From assembly GCA_003167255.1 (NCBI GenBank), contig PMTR01000191.1, positions 49,121 to 93,762 of the forward strand: 44,642 nucleotides of DNA. The letters run 5' to 3'. The notes under the pieces were generated by a model, which had not been told where the DNA came from, ran no database searches, and saw nothing but the letters and a program-made list of their open reading frames with translations. This DNA comes from Bryobacterales bacterium. Its GTDB lineage: Bacteria > Acidobacteriota > Terriglobia > Bryobacterales > Bryobacteraceae. Both the position numbers and the translations under genes were made by a program. Positions 1-44,642 of the stretch are shown piece after piece; the stretch's first letter is position 1, and each line of letters opens with the position of its first letter.

Positions 1-140
1 GCCAGAATTGGCCGCCCCACAAAGCAGCGGAGCCGCAACCAAAATGGGTGCGCTGCCCGAAGCGCCGACAAGAATGTCGGCGTTGCGGGCTTGGAAGCCC
101 GCCCCACGAGGGCTATGGCCCCTGGGGACAGAGAAGTCCC
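1..140. repeat. hairpin-rich intergenic repeat at window start
   Basis: Several short perfect hairpins follow one another: arm CGCCGACA (63-70), loop AGAA, arm TGTCGGCG (75-82); arm GCGGGCT (85-91), loop TGGA, arm AGCCCGC (96-102), followed by CCCAC; GGGC (110-113), loop TATG, GCCC (118-121); GGGAC (125-129), loop AGAGAA, GTCCC (136-140). The stretch around 14-41 (CCCCACAAAGC, then a GC-rich mini-stem and CCGCAACCAA) closely resembles 44600-44627 at the other end of the window. It carries no credible gene and belongs to the dispersed palindromic repeats described at 34360, 40311 and 44519. Confidence 0.7.
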
Positions 141-199
141 GCTTACCGGGGGCGCAAATCGGATATGATAGATCACACTCACGGAGGCGGCAGACCCCT

Positions 200-1618
200 A
201 TGAAACGTGCGTTAGTAACCGGGGCCAACGGTTTCATCGGCTCGCATCTGGTTCGGCACCTGCTGGGGCGGGGCTACGACGTAAGTTGCCTGGTGCGGCA
301 GACTAGCGACATTCGCAGCCTGGCCGGACTGCCGGTTCGCATCCACATCGGCGATGTGCGCCAGCCGGAGACGCTGATGGCGCCGCTCGGGGGCGCGGAA
401 TTCGTGTTTCACCTGGCCGCGGAGTTGATGGCGCTGGAAAAGGAAGCGTTCGCGGCGACCAATACGCAGGGGACCATTCACATGCTGGACGCCACCCTGC
501 GCGTGAAGCCGGCGACATTCCAGCGGTTCCTCTATGTATCGAGCCAGGCAGCGGCGGGCCCGGCGGCGAGCACGCAGCCGATGACGGAAGCCGATCCGCG
601 GCGACCGATGTCGTGGTACGGCACCTCGAAAAGCGATTCCGAGGAAGTCATCAAGGGCTATGCGGGGCGGCTGGCGGTGACCATCGTGCGGCCGTCATCG
701 GTCTACGGCGCGCGGGAGCAGGATCTGAGCCAGACGTTTCCGCTGGTGAACAGCCGGCTGCACCCGAAGCTGGGAATTCTACCGAAGTACATCGTGGCAG
801 TCTATGTGGAAGACCTGGTGCGCGGCTTGGCGGACGCAGCGGAGAGCCCTCATACGATCGGGAGGACTTACTATCTCAACCACCCCGAGATTCTGAGCGC
901 GCGCGACGTAATTCAGGGGATTGCAGATGGAATGAAAAAACCGGCGGGACTTACCGCGCCGGTGCCGCTGTTCCTGATTCAGACAGCCGCACCGCTGGCG
1001 GAACTGGCGCATCGATTCACGCGCGGGCGTCCGTCAATGACGCGCGATAAGGCGCGCGAAGTGAGCCAGCGGTACTGGGTGGCGGACCCCAGCGCGGCGC
1101 AGCGGGATTTCGGGTGGGTGGCGCGTTTCCACATGGCGGAGGGGATGCGGCCTACCACGGAGGCATGGCGTGCGGAACAAGACGAACTGTGCGCGATGGC
1201 GAAGGAAGACGTCCTGTGGGTCAAGTACCTGATGGTGGCGTCCGTGGTGGGTGGGCTGATCGAACTGCAATCGCACCTCGGCGGGTTTTACACGTTCGAT
1301 CCGGGCTGGCTGGTGTGGGTGGTGATCTTCGGGGCATTCGGGCTGGCGCTGGGCAGCCTGGCGATGCTGCTGCGCAAGACCGCCGGGCTGGTTCAGTTTC
1401 TGGCGGGAACGACGCTGGCGGGGACCGCGGAGGCGCTCAATGCGGCGGTATTCCACGCATGGACCTTTCGAGCGGGATGGCCTCTGGGGATCACAAACGA
1501 CTACATACGCGCGGCGTTGCTGGGCGGTGCGGGGGGCGCGTTTGTGCTGCTGGTGAATGGCATCATGCGGTCGCTGTACGGGTGGCGTCTGCGAATGGGA
1601 GATTCGAATGAGCCCTAA
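200..1618 (+). CDS. NAD-dependent epimerase/dehydratase (extended SDR) with C-terminal membrane domain
   Basis: The protein (472 aa) has an N-terminal Rossmann fold of the extended short-chain dehydrogenase family. TGANGFIG (residues 7-14) is the glycine-rich NAD(P)-binding motif, and Y140-x3-K144 (YGTSK) with the preceding YVSS is the catalytic triad region. Such enzymes epimerise, dehydrate or reduce nucleotide sugars, sterols or related substrates; the substrate here cannot be read. After about residue 340 the SDR domain gives way to roughly four hydrophobic segments (for example in LMVASVVGGLIEL and WLVWVVIFGAFGLA), so the enzyme is probably membrane-anchored. The ATG at 200 was chosen because the Rossmann motif starts directly after it; GGAGG lies at 183-187, a rather long spacing. 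The stop overlaps the start of the next gene by 11 bases, indicating co-translation with the CPBP protein. Confidence 0.88.
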   Translation: MKRALVTGANGFIGSHLVRHLLGRGYDVSCLVRQTSDIRSLAGLPVRIHIGDVRQPETLMAPLGGAEFVFHLAAELMALEKEAFAATNTQGTIHMLDATLRVKPATFQRFLYVSSQAAAGPAASTQPMTEADPRRPMSWYGTSKSDSEEVIKGYAGRLAVTIVRPSSVYGAREQDLSQTFPLVNSRLHPKLGILPKYIVAVYVEDLVRGLADAAESPHTIGRTYYLNHPEILSARDVIQGIADGMKKPAGLTAPVPLFLIQTAAPLAELAHRFTRGRPSMTRDKAREVSQRYWVADPSAAQRDFGWVARFHMAEGMRPTTEAWRAEQDELCAMAKEDVLWVKYLMVASVVGGLIELQSHLGGFYTFDPGWLVWVVIFGAFGLALGSLAMLLRKTAGLVQFLAGTTLAGTAEALNAAVFHAWTFRAGWPLGITNDYIRAALLGGAGGAFVLLVNGIMRSLYGWRLRMGDSNEP

Positions 1619-2504
1619 GAAGCGTCCGATCCTGACGCGCGTGCAGGAGGATTTCGACCCGATCGAACTGGCGCAACCGGATTTCGTGACGGTACTGAAA
1701 CTGGTGTGGCACACGGCGGTTTCCGTGCTGCGGGAGAGACCGGGGCAGATTCTGGCCTCGGCCTTTCTGTTGCTGATGGTCTGGGGGTTTCACGGCAACC
1801 TGGACCTGCTGCGGGTGGTGGTTCCGGGGTATTGGGGGCCGGGTGTAGGGATCGGCATGCGGCCGCAACTGATCCCGGGTATCCCGTGGGACGACGAATT
1901 GATCTCGTTCTGGGCCGGCGCACTGATACTGGTGGCGGCGCCGATGGCGATCATCCGGCTGGGATTTCGGGAACGGTGGTCGCAGTATGGGCTGGGACTT
2001 CCCGCGCGGGGGAGGCGCAAACTGGCGGTGTGGGGCTTCCTGACGCTGACGGCGCTGAGCCTGCCGGCGTTCTATCTGGGCGCGCAGAGCGCGGACATGC
2101 AGAAACTGTACCCGCTCTACCGGCCCTTCGCGGATAACCTGGGATTCGTGTTGTACGAGCTCACCTATTCCCCGTTCTTTCTGGCGATCGAATTCATCTT
2201 CCGAGGGTATCTGCTGTTCGGGCTGGAATCGATCACGCCGAGCCACGTGCGAGCCGCCGGCGGCGGGGCGGGCGCTCCTTTATTCTTCGGAAAATACGCG
2301 CTGCTGATTCAGATGCTGTCGTACACGGCGTGGCACCTGGGCAAGCCGCTGCCGGAGCTGTGGGGTACGCTGATCTGGGGCATCGCGGCGGGAGCGATCG
2401 CATGGGCGGTGCGATCGATCTGGCCGGTGGTGATGTCGCACTGGCTGCTGAATGTGTTCCTGGATTGGCTGATTGTGCATAAGCTGATGCTGTACAAGGG
2501 GTGA
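1608..2504 (+). CDS. CPBP family (CAAX protease-like) intramembrane metalloprotease
   Basis: A 298-residue multi-pass membrane protein. The C-terminal half carries the CPBP/Abi signature: IEFIFRG corresponds to motif 1 (EExxxR, with the first Glu replaced by Ile), YTAWH corresponds to FxxxH, and SHWLLN is the third His motif. The family is related to eukaryotic CAAX prenyl proteases (Rce1) and acts inside the membrane; bacterial substrates are mostly unknown. The start at 1608 has GGGAG at 1597-1601 with a six-base spacer and overlaps the end of the SDR gene, so the two form a unit. The loss of the first motif-1 Glu makes activity uncertain, although the second Glu and the Arg are kept. The long hydrophobic N-terminal region is divergent. 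Confidence 0.82.
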   Translation: MSPKKRPILTRVQEDFDPIELAQPDFVTVLKLVWHTAVSVLRERPGQILASAFLLLMVWGFHGNLDLLRVVVPGYWGPGVGIGMRPQLIPGIPWDDELISFWAGALILVAAPMAIIRLGFRERWSQYGLGLPARGRRKLAVWGFLTLTALSLPAFYLGAQSADMQKLYPLYRPFADNLGFVLYELTYSPFFLAIEFIFRGYLLFGLESITPSHVRAAGGGAGAPLFFGKYALLIQMLSYTAWHLGKPLPELWGTLIWGIAAGAIAWAVRSIWPVVMSHWLLNVFLDWLIVHKLMLYKG

Positions 2505-2579
2505 GGGGTTGGGACGGCTGCGAGCGGATTTGTATAAGCCAGGCAGAACCGGCGCCGGGATGGAGAGGAGTGTAGACGA

Positions 2580-3857
2580 ATGACCACCGGTCCAGCTCCG
2601 GGTACGCCGCGCCTGCGAGACCCCAAGAGCCTTGCGAAACTCAACGGCCCGCCAGCGTTCAGCCGGTCCGTCCTGATGAATCACTTCAGCCGGACCGTGG
2701 ATCGGCTGGCGGTCACATCCAACTTCCCGAAGCTCAAGGCATTCCTGCCGCAAAACCTCTCGTGGATCTTGACCTATCTCAAGTACGCATTGACACCGCG
2801 CTATCCGTTCCCCGACTACACAGCGTCCGCGAACACCGGGGTTTACCAGCTCGCACCCTCTCCTGGAACGCAGGCCATCAAAATCGCAATCGCCGGCGAC
2901 TGGGGCACCGGCACGCAAGAGTCCCAAACGATAGCCAGCCTGATGGCAATCACCAACCCCGGCCTTACGATTCACCTGGGCGATGTTTACTACGTGGGTG
3001 ATGCGCCGGATATTGCCGAGAACTGCTTAGGGACGCCGGCCAACGATTTCGCCGGGGTCACCTGGCCGCACGGAACTCGCGGCAGCTTCGCCTTGAACGG
3101 GAACCACGAGATGTACGCCAACGGCAAACCGTATTTCACGACGTTCCTGAGTTCCCTGGGCATGCCCGCGGGACCGCCGGGACAACTGGCCAGCTTCTTC
3201 TGCCTGGAAACGGATGCGTGGCGCATCATTGCCATCGATACCGGATACAACTCGGTTGGTATTCCCATTCTCAGCCTGATTCCCGGAATTAACGGGATTC
3301 CAGCCATTGGCGGTGATTGTCATCTGGAAAAATCGCTGCTGGCCTGGTTACGCGACACGGTCCAACCGAAAACGAGGCCCAGAGCGACACTGCTCCTCTC
3401 GCATCATCAGTACTACACCGCCTTCACCGACTTCGCGTATACCAAACCGGCCAAACAACTGACGGAGTTCTTCGACGGCCAGGAGGTGGTGTGGATCTGG
3501 GGGCACGAACACCGCCTTGGGATCTATGACAAGTTCAGCACCGGGGGAGGCATCACCGCATACGGACGGTGTCTTGGACACAGCGGAATGCCCGTGGACT
3601 TGGGAACCCCCAATCCGAAGAAGGCGCCCCTGCAACTCTACGACAGGGATCGCAGCCACACTCTGGGCGATGGTACCAAGGTCGGCGAGAACGGCTTCGT
3701 GAACTTGACAATCACCGACCGGGTCCTCACGCTCGACTACCGGGACATTAACAATACGCAACTACTGGTTGAGACATTCACCACGGACGGCACTGGCGGC
3801 CTCGGGCGCACGGTAGTGAGTGACCCGGGCATCCTCAAACCACCACCCACCGCGTGA
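2580..3857 (+). CDS. calcineurin-like metallophosphoesterase
   Basis: A 425-residue protein with the full metallophosphoesterase motif series in order: GDWGTG (first metal-binding Asp), HLGDVYYVGD, GNHEMY, SHHQYY and GHEHRL. These residues hold a dinuclear metal centre that hydrolyses phosphomono- or diesters. The spacing and the C-terminal beta-rich tail resemble purple-acid-phosphatase-like enzymes of soil bacteria, but the substrate is unknown. No obvious signal peptide is seen at the chosen ATG, which has a GGAGAGGAG Shine-Dalgarno about nine bases upstream; the first 90 residues have no recognised domain. It stands alone, 75 bases after the CPBP gene and convergent with bacterioferritin. 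Confidence 0.88.
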   Translation: MTTGPAPGTPRLRDPKSLAKLNGPPAFSRSVLMNHFSRTVDRLAVTSNFPKLKAFLPQNLSWILTYLKYALTPRYPFPDYTASANTGVYQLAPSPGTQAIKIAIAGDWGTGTQESQTIASLMAITNPGLTIHLGDVYYVGDAPDIAENCLGTPANDFAGVTWPHGTRGSFALNGNHEMYANGKPYFTTFLSSLGMPAGPPGQLASFFCLETDAWRIIAIDTGYNSVGIPILSLIPGINGIPAIGGDCHLEKSLLAWLRDTVQPKTRPRATLLLSHHQYYTAFTDFAYTKPAKQLTEFFDGQEVVWIWGHEHRLGIYDKFSTGGGITAYGRCLGHSGMPVDLGTPNPKKAPLQLYDRDRSHTLGDGTKVGENGFVNLTITDRVLTLDYRDINNTQLLVETFTTDGTGGLGRTVVSDPGILKPPPTA

Positions 3858-3923
3858 AAACCAACAGTCTTGACAGCCACGCACTTGCCGGACAGGGAAC
3901 CGCCGCAAGCTACGGGATGCCCC

Positions 3924-4400
3924 TTACTTTTCTTCGCGAATCTGCTGGCTCAAATACCGCTCGTAACCGATTTCCTTGATCTGGTGGAGCTGGGCCTCCA
4001 ACCAATCGACGTGGCTCTCTTCGTCTTTCAGCAGGCGCTCGAAGAGCTCGCGCGACGCGTTGTCACCCTCGTCCCGCGCGATCCGGATCGATTTGTTGTA
4101 CATGGCGACAGCGCCGATTTCCAATTTCAGATCGCTCTCAAGCTGCTCCTTCACATTGCTGCCGACAGTGAGGTGCAACAGCTCGGTCAAATTCGGCGCA
4201 CCATCGAGAAAGAGAATGCGTTCGATGATGGCTTCGGCGTGTTTCATTTCGTCGATGGACTGCTTCTTGATGAAGCTGGCGAGCTTGCCGTACTTCCAGT
4301 TCTCGCACATCTCGGCGTGGAGGAAGTACTGATTGATGGCGGCCAATTCTTCTTTCAAAGCGGCGTTGAGCTCGGCGATTACTTTTGGATTACCTTGCAT
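3924..4400 (-). CDS. bfr: bacterioferritin
   Basis: A 158-residue four-helix-bundle iron-storage protein, the usual length for Bfr. All ferroxidase ligands known from E. coli Bfr occupy identical positions: E18, Y25, E51, H54, E94, E127 and H130, and the heme ligand M52 is present. The protein should assemble into a 24-mer cage, oxidise Fe(II) and store the ferric mineral in the cytoplasm. The start at 4400 (MQGNPK...) gives this exact numbering; the open frame continues upstream without homology. No strong Shine-Dalgarno is visible. No bacterioferritin-associated ferredoxin gene lies next to it. Confidence 0.95.
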   Translation of the reverse strand: MQGNPKVIAELNAALKEELAAINQYFLHAEMCENWKYGKLASFIKKQSIDEMKHAEAIIERILFLDGAPNLTELLHLTVGSNVKEQLESDLKLEIGAVAMYNKSIRIARDEGDNASRELFERLLKDEESHVDWLEAQLHQIKEIGYERYLSQQIREEK

Positions 4401-4569
4401 AATGACTGGATTGTAATTGGTGGCACCGAGCCGGGCAACCGCGCGGGACCGCCAATTACGATCGGCCGTAAAAGGCGAAGCGCATGGCCCCCTGCACGAG
4501 ACGGGCGCAGAGCCAACCCAAACAGGGACAACCGCTTCATTACGAACTCCGCTTCTTGGGAGCTTTTTA

Positions 4570-4704
4570 GACAATGGTCTGGTGACGACGGACTTCCGCG
4601 CGGTGCTGAGCGAACTGGTGAGCGGCCATCGGGGGCAGAAGGATCTGGCGCAGGTGTTTCCCGGTTATAAGTGCGGCGAGCCGCCGGGGCTGCTGCGAGG
4701 GTAG
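4570..4704 (+). pseudogene. 3' remnant of a DUF1501 gene
   Basis: Between bacterioferritin and the SBBP-repeat protein (4401-4708, otherwise without a gene), the plus strand encodes about 45 residues beginning DNGLVTTDFRAVLSELV, containing VFPGYK and ending GLLRG before a stop at 4702-4704. This closely matches the C-terminus typical of DUF1501 (sulfatase-like, Tat-exported) proteins, where TDFR-x-V, a final FPG and GLL are characteristic. Nothing upstream in this or the other plus frames looks like the remaining roughly 400 residues. I infer that the 5' part was deleted. The rest of the gap, 4401-4569, shows no feature. Confidence 0.6.
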
Positions 4705-4708
4705 AAGA

Positions 4709-6970
4709 TCACTGCGTGGCCCAGACCACCAGCGGAAGCGACAGACCGGGGGCGCCGGGCGGGTTGACCACGTTGATCAGCGGTAGGCCTAGCGGGCCTA
4801 CGGAAGCGTCGTAGAGGCTCAGGCTCATCTGGAAGGAGCCCTCCGGGGTTGCGGGAACTGACACCTTATTGCCTGTCGCGAATGAGTTGGGAATCTGCAC
4901 GTCCACGCGGGTGACCAAACTGTTCACCGTCACTACGTTGATCACGGCGGCCGATTGGTTGCCGGCAGTCGCGCCGAAGCAGTAGCAGACCGGGCTTCCT
5001 ATGCCATGCACATAGAAGGAAACCACCGAACCGAGCCTGGCCGGATTGGCGCACGAGTTGCGGGAGCCGTCGGCATTCGTCGCCACAGGCGAAACCCCTT
5101 GCGCGGTCTGGTGTGCGTTGGGGCAGGCGATCTCGTTCGCCGCCAGATCCGCCAGCAGATTCGGATTGGATCTGGTCACCGGAAGCTGCCGCGGACTGGT
5201 GGCGGAGCCATTGACCGAGACCTGCATCACGGTCACCGCGTTCTGCGCGAAGCTGGCTGGCGCCACCACGTTGATCTGCGATGCGGAGACGTAGAGCAAT
5301 TGCGCCGGGTTGCCGTCAAAAATCACGGTGACGCCGGCGATGGAGCTATCCTCGCCATCGGGAGCCACAACTCCGGCAGCCGGTCCCAGGTTCACTCCGA
5401 AAATGGTGAGAAGCTGGTTCGCCGCCAACGGGCCGGCGTGCATGAGATTGCCGCCATCCACCAGGCATGCGATTTGCGGGCCGCCGCTCGCGGAGGCACC
5501 GGTCTGTGAAAAATCGACCGCGGAAAGATATGCGCCGGGCAGCAGGCCCGGATGGAGACTGGCTGGCGACACAGCTCCGGGGGTGATGGGCACGTCGGCC
5601 AGTTGCGACGCGCCGGCCAGCCAGACCCGGCCACTCGCAAGCGCCAGCGACGATGCTGTGAGCGCCGATCCATCGATCCACTGCGTGTCGAGCATCGCGC
5701 CGCTGGCCGTATCAAGCTTCATGACGTAAGCCTCGCTATCCGCCGCAATGCTGTTGGGCAGACATTGCGACGGCACCCAGGCCAGGGAAGTGGGAACCGC
5801 GACGGGCGTATACGTGACATTGAGCCCGGGATTGGCGTTGGTCAAGATGCCGGCGGTGTAAAGCACGCCCGAAGAATCGATTCCGATGCCGCCTCCGCCG
5901 ATGGGGATGGAATACAACACGGTTGCCCCGACGGAATCGAGCTCGGTCAGGAAACCGAATTCATAGGGCGGATTAGCGGGAGGCGCGGTGGTGAATGGGT
6001 ACGCGCCACCGTCCAGCACGCCGGTTACATAGGCGTTTCCCGACGCGTCCACCGCCAGACCGGTGTTCTGGGTGCTGGAGCTGCGGTAAGCCATCGCGCC
6101 GTTGATTCCCGTGGAATAGATCAACTGGGAACCGGAAGGGTTAACCTTGCTGAGATACTGCTGGCCTCCCGGTGTCGAGACCTGGCACAGTCCGGAGCAA
6201 GTAAAGGCGGGAGTAAATGTAGTCTGGTAGGCGCCCGGCGTGGTCGGATAGTCGAGCAGCGTGGTGCTGCCTGCCACATAAATATTGCCGGAGGCATCGA
6301 GCGCTATCGAGCTGCCTCCAATACCGGTCGCGGAGGAAATCACGGTGGCGGCGGTCGCGTCGAGCTCCATCAGGAAAGGATGTTGCTTGCTGTCGGCAAC
6401 CGTGTACGCGCCCGCGGTGATTGGGAAACCACTAGAAGCGCTCACTCCGCTGACGAGGATCTGGCCCTGCGGGGTGAGCGCGATGGCTTCCGCGGTGCTG
6501 CCGGCGGAGCCTCCCAGCAGAACCGAAAAGATCACGGTGCCGTTGGGGCTGAGCTTGGTCACAAACGAGCGCGGATCCTGGAGACCTGTGGGAAGCGCGG
6601 CGAGCTTGCCGCCAGTCGCGGGGAAATTAGGATTGACGGTAGCGCCAGTGACATACGCATTGCCCGCGCTGTCCACGGTGATCGCGCGCACATCATCGGA
6701 GGCGGTGCTATCGAGGTACGCCAGATACAGGAAGCCGGCGGCGTGAGGATCGAACTTCGCGACGACCGCGGTGGTCGAGCCGGAAACCGGATCGGTCACA
6801 GTCTTGCCGGCCAGGTACAGGTTGCCCTGCGCGTCCGAGACCATGGCTTTGGGAGTGAAGCCGTCCTTCAGGTAAGTGGAGTATGCGAGATTTGCGGCGG
6901 ACGAATTTGGGACAAGAGCGCTGCCGATGAGCAGTGCCAGGGTGAGAGAGAGCGGGCGATCGAGAAGCAC
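4709..6970 (-). CDS. secreted SBBP beta-propeller repeat protein with Solibacter C-terminal domain
   Basis: A 753-residue exported protein. The GTG start at 6970 is supported by AGGAG six to seven bases upstream and is followed at once by a signal peptide (LTLALLIGSALVPNSSA). The main body consists of repeated units of the form ITVDSAGNAYVTGxT...FPTTPGAYQ, typical of SBBP beta-propeller repeats. The last 230 residues match the Solibacter uncharacterised C-terminal type (TIGR03437): an LTIFGVNLGP segment, then IFDGNPAQLLYVSASQINVVAP. These proteins are thought to be cell-surface or extracellular; their ligand is unknown. It stands alone, and the DUF1501 remnant ends only four bases from its stop. 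Starting further upstream (7177) would place a long non-hydrophobic leader before the signal sequence, so it is rejected. Confidence 0.85.
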   Translation of the reverse strand: MLLDRPLSLTLALLIGSALVPNSSAANLAYSTYLKDGFTPKAMVSDAQGNLYLAGKTVTDPVSGSTTAVVAKFDPHAAGFLYLAYLDSTASDDVRAITVDSAGNAYVTGATVNPNFPATGGKLAALPTGLQDPRSFVTKLSPNGTVIFSVLLGGSAGSTAEAIALTPQGQILVSGVSASSGFPITAGAYTVADSKQHPFLMELDATAATVISSATGIGGSSIALDASGNIYVAGSTTLLDYPTTPGAYQTTFTPAFTCSGLCQVSTPGGQQYLSKVNPSGSQLIYSTGINGAMAYRSSSTQNTGLAVDASGNAYVTGVLDGGAYPFTTAPPANPPYEFGFLTELDSVGATVLYSIPIGGGGIGIDSSGVLYTAGILTNANPGLNVTYTPVAVPTSLAWVPSQCLPNSIAADSEAYVMKLDTASGAMLDTQWIDGSALTASSLALASGRVWLAGASQLADVPITPGAVSPASLHPGLLPGAYLSAVDFSQTGASASGGPQIACLVDGGNLMHAGPLAANQLLTIFGVNLGPAAGVVAPDGEDSSIAGVTVIFDGNPAQLLYVSASQINVVAPASFAQNAVTVMQVSVNGSATSPRQLPVTRSNPNLLADLAANEIACPNAHQTAQGVSPVATNADGSRNSCANPARLGSVVSFYVHGIGSPVCYCFGATAGNQSAAVINVVTVNSLVTRVDVQIPNSFATGNKVSVPATPEGSFQMSLSLYDASVGPLGLPLINVVNPPGAPGLSLPLVVWATQ

Positions 6971-7091
6971 GGTGGACTCCTGAGGGCCCGATTGGGCCTT
7001 TTGGACGCGGTGATTTGATTGTACACCGGTGGTCGTTGAGGGAAACCCAGTAAGAAGCGGCCTGGCAGCGTGTACGCGAAGAGTGGCGGTC

Positions 7092-7230
7092 AAGCGCTGG
7101 CAAGACACCGGCGGCAAGACCGCCGGCGCTACCAGTTGGTCTTGACGGAGCCTGAAAAATGTAGAAACTCCAGGCACCGATTGTCAACCGGTGCAGCCGG
7201 GCATAGCCCGGCCTCGGCCAGGCCGGCGCA
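7092..7230. repeat. hairpin-rich intergenic segment
   Basis: Three perfect hairpins lie between two minus-strand genes: CCGGCGG (7108-7114), loop CAAGA, CCGCCGG (7120-7126); GCACCG (7174-7179) paired with CGGTGC (7189-7194); and GCCGGGC (7196-7202), loop ATA, GCCCGGC (7206-7212). An outer AGCGC / GCGCT pair encloses the first. They may terminate transcription from the gene at 7234-8580 or belong to the dispersed palindromic repeats of this genome. There is no run of T typical of a simple intrinsic terminator. Confidence 0.5.
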
Positions 7231-7233
7231 CGC

Positions 7234-8580
7234 CTACTGGCGGACGGCGTCCGTCTTGTATTTGGCCCCCACCTGGTCCAGGCAGACTCCGTTCATGGCC
7301 CTTGCCTGCGGCCCGGCCAGGCTGAACGTGCAAGTGAAAGGTACTCGCAAGACCAGGTTGTTGCCGGTCAACTCGAAGGTCCGTTTGGCGGCGTCGTAAC
7401 GCCATGTTCCGTTGGCAACGGTGGCGTCTCCCATGGTTGCGCTAAAGCTGAGATCGCCGCTGGCCACCATATCCCAAATCACCGGCACATTGTTGATGAT
7501 CTCAGTCACCCGCCACTTCGAGGGCGACTGGGATGGGCCGGCCGCCGCCCGGGCCGCGGGAGCCGGAGCGGACGCCGGTGGCTGTACCGGAGTGCCGCCG
7601 CTCGAAACCGGCTCAACCGGCGGGCGAACCGGCTGCGCCAGCTTTTTATAGTGCTCCAGGGCCACTTCAATGCGGTTCACCGGCTGGATGAAATATTTCT
7701 CGTGCGGATTGGCTTCACCCGCCTTACGATATTGAATTACCGCCTGCTCAAAGTACTTCGTCGCCGCCGTGGGAGTTTCCGCCTTATACCCCAGAGCCTC
7801 ATCTCCCACGCCGATGTTGTAGAGCCGGTAGGAATCGTCCGCGGGTTTGGCGAACGGCGGCATGGTCTCGAGCGTTTCCACGTATTTGCTCCACTGGCCC
7901 GCAACCGCGTAGCGGTTGGCGTCATCCAACGGACCGCCCTTGCCCAGGAGCACTTCTACCCGCTCGTTGGTGTTCACCAGGCGCGCCGCGATGCGCTCGG
8001 CCATCCGGTCGGCCAGAAGCTGCACCAGTTCTTCCGCCGTATGCGGTTCCTGGTCCGCTTTTCCCATTAGGCCCGTGATGGCCGCCTTGGCGTTGTTAGA
8101 CTCGTGGTTATACTTCACGTCTAGCGGCTCGGCATCCACGAAGCCCCCAGCGCCGCTCCTGGCCTCGTAAGTCACCGAAAGGTCGGCCGCCACTTTGTAC
8201 CCGATGGGTTGCTGCGACCTGCCGGCAGTCTTGCCAAACTGCATGCCATACTCTGGTGTCGATGCGGCAGAGCAGTTCAGCACGCGGATGGAAATGACCG
8301 TGTCGGGCGCGCCCGGATTGGGCGTGAGCTGGTTGTTGTTGCGGATCAAGTTGGTTTCCACGATGGATGGCAGCTTGTCCGCGGCCAGGGCTTTACAGTT
8401 AACCCCGGCCGCCGCCGCCTCGGCGGTGGCCTTGACGCTGAAACTGTTGCCCGGCAGCTTCACCGCGGCTGGCAGCTTGCGCTCCAGCGTGACCGACTGC
8501 TTAGCTGCCCCGAATCCCTGGCCCAGGACAACCCCAGGGCAAATGGCCACGCATCCCGCCACCAACCATTTCCGAGTCAT
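7234..8580 (-). CDS. exported protein of unknown function, TPR-like central region
   Basis: A 448-residue protein that I do not recognise. The start at 8580 (MTRKWLVAGCVAICPGVVLGQG) gives a clear signal peptide; upstream codons are not hydrophobic. Residues 30-190 form a domain that includes ISIRVLNCSAAS and VAADLSVTYEA, suggesting beta structure. The following region holds motifs such as ANRYAVAGQWSKYVETLE and TAATKYFEQAVIQYRKAGE, which look like helical tetratricopeptide-type repeats. A Pro/Ala-rich linker (about residues 340-375) leads to a C-terminal beta-rich domain of roughly 80 residues (NNVPVIWDMVASGDLSF, FTCTFSLAGP). It is divergent from the sulfite reductase gene and probably periplasmic or surface-exposed. 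Confidence 0.7.
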   Translation of the reverse strand: MTRKWLVAGCVAICPGVVLGQGFGAAKQSVTLERKLPAAVKLPGNSFSVKATAEAAAAGVNCKALAADKLPSIVETNLIRNNNQLTPNPGAPDTVISIRVLNCSAASTPEYGMQFGKTAGRSQQPIGYKVAADLSVTYEARSGAGGFVDAEPLDVKYNHESNNAKAAITGLMGKADQEPHTAEELVQLLADRMAERIAARLVNTNERVEVLLGKGGPLDDANRYAVAGQWSKYVETLETMPPFAKPADDSYRLYNIGVGDEALGYKAETPTAATKYFEQAVIQYRKAGEANPHEKYFIQPVNRIEVALEHYKKLAQPVRPPVEPVSSGGTPVQPPASAPAPAARAAAGPSQSPSKWRVTEIINNVPVIWDMVASGDLSFSATMGDATVANGTWRYDAAKRTFELTGNNLVLRVPFTCTFSLAGPQARAMNGVCLDQVGAKYKTDAVRQ

Positions 8581-8661
8581 GAAGTTTTGGCTTCGCCGCC
8601 GCCGTCCATTGTACCCGAAACGGCTGCCTGGATGGTCGCCTGCACATCTCCCTTGCATCCT

Positions 8662-8725
8662 TCCAGAATATACAGTAATCTCTATAGAGTAATAGTACAT
8701 TAATCCTATCGACTAAAAGGTGATT
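8662..8725 (+). promoter_or_regulatory. AT-rich promoter/operator region with palindrome before the siroheme reductase
   Basis: This AT-rich stretch contrasts with its GC-rich surroundings and lies directly upstream of the reductase. It contains the perfect 10-bp palindrome CTCTATAGAG at 8680-8689, flanked on both sides by TAAT, and ends in AAAAGG (8715-8720) five bases before the ATG. I infer a promoter with a possible repressor or activator site. The regulator cannot be named from the sequence. Confidence 0.45.
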
Positions 8726-10498
8726 ATGGCGACGGCCTCCCCGGAGATTCAGTCCGGCCAACAACACTTCGAGATTCAATATGATCGCACCGTCCGCGAA
8801 GAGATTGAGACCTTTCGCGCCCGCGCCGGTCAGTTCCTCGCCGGCCAGATCAGCGAGGACGAATTCCGCCCCTTCCGCCTCAAACACGGCATCTACGGCC
8901 AACGCCAGCCCGGCGTCCAGATGGTCCGCTGCAAGATCCCCGGCGGCCTTCTCACCGCCTCCCAGGCCGGCCAGCTCGCCCGCATCGCCGACGAATTCGC
9001 CGGCGGCAGAGCCCACCTTACCACCCGCCAGAACATCCAATATCACTTCATCCCCCTCGCCCATGTCGCCGGCCTGATGCACCTCCTGGCCGATGTCGGC
9101 ATGACCAATCGCGAAGCCTGCTACAACACCGTCCGCAACGTCACCGCCTGCCCTCTGTCCGGCATCGCCCGCGATGAAGTCTTCGACGTTCGCCCCTACG
9201 CCCAGCGCGTGGCCTACGCCTTACTCCGCAAGGACCTCACCAGCAACCTGCCGCGCAAATTCAAGATCGCTTTCGATGGTTGCGGCGGCCGCGACTGCAT
9301 GGCCGGCGCCATCAACGACATCGGCCTGCGCGCCGCCATTCGCGACGGCCGCCGCGGCTTCCGCATGTCCGTCGGCGGTGGCCTCGGTCCGCTCCCCGTC
9401 GAAGCGCAACTGCTCGACGACTTCGTCCCCGAAGAGCACCTGCTCCAGAAGTGCGAGGCCGTGGTCCGCGTTTTCAACGAATACGGCAATCGCAAGAACA
9501 AGAACACCGCGCGCCTCAAGTTCGTGATGCGCGAGCGCGGGTTCGCATGGCTCAAGGAACAAATCGAGCGGGAGTTCTCGCGCATCCTCACGCACGGCGG
9601 CATCGCCTGGCCCGCGATCGTCCCCGAGGGATTCGGCGGCTATCAATCCGTCCCGCCTCCGCTTGGCGATGGCGCGCTCCTCCCCATCATCGGCGCTCCG
9701 CACGCGGACACCGCCTGGCTCGACACCAACGTGGCCCCGCAGAAACAAACCGGCTACGCCGCCATCACCGTGAAGATCCCGCAGGGCAACCTCAGCGGTC
9801 ACCAGTTGCGCGCGCTCGCCCGCATCGCCGCCACCGCCGGCGATGGCCTGGTGCGCGTCACCATCGAACAGAATCTCCTGCTGGCCTTCGTCCCGCTGGC
9901 GCGTCTGCCGCGCGTCCACGCCGCCCTGGAAGAAGCCGGGCTGGCCGATTCCGGCGCGCGCCAGATCGAAGACGTCGTCACCTGCCCCGGCGCGTATACA
10001 TGCAACCTCGGCCTCACCAAGACCATGGAACTTGGCGCCGCGCTGGCCGAAACCGTCTGCCTCTATCACGATCCGCAAGTCCGCCGCCTCACCATCAAAG
10101 CCAGCGGCTGTCCCAATTCCTGCGGTCATCACTGGATCGCCGATTTCGGCTTCTACGGCAACGCCCGCAAGATCGACGGCCGCGAGTTGCCTTACTACCA
10201 GATGCTCCTCGGCGGCGGTTACGACCACGAAGGCGTCATGCGCTTCGGTCTGGCCGTCCAATCCATCCCCGCCCGCCTCGCGCCCGAAGCCGTCTCGCGC
10301 GTGCTCGATCACTTCATCGCACACCGCCGCGCCGGCGAAACCTTCCGCGAGTACGTCATCCGCCACAAAGTGGAAACTTTCCGCTCGCTCACCGCCTCGC
10401 TCGCCAAGCCCGCCGACCTCTTCCCCGAGATCTACCAGGATTGGGGCGACAACGAAGCCTTCTCCCTCAAACTCGGCCGCGGCGAATGCGCCGCGTAG
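8726..10498 (+). CDS. ferredoxin-type nitrite/sulfite reductase (siroheme, 4Fe-4S)
   Basis: A 590-residue enzyme with two ferredoxin-like half domains and the siroheme/4Fe-4S binding repeats. Four cysteines ligate the cluster: C420-x5-C426 (TCPGAYTC) and C462-x3-C466 (GCPNSC). It catalyses a six-electron reduction, either sulfite to sulfide or nitrite to ammonia; residues I can read do not settle which. The N-terminal part (LKHGIYGQRQPG, LTTRQNIQYHF) is typical of the family. ATG 8726 was chosen over GTG 8720 because AAAAGG lies immediately upstream. No siroheme synthase, sulfate-activation or nitrate-transport gene is adjacent, so the gene acts as a single unit here. Codon use is strongly C-ending. 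Confidence 0.92.
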   Translation: MATASPEIQSGQQHFEIQYDRTVREEIETFRARAGQFLAGQISEDEFRPFRLKHGIYGQRQPGVQMVRCKIPGGLLTASQAGQLARIADEFAGGRAHLTTRQNIQYHFIPLAHVAGLMHLLADVGMTNREACYNTVRNVTACPLSGIARDEVFDVRPYAQRVAYALLRKDLTSNLPRKFKIAFDGCGGRDCMAGAINDIGLRAAIRDGRRGFRMSVGGGLGPLPVEAQLLDDFVPEEHLLQKCEAVVRVFNEYGNRKNKNTARLKFVMRERGFAWLKEQIEREFSRILTHGGIAWPAIVPEGFGGYQSVPPPLGDGALLPIIGAPHADTAWLDTNVAPQKQTGYAAITVKIPQGNLSGHQLRALARIAATAGDGLVRVTIEQNLLLAFVPLARLPRVHAALEEAGLADSGARQIEDVVTCPGAYTCNLGLTKTMELGAALAETVCLYHDPQVRRLTIKASGCPNSCGHHWIADFGFYGNARKIDGRELPYYQMLLGGGYDHEGVMRFGLAVQSIPARLAPEAVSRVLDHFIAHRRAGETFREYVIRHKVETFRSLTASLAKPADLFPEIYQDWGDNEAFSLKLGRGECAA

Positions 10499-10511
10499 GG
10501 TCAATCTTGTT

Positions 10512-10529
10512 CACTTAACGCGTTGAGTG
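10512..10529. other. 18-bp near-perfect palindrome after the siroheme reductase
   Basis: CACTTAACG (10512-10520) is followed at once by CGTTGAGTG; eight of nine positions pair and the ninth is a G-T wobble. It lies 13 bases past the reductase stop. It could be a terminator stem or a protein-binding dyad; no T-run follows. Confidence 0.35.
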
Positions 10530-10617
10530 GGCCAGTGTTGGGCACCTCTACGCGTCGGGCGTTACATGGCCGAATGGTCATTGACGCGATCCATCCAAAG
10601 TAGATAGACTGCTTGAC

Positions 10618-11118
10618 GTGAGCCGGGATAGGCATTACGGGGCAGCAATCACTGCGCAAATTGTGTTGCTGGCCTACTTCGAGCTGTGTATCCTGATTCC
10701 GCTGGGCGGATGGAATGATCAACCCGGAAACAACGTGGCATTTAGCTCCGGCAACATAATTCTGGGCGCCGTGATCGGGGGTGCGCAGTTGTTACTGCTG
10801 ATCGGCACCGTTTGGCGGCTGAAGCCGTTGCTGTGGTTCGGTCTGCTTGGCGACACGGTTTGGCTCCTTCTGCACATCTACAGCCTATGGATACCCTATG
10901 TTCTCGGTGCTTCGCCGCAATATGCCAAGATGTATGCGCGCGCCTGGGGCCGCACTACCAAGCTGCTGCCGAACTTCGGGAATCACCTTGCGCCGGACGC
11001 GATGCACATCTTTATCGATGTGTTTGTGACCGCAGTGATCGTGACGCTCGTGTTGTACCTACGTTCGTTGCAACCGGCAGGCGCCTCTATCGAAGGGCCA
11101 CCGCAAGCGGCCCGGTAG
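10618..11118 (+). CDS. small integral membrane protein of unknown function
   Basis: A 166-residue protein with about four hydrophobic segments, near residues 9-30, 46-66, 70-95 and 127-150. No catalytic motif or family signature was recognised. Starting at the GTG at 10618 gives a short charged N-terminus (MSRDRHYG) before the first helix, but no good Shine-Dalgarno is visible. Four membrane passes with short loops resemble uncharacterised DoxX-like or DUF families, which is only a structural impression. It sits between the siroheme reductase and purH with more than 110 bases on each side and may be monocistronic. Confidence 0.6.
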   Translation: MSRDRHYGAAITAQIVLLAYFELCILIPLGGWNDQPGNNVAFSSGNIILGAVIGGAQLLLLIGTVWRLKPLLWFGLLGDTVWLLLHIYSLWIPYVLGASPQYAKMYARAWGRTTKLLPNFGNHLAPDAMHIFIDVFVTAVIVTLVLYLRSLQPAGASIEGPPQAAR

Positions 11119-11235
11119 ACGGCATCCCCTACTTGTGCCGCCGGCAGCACAGAAACGCCGTTCTGCAAAGCGTATCGGGATGACTGCCCCCTGAAGTGAA
11201 TCGCTATCCGCCAGCCCTATGCTATCGTGCGGTAG

Positions 11236-12753
11236 ATGCGTGTCCTCATCAGTGTCACTGACAAGACCGGAATCCTCGAGTTTGCCCGCGCGCTCACCTC
11301 GCTCGGCGCCGAACTGGTTTCTACCGGCGGCACCGCGCGCCTCTTGCGCGAGGCCGGCCTCGCCGTCCGCGACGTCTCCGAAATCACCGGCTTCCCCGAA
11401 ATGCTCGACGGCCGCCTCAAGACCCTCCACCCCAAGGTTCACGGCGGCATCCTCGCCATCCGCGCCAACGCCGATCACGCGATGGCCCTCGCCCAGCACT
11501 CCATCACTCCCATCGACATGGTGGTGGTCAACCTTTACCGCTTTGCCGACGCCGCCGCCAAACCCGGCGCCACCATGGAAGACCTCATCGAGAATATCGA
11601 TATCGGTGGCCCCGCCATGATCCGCTCGGCAGCCAAGAATTACGCCGGCGTCGCGGTGGTTGTCTCGCCCGCCGACTACCCCGCCATCGCTGAAGAGCTC
11701 CGCGCCTCCGCCGGCAAGCTCTCCCCCGAAACCCGCTGGCGTCTCGCCAAGAAAGCCTTCCGCACCACCGCCGATTACGACGCCGCCATCAGCGCCCGAC
11801 TTGAACAAATCGACGCTCCCGGCCCGCTGCCCGCCGACCTCAACCTCCGCGCCCCCAAACTCATGGACCTTCGCTACGGCGAGAACCCGCATCAATCCGC
11901 CGCGCTCTACGGAGCCCGCGGCGCTGGCCTCGCCGGCGCGGCCCAGCTCCACGGCAAGGAGCTCTCTTACAACAATCTGGTCGATCTCGACGCCGCCTTC
12001 CAGCTCGCCTGTGAATTTGACTTGCCCGCCATCGCCATCATCAAGCACACCAACCCGTGCGGCTGCGCCGAGCAGCCCTCGCTGGCCGAAGCCTGGCGCA
12101 AAGCCCTCGAGTGCGACCCGGTCTCGGCCTTCGGCGGCGTCATCGGCATCAACCGCACCGTCGATGCCGAAGCCGCGCGCGAAATGGCCAAGATCTTCGT
12201 CGAAGCCATCGCCGCCCCGGGCTATTCACCCGAAGCGCTCGACATCCTGCGCGCCAAGAAGAACCTGCGCCTGATGCAGGTCTCGCCAGGCGCCGACCCT
12301 CTGGTGGTGAAATCCATTTCCGGCGGCTACCTGGCCCAGACCTCCGACACGGCGCGCCTCAGTCGCGCCACCGCCGTCGTCAAATCGAAGCGCCCTCCCA
12401 CCGAAGAGGAATGGGCCGCCATGGAGTTCGGCTGGAAAGTGGCGAAGCACGTGAAGTCCAACGCCATCGTCTACGCGCGCCCCGGCCAGGTGGTCGCGGT
12501 CGGCGCGGGCCAGATGAGCCGCGTCGATTCGGTCCGCATCGGCGCCATGAAAGCGCTGCTCCCGCTCCCCGGCACCGCCGTCGCTTCCGACGCCTTCTTT
12601 CCCTTCTCCGATGGCGTCGAAGAGGCCGTCAAGAATGGCGCTACCGCGTTCATTCAGCCCGGCGGTTCCGTGCGCGACGATGAGGTCATCGCCGCCGCCG
12701 ACCGCCTCGGCGTGGCCATGGTCTTCACCGGCGTCCGCCACTTCCGCCATTGA
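11236..12753 (+). CDS. purH: bifunctional AICAR transformylase / IMP cyclohydrolase
   Basis: A 505-residue PurH. The N-terminal IMP cyclohydrolase domain (about residues 1-195) begins [10 protein letters not shown] and holds STGGTARLL and [10 protein letters not shown]. The C-terminal AICAR formyltransferase domain contains [17 protein letters not shown] and FGGVIGINR, with the Lys-His pair of the active site in KHTNPCG. The enzyme performs the last two steps of de novo purine synthesis in the cytosol, using 10-formyl-tetrahydrofolate. The length is normal, and ATG 11236 begins the conserved domain directly. No other pur gene is in the window. Confidence 0.97.
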
Positions 12754-12787
12754 AGAGCTGTCGAACTATTGCAAAAGCAAGTATTGA

Positions 12788-12862
12788 GCCGCCGATCAAC
12801 GCTGATAAACACCGATAAAACTAATTACTTTCAATCCGCGTTCATCGGCGTTTATCGGCGGC
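12788..12862. terminator. bidirectional terminator-like inverted repeat
   Basis: A 23-base arm at 12788-12810 pairs with 12840-12862 at 20 of 23 positions; the loop of 29 bases is AT-rich. It lies exactly between the convergent purH and DUF4337 genes, which suits a two-way terminator. The arms consist of tandem GAT-AAC-GC-type units (such as GCCGATAAACGCC on one strand) and may instead be a dispersed repeat reused as a terminator. Confidence 0.55.
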
Positions 12863-12893
12863 CGGCTATGCCTTGGCTCTGTTGAGCAATCTC

Positions 12894-13418
12894 CTAAATC
12901 ATCACCCCGCTGATCGCGATCGCCGTTCCCACCACCCCCGCCAGTACTCCCATCACGGGGAACATTTTCTTCCGCGAGATGAAGTACAGCGAGCTCAGCA
13001 CCAGGCCGATTTCGAGCAGCCCTTCGCCCACGTCGTAGCGCAGCGCCCGGTGCTCGTCGCCTTCCGCCGCTTCGTCGGATTGTTTGGCCTTCTGCTGCTG
13101 CTCGTCCTTCTGCGCTTCGTACTTCTTGCGTTGTTCCGCGAAGCGCCCGCGCGCCTTCTCCGCCGCGTCCCCCTTGGCGTCCACCACCGCAAGCAGGCTC
13201 TCGCCAATTTCCACCGTATGCAGTTTGATGCTGTTCGCCTGGTAGTACGACCACTGGTCGTTGGCCGTCGACTTGTGCATGATGGCCGCCGTGTGTGTGC
13301 GGTGCGCCTCAATCGTCACCACCGCCAGCAGCACCGCCAGCACCGCCGCCAGAACTCCCACCGTCTTGCCGGTCGGGTCCGATTCATTGCCTTCGTGATG
13401 GATCTCCAGTTCAGCCAT
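12894..13418 (-). CDS. DUF4337 family membrane protein
   Basis: A 174-residue protein. A charged N-terminus (MAELEIHHEG) is followed by one hydrophobic helix (VGVLAAVLAVLLAVVTIEA), then a long polar, Lys/Gln/Glu-rich region (about residues 75-125) predicted to be coiled coil, and two C-terminal hydrophobic segments ending in AISGVMI. The motif NDQWSYYQANSIK is typical of the DUF4337 family, whose function is unknown. The start at 13418 faces tadA with 27 bases between; a TATAAT on the minus strand at 13434-13429 lies about ten bases from the ATG, so the mRNA may have almost no leader. Confidence 0.75.
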   Translation of the reverse strand: MAELEIHHEGNESDPTGKTVGVLAAVLAVLLAVVTIEAHRTHTAAIMHKSTANDQWSYYQANSIKLHTVEIGESLLAVVDAKGDAAEKARGRFAEQRKKYEAQKDEQQQKAKQSDEAAEGDEHRALRYDVGEGLLEIGLVLSSLYFISRKKMFPVMGVLAGVVGTAIAISGVMI

Positions 13419-13445
13419 AGGTTCCCGTATTATAAATTGAAACGA

Positions 13446-13898
13446 GTGCCGTCCGACGAAGATTTCATGCGCGAAGCCCTCCGCCTGGCCCGCCAAGCCG
13501 CGCTCTCGGGCGAGGTCCCCGTCGGCGCCGTGCTGGTGGCGGCCACCGGCGAGATCACCGGACGCGGCTCGAACTCACCCATATCCCGCCACGACCCCAC
13601 TGCGCACGCCGAAATCCTGGCCCTCCGCGAAGCCGCCGCCGCCGCCCGCAATTACCGCCTGGAAGGCGCCACGCTCTACTGCACTCTGGAACCCTGCGTG
13701 ATGTGTGCCGGCGCCCTGGTAGCCGCGCGCGTCGCGCGCCTGGTTTTCGGCGCCCGCGACCTCCGTTTCGGCGGCGTCCGCAGCAAATTCCAAGCCGCCG
13801 ATTCCGCGCTCCTCAACCACCAGGTACAAATCGAAGAAGGCCTGCTAGCCGTCGAGTGCGTCACCATCCTGCGCGATTTCTTCGAGCCCCGCCGCTAA
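13446..13898 (+). CDS. tadA: tRNA-specific adenosine deaminase
   Basis: A 150-residue zinc deaminase that converts A34 to inosine in the anticodon of tRNA-Arg(ACG). The zinc site is complete: H54-A-E56, with E56 as the catalytic acid, and P83-C84-x2-C87. Family motifs SNxPIxxHDPTAHAE and ATLYCTLEPCVMCAGA are clear, as is the GVRS/F region near the C-terminus. The GTG start at 13446 gives the usual N-terminus (PSDEDFMREALRLA); an in-frame TTG at 13437 would add three residues and cannot be excluded, since neither has a good Shine-Dalgarno. It is divergent from the DUF4337 gene and shares its short promoter region. Confidence 0.93.
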   Translation: MPSDEDFMREALRLARQAALSGEVPVGAVLVAATGEITGRGSNSPISRHDPTAHAEILALREAAAAARNYRLEGATLYCTLEPCVMCAGALVAARVARLVFGARDLRFGGVRSKFQAADSALLNHQVQIEEGLLAVECVTILRDFFEPRR

Positions 13899-13972
13899 TC
13901 CGGAGATTTACGGCACAGAAATACAAAAAGCGCGCATAATATGGCCAAGCACTCTGGGTTGAGGGAGGCTCT

Positions 13973-14389
13973 ATGCTGAAATCCCATGCTCATCCGGCCG
14001 TGCTGGTGGTTGAAGACCAGGAACCCGTTCGCCGTCTCATCGTCAAGCTTCTTAGCCGCCACGGCATCAAGGCTTTCGATGCAGCCGACGCCGCCCAAGG
14101 ACTATCGATAGTCCGCCAACGCGCCGGCAGGATCGATCTCGCCATCCTGGACCTGGTCATGCCCGGCGTGAGTGGCCTCGACCTGGCCACCGATCTCATC
14201 CGCGAATACCCCGGCATTAAGATCCTCTACATTTCCGGGTTCGTTGAAAGTATCGCAATGGATGTCATTGCCCGGCGATCGCCCCAGGCGGTGCTTCTCA
14301 AACCCTTCACCGAGCGGGCGCTCCTGGAGCGCGTACATCAGTTTTTGGAAATGCCCCCAGAGATCGGGCCCGGCGCCCAGCCGGTTTGA
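13973..14389 (+). CDS. single-domain response regulator (CheY-like receiver)
   Basis: A 138-residue protein consisting only of a receiver domain. The acidic pocket is E14/D15, the phosphoacceptor is D60 (LAILDLVMPG), the signalling Ser is S88 (LYISGF), and the conserved Lys is K110 (LLKPF). No DNA-binding or enzymatic output domain follows, so it probably relays phosphate or binds a partner protein, as CheY or sensor-kinase-linked receivers do. No histidine kinase is encoded nearby. GGGAGG lies about eight bases before the ATG (ggttgagggaggctct region). Confidence 0.9.
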   Translation: MLKSHAHPAVLVVEDQEPVRRLIVKLLSRHGIKAFDAADAAQGLSIVRQRAGRIDLAILDLVMPGVSGLDLATDLIREYPGIKILYISGFVESIAMDVIARRSPQAVLLKPFTERALLERVHQFLEMPPEIGPGAQPV

Positions 14390-14494
14390 GCACTCTGTTC
14401 CGCCCTCTCGCTTATCTCTCGCGGTGAATTCTTCATTTCGGCGGGCATGGCGGCGCTGCATCCAAACACGATAGACTCTTGTTATGGGAGGGTT

Positions 14495-15409
14495 ATGTCC
14501 ATTCGTCCAGTAAAACGTCTCATCAAGGCCAAGCCGACCCTCGAAGGCGCCGGCGTGCACCTGCGCCGCGCGTTCGGCTTCGGCTCGACATCCGAATTCG
14601 ATCCTTTCCTGCTCCTCGACGACTTCCGCAATGACGTCCCGGAGGATTATCTGGCCGGCTTCCCCTGGCACCCCCACCGCGGCATCGAGACCATCACCTA
14701 CGTCCTGGCCGGTACCGTGGAACACGGTGACAGCATGGGCAACCACGGCGCCATCGCTGCCGGCGACGTCCAATGGATGACCGCCGGCAGCGGCATCATC
14801 CACCAGGAGATGCCCAAAGGCGACCAGTCCGGCCGCATGCACGGCTTCCAGTTGTGGGCCAACCTGCCCGCCGCGCTCAAGATGACGCCACCCCGCTACC
14901 AGGAGGTCAAATCTCCCGACATCCCGGAGGTTCAGGACGACGACGGCACCCAGGTCCGCATCGTCTGCGGAACCTTTTGGGGCAAATCCGGCCCCGTGGA
15001 CGGCATCGCCGCCGACCCCATCTATCTCGACGTCACGGTACCTGCCGGTCGCCGCAAGACCCTCCCCGTGGAGACCACCCGCCACGCCTTCGCCTACGTC
15101 TTCTCCGGTAGCGGCAAGTTTTGCAATGCCTCTGGGCCGCTGGCCGTCCCCACCGAAGGCATCGGTTGGGCCGACACCGCGCCTCCGGCCGGAGCCGACA
15201 ACCGTTCGCTGGTGGTCTTTGACCGCGGCGACGAAGTGGCCGTCGAAGCCGGCGAGGATGGCATCCGTTTCCTGCTCTGCTCCGGCAAGCCGCTCCAAGA
15301 GCCCGTCGCCTGGTACGGCCCGATTGTGATGAACACGCAGGAGCAACTTCGGGAGGCGTTCAAGGAGCTGGATGAAGGAACGTTTCTGAACGCGGCGAAG
15401 AAGAAGTAG
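14495..15409 (+). CDS. pirin family protein
   Basis: A 304-residue bicupin. The N-terminal cupin carries the four metal ligands found in human pirin: H59 and H61 (WHPHRGIET), then H103 and E105 (GIIHQEM). The second cupin contains the MHGFQLWANLP and EDGIRFLLCSGKPL segments. Pirins bind iron; some have quercetin dioxygenase activity and some interact with metabolic enzymes or regulators. The exact role here is unknown. ATG 14495 is preceded by GGGAGG (14486-14491). It stands alone and is convergent with the M56 gene. Confidence 0.92.
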   Translation: MSIRPVKRLIKAKPTLEGAGVHLRRAFGFGSTSEFDPFLLLDDFRNDVPEDYLAGFPWHPHRGIETITYVLAGTVEHGDSMGNHGAIAAGDVQWMTAGSGIIHQEMPKGDQSGRMHGFQLWANLPAALKMTPPRYQEVKSPDIPEVQDDDGTQVRIVCGTFWGKSGPVDGIAADPIYLDVTVPAGRRKTLPVETTRHAFAYVFSGSGKFCNASGPLAVPTEGIGWADTAPPAGADNRSLVVFDRGDEVAVEAGEDGIRFLLCSGKPLQEPVAWYGPIVMNTQEQLREAFKELDEGTFLNAAKKK

Positions 15410-15509
15410 TCCCCCGCTGCATGATGCGAGGTCCGATTTCTTCGGGTATTGACGGCAACTTCTAGGGTTTGGGTGTTTACGGGGCTGGTTGACATGACGG
15501 GGGCTTCAC

Positions 15510-15523
15510 GGGAGTGATCTCCC
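15510..15523. terminator. hairpin between convergent genes
   Basis: GGGAG, loop TGAT, CTCCC forms a short perfect stem between the ends of the pirin and M56 genes. A wider inverted pair, AGAACGCCG (15524-15532) and CGGCGTTCT (15579-15587), lies just beyond. Either could stop transcription from one or both sides; no T-run is present. Confidence 0.35.
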
Positions 15524-15602
15524 AGAACGCCGTTTCTCGGGAGTTTGCGCACAGGCGCTTGTTGTGGGCACCGCTCACCGGCGTTCTACATGACGCACTA
15601 CG

Positions 15603-17405
15603 CTAGTTGGGCGCGGGTAACTCTACGTGGTCCACTACGACCACGGTCCCCGGCCGCCTCTTCGTCTTCGATAGATCGATCAACAGCCCCGCCTGTTTCT
15701 CCCAGGCCGTCTTCACAGAGTAGTTCCAATTGCTCTGGCTCTCAAAATCGTCCTGGCCCTGGTGAGTTTCGATTTTCACGTCGAAGTCGTACAACCCCGA
15801 GAGTCCTGTATCGTCAACCACCAGCCCGTTATTGGACAATTTCGCCGCGAGATCGGCCATTGAGACCGACCAGCCGGAATACTCCCAGGTGATCGTCCGA
15901 TCTTGCGACATTCCGACACGCGACACGACTTCATGGCAGCGGTGCTGGGCTGCGGGCAAAGACGCGCTTCCCTCTACTTCCACGCACTGGCCCGACGCCG
16001 CCCGGAGTTTCACTCCGCCTTTGGCCACTTCAATGGTGTTGACCGGAATGTCGCGGACCTCGGTGTGTATCACCGCGTTGAAACGGTCGGCCAGGAGCGA
16101 CTGCAGCATCAGCCGGAAGTCTTGGCGGCTAGTCTTGAGGGGCAGCTTAGCCACGATGTCAAAACCGGGATCCGGCCCTTGTAGCGCTTTCGGAACGCCC
16201 TCGACGCGATTCCAGGAAACGCCATAGGCATAGGCAACAATGCCTGGAATAGTAATCGACTTCCACCGCCAGGTTCCATTCACTGGAAACTCATCGCCGG
16301 CCCCGCCCTGCCCGGTGTGTGTAAGCTTCACGGAAACTACGTCGAAGTGGAGAGACGGCCGCGGCGCGGTTTGCGCGCGGGCACTGACGATACCGAAGGC
16401 AAACGGGCCGGTCACTGCCGCGACCGCCGCGGCCGCCAACATCAGCTTCTTTTCCAGACCCATGGCGCGCGCAAATCGATTCATCATGATGCCTTCAATC
16501 CGCTTCTTGAGTTCCCCGCCGGTAACCCCGGCGGTGCAGGCTACCGGCGACGCGATGTAGAACTCGCAGACCTTCAGGATGCTTTCGGCATAGACTTGCG
16601 GCTCGCCGCCCATGCGCACCACTTCTTCATCGCAGGCGCGCTCGCGTTCTTCGGTAAGCCGGAGGCCCAGCCACCATACCAGAGGATGGAACCAGAAGAT
16701 CGCTTCGACCGCCATGTGCATGATCGCGGTCAAGTTGTCGCGGCGACGGATGTGGCACAACTCGTGCGTCAGAATCGCCTCCAACTCCGCGTCATTCAGG
16801 CGGTCCGCGATGCCTGCTGGAAGGCAGACGACCGGCCTGAAAAACCCGAACGCGCCGGGTTCCAGGTTAGCCTTAGAGGAGACCAGGCGCGGTAGGACCG
16901 AGGACCCGCTCCACTCGATCCGGCGGAACGCTTCCAGTTCCCGGCCCTCTGTAATCGGCGCAGAGGAGCGCACCGCAGCGGCCACGCGACGCCAGCGCAC
17001 CCATCCATACAGCAAGACCGCCACGAACCCGCAGAACCAGAGCGCCAGGAGCAAGGTCGGCAACAGGCCAGGAGTGGCGGGCGCCTTCATGATCGGCGCC
17101 ACTGACAAGGCCGCATCCTGAATCGGAGCGAAGGGCTGAACGATTTGCTCCATCACCAACGGCAGCCGCGACACCGGCGCCGCTGGAATCAGCCACCGGC
17201 CGAGGCTGCCGCCGATGGAGGTCAGCACGGAGAAAGGGATCAGAAACTTAACCGATGCCGTCAACCACAACAAGTGGCGGACCCGCGCATGGTTCCCTCT
17301 GAGGGCCAACGCCAGCAGTACGGACACTGCCGCAAATCCCGTGGACTGCCACAGGTGGTTGGCCGCTAAACGTCCGAACGTAGCCAAAAATTCCGGCGTG
17401 GGCAT
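15603..17405 (-). CDS. BlaR1-like M56 membrane peptidase with C-terminal TIGR03435-type domain
   Basis: A 600-residue protein in two parts. Residues 1-340 are an M56 (BlaR1/MecR1) module: membrane segments near 18-37, 43-65, 112-135 and 322-342, with a cytoplasmic zinc protease domain carrying H214-E-L-C-H218 and a downstream ERERACDEE motif. In BlaR1 this domain leads to cleavage of the BlaI repressor. From about residue 350 the usual extracellular penicillin-binding sensor is absent. In its place is a domain of the TIGR03435 type known from Solibacter and other soil bacteria (SLHFDVVSVK at the start, then DRFNAVIHTE). I infer that this domain senses an unknown extracytoplasmic signal. The gene starts four bases after the BlaI stop, so both are co-transcribed. 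Confidence 0.9.
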   Translation of the reverse strand: MPTPEFLATFGRLAANHLWQSTGFAAVSVLLALALRGNHARVRHLLWLTASVKFLIPFSVLTSIGGSLGRWLIPAAPVSRLPLVMEQIVQPFAPIQDAALSVAPIMKAPATPGLLPTLLLALWFCGFVAVLLYGWVRWRRVAAAVRSSAPITEGRELEAFRRIEWSGSSVLPRLVSSKANLEPGAFGFFRPVVCLPAGIADRLNDAELEAILTHELCHIRRRDNLTAIMHMAVEAIFWFHPLVWWLGLRLTEERERACDEEVVRMGGEPQVYAESILKVCEFYIASPVACTAGVTGGELKKRIEGIMMNRFARAMGLEKKLMLAAAAVAAVTGPFAFGIVSARAQTAPRPSLHFDVVSVKLTHTGQGGAGDEFPVNGTWRWKSITIPGIVAYAYGVSWNRVEGVPKALQGPDPGFDIVAKLPLKTSRQDFRLMLQSLLADRFNAVIHTEVRDIPVNTIEVAKGGVKLRAASGQCVEVEGSASLPAAQHRCHEVVSRVGMSQDRTITWEYSGWSVSMADLAAKLSNNGLVVDDTGLSGLYDFDVKIETHQGQDDFESQSNWNYSVKTAWEKQAGLLIDLSKTKRRPGTVVVVDHVELPAPN

Positions 17406-17409
17406 CGTG

Positions 17410-17787
17410 TCATCCTTTCTTCGCCAGCTTGCGTAGCGTCTTTCGCGCTTCTTCCACGTCGTCCAGAGTCAGCTTTCCGGACTCGATCAGGTGCGTCATC
17501 ACCGGCTGGGTCCGGCCGCCAAACAGGCCGAGCAACTCGTCGATCAACCGGCTTTGAGCGGCGCCACGGGAGACAACCGCCTCGAAGATGTGCGCGTTGC
17601 CAATCTTGCGTACGCGGCGCACGGCCTTCTTACCCTCCAAACGAAAGATGGTGGTCTGTACGGTCGTGTAGGCCGGCCTATTGCTTTCAGGAAACGATTC
17701 CTGGATGTCCCGGATGCAGACCCTCCCACGATCCCACAGGGCTTGCATGATCTGAAGTTCGAGCGGGGTGAATTTCGCTTGCGCCAT
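17410..17787 (-). CDS. BlaI/MecI family transcriptional repressor
   Basis: A 125-residue winged-helix repressor. The N-terminal domain (MAQAKFTPLELQIMQALW...) and the recognition-helix segment AYTTVQTTIFRLEGKK (about residues 39-54) are diagnostic. The C-terminal half would form the dimer and carries the region that is cleaved in BlaI. It precedes the M56 sensor protease in one operon, the classic BlaI-BlaR1 arrangement, although no beta-lactamase gene is nearby. A likely target is its own promoter together with the divergent VWFA gene, because repeated TACTAYAT sites lie between them. No Shine-Dalgarno is visible, and a TATAGT box sits about six bases before the ATG, so a leaderless mRNA is possible. 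Confidence 0.94.
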   Translation of the reverse strand: MAQAKFTPLELQIMQALWDRGRVCIRDIQESFPESNRPAYTTVQTTIFRLEGKKAVRRVRKIGNAHIFEAVVSRGAAQSRLIDELLGLFGGRTQPVMTHLIESGKLTLDDVEEARKTLRKLAKKG

Positions 17788-17822
17788 TTTTATACTATAT
17801 CTGTTTGTTATATTACTACATG
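17788..17822 (-). promoter_or_regulatory. promoter/operator of the BlaI-M56 operon
   Basis: This very AT-rich stretch lies directly before the BlaI start. On the plus strand it holds TACTATAT (17793-17800) and TACTACAT (17814-17821), a direct repeat exactly 21 bases apart, which puts both on one face of the helix. BlaI/MecI operators are known to contain TACA/TAGTA-type half-sites, so I infer autoregulation here. Confidence 0.5.
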
Positions 17823-17949
17823 CAAATGCGTCTTTCAGGGGTTATCTTCGGTCCCCTCCACGGCTGCGGTACAGTTGGTTCTAGCGATCCTCGGATCGAA
17901 AATGATGCCGGTTGCCACCACCGCCAGGCCGCTTACGGAAAGGGCTTCC

Positions 17950-20175
17950 ATGTCGAAAATCAATCCCGCGGCTGTGCTAGCCGCCCTGTTTGTGCTGGCC
18001 AGCCCGGCTGGCGCGCAGAATTCGCCGGCGAGCCCTGGGGCTGCCCCGCCTGGACCGGCGATCCATGCCACAGTCAATGAGGTAGCGCTGAACCTGGTAG
18101 TCCGCGATAAGAAGGGCCGGCTGGTGAAGAACCTCACGCCCGGCGACGTGGAGATCTACGAAGATGGCGTCCGGCAGCAGATCCGAAGTTTCCGGCTGGT
18201 GAACGGCAACGAGGCGCCAGCATCGCAGAGCCGCCCGGAGCAGCCATCGAGCGCGGAGACTCCATCCCCATCGCTCACGCCGCTGCCGGACGTCAACCTG
18301 GTATGCATCGTATTCCACAGCCTGGATGCCTCGACCCGAAGATGGGCTGTGTCGGCCGCCCAGGAGTTCATCCAGACCCAATTGCACCCGGGCACCTGGG
18401 TGGGTATCTTCAACCTCGATGCGCGGCTCACGCCTCTATTTCCGTTTACCAACAATCGTGAGGAACTGCTGCGCGCGGCGAACAAGGCCTTCTTCGGGAC
18501 GAGCGTGGATATTACCAGAGCCGCGGAAGCCGTTTTGAACTCCACCCCAAACCTACAGCTGATCGTCGGATGGGCGAGCGGGAACACCGGCGGCATGCTC
18601 GACAAGTCCACTACCGGGTCAGTGAGCATGACCGCCATCACGGGAGCGGATGTGGACAACGGGCCGGGCGCCAACGCGCAACGGGGGGACCTGGTGATCG
18701 AGCGCGAACAGTTCATCGGTGTCGAGGGAGCCCGGCAGATGGACCAGATGAACGCGATGGTCCGGCAATTCGGCAGGTTTCCCGGGCACAAAACGGTCTT
18801 GCTGTTTAGCCCCGGATTCACCACTACGGGCGATCCCGATCAGTTCCAGGCGATGGTGAACAGGGCCAACCAGGCTGGCGTCAGTGTTTATGCCTTCGAC
18901 GCCAACGGCCTTAACCAGACGTCCACGGCGCAGGCCTCCTCGATGGCGATGCAGAATGTCACGGCACTGAGTAAGCAGCAGGGACAAGCTGTGGCAGGAG
19001 TAAATGTTGCCGTTCCGAACGTCGGCCCCGCGACCGGCGGTGCCGGGTACGAGATGGGGCTCGCTCGCCAGGGCGATTACCAACGCGATGCCGTGCGCAC
19101 TTCGGATTCACAGTCGGGTCTGCGCGCCCTGGCCGAGGACACGGGCGGATTTCTGGTGGCCAATAGCAACGACTTGCGGAAGCCATTCCAGCAAATCGGC
19201 GGAGAGGTGGAGACGCATTACGAAGCGGACTATCGTCCCTCGCTCGACAAGTACGATGGGCATTTCCGGAAGATCGAGGTCAAGCTGGCGCGCGCCGATT
19301 GGAAGGCCGAGAGCCGGGAAGGCTACTTCGCCATACCGGACAAGGGCGGATCGGAAGCGCTGCGCCCGTTCGAAATCGCCGGCCTGATGACGTTGAATAC
19401 GGAACCGCGGCCGCACGCCTTCGAATTCCGGTCCGCGGCGTTCCAGTTCCGGCCGGGCGCCAATTCGCAATCCGCGATTGTCTTCGAGTTCCCGGGCGCC
19501 GCTCTGACCGCCGCGCCGGAGCCCGCGCAGAAGAAGCACCGCCTGCACGCTTCGCTGTTCGCGGTTGTGAAGGAGCCGGACGGGCAGATCGTCGATACGT
19601 TCGGCAAGGATTTTCTGTACGAAGTGCCCGACGACCAGTTGGCCGGGATCCAGGCCACGCCGATCGACTACCGGCATGCGTTCGACCTGCCGGCCGGTCA
19701 CTACACCGTGGAGAGTGTTTTGCTGGATCGCGAGGGGCGGCGTGCCAGCACGAGTACGGTGGAGTTCGATAGTCCGCAGGCGAAGGGTGTCGGGCTGAGC
19801 AGCCTGATGCTGATTGCGCGGGCTGACCCGCTGACGGCGGAACCGGAAGCGGACGACCCCCTCGTGTTTCAGGATCGGGAACTGGTGCCGATGCTCGGCG
19901 GATCGCTGAAGGCCGCCGCGCAGCCCATGTTGTACTTCGTGGTGTATCCGGATAAGTCGATTCCGGAGGCGCCGCGCATCCGCGTAGAATATTTCGTGAA
20001 CGGAGAAGAACTGGAGCAGAAGCAAAGCGAGCTCCCGCCACCCGATCCCTCCGGCGCGATACCGGTGTTGGTGAACGCGGCCACGAAGGCCGGAAATTGC
20101 GAGGTCAGGATTACCGCGTTGCAGGGCTTCCAGTCAGCCACGCGGAGCGTCAGGTACACCGTGCCGGCTCAATGA
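17950..20175 (+). CDS. exported VWFA-related acidobacterial domain protein
   Basis: A 741-residue protein. The ATG at 17950, preceded by GAAAGGG, begins a signal peptide (VLAALFVLASPAGAQ). A short N-terminal beta domain (VNEVALNLVVRDKKGRLVKNLTPGDVEIYEDG) is the hallmark of the VWFA-related acidobacterial family (TIGR03436 type). A von Willebrand A-like fold follows (NLVCIVFHSLDAS to about residue 400, with GHKTVLLFSPGF), without a fully canonical DxSxS metal motif. The C-terminal half is beta-rich (residues 480-741). The family is secreted and abundant in Acidobacteria; its role is unknown, perhaps adhesion or surface assembly. It is transcribed away from the BlaI-M56 operon across a 162-base shared region. 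Confidence 0.88.
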   Translation: MSKINPAAVLAALFVLASPAGAQNSPASPGAAPPGPAIHATVNEVALNLVVRDKKGRLVKNLTPGDVEIYEDGVRQQIRSFRLVNGNEAPASQSRPEQPSSAETPSPSLTPLPDVNLVCIVFHSLDASTRRWAVSAAQEFIQTQLHPGTWVGIFNLDARLTPLFPFTNNREELLRAANKAFFGTSVDITRAAEAVLNSTPNLQLIVGWASGNTGGMLDKSTTGSVSMTAITGADVDNGPGANAQRGDLVIEREQFIGVEGARQMDQMNAMVRQFGRFPGHKTVLLFSPGFTTTGDPDQFQAMVNRANQAGVSVYAFDANGLNQTSTAQASSMAMQNVTALSKQQGQAVAGVNVAVPNVGPATGGAGYEMGLARQGDYQRDAVRTSDSQSGLRALAEDTGGFLVANSNDLRKPFQQIGGEVETHYEADYRPSLDKYDGHFRKIEVKLARADWKAESREGYFAIPDKGGSEALRPFEIAGLMTLNTEPRPHAFEFRSAAFQFRPGANSQSAIVFEFPGAALTAAPEPAQKKHRLHASLFAVVKEPDGQIVDTFGKDFLYEVPDDQLAGIQATPIDYRHAFDLPAGHYTVESVLLDREGRRASTSTVEFDSPQAKGVGLSSLMLIARADPLTAEPEADDPLVFQDRELVPMLGGSLKAAAQPMLYFVVYPDKSIPEAPRIRVEYFVNGEELEQKQSELPPPDPSGAIPVLVNAATKAGNCEVRITALQGFQSATRSVRYTVPAQ

Positions 20176-20190
20176 TTAGCAGGGCTGCCA

Positions 20191-20229
20191 GTGGGGCAGG
20201 CTTTAGCCTGCGGCGGCCTTCAGCCCGCC
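20191..20229. repeat. degenerate copy of the dispersed hairpin repeat
   Basis: GTGGGG is followed by GCAGGCT (20196-20202), loop TT, AGCCTGC (20205-20211), then GGCGG (20212-20216) paired with CCGCC (20225-20229) around CCTTCAGC. The GTGGGG lead and the TTCAG loop match modules of the copies at 40311 and 44519. It lies just after the VWFA gene stop. Confidence 0.5.
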
Positions 20230-20332
20230 CATGACGAACCGAGAGATGAGAGTTCTCCTTCTCGCTCCGCCGCACACCGAGCCGGGATGACTTCGCACAT
20301 GCGGCGCGGTACGCTGGTTTGAAGGGGGACAT

Positions 20333-20575
20333 GTGCTCGATTACCGAGAGATGGTTGTTTCCAATCCCGGCGTGATGATGGGCAAGCCTGTAATTGCAGG
20401 CACGCGCATTACCGTCGAGTTGATTCTGGAGAAATTGGCCGCTGGCGAAACGGTCGAACAGATACTTGAGGCGCATCCGCGGCTCAACCAAGACGCGGTT
20501 CGGGCAGCGCTTGCGTTTGCGGCTGATGCCCTGCGCGCCGATGTCGTCTATCCTCTTGAGACGATTCCCCGGTGA
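20333..20575 (+). CDS. DUF433 antitoxin
   Basis: An 80-residue protein of the DUF433 (VapB-like) family: the core VSNPGVMMGKPVIAGTRITVELILEKLAAGETVEQIL is the family signature, with a predicted winged-helix fold. It should bind the downstream DUF5615 protein and repress the pair. The GTG start at 20333 has GAAGGGGG upstream; an ATG at 20351 is a less likely alternative. The stop overlaps the toxin start by four bases (GTGA), a sign of translational coupling. Confidence 0.85.
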   Translation: MLDYREMVVSNPGVMMGKPVIAGTRITVELILEKLAAGETVEQILEAHPRLNQDAVRAALAFAADALRADVVYPLETIPR

Positions 20576-20931
20576 CCTTCCTCGCCGATGAAGGCGTCGA
20601 CCGTCAGATTGTCGAACGCCTTCGCCTCGATGGCCATCAGGTTGCGTACGTAGCCGAGATGTCGCCTGGGATCATGGATGAAGTCGTCCTGATGGAGAGT
20701 CGGATTTCGGCGAGCGTGTTGATCACGGCCGACAAGGATTTCGGTGAACTCGTCTTCCGGCAGCGGCAAGCATCGACCGGCGTTCTGCTCATCCGTCTGT
20801 GGGGTCTGGGACCAGCTATGAAGGCAGCCATGGTCTCCAGAGCGATTCAAGAACATGGGCAGGAATTGGCAGGTACATTCGCTGTGCTGAGCCCTGGGAA
20901 CATCCGAATTCGCCGCGAGATCCTTCCGTAG
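20572..20931 (+). CDS. DUF5615 PIN-like toxin
   Basis: A 119-residue protein of the DUF5615 (Mut7-C-like/PIN-like) family. The acidic residues expected for a PIN nuclease are present: D6 and E7 (FLADEGVD), and the ITADKDFGEL segment with two aspartates. Partnership with DUF433 is the common arrangement. By analogy with VapC it would cleave RNA, but this has not been shown for most DUF5615 proteins. GTG start, overlapping the antitoxin gene. A second pair of the same kind, on the other strand, is at 31551-32127. Confidence 0.85.
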   Translation: MTFLADEGVDRQIVERLRLDGHQVAYVAEMSPGIMDEVVLMESRISASVLITADKDFGELVFRQRQASTGVLLIRLWGLGPAMKAAMVSRAIQEHGQELAGTFAVLSPGNIRIRREILP

Positions 20932-20975
20932 GAATTGAAACACGATTCTAACGGAGGGCTAACGCCGCCTTCCCC

Positions 20976-21548
20976 CTACGTCCCTCCTCGCCCCACCGCG
21001 TGCACCTCAATCTCCACCTTGTCGGCCACGCGCAGCAGCAGCACGCTGGGGTTCTTCATGCCCCATTTCTGATACGGCACTGTGAACTTCAGCGTGGTCG
21101 TGTAAACCCCCGCGCTCGCATCCACCTCCGCCGGAATGAGCATCTCATGCGCCGCCCCGTGGATGCTGAACTCGCCATGCACTTGGACCTGCGAATGGCC
21201 TTGCGCCGCCACTCTGCCATCCACGCGGTCGGGACGGAAGACGATTTCCGGGAAGCGCGCGCTCTCCAGAATCTCGCTCGTCATGCGCTTGTCGCGCGAC
21301 GCATTGCCGCTGGCTCCGCTGGCCGCGTCCACCACCAGTTCCCCGAATGCCTTGCCGGTGGCCCCGTCGAAGCAAAACTCGCCGCGCGTCAACTGAAAGG
21401 TTCCATGTACAGTGTGCAGCACGTCGCCCAGCGTAAACTCCACTTTGGTATCCGCCGGTCCAAAGCGCAGCGCCAGACCCTGCGCGGCCGCCGCCCCTGC
21501 CCAGGCAACTGCCCAGGCCACCGACGCCCATCGCGCCATCATTCTCAT
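20976..21548 (-). CDS. YceI family protein
   Basis: A 190-residue exported protein with an N-terminal signal peptide (VAWAVAWAGAAAAQG) and a lipocalin-like YceI domain: FTLGDVLHTVHGTF, GELVVDAASGASGNASRDKRM and FPEIVFRPDRV. YceI proteins bind long polyisoprenoid or fatty-amide ligands in the periplasm. The start overlaps the stop of the FAD oxidoreductase by four bases (ATGA), so it is the third gene of the aminotransferase - oxidoreductase - YceI operon. The context suggests a lipid-related function, which is inference. Confidence 0.9.
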   Translation of the reverse strand: MRMMARWASVAWAVAWAGAAAAQGLALRFGPADTKVEFTLGDVLHTVHGTFQLTRGEFCFDGATGKAFGELVVDAASGASGNASRDKRMTSEILESARFPEIVFRPDRVDGRVAAQGHSQVQVHGEFSIHGAAHEMLIPAEVDASAGVYTTTLKFTVPYQKWGMKNPSVLLLRVADKVEIEVHAVGRGGT

Positions 21549-22603
21549 ATTGCCGCACCCGTGTGATATGCCAACATCCCGGCAAACAGCGGCGGGTGCC
21601 AGGCCATCGCGCCGATCACCCCGCGGCGCAGGCGCTCGCTGCGGTCCAGCAGCAGCATCAGATCCGCCATTAACCCCGGGCGCCGTCCCACGCGGCGATG
21701 CTCGCTCTCATACAAAGAGATGTCGCCCCGCTCCAGCGCCGCGGCCAGTGCAGCGGCATGCTGGAATAGCAGGCACAATCCTTCGCCCGTGATAGCGTCC
21801 ACCGAACCGGAGGCGTCGCCCACCAGCGCCACGTTGCCGCGCCACACCGCACGCAGCCGGCGCGAGGCCGAAACCGCGCCACGTTCGCCCGGCAGCGCCG
21901 CCAGATTCCCTACCCGCCGCTCGACCGCCGGAAACTGCGCCAGCCCTTCGCCCAACCGAAGATGCGGATCGCTCGAAATCAGCACCACGCAAACTTCGTC
22001 CTCCGCCACCGGCGTGATGTAAAGCTGGCAGCGGTCGCCCCAATGGATCTCCATCAACCCGGTCCACGGCGCCGTCCGGTAATGGCGGCAGAAGCCGTAG
22101 CGCAGGCTCTGCCGCGTGCACGCATCCAGCCCCGCCCAGCGGCGAACGCGCGAATGCCCGCCATCCGCGCCCACAATCCAGTGCGCCGCCACGCGCTCCC
22201 CGGCCGCATGAACTCGCTCGCCATCGATCCCCGTCACCGCGGTGCCCCACGCCAGCCGCACTCCCGCCTGCTCCGCGTGGTCGATCAGCGCCTGGTGTAG
22301 CGCGGTCCGCCGTATCCCCAACCCGGGGCCGCGCGCAAACCGCGCTTCCACCGACGTCGCGCCTTCCCAAAAGCGGATGCCCGGAAAACGCAGGCCCGGC
22401 GCAGCATCCAGGTCGATGCCGAGCGCTCGCGCCGCCGCCAGTCCATCCGGCATGATCCCTTCGCCGCAAGGCTTGTCGATGGGCGGCCGCTCAGCGTCCG
22501 CCAAGGTTACATCCAAGCCGCGTCGGCGCGCGGCAATCGCGGCAGCGAGGCCTGCCGGGCCGCCGCCAATAATGAATAGATCGGTGGAAGAAGGAAGAAG
22601 CAT
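21545..22603 (-). CDS. FAD-dependent oxidoreductase, geranylgeranyl-reductase-like
   Basis: A 352-residue flavoprotein. The N-terminal dinucleotide motif is IIGGGPAGLAAA (residues 11-22), followed by the KPCGEGIMPDGLAAA segment characteristic of geranylgeranyl-reductase-like and related flavin hydroxylases or reductases. The second FAD motif (GNVALVGDASGSVDAITGEG) is intact. Such enzymes reduce isoprenoid double bonds or modify polyketides; the substrate here is unknown. It begins four bases after the aminotransferase stop and overlaps the YceI gene, giving a tight three-gene operon. No polyketide synthase or prenyltransferase is within the window. Confidence 0.88.
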   Translation of the reverse strand: MLLPSSTDLFIIGGGPAGLAAAIAARRRGLDVTLADAERPPIDKPCGEGIMPDGLAAARALGIDLDAAPGLRFPGIRFWEGATSVEARFARGPGLGIRRTALHQALIDHAEQAGVRLAWGTAVTGIDGERVHAAGERVAAHWIVGADGGHSRVRRWAGLDACTRQSLRYGFCRHYRTAPWTGLMEIHWGDRCQLYITPVAEDEVCVVLISSDPHLRLGEGLAQFPAVERRVGNLAALPGERGAVSASRRLRAVWRGNVALVGDASGSVDAITGEGLCLLFQHAAALAAALERGDISLYESEHRRVGRRPGLMADLMLLLDRSERLRRGVIGAMAWHPPLFAGMLAYHTGAAI

Positions 22604-22607
22604 TAGG

Positions 22608-23993
22608 TCAGATATTGGCGGCGCGCCGCGCCATCCCCAGGGCTTCGGACCAGAACAGAGCGGAGGAATGCGCCAGTTCCACCACCGCGCGCACCGCCGT
22701 GACGAACTCGCCCACCTGTTTCTCCGTGACCACCAGCGGTGGCGCCACCTTCAGCACCAAAAACTGGTTGCCGCAGATCTGCGTCAGGATGCGGTGGTCG
22801 CGGAACAAGCGCATCACCACCACCTGCCCGAACATCGCCGGATGAATGTGCTGGAAAGCTTCGTAGGCCACCCGCAGCCGAAGCTGCCCCGGCGGTTGGA
22901 ACTCGATCCCGCAGAGCATCCCGATCCCGCGCACGGCCTTCACCATGTCATAAGGCGCCAGCTCTTCGGAGAGCTTGTGGCGCAGAAGAGCGCCCAACCG
23001 TGCCGCGCGCTCGCCCAGCGATTCGTGCTCCAGAACATCCAGCGTGGCGAGGCCGGCCCGCATCGCCAGCGCGTTTTCGCCGAATGTCGAGGCGTGGATG
23101 AACGCCCGCTTCAGCGAACTGAAGACCGAGTCCGAAACTGCTGCCGACATCAGCACCGCGCCCACCGGCACCAGGCCCCCGGAGAGAGCTTTGGCCATCA
23201 CCACCATGTCCGGCTCCGCCTGGTAGCGGTGCGCCGCCAGAAAGGTGCCGCTGCGGTACATGCCGGTCTGCACTTCGTCCAGCACCAGCAGCGAGCCGTA
23301 CCGCCGGCAGAGCCGCTCCGCGGCCGCCAGGTAGTCCGCGGGCGGCACGCGAATGCCGTTTTCGGCCTGCACCGGCTCCACGAAGAACGCCGCGAACTTC
23401 CTGGTGGCGAGCTGCCGTTCCAACGCTTCCAGATCGCCGAAGGGCACGCCTTCCGTGCCTTGCAGCATGGGGCCGAAGCCTTCCTGCCAGAAACTGCCGC
23501 TCATCAGCGAGAGCGCGCCGCACGTCAACCCGTGAAAGCCGCCCTCGGCATAGAGCAACCCGGCGCGGCCGGTGTGCGCCCGCGCGAACTTGATGGCCGC
23601 CTCGATCCCCTCGCTGCCCGAGCTCGTAAAAAACACGCGGTGCAGCCGTCCGCCGGCCCGTTCCACCAGCCGCGCCGCCAGTTCCCCGGCCAGTTCCGGA
23701 ACATGGCTCTGCAGCATCGCCGGCCCCGACCGGTCCAGCTCCTCTTTCAGCGCCGCCACGATGGCGGGATGGTTGTGCCCGGCGTTGTGCACCGAGTACC
23801 CCGACAGGAAATCCAGGATCCGGCGTCGGTCCGTGGTAAACAGCTCGCACCCCGAACACCGCTGGTAATCCGCGTTCATCTGCAACAGGTCGAGCAGGCG
23901 GACCCATTGCGGATTGACGTGCTCCGCGTAGAGACTGCCGGCTGAGGCCACTGGTTTGGGGGCTGTCATCTCGATTTGGTTTTGCTTTTCCAC
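22608..23993 (-). CDS. class III PLP-dependent aminotransferase
   Basis: A 461-residue enzyme of the ornithine/acetylornithine aminotransferase superfamily. The phosphate-binding segment SSGSEG (residues 124-129), the cofactor motif LVLDEVQTG (236-244) and the Schiff-base lysine K268 (MVVMAKALSGG) are all present. An N-terminal extension of about 40 residues precedes the fold. The amino donor and acceptor are unknown. The GTG at 23993 and an ATG at 23969 are both possible starts; neither has a convincing Shine-Dalgarno. As first gene of the operon with an FAD oxidoreductase and YceI protein it may make an amine on a lipid-like molecule, which is only a hypothesis. Confidence 0.9.
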   Translation of the reverse strand: MEKQNQIEMTAPKPVASAGSLYAEHVNPQWVRLLDLLQMNADYQRCSGCELFTTDRRRILDFLSGYSVHNAGHNHPAIVAALKEELDRSGPAMLQSHVPELAGELAARLVERAGGRLHRVFFTSSGSEGIEAAIKFARAHTGRAGLLYAEGGFHGLTCGALSLMSGSFWQEGFGPMLQGTEGVPFGDLEALERQLATRKFAAFFVEPVQAENGIRVPPADYLAAAERLCRRYGSLLVLDEVQTGMYRSGTFLAAHRYQAEPDMVVMAKALSGGLVPVGAVLMSAAVSDSVFSSLKRAFIHASTFGENALAMRAGLATLDVLEHESLGERAARLGALLRHKLSEELAPYDMVKAVRGIGMLCGIEFQPPGQLRLRVAYEAFQHIHPAMFGQVVVMRLFRDHRILTQICGNQFLVLKVAPPLVVTEKQVGEFVTAVRAVVELAHSSALFWSEALGMARRAANI

Positions 23994-24079
23994 TTCCGGC
24001 AGACTCGTGCTTCCTTAAGGCGGCCCTTCACCAGCGTAATGCCACATAGTTTTCGCGCCACCACGCACCTGCATTGATC

Positions 24080-24205
24080 GTGGGGCAGTCCCCCTGGACT
24101 GCGACCGACGCCCCCGTCGGCCTGCTCGCGCTTTGCAGGATGCTGATATCGTTGCTCCGGCCGCGGGACGAGGGCGTCCCGCGCAGACCAGGGGGTCTGC
24201 CCCAC
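24080..24205 (+). repeat. 126-bp palindromic element, copy A
   Basis: The element is bounded by 24-base inverted ends beginning GTGGGG and ending CCCCAC. Each end is itself a hairpin: GCAGTCC, loop CCCT, GGACTGC on the left; GCAGACC, loop AGGG, GGTCTGC on the right. Inside are CCGACG, loop CCCC, CGTCGG and GCGGGACG, loop AGGG, CGTCCCGC, around an unpaired core containing GATGCTGATAT (24139-24149). Copy B at 26483-26607 has the same plan in inverse orientation. No open reading frame is present, so any mobility would depend on a protein encoded elsewhere. Confidence 0.85.
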
Positions 24206-24468
24206 AAACTCTGCAGCATTCCGGCTATTGGGAAAACTATGTGGCATTGCCCTCACCAGCGGCCGGCGCACAGATCATCCACTTATCCAGTGGGACGCGC
24301 GCAACCCGCAGCCGGTTGCGATGCTCTGCACTTGGCCGCAATGCGAAGCCACCGAACCGGTAGCCCGCACAAATCATATTTATATGGAAAGACGGGATTT
24401 CCGGGTTTTGGATTTTCCCGGCAAGGCAGAGCGACAGACTGCCCCACAAGGGCGCCCCCCACCCCCGC
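24206..24468. other. gene-free segment
   Basis: Together with 23994-24205 this makes a 475-base gap. Beyond copy A of the palindromic element I see only a short AT-rich patch (24369-24386) and a CTGCCCCACAAGG sequence (24438-24450) resembling the flank of the dispersed repeats. No open frame here has recognisable protein character. Confidence 0.5.
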
Positions 24469-24735
24469 CTATTGCAACCTGGGCCGCATCTGTTCGTTCG
24501 AGATCAGCCCGTCGAAAATCGCCAGCACCTGTTTGCGATAGGCGTACACGCGGTGCAGATTCTCGCGGAAGGAGGCCTCGAAATCGCGCGCCCGCATCCA
24601 CTTCTCCAGCATGGTGCGAGGCACGTCGATGTCCTGCCGCAACGCATCCACATCGTGTCCCCGCAGGAAGAGGCCGTAGAAAAAGGCGGCTTCCCGTTGG
24701 GGCGCCAGGGGATCGTATTCGTCGCGCACCGTCAT
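24469..24735 (-). CDS. small conserved-looking protein, possible helix-turn-helix
   Basis: An 88-residue, mostly helical protein beginning MTVRDEYDPLAPQREAAF. The stretch LRQDIDVPRTMLEKWMRARDF resembles a helix-turn-helix, followed by a long amphipathic helix (FRENLHRVYAYRKQVLAIFDGLI). I do not recognise the family, and the DNA-binding idea is tentative. The ATG at 24735 was chosen because upstream codons look unrelated to a protein. It is divergent from the cupin gene, with 86 bases between. Confidence 0.6.
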   Translation of the reverse strand: MTVRDEYDPLAPQREAAFFYGLFLRGHDVDALRQDIDVPRTMLEKWMRARDFEASFRENLHRVYAYRKQVLAIFDGLISNEQMRPRLQ

Positions 24736-24821
24736 AACGTCCAGGCGAAAATGACAGTATACCCATGGCCCCAACCTTCCGGCAAGTCAGTTGCGTTAAG
24801 ATCCCGTGAGAGGACCGAACC

Positions 24822-25184
24822 GTGCCGACCCTGATCCCTGCCGCCACCCGCGTGGCCGCCGCCGGAAACAAACCCAAATTGATCGACGAATATTTTGGAC
24901 GTGTAAATTCCGCACACGAACATGTCAGCATCGCCCATATGCGCAGCCCTGGCGGCTGGCAGGAGCCTGGACAAAAACCGGAGTTCGAGGAATTTACGGT
25001 CGTGCTAAAAGGCACGCTGCGCGTGGAGCACGCCGCCGGGTTCATCGATGTGGCTGCCGGCCAGGCTATCGTCGCACACCGCGGCGAGTGGGTGCGCTAC
25101 AGCACGCCATCACCCGAGGGCGCCGAATACATCGCCGTCTGCCTGCCCGCCTTTTCCATGGCCGGTGTCCACCGCGACGCCTGA
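24822..25184 (+). CDS. small cupin-domain protein
   Basis: A 120-residue single cupin barrel: FEEFTVVLKGTLRVEHAAGFIDVAAGQAIVAHRGEWVRY matches the two cupin motifs, but several usual metal-ligand histidines are replaced (E and F in motif 1, one His in motif 2), so metal binding is uncertain. Small cupins serve as sugar-binding, isomerase or stress proteins. GTG start at 24822. It is convergent with the PilZ gene, four bases between the stops. Confidence 0.8.
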   Translation: MPTLIPAATRVAAAGNKPKLIDEYFGRVNSAHEHVSIAHMRSPGGWQEPGQKPEFEEFTVVLKGTLRVEHAAGFIDVAAGQAIVAHRGEWVRYSTPSPEGAEYIAVCLPAFSMAGVHRDA

Positions 25185-25188
25185 GGCG

Positions 25189-25560
25189 TCACGCACTCCC
25201 TGCCGCCGCCGTGGCGCCGCGCGTCCGAAATTCGTAGCGCACAATCCGTACCGCCGCGCAGGTCGCGTCCGATCGCACCACCCGCCCCGTCGCCACGAAC
25301 TGCAGCGGGCATGTGCCGCCCAGCCGCGCCGGCCAATTCACCGAGAGTTCCACGGTGCGCCCCACCGGCAGCTTCTCGCCGGTGGTGAACAGAATTCCTC
25401 CGCTGCCAAAGTTCAGCGTCTTCCCTATGCCGCTGGCTTTCGAAGTCTTCGACAGCATTACCGAGTATTTGACATCCTCCTGGACGGGAAACCGGCTGGT
25501 TCCTCGCCGATCGGGCATGCCTCCGAAATTTGCACTTCCTTCATCAGTGCTGATTTCCAT
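25189..25560 (-). CDS. PilZ domain protein
   Basis: A 123-residue PilZ protein. The RxxxR motif of cyclic-di-GMP receptors is present as R19-G-T-S-R23 (with R18 also basic). The second motif, normally D/N-x-S-x-x-G, reads N50-F-G-S-G-G55, so the third-position serine is a glycine. The rest follows the PilZ barrel (LPVGRTVELSVNWP, ATGRVVRSD). It probably binds cyclic di-GMP, but weaker binding or a changed role is possible. Start ATG 25560 with GGGAG just upstream; an internal ATG at residue 15 would still retain the motif. Confidence 0.85.
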   Translation of the reverse strand: MEISTDEGSANFGGMPDRRGTSRFPVQEDVKYSVMLSKTSKASGIGKTLNFGSGGILFTTGEKLPVGRTVELSVNWPARLGGTCPLQFVATGRVVRSDATCAAVRIVRYEFRTRGATAAAGSA

Positions 25561-25703
25561 CTGCTCCCATCATCCAGGACCACGGCGCGGCTCACAATAG
25601 TTCTAAAGGCACAAAACAGCCTTAACCGTGATGGTACTTTGGTGGGACGCAGTCATTATCCTGTATTGCAAGGGTGATAAGTGCGTTCTGATACTCTGGA
25701 TTC

Positions 25704-26450
25704 ATGGACCAGGATCAGCTCCGTTCCTTGTTCGAGCAGGTCCGTGACGGCGCGGTCGATATCGATGCTGCCATCGCGCGCATGCGCCACATGCCCTTCG
25801 AAGACCTGGGCTTCGCCAAGGTCGATCACCATCGCGCCCTGCGGCACGGCATTCCGGAAGTCATCTTCGCCAAGGGCAAGACCCCCGATCAGGTGGTCGC
25901 CATCGCCGCCAGCCTGCTGCAGAATTCGCGCAACGTTCTGATCACCCGCGCCGACCCGGTTTGCGCCGCGGCCGTCACCACCGAGTTGCCCGGCGCCGAA
26001 TACGCGGTCCTCTCCGGCGCCATCCGTTTCTGGGGCGACCGCACCGTTCACGGCAAAGGCCGCATCGCCGTGGTTTGCGCCGGCACCAGCGATATGCCGG
26101 TCGCCGAAGAAGCCCAGATCACCGCGGAATTGATGGGCAATGAAGTCGACGCCATCAACGACATCGGCGTGGCCGGCATCCACCGCCTGATGAGCAACCG
26201 CGAGCGCCTCACCGAAGCCCGCGTCATCGTGGTCTGCGCCGGCATGGAGGGTGCGCTTCCCAGCGTGGTGGGAGGCATGGTTTCGTGCCCGGTGATCGCC
26301 GTGCCGACCAGCGTCGGCTATGGCGCCAGCTTCCACGGCCTGGCCGCCCTGCTCGGCATGCTCAACAGTTGCGCCTCGAACGTCACGGTGGTGAACATCG
26401 ACAACGGCTTCGGCGCCGGCTACGTGGCCAGCCTGATCAACCGGCTGTAG
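25704..26450 (+). CDS. larB: nickel-pincer cofactor biosynthesis protein LarB
   Basis: A 248-residue protein of the LarB family, related to the PurE carboxylase fold. The C-terminal half has the PurE-like segments [40 protein letters not shown] and [16 protein letters not shown], all typical of LarB. LarB carboxylates nicotinic acid adenine dinucleotide to pyridinium-3,5-biscarboxylic acid mononucleotide, the first step to the nickel-pincer cofactor of lactate racemase. larC and larE are not in the window, so the pathway must be completed elsewhere. It lies in the 2.3-kb segment between the inverted palindromic elements A and B. Confidence 0.93.
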
Positions 26451-26482
26451 CGCTCGCGACAAGCGGGGTTCGGACGTAAGTT

Positions 26483-26607
26483 GGAGGGCGGACCCCCTGG
26501 TCCGCGCGGGACGCCCTCGTCCCGCAGTCGGATCAGCAATATCAGCATCATGCAAACGGAAGCAGGCCGACGGGGGCGTCGGCCGCGGACCAGGGGGTCC
26601 GCCCTCC
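26483..26607 (-). repeat. 125-bp palindromic element, copy B
   Basis: Perfect 24-base terminal inverted repeats (26483-26506 and 26584-26607) bound the element. Each contains a hairpin with arms GCGGACC and GGTCCGC. Inside are GCGGGACG, loop CCCT, CGTCCCGC and GGCCGACG, loop GGGG, CGTCGGCC, around a core with ATATCAGCATC (26539-26549), the reverse complement of the core of copy A. Stem bases of the outer hairpins differ from copy A by paired, compensated changes. It sits in the 376-base gap between larB and the FG-GAP gene. Confidence 0.88.
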
Positions 26608-26826
26608 TGCCCCACCAAAACCCGCCGAGCGCAGCCGTATTCCGCGAGCCTCAGTAACTGGCCGGACACCAATGTGGGGTGCCTGGGCTGGTGGACATCG
26701 GCGTGCTCCTGGTGTCTGCGAACGACTGGAGACACTATGAAAGGCGCCGGGGTTGGTGCGTCTTTGCGCGCCACGGCGGGGCGGATGGACGCGCGGCCGA
26801 GGCAGTTCAGGACAGGTGCGCGGCTG
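26608..26826. other. leader region before the FG-GAP gene
   Basis: Gene-free stretch following element B. It holds GACACCA (26668-26674) and TGGTGTC (26709-26715), an inverted pair with a 34-base loop that may be structural, and an ATG at 26737 with GGAG upstream that is an alternative, longer start for the next gene. Nothing else is recognised. Confidence 0.4.
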
Positions 26827-28749
26827 ATGAAGCTTGGTTTCTTTGCGGCGATAGGCTTAGCGGCTACAACGCTTGCGGCGCAGCAGCCGGGCGCCGGGTT
26901 GCGGAAAGCCATTCAATCGACACTCGGCGCCAAGGCGGCTGCGACGGTGGAACCGGTGGTGCAGCAGGCCGAATTCAACGGTACTGCCCCATTCAACGCT
27001 TTCGGTTATGCCGTGGCCATAGACGGCCCGGTCGCGGTGGTGGGCGCACCGGCTGTATACTCCTCGCCGGGAATCCTGGGATCCGGATGGATATATATCT
27101 TCGCGAAGACGGTAGACACCTGGAGTTTGCAGGCTTCGATTGAGGAACCCGGCTCCCACTCGGGTTTTGGCGCCCCTGTGGCAGTGAGCGGTGGCACGGT
27201 GGGGGTGGGCGCGACCGGTAGCACCGGGGCGGTGTACGTGTACACGCAAACCGGAAACACCTGGAGCCAGCAGGCCACGCTCACGGCCGCCGATGGCGTA
27301 TCTGGGGACCACTTCGGCTCGGGCTTGGCCGTGAACGGCGGCACGATCGTGGTGGGCGCTGCCGGGAAGAATAATCTAGCCGGAGCGGTCTACATATTCA
27401 CGCAGACGGGAGGCGCCTGGAGCCAACAGGCGGAGCTGACGGCACCGGTTGGGGCGACCTACGATAGTTTTGGAGCCTCCGTGGCAGTGAGCGGCGGCAC
27501 AGTCGTAGTGGGCGCAGCCTTGCACAATCACAGGGCCGGCGCCATCTATGTGTTCACCCAGACAGGAAACCAGTGGAGCCAGCAGGCCGAGTTGACGCCT
27601 TCCGATGTGACGGCCAACGACTTCTTCGGCAACGTCGTAGCCGTGAGCGGCGATACCGCCGTGGTGGGAGACTCGACGAAGAACACCGGGCGTGGCGTGG
27701 TGTATATCTTCACGAGAACCGGAGGCACCTGGAACCCGCCGAGCGAGCTTTCCGCGGGAGACGGAGAACCCAACGACTTCTTCGGCACATCCGTGGCGAT
27801 GAGCGGCGGCACGGTTGCTGTGGGCGCTCCCTACCATAACCAGAGCGCCGGAGCGGTATACATGTTCACGCAAAACGGAGCCGGCTGGAGCCAGCAGGCC
27901 GAGGTCACGGCTTCCGATGCCGCGCCCTACGATAATTTCGGCGAAGGGGTCGCGGTGGACGGCGGTGTGATGAGGGTAGGCGCCTGTCCCGGCGATGCGA
28001 CTCCTGAATTCAGCGCGGCGTATGTCTTCCAGCTTCCCATCGCTGCGCCGGTGAACGGAGCGAGCCTGGTGGCGGGTCCCATCGCGCCGGGCGAGGTGAT
28101 CGCGCTGTTCACCAGTCTGGGACCAGACGGCGGAGTGGTAGCATCCCCTTCCACGGACGGGCTGCTGCCCACTCAGCTCGGCGGCGTGCAGGTCTTCTTC
28201 GACGGCGTGGCGGCGCCAATCTTCTACGCGCAGAAGCAACAGGTCAACGTGCAAGCGCCGTTCGAGCTGCGGAATCCCACGACGCAGGTTCACATTGAGT
28301 ACAACGGCGCCGCGACGTGGACCAGCACGGTGGCCGTGCAACCGGCTGCACCGGCGATCTTCCGCGTCGGAGGGTCGGCACAGGCCCTGGTGTTGAACCA
28401 GGACGGCACGTGGAATTCGCCTTCGAACCCGGCGCCCGCGGGATCGGTGGTGGCGCTTTGGGGCACCGGCGGGGGCGCCACTATCCCAGCCGGCATCACC
28501 GGCGGTTTTACGCGTCTTGATTCGCTCGCGCCGCTGGCGCTGCCGGTCACGGTGATGATCGGAAGCACGGCGATCGAGGCCACGCTTAGCTACCATGGCG
28601 CGGCTCCGACACTTTCCACCGGAGTCTTTCAGATCAACTTCCAGATTCCGGCGGGCGCGCCGGCGCGCCCGAGCGTTTCACTCAGCATCGCCATCGGATC
28701 TGTGAAGAGCACGGACCCGCCGGCTGGAACCACCATCGCGCTGAAGTGA
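26827..28749 (+). CDS. secreted FG-GAP repeat protein with Solibacter C-terminal domain
   Basis: A 640-residue exported protein. ATG 26827 begins a signal peptide (KLGFFAAIGLAATTLAAQ); ATG 26737 would add 30 residues and has the better Shine-Dalgarno, so the true start is unsure. Residues 50-400 are about seven repeats of some 50 residues of the form VAVSGGTVVVGA...AGAIYVFTQTGNQWSQQAELT, typical of FG-GAP/integrin-like beta-propeller proteins. The C-terminus (VNGASLVAGPIAPGEVIALF, GVQVFFDGVAAPIFYAQKQQVNVQAP) is of the TIGR03437 type seen in the gene at 4709. Probably cell-surface or extracellular. It ends 11 bases from the convergent metalloprotease. Confidence 0.85.
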   Translation: MKLGFFAAIGLAATTLAAQQPGAGLRKAIQSTLGAKAAATVEPVVQQAEFNGTAPFNAFGYAVAIDGPVAVVGAPAVYSSPGILGSGWIYIFAKTVDTWSLQASIEEPGSHSGFGAPVAVSGGTVGVGATGSTGAVYVYTQTGNTWSQQATLTAADGVSGDHFGSGLAVNGGTIVVGAAGKNNLAGAVYIFTQTGGAWSQQAELTAPVGATYDSFGASVAVSGGTVVVGAALHNHRAGAIYVFTQTGNQWSQQAELTPSDVTANDFFGNVVAVSGDTAVVGDSTKNTGRGVVYIFTRTGGTWNPPSELSAGDGEPNDFFGTSVAMSGGTVAVGAPYHNQSAGAVYMFTQNGAGWSQQAEVTASDAAPYDNFGEGVAVDGGVMRVGACPGDATPEFSAAYVFQLPIAAPVNGASLVAGPIAPGEVIALFTSLGPDGGVVASPSTDGLLPTQLGGVQVFFDGVAAPIFYAQKQQVNVQAPFELRNPTTQVHIEYNGAATWTSTVAVQPAAPAIFRVGGSAQALVLNQDGTWNSPSNPAPAGSVVALWGTGGGATIPAGITGGFTRLDSLAPLALPVTVMIGSTAIEATLSYHGAAPTLSTGVFQINFQIPAGAPARPSVSLSIAIGSVKSTDPPAGTTIALK

Positions 28750-28760
28750 TCAGCCGGCCC

Positions 28761-31394
28761 TTACATCAGCAGCCAGTCCGCGGTAATCCACCAGTCCGGG
28801 TGCGCGTCACTCCAGGTGCAGAGCGGGACGGGGGCCAGCCAATCCCAGCCGGGGTCGCCGCCAATCGGGGCGCCGGGAGGGGCTGGCGGGGCCGGCATCA
28901 CCCGCGCCGCTTCGGCGGGGCGTTCGAGGAAACGCTTGATGTCGGCGGCCAGCAGGGAGCTGTGCGCTCGTTCGGCTTCGCCATTGCCCACCTCGCGCCC
29001 GGCGAGTCCCGAGAGCTTGAGCGAAGCCACGGCCCGCACTTGTGCATTTGGCGCGCCGGCGGCAAGCCACATGACGCGATCCACCAGCACGCGCTCTTCG
29101 GCGCGGCGAATCTCGGCTTCGTAGGGCGAGGCTACCGGGGCGTCGAAGACGGCTTTGGTCAGGCGGTCCATCACTTCTTCGAGCGAGGGCATTGTAGGAT
29201 CGATGGCATGCTGCGCCACCAGGCGCGCGGCGCGGTTGAGTTGGAGAACGAACCCGATGGTCACGTCGGATGCAATGATGGCCGGGCTCAGCGGATCGAA
29301 GCCCGATCCGGTGGTGCGGGGAAATAGCTCGCGGTGCATGCCGAAGCCCGGCGGGCGCGGCGGGATGGCCGCCAGCACCTGGCCCGGCACCGTCAGTTCC
29401 GACGGCAGCAACGTGGCGGCGAGCGCTTCGAGAGCCTCGCGCTGGTTCGCGGCCGACTCATATTTCACGGGCGTGCGGCCGTCGCCGCGCATGGCGTAGA
29501 TGTAATCGATGCCGGCCACCATGGACGCGGCCGATTCCACCGAATACCGGTGATACATGAAGATGGGCACCAGCGGCTCTTCGATAGTGGCCATGGGCGC
29601 GCCGTTGCGAATGGTGTGCTCGCCCAACCGGTCGAGCGCTGCGCGCCGCACTCTCATGATGCGGTTCAACTCTTCGGCCTGGTTGACGCCGTTCGACCAT
29701 TGATCGACGCGCGGATGCGTGTCGGTGTCCTGGTTGGTGAAATAGCGGATGTCCTGGGCCCAGGCGTCGTCGAGGATTTTGGCGAGGGCGGCCGTTTCGT
29801 TGGCGCCGGCGGGAAACTGACGGTAGCCATAATTGATGGCCACCTTATCCCAATCGCCGATGCGGGCAGGGTAGGCGCCCGAGATATCGATAGTGCCGTC
29901 GTCGCGCAGCTTCTCGGCCGGGTGCGGATAGTCCATCACGGAAATCCATCCCTTGGTGCTGTCGTAGTAGTTGTGGCCGAGACCCAAGGTGTGGCCCACC
30001 TCGTGCGCGGCGAGCTGGCGGATGCGCGCGAGCGCGGTCTGGTAAAGGATGTCGGGCTTCTCGTTGCCGGTGGTGTAGGGCGAGAGCAGGCCTTCGAAGA
30101 TCAGGTAATCCTGCCGGTCGCGGAGCGAGCCCAGCGTGACGGTGGCCTTGATGATCTCGCCGGTGCGCGGGTCGTTGACGGTGCCTCCCGAGCTCCAGCC
30201 GCGCGTCGAACGGTGGACCCAGTTGATCATGTTGTAGCGGATATCCATGGGGTCGGCGCCGTCGGGCAGCACGGCCACCTGGAACGCGTTGCGGAAGCCG
30301 GCCGCTTCGAAGGCCTGGTTCCACCAGCTCGCTCCTTCCACCAACGCCTTGCGCACGTCCTCGGGCGTGCCCGGGTCCACCCAGTATTGGATCGGTTTGA
30401 CGGCCTCGCTGACGGCGGCGTTGGGATCTTTCTTCTCCAGGCGATGGCGGTGCACGTAACGCATCACCATGGGCTCGCCGATGGGCACGCTATAATCGAC
30501 GAAACTCAGGCCGCCGTATCCGGCGCGCGGATCGTCGTAGCGGGGGCGAAAGTGGTTGTCGGGGAGTTCGACCAGCGAGTAGTGCTCGCGCAGAGTCACG
30601 GAGTCGGCGGAAGGGGTGACGCTGGCCACGCTGCCGGAGAACGGGCCGCCGCCACGACCTCCGCCGCCCGCTGCATCGGGGGCTGGACTGCCAGCGCCGA
30701 TGGCCGGTGGGCCCTGCGCCGGACCGGCCGCACCGCCGCGACCGCCTCCGGCGGCATCGTTGGCGAAGGTGAGGGTCACTTCAATTTCCGAGTTCTTGGG
30801 GAAGGCTTTGGTGCGCGCAATGTAGAAGGCGCTGCGTGTGCGGTCCACGCGATAGGTTCCGGGGCGGAGCGCATTGCCGGCGCCGTGCCCGTCGCGCAGG
30901 AAGAAATCGGTCGAGTCCACCAGCACGCGCGCATTGCTTTCGGCGGCGACGGTGAAGCCCCACAGCACGGACTTGGCGAAGGAATCTTCCACCGAGCGGC
31001 GCTCGGCCGGGTTGGCGCTCGATGAGCGGAAGGATTCGTTGCCTTGCACCAGCATCACCTTCGGTCCGACGCGCTGGAAGGAAACAATGCGCGAAGCGCC
31101 TTCCTGGCCGCGGTCGAGGCCGATTTCGTTCGAGCCCAGTCCTGCGGCGAGGCCGGTGGTATAGAGGAAATCGCTGTCGAAGCGCGGGATCTCCAGCCAT
31201 AGGCTGCCGGTGCGCTCGTCCCAGTAGAGGGGGAAGTAGCCGTCGATCTTCTGCATGCCGCTGGTGCGCTCTTCAATGCGGGGCAGAGGCCCGGCCGGTT
31301 GCGCGCCACCGCGCCCCTGCGCGTGGAGCGTCGGATGGCAGCACAGCAACGTGAGAGCGAAGACGGCTAGAAATCTTAGGGAAGCTCGATGCAT
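28761..31394 (-). CDS. exported zinc-dependent metalloprotease (DUF4953/DUF5117 type)
   Basis: An 877-residue exported protein with a signal peptide (LRFLAVFALTLLCCHPTLHA). The ATG at 31394 has AGGAG ten bases upstream; the ATG at 31418 has none. The extended zinc motif is H464-EVGH-TLGLGH474-N, that is HExxHxxGxxH, characteristic of metzincin-like proteases. The N-terminal part (YFPLYWDERTGSLWLEI, DSDFLYTTGLAAGLGSNEIGLDRGQ) and the region after the active site match the DUF5117/DUF4953/DUF5118 set of large periplasmic zinc proteases common in Bacteroidetes and Acidobacteria. A low-complexity Gly/Pro/Ala segment occurs around residues 220-260. Substrates are unknown. Confidence 0.92.
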   Translation of the reverse strand: MHRASLRFLAVFALTLLCCHPTLHAQGRGGAQPAGPLPRIEERTSGMQKIDGYFPLYWDERTGSLWLEIPRFDSDFLYTTGLAAGLGSNEIGLDRGQEGASRIVSFQRVGPKVMLVQGNESFRSSSANPAERRSVEDSFAKSVLWGFTVAAESNARVLVDSTDFFLRDGHGAGNALRPGTYRVDRTRSAFYIARTKAFPKNSEIEVTLTFANDAAGGGRGGAAGPAQGPPAIGAGSPAPDAAGGGGRGGGPFSGSVASVTPSADSVTLREHYSLVELPDNHFRPRYDDPRAGYGGLSFVDYSVPIGEPMVMRYVHRHRLEKKDPNAAVSEAVKPIQYWVDPGTPEDVRKALVEGASWWNQAFEAAGFRNAFQVAVLPDGADPMDIRYNMINWVHRSTRGWSSGGTVNDPRTGEIIKATVTLGSLRDRQDYLIFEGLLSPYTTGNEKPDILYQTALARIRQLAAHEVGHTLGLGHNYYDSTKGWISVMDYPHPAEKLRDDGTIDISGAYPARIGDWDKVAINYGYRQFPAGANETAALAKILDDAWAQDIRYFTNQDTDTHPRVDQWSNGVNQAEELNRIMRVRRAALDRLGEHTIRNGAPMATIEEPLVPIFMYHRYSVESAASMVAGIDYIYAMRGDGRTPVKYESAANQREALEALAATLLPSELTVPGQVLAAIPPRPPGFGMHRELFPRTTGSGFDPLSPAIIASDVTIGFVLQLNRAARLVAQHAIDPTMPSLEEVMDRLTKAVFDAPVASPYEAEIRRAEERVLVDRVMWLAAGAPNAQVRAVASLKLSGLAGREVGNGEAERAHSSLLAADIKRFLERPAEAARVMPAPPAPPGAPIGGDPGWDWLAPVPLCTWSDAHPDWWITADWLLM

Positions 31395-31550
31395 CGATGG
31401 AAAACTCCTGGGGTCCATTGTATACGGTAGGGTCTCATGCGGCCGAGGGCGCCCGCCAAGCGCGATAGCCGGAAGTAAGGGACATTATGCCTAGCTATTT
31501 CGGCGCGCGGACCGGCCGTTGTGACATCACGCGGGCGGGGATGGCGGGCG

Positions 31551-31877
31551 TTATTTGAAGGGAATTTCTACTTCCGTGTAGCTGCCCGGCGTGGCGGCGT
31601 TCACGGCGGCGGCAATCGCGTCAAGATGTTGCCGCACAAGCCACCAAGGTGAGTTTTCAAGAACAACGATAGAGATTTTCCGATCGGCAAGGTTCTGCTG
31701 ATAGCGCACGTTCTTGTCGGTTGTCAGCAACAGATCGAAGCCCGCGCCCTCAGCCAGCTCAAGCAGCTCTCCATTTGAAATTCTTTCCCATTTAAGTTTT
31801 CTTGCCTCGGTGACTTCGTGACCTCGTAACGATGCGGTAAGGCCTCTTGGCACGCCCTGATCAAACAGGATGCGCAT
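31551..31877 (-). CDS. DUF5615 PIN-like toxin
   Basis: A 108-residue protein beginning MRILFDQGVPRGL, with LLTTDKNVRYQQNL later; D6 and the TDKN motif fit the DUF5615 PIN-like family. Its start overlaps the upstream DUF433 gene by 17 bases. By analogy with VapC it may be a ribonuclease toxin. It is distinct in sequence from the DUF5615 protein at 20572, so the two pairs are not a recent duplication. Confidence 0.82.
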   Translation of the reverse strand: MRILFDQGVPRGLTASLRGHEVTEARKLKWERISNGELLELAEGAGFDLLLTTDKNVRYQQNLADRKISIVVLENSPWWLVRQHLDAIAAAVNAATPGSYTEVEIPFK

Positions 31878-32127
31878 CAGACATACCTGCTGCACCGACA
31901 GGAACCGGCGGCGCGTCGAGGCTGCGGGCGGCAAATTCAAGGACCGCCTGAATCTGCTCCCGCGTGACATCGTACTGCTCGATGATTTCCTCAATGCTCG
32001 AACCCACTTCGAGGTTTTCAAAGACCGTAGCGACCGGCATACGGGTATCGCGAAACACCCACGCACCACTACGTCGATCCGGTACGCTTTCGACGGCGGG
32101 GCATTGTGACCAATCAAGAGCCGCCAT
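31861..32127 (-). CDS. DUF433 antitoxin
   Basis: An 88-residue DUF433 protein: the core SGAWVFRDTRMPVATVFENLEVGSSIEEIIEQYDVTREQI matches the family, although the usual GKPxIxGTRI is changed to GAWVFRDTRM. An excellent Shine-Dalgarno (AAGGAGG, eight bases before the ATG) precedes it, as expected when an antitoxin must be made in excess. First gene of the pair. Confidence 0.83.
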   Translation of the reverse strand: MAALDWSQCPAVESVPDRRSGAWVFRDTRMPVATVFENLEVGSSIEEIIEQYDVTREQIQAVLEFAARSLDAPPVPVGAAGMSDAHPV

Positions 32128-32243
32128 AGTACGATCCTCCTTCTTTCAGGGTACGCCAGCATGGTACCGGAAAATAGACGGTGAGGCAATTTCGAACGGC
32201 TCGAGAGGAGGGGCGCAAAGGACCTTTTGTGGGACAAGAGGCC

Positions 32244-32513
32244 CTACCGATGAGCTGAACGGGCCTGCTGGCTCTCCATCACAACGCGCAGAATGCGGTT
32301 AATGCGCGTCTGGTAGCCCCTGCCATGACCCTTGAGCCAATCCAGGACGTCCGTATCGAGACGAATCGTCAATTGCCTTTTGACCGGGGGCCAAGCCGCC
32401 GTTGCCTTCTTGAGAAACTTCTTGTCGAGCGGCGGAATGTCCGAATAGTCAATATCGGCATCCCGCGTCTGGTCAATTCGTGCCAAGTCGCTTTTGATAG
32501 ATTTTTTGTTCAC
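32244..32513 (-). CDS. brnA: BrnA-type antitoxin
   Basis: An 89-residue protein with the BrnA (DUF4415) C-terminal ribbon-helix-helix: VKRQLTIRLDTDVLDWLKGHGRGYQTRINRILRVVM. It should bind BrnT and repress the operon. The GTG start at 32513 has AAGGGG upstream and lies inside the 3' end of the brnT gene, overlapping it by 41 bases; toxin-first order is normal for BrnTA. Confidence 0.88.
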   Translation of the reverse strand: MNKKSIKSDLARIDQTRDADIDYSDIPPLDKKFLKKATAAWPPVKRQLTIRLDTDVLDWLKGHGRGYQTRINRILRVVMESQQARSAHR

Positions 32514-32766
32514 GTCGGTTCCCCTTCCTCATGGAGATGATGCGCGTTCCCTCATCGCGCGGTGAATGGGCGATGACAATCAGCCGCCCGGCCAGCAAGC
32601 CCAAAGTGATAAGCCGTGATTCTCCGTAGTCGAAGCGGTCATCTTCGAACGTGACGCAAGGCCCGGAAAACACCTGTTCGGCATCCTCGAAGCTGAGGCC
32701 ATAGTTGGCGACGTTCTTCCGGCGACATTCTTCAGGCTCTTGGGCTTCGTCCCATTCGAATTTCAT
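32473..32766 (-). CDS. brnT: BrnT-type toxin
   Basis: A 97-residue protein of the BrnT family (RelE-like ribonuclease): FEWDEA, LSFEDAEQVFSGPCVTFED, SRLITLGLLAGRLIVIAHSPRDEGTRIISMRKGNRREQKIYQ. The arginine-rich C-terminus RIISMRKGNRRE is conserved. The usual KHG segment before SFEDA is NYG, with two extra residues near it, so activity should not be assumed. Start ATG 32766. It sits directly after the second CPBP gene and before the second DUF433/DUF5615 pair. Confidence 0.86.
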   Translation of the reverse strand: MKFEWDEAQEPEECRRKNVANYGLSFEDAEQVFSGPCVTFEDDRFDYGESRLITLGLLAGRLIVIAHSPRDEGTRIISMRKGNRREQKIYQKRLGTN

Positions 32767-32826
32767 TTCCGAATGTAGCTCTTTTTGTAGTTACACGCAA
32801 GCCTGTCGTTTCGTTGGTTTCGTTGG

Positions 32827-33441
32827 CTAGGGCCGGAACCAACCGGGGCCGACTCGCAGATGATGGCTGACGGAATCCGGCACCACCAGGAACAACAACA
32901 GGCCGATGGCGGCGTGCGCGATTCCGAGGAGATAGAGGTTGCGGCTTCGCCGGTAGAGCAGCGTGGCGCACCAGCCCAACGGGAGCGTGATGGCCATGAG
33001 GAACGGGTTGGGCGCGTGCGCGAGGGAAAAGAGCACGGCGGCCATCAGGGAAGCGGCGCGGGTTGAAACCGCGGCATCGAAGCGATTCAGGAAATAGCCG
33101 CTCAGAGCATATTGCTGGGCGAGGGCCCAGGGCAGATAAGCGGCCGCGGCAAAGAAGGCGCCGTCGAAGCCGATCTGGCGGATGGTGCGCAGCAGGACGC
33201 CGGCCGTGAGCAGCAGAAGCGCGATCAGGAGCAGCAGCGGCGCCAGTTCGTGCAGGCAATCGCGCAGGTTGTGGAGTCCGAAGCCCAGCGCGCGGGGGCT
33301 TTCGCGGTGCAGCAGGTGCGAGAGGAGCATCAGGGCCGGGATGGCGATCCAGCAGTGGGGGTGGACGAAGCGCAGCTTCCAGATGTAGGCGACGATCAGG
33401 CCGAATATCAGGAGCGGTTCCAGGATGGCGAGTTTGCGCAT
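32827..33441 (-). CDS. CPBP-like membrane protein with altered active site
   Basis: A 204-residue multi-pass membrane protein. The segments LAQQYALSGYFLNRF, LFSLAHAPNPFLM and GIAHAAIGLLLF line up with the three CPBP motifs. In motif 1 the two catalytic glutamates are both glutamine (QQ) and the arginine is absent, while the motif-2 and motif-3 histidines remain. It begins seven bases after the stop of the complete CPBP protein at 33449, suggesting a partner or regulatory role rather than independent proteolysis. Its start is supported by its position in the operon. Confidence 0.72.
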   Translation of the reverse strand: MRKLAILEPLLIFGLIVAYIWKLRFVHPHCWIAIPALMLLSHLLHRESPRALGFGLHNLRDCLHELAPLLLLIALLLLTAGVLLRTIRQIGFDGAFFAAAAYLPWALAQQYALSGYFLNRFDAAVSTRAASLMAAVLFSLAHAPNPFLMAITLPLGWCATLLYRRSRNLYLLGIAHAAIGLLLFLVVPDSVSHHLRVGPGWFRP

Positions 33442-33448
33442 GGCGGGC

Positions 33449-34333
33449 TCAGAAGAAGAAGTGCTTGGTCCAATCCACCAGCATGTGCAAGGCGGCTGAC
33501 GAAAGGACGGTGGAGGCCTTGCGGAAAACCCAGCCGTAGGCCACGCCGGCGATGGTGGCGAGAATCATGTAGCGCCAGTTGGGCAAGGGCTGAGGTCCGT
33601 TGTCGAGGTGCGCACAGCCGAAAATGAAGGCGGCGGCCAGCAGGGTGCGGGTGCCGGCGCCGAAGCGGAGCATCAGCAGGTTCTGGATGAGCGAGCGGAA
33701 GAGAATCTCTTCGGGCAGCGCGGTGCCGGCGAAGATCAGGCCGGCCGCGGAGACCATGCGGCCGGCGGACTGGGTGGGCGCGTGCGGAAGCGGAATGAAT
33801 CCGAGAGCGATGCCCACGACGGCCAGCACCGGCGCGGCCATGGCGAACCCGGCCAGCGGCAGCCAGTAATCCCGCGCGTGACGCGGCAGGTTGTATTTTA
33901 AGCCGGGCACGGAGCGGAACGCCAGGAAGAGCACCAGGCCGAGTAGAATGGCGATGCCGTATGCCACGGCGTGCAGAAAGCCCTGTGCGGGGCGCGGAAT
34001 GAGACTCGCGCCGGCGGAGAATTCGAGCGGCAGCCAGAGAAGCAGGACGGTGAGGAAGTCCAGCGCCGAGGGACGCGCGACCGGGCCGGCGCCTTGCGCA
34101 TACGCGCAGAGGACGGGAGCGGAAGTGTAGGCGAGGATCAGGAGCGCGAGCGGCAGGCCGGACACGCCGGCGAGCGCGGCCGCAAGGGTGAAGACGGCGG
34201 TGAGTAGCGGCGGCGCGGCCAGGATCCAGGCGGGCCTGCGATGCAAAACGGTTTCGAGAAACCGCCGCGGCGCGGGCGCCAGAAAGGCCAGGACAGCCGC
34301 CAGCAGCAGGGCGAGAATTGCGGTTTGCTCCAT
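33449..34333 (-). CDS. CPBP family intramembrane metalloprotease
   Basis: A 294-residue membrane protein with about eight hydrophobic segments and complete CPBP motifs: PEEILFR (EExxxR), FIFGCAH (FxxxH) and LHMLVDW (HxxxD). The family includes Rce1-like proteases and bacteriocin-immunity proteins; the substrate is unknown. The ATG at 34333 was chosen; a GTG at 34348 would add five residues. It is the first gene of a two-gene CPBP operon, and a dispersed hairpin repeat (34360-34466) lies immediately upstream, between it and uvrA. Confidence 0.86.
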   Translation of the reverse strand: MEQTAILALLLAAVLAFLAPAPRRFLETVLHRRPAWILAAPPLLTAVFTLAAALAGVSGLPLALLILAYTSAPVLCAYAQGAGPVARPSALDFLTVLLLWLPLEFSAGASLIPRPAQGFLHAVAYGIAILLGLVLFLAFRSVPGLKYNLPRHARDYWLPLAGFAMAAPVLAVVGIALGFIPLPHAPTQSAGRMVSAAGLIFAGTALPEEILFRSLIQNLLMLRFGAGTRTLLAAAFIFGCAHLDNGPQPLPNWRYMILATIAGVAYGWVFRKASTVLSSAALHMLVDWTKHFFF

Positions 34334-34359
34334 AGGGATATCTTGCACCTAAAAAGGTT

Positions 34360-34466
34360 GGCAGGCTGAAGCCGCCTATTCAGGCTGCGGACCCGCTTTC
34401 CAGCGGGTCCAGCCTGCTGAAAGCCGGCTGCGGGCAGGATTGCCTGGCAGGATTGCCCGCCCCACA
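34360..34466 (-). repeat. dispersed multi-hairpin element, inverse orientation
   Basis: Read on the minus strand this follows the plan of the copies at 40311 and 44519: GTGGGG, a GCGGGCA hairpin with ATCC loop (here duplicated in a nested way), AGCCGGCT with TTC loop and an imperfect partner, the invariant GGACCCGCT, loop GGAA, AGCGGGTCC, and GCAGCCT, loop GAAT, AGGCGGC (one mismatch). The two mismatches and the duplication make it the least regular of the three full copies. It sits between the promoters of uvrA's downstream neighbour and the CPBP operon. Confidence 0.8.
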
Positions 34467-34498
34467 ATTGTTGTCGATTCTTACAGCAGACAGGACGC

Positions 34499-37366
34499 CT
34501 AGCGCGCGGTCCGCAAATAGTATCCGGTGTACGAACCTTCCGTGGCCACGACGGTCTCCGGCGTGCCCACCGCTACTACCCGCCCGCCGCCCGCTCCGCC
34601 TTCCGGGCCCAGGTCGATCACCCAGTCCGCCGCGCGGATCACATCCAGGTTGTGTTCGATAATCACCAGGCTGCCGCCGTTTCCAATCAGCCGCTCGAAC
34701 GATGCCAGCAGCTTGGCGATATCGTCGAAATGCAGCCCCGTGGTCGGCTCGTCGCAGATGAACAGCGTGCCCGCGCACGTCGTCGCCGCCAAGTGCGACG
34801 CCAGCTTCACCCGTTGCGCTTCGCCGCCCGAAAGCGTGGTGGCCGATTGGCCCAACCGCAGGTACCCCAACCCCACGTCGTCCAGCACTTTCAGCCGCGC
34901 CACCAGCCGGTTTGCGCCGTGGAAGAATTCCATGGCTTCCCGCACCGTCAGTTGCAGCACCTCGTGAATGTTCAGCCCGTTGTACTTGACCTCCAGCACG
35001 CCGCTCTTGTACCGCGTGCCCTTACACTCTTCGCACACCAGCTCCACGTCCGCCAGAAACTGCATCTCCACCGTCACGGTGCCGTCGCCCTGGCAGACTT
35101 CGCACCGCCCGCCCGGGATGTTGAATGAGAAGTGACCCGCCGTGTAGCCCCGCTTGGCCGCCTCGCGCGTGGAGGCGAACAGCGCGCGGACGTGGTCGAA
35201 CGCTTTGATATACGTGATCGGGTTCGAGCGCGGCGTCCGCCCGATGGGTGATTGGTCGATCATCACCGTGCCCGCGATCCGCTCCGCGCCTTCCAGCTTC
35301 CGGCACACCATGGGCTGCGACGGCGCGTCCATCCCCTCGCCCGCCGCGCCCTCTCCCGCTTCCGCTGCCGTCTCCCGCGACTTGCTCAGCCCTTCGAGCG
35401 TCCGGTACAGCACGTCGTGCACCAGCGTCGATTTCCCCGACCCCGATACCCCTGTGATGGCCACCATCATTCCCAACGGAATCTCGACGTCGATATTCTT
35501 CAGGTTGTGCGCCCGCGCTCCCAGAATTTTCAGCGCGCGCCGCAGGTTAACCGTCCGCCGCGGCCGCTCCGCCGAAACCCGCAGTTCCCCGCGCAAATAG
35601 CGGGCCGTCAGCGACCCCGCGCCGTTCGCCATCAGCTTTTCGAGCGTCCCTTCGAACACGATGTTCCCGCCATGCTCGCCGGCGCCCGGCCCCAGGTCCA
35701 CAATGTGGTTCGCCGCCTTCATCAACTCCGCGTCGTGTTCCACCACCACGATGGTGTTCCCCAGTTCGCGCAGTTCTTCCAGGATGCGGATCAGCCGGCC
35801 GGTGTCGCGCGTGTGCAGCCCGATGGACGGCTCATCCAGCACGTAGCACGCCCCCACCAGGCGCGAGCCCAGGCACGTCGCCAGTTGGATGCGCTGCGCT
35901 TCCCCGCCCGAAAGCGTCGACGCCAGCCGGTCCAGCGTCAGGTAATCCAGCCCCACGTCCACCAGGAACTTCAGCCGCTGCCGGATCTCCACCAGGATCT
36001 TGTCCGCGATGGCCGTCTCTTCCGGGCTCAGCGCCAGCCCATCGAAAAAGTCCCGCGCTTCCGCGATGTTCATGCGCGAGACGTCCGCCAGGTTGCATCC
36101 GCCCACGCGCACGTAGAGCGCCTCCTTGCGCAGCCGCGCGCCCTTGCACTCCGGGCACTGCGCATAGCCGCGGTAGCGGCTCAGAAACACGCGCACGTGC
36201 AGCCTATATTTCTTGGCTTCCAGGTGATCGAAAAAACGCCGGATGAAACCGTCCACGCTCTCGCGCTCTTCCGCCGTCAAGTCGCAGATCGGCACGTTAA
36301 GCCGCGCGTTCTTGTCATGCTTCTTGAAATTCGCCAGCCAGGAGCGGTATTTCGGCTTGGTCCATGGCTCCACGGCGCCGCCCGCCATCGTCTTGGTGAC
36401 GTCCGGAATCACCCGGTTCATGTCGAAATCGATGGTATTGCCGAACCCCTGGCAGCGCGGGCATGCCCCCACCGGCGAGTTGAAGCTGAACAGGGTCGGC
36501 TCCGGCTCCACGAACTCCAGGCCGCACGTCTTGCACTGGAACCGTTCATTGAACCGCAGTTGCTGCCCTCCGGCGGCGTTCTCGAAAATTACTTCGCCCG
36601 ATTCCCGATAGCAGATTTCGATGGTGTCCACCAGCCGCTGGTGCAGATCCGGGCCTATCGCGATGCGGTCCACCAGCAGGAACACCGGCTTCGAAAAATC
36701 GATGTCCAGCAGCGATTCGGGCGTCGAAAATTCAAAAAGCCGCCCTTCCTGAAAGAGCCGGCTGAATCCCTTCTTGCGCAGCTCGAACAGGTGATCGCGC
36801 AGCGCCTGCGTGGTGGCGTGCTGCCCGCACGGAAACAACGCGTACCACCGCGACCCTTCCGGCAGCTCGATCAACTGCGCAGCCACTTCATCCACGGTAT
36901 CTTTGCGCACGCGCGTGCCGCAGTTCGGGCAAAACGTCTGCCCCACGCGCGCGAACAGCAGGCGCAGAAAATCGTGGCATTCGGTGGAAGTCGCCACCGT
37001 CGATCGCGGATTGCGGCTGGTATTCTTCTGCCGGATGGCTACCGCCGGCGCGATCCCGTCAATCTCATCCACGTCCGGCTTTTCCATGCGCTCCAGGAAT
37101 TGCCGCGCGTAGGCCGAGAGTGACTCCACGTACCGCCGCTGTCCCTCCGCATAGATGGTGTCGAACGCCAGCGACGATTTCCCCGACCCCGAAACTCCCG
37201 TCACCACCGTCAACTGGTTGTGGGGAATGGAAAGCGAAATGTTCTTGAGGTTATGGACCCGTGCCCCTCGGATCCGGATGTAATCCTGCACAGGCGGTTC
37301 GCGTCTCACGTGCACAGCCGTCCGCCAGCTTCCCGTGCCGTTTGCAATTGCGCCACCTCTTGTCAT
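34499..37366 (-). CDS. uvrA: excinuclease ABC subunit A
   Basis: A 955-residue UvrA, the usual length, the damage-recognition ATPase of nucleotide excision repair. Both ABC modules are complete: Walker [10 protein letters not shown] and GVSGSGKST, signature LSGGEAQR in each half, and Walker B ending DEPS/DEPT. Zinc-finger segments CPRCQG, CPECKG and C-EVCQG ... CEECKG are present. The segment after [15 protein letters not shown] differs from the commoner GTVTEIYDYLR, suggesting a paralogous subtype. Start ATG 37366 is preceded by CGAGG seven bases upstream. uvrB and uvrC are not in the window. Confidence 0.96.
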
Positions 37367-37443
37367 TTTATAACCTCGCGGGGGCGGTTTGTGGGTAAGG
37401 CGAGCGTCGGCGAGCGGTGAAGAAATCGCCCGTCAAAGGGCTC

Positions 37444-37467
37444 GGCAGGCGGCACCGCCTGCCCCAC
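37444..37467. repeat. minimal single-hairpin repeat
   Basis: GGCAGGCGG (37444-37452), spacer CA, CCGCCTGCC (37455-37463) is a perfect stem followed by CCAC. The TGCCCCAC flank matches that of the larger dispersed elements. It lies in the 223-base divergent space between uvrA and the 130-residue gene. Confidence 0.6.
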
Positions 37468-37589
37468 CACTGCAAACACATAACACTCGTTGCCGTCCTT
37501 CCCCGGACACAACCGGTACCCTACCCACATAATGGCCAACGAAACCTGTTCCGGATTCGAGCCTCCTGTGCCAAAATAAGCGTAGTGCC

Positions 37590-37982
37590 ATGCGCGACAG
37601 GACCTCGGCTTTCAACACGGCCGTATTCATCCCGAGCCCGCATCTGAGCGACGCAGTCAACGGGCGCATCGTGCAATCCGAGATCGAAGGGGGCGTGCAT
37701 CTCCGCGATCTCACCCCCGGCACGGTTCTCGAAGTCCGCACCCAGAACCGCGCTTACACCATTCAGTACCGCGGCTCGGGCCAAGCCCTGATTTCCGGCC
37801 ACCCGGTCTTCTGCCCGGAACCGGTGCTGGTGAACATCCACGGCTCCACGTGGGGCGGTTCCATGCTCAAAGAGCGCTACATCGGCCGCGGCATGTGCCT
37901 GGAATTCGGCCACCCGGCGCACCAGCCCATCACCACTTCGGTGATCGTGGAAGTTCGCGAGAGCCGGCCCAGAGCCGCGTGA
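37590..37982 (+). CDS. protein of unknown function, beta-rich
   Basis: A 130-residue cytoplasmic-looking protein, beginning [13 protein letters not shown]. Alternating hydrophobic segments ([39 protein letters not shown]) suggest a beta-barrel or sandwich. There is no signal peptide, membrane segment or recognised motif, but coding character is good: no alternative frame is open, and the [23 protein letters not shown] segment is distinctive. I cannot assign a function. It lies between uvrA (divergent) and an S46 peptidase, and a strong inverted repeat follows the stop. Confidence 0.7.
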
Positions 37983-38005
37983 CGGCGGCGCAATATCGAA
38001 CCAAT

Positions 38006-38079
38006 CAGAGCCGCGACCGTCAGGGAGCGTTTGCTTCCAATACCCCGATTCTAAACGCTCCCTAACGGTCGCGGCTCTG
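38006..38079. terminator. long inverted repeat with 27-base arms
   Basis: The arm at 38006-38032 pairs with 38053-38079 at 26 of 27 positions around a 20-base loop. It begins 24 bases after the stop of the 130-residue gene and ends 61 bases before the S46 start. The arm starts CAGAGCCGCGACCGT. A stem this long is stronger than needed for termination; it may be a miniature mobile repeat used as a terminator. Confidence 0.6.
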
Positions 38080-38140
38080 CCTGAAAGCGCGCTAAGCTAT
38101 GGATTCGGTCTTGGGGATTCAGCCCTGGAGGTCTCTTTTT

Positions 38141-40219
38141 ATGAATATTCGCCCGCAAGTCTTCCGCACCCTGGTTATCTCTTCGTGCGCCGCCCTGCTG
38201 TTCAGCGTTCCCGTGCGCTCCGACGAAGGCATGTGGACCTTCGACAATCCACCGCTCAAGCAGTTGCAGGAGAAGTACCACTTTACGCCCACCCAGCAGT
38301 GGCTGGACCACGTCCGCCTTTCCTGCGTACGGCTGAACGACGGCGGTTCCGGCTCTTTCGTCAGCGCCCACGGCCTGCTGCTCACCAATCATCACGTGGC
38401 CCGCGGCCAGTTGCAAAAGAACTCCACCGCCCAGCACGACTACCTCAAGAACGGCTTTTACGCCGCCACGCCCGATCAGGAAATGAAATCGCCGGACCTC
38501 GAAGTCAACGTGCTGGTCTCGTTCGAAAACGTCACCGAGCGGGTGGCCGCCGCGGTGAAGAAGGCCACGAACCCCGAAGAAGAATTCGCCGCCCGCCGCG
38601 CGGTGATGGCTGGTATCGAGCGCGAGAGCCAGCAAAAGACCGGCTTCCGCTCCGACGTCGTCACGCTCTACAACGGCGGCGAATACTGGCTCTACCGCTA
38701 CCAGAAGTACACCGACGTGCGCCTGGTCTTCGCGCCCGAGCAGCAGATCGCCTTTTTTGGCGGAGATCCCGACAACTTCACCTATCCCCGCTACGACCTC
38801 GACATGGCCCTGTTCCGCGTCTACCAGGACGGCAAGCCCATCGAGAGCAAGGATTATTTACAGTGGAATCCCGCCGGCGCGGCCGATAGCGAGCTGGTTT
38901 TCGTGGTGGGGCACCCCGGTTCCACCGCGCGTCTCGACACCGTCGCGCAACTCGAAGCCGTTCGCGATCTCGCGATGCCCCTCACCATCAAGAATCTCAA
39001 GAGCCGCATTGCGGCGCTCGAACGCTACGCTTCGTTGGGCGATGAGCAGGCGCGCCAAACCGGTTCCACCATTTTCAGCCTCAACAACAGCCTCAAGGCG
39101 GATGATGGCCGGTTACGCGGTCTGCTGGACCCCGGCGTGTTGGCCGCCAAACAAAAGGACGAAGCCGATTTCCGCACCAAGGTGATGGCCAATCCGCAAT
39201 GGAAGGCCGCCTACGGCGGCGCCTGGGACGCCATCGCGGCCGCCGAAAAGGCCGCCGCCCCGCGCATCAGGCAACGTCTTTTGCGCTCGCTCGACTCCGG
39301 GCTTGCCACGCTTTCGACCACCATCGTGCAGTATGTCGCCGAAATCAAGAAGCCCGATGGCGAACGCCTGCCGGGCTATCACGATTCGCAACTCGAATCC
39401 ACGCGCTTGCGCCTGTACTCTCCGGCCCCGATTTATCCGGCCATGGAAATCGCGCGCCTCGCTGGCTCGCTCGAACTGGCGCTGGCCGAACTCAGCCCGG
39501 ATGACGCTTTTGTGAAGACCGTGCTGGATGGCCGCTCGCCTCAGCGGGCCGCCACGGAGCTGGTCAACGGTACAACCCTCTCCGACCCCGCGGTGCGCCA
39601 CAAGCTGGTGGATGGCGGCGAATCCGCCCTGGCCGCTTCCACCGATCCCATGATCGCGATGGCGCGCCGTCTCGATCCGCTGCGCCGCGAGCTCACCAAG
39701 TGGTTCGAGGATCACGTGCAAAGCGTGGAACAGCGCGCCGGCGAACAACTCGGCAAAGCGCGCTTCGCCGTCTACGGCAAGACCACCTATCCAGACGCCA
39801 CTTTCACGCTGCGCCTTTCCTACGGCCAGGTGCAGGGCTATCCCATGAACGGCACCAAAGCGCCCGCCAAGACCACTCTGTTCGGCTTATACGACCGCGC
39901 CGCCGGCTTCAACTATGAGGGACCGTTCTACCTGCCCTCCCGCTACCAGGAAGGCCGCGATAAACTCAACCTGGCCACGCCGCTCAATTTCGTCACCACC
40001 AACGACATCATCGGCGGCAATTCGGGATCGCCGGTCATCAATGCGAAGGGTGAAATCGTTGGCCTGATCTTCGACGGCAACATCGAATCCCTGGTGGGCG
40101 ATTTCGTCTACGACGGATCCACCAACCGCTCCGTAGCCGTCCACACCGCCGCCATGACCGAGGCTCTGGGCAAGCTCTACAATGCCAAAGGGCTGGTGAA
40201 CGAACTGACCGCCAAGTGA
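38141..40219 (+). CDS. S46 family dipeptidyl-peptidase
   Basis: A 692-residue exported serine peptidase of the DPP7/DPP11 type. A signal peptide (VFRTLVISSCAALLFSVPVRS) starts at ATG 38141, with GGAGG about ten bases upstream. The catalytic His lies in LLTNHHVARG (H85) and the catalytic Ser in GGNSGSP (S628); family motifs ENVTERV and FGGDPDNFTYPRYDLDMALFRVY are also present. These enzymes remove dipeptides from the N-termini of oligopeptides in the periplasm. The motif ALFGLYDRA, GPFYLP is likewise typical. It stands alone. Confidence 0.95.
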   Translation: MNIRPQVFRTLVISSCAALLFSVPVRSDEGMWTFDNPPLKQLQEKYHFTPTQQWLDHVRLSCVRLNDGGSGSFVSAHGLLLTNHHVARGQLQKNSTAQHDYLKNGFYAATPDQEMKSPDLEVNVLVSFENVTERVAAAVKKATNPEEEFAARRAVMAGIERESQQKTGFRSDVVTLYNGGEYWLYRYQKYTDVRLVFAPEQQIAFFGGDPDNFTYPRYDLDMALFRVYQDGKPIESKDYLQWNPAGAADSELVFVVGHPGSTARLDTVAQLEAVRDLAMPLTIKNLKSRIAALERYASLGDEQARQTGSTIFSLNNSLKADDGRLRGLLDPGVLAAKQKDEADFRTKVMANPQWKAAYGGAWDAIAAAEKAAAPRIRQRLLRSLDSGLATLSTTIVQYVAEIKKPDGERLPGYHDSQLESTRLRLYSPAPIYPAMEIARLAGSLELALAELSPDDAFVKTVLDGRSPQRAATELVNGTTLSDPAVRHKLVDGGESALAASTDPMIAMARRLDPLRRELTKWFEDHVQSVEQRAGEQLGKARFAVYGKTTYPDATFTLRLSYGQVQGYPMNGTKAPAKTTLFGLYDRAAGFNYEGPFYLPSRYQEGRDKLNLATPLNFVTTNDIIGGNSGSPVINAKGEIVGLIFDGNIESLVGDFVYDGSTNRSVAVHTAAMTEALGKLYNAKGLVNELTAK

Positions 40220-40310
40220 GCAAGTGGGACAGGCCATCGACTTTCGTGGCCTGTCTGACTCGCTAATGCACGGCTGCTTGACAGGGGCGAAAAAGCAGGG
40301 TGCCGACGGA

Positions 40311-40398
40311 GCGGGGCAGCCAATCCTGGCTGCAAGCCGCCTTTCAGGCGGCTGGACCCGCTGGAAAGCGGGTCCGCGGGCTGAATAGCCCGCCCCAC
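40311..40398 (+). repeat. dispersed four-hairpin element, copy 2
   Basis: Four consecutive perfect hairpins: GCAGCCA, loop ATCC, TGGCTGC (40316-40333); AGCCGCCT, loop TTC, AGGCGGCT (40335-40353); GGACCCGCT, loop GGAA, AGCGGGTCC (40354-40375); GCGGGCT, loop GAAT, AGCCCGC (40376-40393), then CCCAC. Loops equal those of the copy at 44519, while stems 1, 2 and 4 differ by fully compensated changes. It lies between the S46 peptidase and the Tol-Pal operon end. Confidence 0.9.
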
Positions 40399-40442
40399 GA
40401 ACAGCGAGGGTCCTCACAGTTTTTCATGAAATTCCGTCCCAC

Positions 40443-41375
40443 CTACTTCTTCTTAGTGGTCTTCGCCGGCACCTTCGCCACCGGACAGTTATAACCCATC
40501 GATTTCAATTGGTCGCAGGCCTGCGACGCCAGATCGTTCCTCGGATACCGCTTGATCAATTCCAGGAATTCCGAGTGGCTCTCCGTCAGCCGGCTCAGGC
40601 TCTTCAACACCATCCCCTTGGAGAAAAGCGCGTCGGGCGTCTTGTTGTTCTCCGAATATTTTTCGAGAACCGTGTCGAAATCCTGCACCGCCTGATCGAA
40701 ATTCTTCTGCTGGCGATGGATGTCGCCGATGTAATACTGCGCGTTGGCCGCCAGGTCCGTGTTGCCGTACCACTTCAAATACTGCTGATACTCCTGCAGC
40801 GCCAGGTCGTACTTCTTGCTGCCGCGGTCGCGGTTGGCGTTGGCGTAGAGCTCCTGCGCGGAAATCGACGGCGTTTCCGGCACGGCTGCCGCCGCCGCGT
40901 CGCCGCTTCCCGTTGCCGCCGAGGGAGGTGGCGGGGGCGGCGTCTGCAGAATCTTCATCGCGTTGTTCAGGTCCGTCATCTGCTGCTGCAGTTTCCCCAT
41001 CATCCCGTTGAGGTCGGTCACGGATTGCTGCAGCGCCCGCAAATCCTGGTCCATCCCGTCCAGCCGCGCGCCCAAACCCGTCACCGGCGTCACCACCTTG
41101 GATTCCAGGTCCTTCAGGCTCTGTTGCAGGTTGTTCTGAATCACGGCTACCCCGGTATTGGACCGGTTTGACGTGTCCAGCGCCTGCTGCACCAGCACCG
41201 TCAGCGCCGCCAGTTGCTTATCCTGCGATTCCTTGAGCAGCCGGACCTGCTCCTGCAGGCTGGCAACATCGCGCTGCAGTTCCTGTAGTTTCGGGTCCGC
41301 GGCGCGCGAGCCCATGGGGGCCAGCACAATCGCCATCGCCGCCGCCAGGGCGCACAACATGAAGCGTCGGAACAT
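40443..41375 (-). CDS. CpoB/YbgF-like Tol-Pal cell division coordinator
   Basis: A 310-residue exported protein with signal peptide (LCALAAAMAIVLAPMGSRA). A coiled-coil region (LQELQRDVASLQEQVRLLKE and on to about residue 145) is followed by a Pro linker, then three TPR-like repeats (AQELYANANRDRGSKKYDLALQEYQQYLKWY, LAANAQYYIGDIHRQQKNFDQAVQDF, NKTPDALFSKGMVLKSL). This is the CpoB plan, with the trimerising coiled coil and C-terminal TPR domain, and its place after pal agrees. CpoB links Tol-Pal to peptidoglycan synthesis in E. coli. GAGGAG precedes the ATG at 41375. Last gene of the operon. Confidence 0.9.
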   Translation of the reverse strand: MFRRFMLCALAAAMAIVLAPMGSRAADPKLQELQRDVASLQEQVRLLKESQDKQLAALTVLVQQALDTSNRSNTGVAVIQNNLQQSLKDLESKVVTPVTGLGARLDGMDQDLRALQQSVTDLNGMMGKLQQQMTDLNNAMKILQTPPPPPPSAATGSGDAAAAAVPETPSISAQELYANANRDRGSKKYDLALQEYQQYLKWYGNTDLAANAQYYIGDIHRQQKNFDQAVQDFDTVLEKYSENNKTPDALFSKGMVLKSLSRLTESHSEFLELIKRYPRNDLASQACDQLKSMGYNCPVAKVPAKTTKKK

Positions 41376-41458
41376 ACACCATTCTCCTCAACCGGGCGGA
41401 GCGCCGCCATCCCGCGCGCGCCCGCCCGCCATTGCTATCTGATTCTCCGCTGCCGGCT

Positions 41459-42250
41459 CTACTGTCCCGGCGCGAAGTGGACCCGCCGGTTCTTCTGGTA
41501 GCAGGCTTCGTCGGCTTCCGTGCACTGCGGCCGTTCCTTGCCGTAGCTGATGGTCCTCAGCCGGTCCGCCGGTACTCCCAGCGATTCCAGGAACTCCTTG
41601 GCCGATGTAGAACGCCGGTCGCCCAGTCCGAGGTTGTACTCGGCCGAGCCCCGTTCATCGCAGTGGCCTTCCACCATGATGACGGCGGTCGGGAAATCGC
41701 TCAGGATCGCCTTCAGCGCGCCAGCATCCCGAGTCAGCGCATCGCGCGCATCCCCGCGGATATCGCTCTTGTCGTAATCGAAGTAGGCGTCCCGCACGTC
41801 GGAGTTAATACGCGACTCCATCGACTGCGGCGGCGGCGGTGGTGGCGGCGGCGGCGGTGGCGGTGGTGGCGTCACTACGCTCACCGTGGTGGAAGCCGTC
41901 TGCACGCCGCCCGGCCCCGTGGCCGTCAGCGTATACGTGGTGGAACTGTCCGGCGAGACCCGCGAATTGCCAGTCGCCTGCACCGTGCCTACTCCCTGGT
42001 TGATCGCGACGCTCGAAACCGGGCCCGATACTTCCCATCGCAATACGGAAGATTCGCCTCTCTGAATCGACGTCGGCTCGGCCGTGAACTGCGCAATCCT
42101 CGGAGCGGCCGGCGGCGGCGGCACTTCTGGGGGCGCCACCACGGGCGGCGGTGGCGCCGGTGGCGGTGGAATCTTCTTCTTGCAACCGTCGGCCAGCAAC
42201 ACTACTGAAACCGCAAGACAGATGATTGAGATCTTCCGTTTACTGAACAT
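41459..42250 (-). CDS. pal: Pal: peptidoglycan-associated OmpA-family lipoprotein
   Basis: A 263-residue lipoprotein. The signal sequence ends LLADGC, an imperfect lipobox (Ala-Asp-Gly-Cys) where most Pal proteins have Leu at -3. A Pro-rich segment, a beta domain (AQFTAEPTSIQRGESSVLRWEVSG, an Ig-like fold) and a run of 13 prolines (codons 41828-41866) lead to the OmpA-like domain: AYFDYDKSDIRGDAR, EGHCDERGSAEYNLGLGDRRSTSAKEFL, SYGKERP. That domain binds peptidoglycan diaminopimelate. Start 42250 gives AGGAGG an eight-base spacer; ATG 42256 would leave only two. The inserted Ig-like domain makes it longer than E. coli Pal. Confidence 0.93.
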   Translation of the reverse strand: MFSKRKISIICLAVSVVLLADGCKKKIPPPPAPPPPVVAPPEVPPPPAAPRIAQFTAEPTSIQRGESSVLRWEVSGPVSSVAINQGVGTVQATGNSRVSPDSSTTYTLTATGPGGVQTASTTVSVVTPPPPPPPPPPPPPPQSMESRINSDVRDAYFDYDKSDIRGDARDALTRDAGALKAILSDFPTAVIMVEGHCDERGSAEYNLGLGDRRSTSAKEFLESLGVPADRLRTISYGKERPQCTEADEACYQKNRRVHFAPGQ

Positions 42251-42278
42251 GAACATCGCCTCCTGTAATCACTCTCAA

Positions 42279-43697
42279 CTATTTGCCCCAAACGGGGCTC
42301 AAGTTACTACCCTGCGTGGTGAGCTGTTGTAACTGCGTTCCATTCGCCAGCATCGACCAGATTTGGCTGCGCCCGCTGCGCGTTGACGCGAACACGAGAT
42401 GTTTGCCGTCTGGCGCCCAACTAGGATTCTCATTCTTGCCCTCCCCGTGTGTCAACTGGTTATACTGGCGGGACGCTACATCCATGATGAATACATTGAA
42501 CGCACCCGTGGCAAATCCGCGCGTCCAGGCAAACGCCAGTGTCTGCCCGTCCGGATGCCACGCCGGGTTGGATGCCTCCCCGGTTCCGTCTGACAACCGC
42601 TCTACGTCCGCTCCATCCATATTCATCCTGTATATCTGCTGCGGGCCCGAGCGGCCCGATACAAACGCAATCTCCGCCCCGGTCTTTGGGTTTACCTTGG
42701 GCTCGGCGTTAATCACGCTCGACGCCGTAATGGGCCGCATGTTGCCGCCGTCCAGATTCGCGATATCGATTTGGCAGCAGCCTCCCGACGAAGACATGAA
42801 TACGAGCTGCTTCCCGTCGGGCGTGAACGACGGCGTCGCCGTCACCGACGCGCCCCGCTGGTTGTAAAACCGTAAATCCCGGACCGGATCCACCGAAAAT
42901 ATAAATATACCAGGATTGCCGCGGACCCAACTGACAAATGCGATCTTCGTCCCATCCGGCGAAACCGCAGGTTGAGCGGAGTTCGAGTTGTAGTGCGTGA
43001 CCTGCTTCTGGTTCTTGCCGTCAGCGTCCATGGCCCAGATCTCCGTCAGGCGATTGGGCGGCGCACGCAACTCGCGCACAAAGTAAATGTGGCTTCCAAA
43101 CAAGGATTTCGCCCCGAACAGCGCCAGGATGTCGGCCGCGAATTCGTGCGCCCCTTTCCGCGCCCCGGCTTCATCCAACGGCTCGATGTAGGTCTTGCCC
43201 AGCACCTGCGCGTTGGCCGGCGTGTCCCGCCGCAGATCGATCAACCATCCGCGCAGCACGAACAGCCCGTTCTGCACCGCCGCATACCCCATCACCAGGT
43301 AAGTGGCCTGCGGCGGCGGTCCCGACCAATCCGCCATCCACAACCCGCCCCCCGATTGCGGTGGCGGCGGTTGCGCCTTGCGGCCCCGCACAGGCGGCGT
43401 GTTGTTCACCGGCGGCGGCATGCGGAAATCCGAGGGCTGCTGCGGAACCGCGGTCGGATACATTGTCTTGGGCACCATCTTGAAGATCCCGCCGCCGTCC
43501 AGATCGCTCCACAGCGTGCTGTTCAAGGCGCCCATGAAGGCCTGCGCCTGAGCGTCTCCGCGCAGGTCCGGCACCGCGAGCGCCGGCCGTTCGCCCTTGC
43601 TGATGATCACCGAGAAGTCGTGCTCCTGTGCCTTCACCACCAGCAGCACGCCCGCCAACGCCAGCACAATCGCCAATAGCTTCTTCGGCTTCTTCAT
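42279..43697 (-). CDS. tolB: TolB: Tol-Pal periplasmic beta-propeller protein
   Basis: A 472-residue exported protein. A signal peptide (LLAIVLALAGVLLVVKAQ) is followed by an N-terminal alpha/beta domain and a six-bladed WD40-like (PD40) propeller: NSNSAQPAVSPDGTKIAFVSW, ASVTATPSFTPDGKQLVFMSS, ASNPAWHPDGQTLAFAW, NENPSWAPDGKHLVFAS. A Pro-rich insertion (about residues 85-120, PPPVNNTPPVRGRKAQPPPPQ) is not present in E. coli TolB. It starts 9 bases after the TolA/TonB-like stop, with AGGGG before the ATG, and pal follows 28 bases on. Confidence 0.94.
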   Translation of the reverse strand: MKKPKKLLAIVLALAGVLLVVKAQEHDFSVIISKGERPALAVPDLRGDAQAQAFMGALNSTLWSDLDGGGIFKMVPKTMYPTAVPQQPSDFRMPPPVNNTPPVRGRKAQPPPPQSGGGLWMADWSGPPPQATYLVMGYAAVQNGLFVLRGWLIDLRRDTPANAQVLGKTYIEPLDEAGARKGAHEFAADILALFGAKSLFGSHIYFVRELRAPPNRLTEIWAMDADGKNQKQVTHYNSNSAQPAVSPDGTKIAFVSWVRGNPGIFIFSVDPVRDLRFYNQRGASVTATPSFTPDGKQLVFMSSSGGCCQIDIANLDGGNMRPITASSVINAEPKVNPKTGAEIAFVSGRSGPQQIYRMNMDGADVERLSDGTGEASNPAWHPDGQTLAFAWTRGFATGAFNVFIMDVASRQYNQLTHGEGKNENPSWAPDGKHLVFASTRSGRSQIWSMLANGTQLQQLTTQGSNLSPVWGK

Positions 43698-43706
43698 AGA
43701 TCGCCC

Positions 43707-44501
43707 CTATCGCTTCAATTCGAATCTCAGTTCCACATCGGCCTGGCTGCGCGGAAACCCCTGCGGCAATGGTGGAAAGGGCTGGGAATCCTGCACCGCG
43801 CGTTGTGCTGAAATATCCAGCGGCGCAATCCCGCTCTTTTGCGCCAGTTGCACGTTCGTTACCGATCCGTCCCGCTGAATTGTGAAAGTCACCACCACCG
43901 CCGGGGCCGTCATCAGCCGCGGGTTCACATCGGAGGTCTTCCAGTTGCGCGTTACCGCATCGCGGATCAGCGCGGCATACGCCCCGTACCGCTCGCCGAA
44001 CGGCGAGTTGCCCCCCACATTCACGCCGCCTCCGCCGCTCATCCCGAACTGCGGCGAGTTCACCCGCTGCCCAGCGTTCGAAAACACCTGGCTCTGGTCG
44101 TATTTCTGCTGGTCGCGCCACTTGTTCGGTTGCGAACCGGCTTCCGACGGCCGCTTCGGCGCCTTCTCGCTCTTCAGCGCAATCGCGTCCGGCGGTGGCG
44201 CCTTCACCTTCGGCATCGGTTTCGGTTTCACCTTCGGAGCTTCCGGCACCAGCGACTCCGTATCGTTCGCCACCGGGTTCTCGAGGCCCCCGCGATTCGG
44301 CAGCGGTATCGTCGCCACCGGGTTCACCATCACTCCGCCCAGCCCGCCGCCATGCGGGTCGCCCATGTTCAGCCGCGATCCCCGCTCCACCACCCCGGCC
44401 GCCAACAGCCCGCCGATCGCCAGACCGTGCAGCAACACCGACCCCCAGAACGATTGGAGCAAAGGCTCCGGGCGGTCCAGGATGTCGGCATGACCCGGCA
44501 T
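43707..44501 (-). CDS. TonB/TolA-like energy transducer
   Basis: A 264-residue protein. An N-terminal membrane anchor (LQSFWGSVLLHGLAIGGLLAAGVVE) is followed by a Pro/Lys-rich periplasmic region (EAPKVKPKPMPKVKAPPPD) and a C-terminal TonB-family domain (YAALIRDAVTRNWKTSDVNPRLMTAPAVVVTFTIQRDGSVTNVQL). It occupies the position of TolA in the Tol-Pal operon, but the C-terminal domain is TonB-like. The start at 44501 (MPGHADILDRPEP) precedes the anchor; upstream codons fall in the hairpin repeat. No tolQ/tolR is in the window, so the operon may lack them or have them elsewhere. Confidence 0.9.
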   Translation of the reverse strand: MPGHADILDRPEPLLQSFWGSVLLHGLAIGGLLAAGVVERGSRLNMGDPHGGGLGGVMVNPVATIPLPNRGGLENPVANDTESLVPEAPKVKPKPMPKVKAPPPDAIALKSEKAPKRPSEAGSQPNKWRDQQKYDQSQVFSNAGQRVNSPQFGMSGGGGVNVGGNSPFGERYGAYAALIRDAVTRNWKTSDVNPRLMTAPAVVVTFTIQRDGSVTNVQLAQKSGIAPLDISAQRAVQDSQPFPPLPQGFPRSQADVELRFELKR

Positions 44502-44518
44502 AGCTAGTCTCCCGTCCT

Positions 44519-44627
44519 GTGGGGCGGGCAATCCTGCCCGCAGCCGGCTTTCAGCCGGCTGGACCCGCTGGAAAGCGGGTCCGCAGCCTGAATAGGCTGC
44601 CCCACAAAGCGGCAGAGCCGCAACCAA
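44519..44627 (+). repeat. dispersed four-hairpin element, copy 3, with tail
   Basis: GTGGGG (44519-44524) leads into GCGGGCA, loop ATCC, TGCCCGC (44524-44541); AGCCGGCT, loop TTC, AGCCGGCT (44542-44560); GGACCCGCT, loop GGAA, AGCGGGTCC (44561-44582); GCAGCCT, loop GAAT, AGGCTGC (44583-44600), then CCCAC. A further hairpin GCGGC, loop AGA, GCCGC (44609-44621) and CAACCAA follow, shared with the start of the window. It sits 17 bases upstream of the TonB/TolA-like start. Confidence 0.9.
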
Positions 44628-44642
44628 TGTGAGATGCCGCCA

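Follow-up and report, generated by a model that had tools for sequence, protein, structure and literature searches.

The window, i.e. the whole stretch of 44,642 nucleotides analysed here from the genome of a Bryobacterales bacterium, contains two full copies of a string of four hairpins, located at 44519-44605 and 40311-40398, both on the plus strand. The two copies have the order of the hairpins and the loops ATCC, TTC, GGAA, and GAAT in common. A third copy on the minus strand is damaged, and a fragment of a further member lies at the very beginning of the window. The parts of the 44519 copy and the remaining copies with their settings are as follows:

44519-44523, plus strand: left foot GTGGG, a GT[AG]G tetranucleotide of the RAYT type with one more G; pairing partner of 44601-44605; the same foot bounds RAYT genes
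44524-44541, plus strand: hairpin 1 of the left arm, GCGGGCA-ATCC-TGCCCGC
44542-44560, plus strand: hairpin 2 of the left arm, AGCCGGCT-TTC-AGCCGGCT
44561-44582, plus strand: hairpin 3, which is the right arm's hairpin 2; minus-strand reading GGACCCGCT-TTCC-AGCGGGTCC
44583-44600, plus strand: hairpin 4, which is the right arm's hairpin 1; minus-strand reading GCAGCCT-ATTC-AGGCTGC
44601-44605, plus strand: right foot CCCAC, which reads GTGGG on the minus strand and completes the five-way junction
40311-40398, plus strand: second full copy, starting with GCGGGGC and with one extra A between hairpins 1 and 2; convergent frames on either side, an S46 peptidase (38099-40219) and a TPR protein (40443-41375)
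34366-34465, minus strand: third, damaged copy with a duplicated hairpin-1 segment, an unpaired stem 2 change and a decayed right end; located between an Rce1-like frame (33449-34348) and a UvrA-like frame (34499-37366)
1-20, plus strand: GCCAGAATTGGCCGCCCCAC, part of the right arm of a further member; truncated by an assembly gap (NN) immediately ahead of the window

The 40311 copy departs from the 44519 copy at two base pairs of stem 1, one of stem 2, and two of stem 4, stem 3 being identical, and all of these differences are compensated in the partner strand. The initial annotation had described exactly this, meaning four hairpins with their loops and order and five compensated double substitutions, and inside the four stems the description is confirmed. 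Its statement that the ends are identical has to be amended: the left end reads GTGGGGC at 44519 and GCGGGGC at 40311, and the latter copy contains the extra A. Overlooked as well was that the outer ends GTGGG and CCCAC of the 44519 copy pair and form a fifth helix. In this closing helix, the T-to-C change of the 40311 copy is uncompensated; the claim that there is no uncompensated change holds inside the four stems of the two full copies. In the copy at 34366-34465, one change in stem 2 (GCCGGC/GCAGGC) has no counterpart on the partner side.

At minimum free energy, the 44519 copy adopts a five-way junction that is closed by GTGGG/CCCAC and contains the four hairpins, with zero unpaired bases at the junction. 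As DNA, it folds at -41.3 kcal/mol, a value reached by 0 of 200 dinucleotide-shuffled sequences, which lie at -19.7 +/- 2.6 kcal/mol (z -8.3), and as RNA, it adopts the same structure (z -7.7). The tetranucleotide GT[AG]G forms the 5' hairpin foot that directly precedes hairpin 1 and, read on the opposite strand, hairpin 4; the left foot of the 40311 copy deviates from it with GCGGG. The left and right arms of the string are two inverted units that lie close together with their feet pointing outward.

Further hairpin units are found in the window. The stretches 24080-24205 and 26483-26607 belong to another multihairpin family (loops CCCCTG, CCCC, and AGGG), the second of them with GGAGG/CCTCC feet, and units related to this family flank RAYT genes in other genomes (L139, L149, L150). 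A single-hairpin REP-like unit, GGCAGGCGGCACCGCCTGCC followed by CCAC, is located at 37444-37467. At 55-107, a two-hairpin right arm (CGCCGACA-AGAA-TGTCGGCG, GCGGGCTTGGAAGCCCGC, CCCAC) resembles the hairpins flanking the RAYT gene at C16 (L025) of the same genome.

The arms of the string recur at the ends of RAYT genes. The genome to which the window belongs contains 16 matches to PF01797 (Y1 transposase), and its RAYT at C182:8659-9234 on the minus strand is preceded by GTGGG, a hairpin with the loop AATTCT, and a hairpin with the loop TTTA, which together correspond to the left half of the string. The right end of this gene has decayed to GCCGCCCCAC, with most of the right arm gone; given this loss, the RAYT may no longer be active. 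Its protein reaches 31.1 bits with the Pfam model Y1_Tnp, over the cut-off of 23 bits, and 64.6 bits with the NCBIfam model REP_Tyr_transpos, under the cut-off of 80, and a search of solved structures with the RAYT sequence gave no match at E <= 0.001. Genomes of other genera contain relatives at 58-69% identity. Seven of them (L133, L134, L135, L136, L138, L147, L152) are bounded by both arms, clean and inverted, with the layout of a foot, then a hairpin with an AATxxT loop, and then a hairpin with a TTTCA-type loop; at L137, L146, and L302, one arm is clean, and the other is odd, decayed, or cut by a gap. Because the ends of the RAYT genes match, the string can be read as two arms that lack the gene between them: hairpins 1-2 make up the left one, and hairpins 4-3, taken from the opposite strand, the right one. 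The parent element is probably a RAYT gene that carries these arms in inverted orientation at either end. The suggestion of the initial annotation that the hairpins are REP/BIME-like sites for a Y1 transposase (RAYT), made along with the advice to look for such a gene in the genome, is strongly supported by the 16 PF01797 matches, by the double-hairpin unit at the left end of the C182 gene, and by the arms at the ends of RAYT genes.

Two other RAYT genes are bounded differently. At L030 (about 2130-2170), the right-hand REP is translated into a portion of the protein's C terminus (RLAGESACPT), meaning that repeat and coding sequence overlap. The RAYT at C155 (L026, reverse strand 1683-1738 and 2305-2321) is accompanied by three consecutive hairpins on the left (loops GTT, GTC, and GCA) and one on the right.

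Among the 71 RAYT loci examined, which are a subset of the RAYTs in the genomes, a footed AATxxT hairpin is present at exactly 11 and absent at 60, some of the latter having AAT hairpins by chance but no foot. In a tree of 60 proteins (nine of the 40 loci added yielded no frame, and two short proteins were excluded), all 11 AAT-loop RAYT proteins form one pure clade with a support of 0.98. A first tree of 30 proteins, in which nine proteins have no arm type and L148, L303, and L304 received their arm labels by visual inspection, placed 10 of 10 AAT-loop RAYTs in one clade (support 0.94), grouped five CCC-loop RAYTs together, and located two single-hairpin types elsewhere. The RAYT of genome G100 at C204 (59% identity) has other loops and lies outside the AAT clade. 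The foot can differ, too: the RAYT of genome G063 at C102 has a GGAG foot on either end, and a GGAG or CTCC foot is found in 6 of the 12 mini-elements sampled in this genome versus 0 of 50 in other genomes. Foot type, like loop type, appears to follow the RAYT, and the tracking of RAYT clade by loop type points to codivergence of RAYT and repeat.

In the own genome of the window (7.35 Mb, 200 contigs), the pattern GTGGGGC...GCCCCAC with 30-90 bases between its ends occurs in 45 stretches, as opposed to five for a reversed control pattern; these 45 stretches comprise several hairpin families with the common ends GTGGGGC/GCCCCAC. A covariance model, as proposed with the initial annotation, was built from seven own-genome copies (alignment A3; the poorly aligning L013 and L039 were left out). 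It identifies 17 places in the own genome at E <= 1.3e-8, the seven model-building copies among them. At E <= 0.01, it has matches in 33 of the 101 family genomes sampled, own genome counted, in a scan with strict filters and up to 44 candidates scored per genome, in which sister families also match. Furthermore, the model scores the reverse strand of many copies at a lower level (70 bits versus 114 bits forward for the 44519 copy), which is expected of a string composed of a left arm and an inverted right arm. The exact left-arm pattern is found in at least 102 stretches of named genomes, a count from which the window's own records are possibly omitted, and the 80 matches listed carry titles of Bryobacterales, Bryobacteraceae, Candidatus Solibacter, Solibacteraceae, Terriglobia, or Acidobacteriia. 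Two stretches, L035 1501-1586 and L038 1501-1592, are composites of this string's left arm and the right arm of another hairpin family.

High copy number coincides with the matching RAYT. At least 30 model matches occur in eight of nine genomes with an AAT-loop RAYT versus 2 of 92 others (Fisher P 2e-9, genome kinship ignored). The exceptions are G014, which has an AAT-loop RAYT but one match, and G049 and G067, which have many matches and no such RAYT seen. Among the others are 41 genomes with a RAYT hit, for 33 of which at least one RAYT locus was examined and for eight of which (weaker hits) none.

The copies are extragenic. Predicted genes contain none of the 19 own-genome copies examined, as judged with a rough gene finder, namely a codon score trained on 17 window frames, which places some nearest genes more than 900 bases away. 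In this set, L058 has no gene call, and the 44519 copy has none on its right. The 17 copies with gene calls on both sides are located between co-directional (10), convergent (four), or divergent genes (three), and in the 10 co-directional settings, the element runs with the genes six times and against them four times. As for the pairing itself, the alignment of the seven own-genome copies shows two-sided changes at 5 of 36 pairs. The initial annotation had named unpaired stem changes in more copies as a sign against its reading; such changes do occur in single copies, yet 98.0% of the 251 pair cells in this alignment are standard. In the outer hairpins, 787 of 805 cells are Watson-Crick, and 18 are not, including eight G.T and four A.C; the cells stem from 115 of 124 outer arms of 62 copies, and since arms with less than five paired positions were skipped, the mismatch rate is a lower bound. 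Many of the stem differences are flips from G-C to C-G.

Genome G020, of the same genus, lacks the element at four loci: the 44519 locus upstream of a TonB-domain gene, L042, L041, and L039. At the 44519 locus, the extra DNA also holds further sequence and an assembly gap; at L039, G020 is missing the entire larger inserted repeat in which the string is embedded; and at L041 and L042, the edges of the difference are ragged. A clean single-element empty site with target duplication was not found in this comparison. Other flanks searched in G020 were matched on one side only (L036), on two contigs (L037), or over 40 bases at most (L034), and the 40311 locus is uninformative, as the G020 contigs break off between its two neighbouring genes. 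At about 40250-40440 of the window and at L010, L016, L018, and L039, the string is embedded in a longer repeat flanked by CGAAAAAG and, at the opposite end, TTTTTCATGAA. The extra DNA at L041 (about 1480-1590) and in the 44500 region of the window together with L197 adjoins CTAG and has short repeats at its edges; this adjacency at L041 and in the 44500 region possibly reflects the target preference of a surrounding insertion.

Several explanations can be given for a covarying structure of this kind. It would be a structured RNA element if the fold were selected in a transcript, be it as a 3'-end stabiliser, an attenuator, or a small RNA. The strong RNA fold (z -7.7) and a covariation that exceeds column shuffles agree with this, but the window contains no Rfam match at gathering thresholds, the arms match the ends of transposase genes, and the model also recognizes the reverse strand of many copies. 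The near-even orientation in co-directional settings (six with, four against), the location of 3 of 19 copies between divergent genes, and the lack of a clear G-U excess (G.T 8 versus A.C 4 of 805 cells) leave the RNA 3'-end stability proposed in the initial annotation unsupported by context, orientation, or pairing type. An RNA element is, on this evidence, very unlikely. Selection on the fold is not the sole possible source of compensated changes either: template switching between the two halves of a hairpin at replication can alter both strands of a stem at once, as described in the available text of PMC8794818, and would be compatible with a RAYT-linked element. It would account for the many G-C to C-G flips and the few unpaired intermediates (18 of 805 cells not Watson-Crick), and duplicated hairpin segments are seen in some copies (34366-34465, L039), but alone it leaves the constant loops and foot as well as the match between loop type and RAYT clade unexplained. 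That this process, rather than selection on the fold, has generated the compensated changes is a real possibility, albeit not the favoured one. As template switching can produce both changes in a single step, the covariation seen here does not distinguish selection from this mutational mechanism. Compensatory changes have already been described for REP sequences (PMC2817692 and PMC3116915, in the text available). The verdict of the initial annotation that the double substitutions are strong evidence for selection of the folded form is, thus, too strong.

Larger, ordinary MITEs moved by another transposase could, in addition, carry the hairpins as passengers. The common longer repeat around the 40311 copy, L039, L010, L016, and L018, the complete lack of the L039 repeat in G020, and the CTAG and short repeats next to the extra DNA at 44519 and L041 are in line with such transport, whereas the short flanks of other copies differ from those of the longer repeat, and the arms occur at the ends of RAYT genes. 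This makes passenger transport a very unlikely explanation for the family. The string is, with high probability, a non-autonomous, RAYT-linked miniature DNA element of soil acidobacteria that belongs to the REP/REPIN type and has two hairpins per arm, its activity being presumed. The basis for this is the structure, the match of the arms to RAYT genes, the correspondence of loop and clade, the enrichment in genomes with such RAYTs, the extragenic location of the copies, and the G020 loci without the element.

Mechanistically, the RAYT would bind the single-stranded, folded arms by their foot and loops and would cleave at the ends of the element, which could thereby spread during replication. 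The stems would need pairing only; selection, template switching, or a combination of them may let their sequence drift through compensated pairs, with the loops and the foot staying constant. The RAYT of Stenotrophomonas maltophilia, which uses perfect palindromes, may serve by analogy as a direct model for drifting stems and constant loops: according to the available text of PMC8266576, a base in the loop is critical and GTAG is needed for cleavage, stem changes were milder in effect, and stem mismatches affected or almost eliminated cleavage.

The two arms of one element are mostly not alike. When the 62 copies are folded as DNA, 28 form a closed four-hairpin junction, nine form four hairpins without the closing stem, 23 form a long hairpin in which the arms pair with each other, and two form neither. 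The long-hairpin fold is seen in seven of eight copies of genome G046, and G046 and G063 copies are mostly or often of this kind. Identical outer stems are found in 4 of 47 mini-elements versus 16.5 expected by within-genome reshuffling (0 of 20000 shuffles as low), although the copies are related by descent and short-read assembly disfavours perfect palindromes. The set of 47 comprises 39 of 56 and 7 of 45 pattern matches plus the 40311 copy, eight of the 47 having a mismatch inside the outer stem; the selection omits all but one of five identical G037 copies as well as composites, members of other repeat families, and copies whose register differs (e.g. C155, G046 C66). When each genome-and-type is counted once, the number is 4 of 20 versus 7.7 expected (P 0.01), and in a model-based set of the 40 of 62 copies with both arms readable, it is 1 of 40 versus 11.2 expected. 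RAYT genes with both arms clean have identical outer stems in seven of seven cases, two of which are sister copies in one genome. A general rule that arms avoid identity is, however, contradicted by other families of the same genomes (GTGGGGCAGGCGCTTTCGCCTGCCAAC pairs and the GGACCxCCTGGTCC family), which have identical outer stems, and by the 23 of 62 copies that fold arm to arm. Moreover, identical arms may merely have been lost through palindrome instability or short-read assembly. The unequal arms are, therefore, a lead rather than a rule. An extended, speculative and on the whole unlikely version of the RAYT-linked element can be built on them, in which a Bryobacterales RAYT lineage evolved a two-hairpin recognition arm and the gene-less miniatures are mobile, single-stranded, hetero-armed DNA cloverleaves instead of long REPIN hairpins. 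Herein, the stems would be kept different, so that each arm folds on itself while the feet pair mutually, and the loops would act as a RAYT-specific address.

Several described systems share features with the element. Like REPINs (PMC3116915, text available), it has two close inverted REP units, scattered extragenic copies, a link to a RAYT, and compensatory changes between the sides. However, a REPIN as presented there is one long hairpin that arises by pairing across the REPs, whereas each arm here forms two local hairpins, and the outer stems are usually unequal. Mutual pairing of the arms, which strictly defines a REPIN, is absent from the 44519 copy and found in 23 of 62 copies, 37 of 62 forming four separate hairpins. 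In REPtrons (PMC2817692, text available), a RAYT gene likewise has inverted repeats with a GT(A/G)G head followed by a GC-rich palindrome, RAYT and repeat codiverge, and palindromes are preserved despite changed letters; in contrast to the one hairpin per end given there, the elements described here have two, with loops of the AATxxT and TTTCA types. TIRtrons/TIRYTs (PMC3733652) are RAYT-like genes bounded by longer inverted repeats, and the available text names Acidobacteria and some TIRs that are repeated families. The remark in the initial annotation that no acidobacterial element of this design had been described is, hence, partly wrong as regards RAYT-like genes with terminal inverted repeats. 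"Double palindromic TIRs" are mentioned in a figure legend of that article, the species not being given in the available text, which contains no description of a four-hairpin miniature with unequal arms either. The class 3 TnpA-REP system of Solibacter usitatus with its approximately 600 atypical structures (PMC6006769, text available) is similar in being acidobacterial, high-copy folded DNA near Y1 genes. As a candidate for the present element, it was rejected, its foot being CnGA as opposed to GTGGG or GGAGG here. A literature search of titles and abstract beginnings, with few subscription journals and with figures and supplements outside its range, retrieved no description of the four-hairpin element. 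Unusual here is that each arm has two hairpins, that 28 of 62 copies fold into a closed cloverleaf, and that the stems of the arms are mostly unequal.

The finding places a striking, covarying acidobacterial structure within the RAYT/REP system, and it is a warning that covariation alone should not be read as selection on RNA. That the arms are equal at the gene but mostly unequal in the miniature is a contrast absent from the available text of the REPIN papers. With RAYT clades in which the loops have changed alongside the protein while the two-hairpin frame is conserved, the specificity of RAYTs becomes testable.
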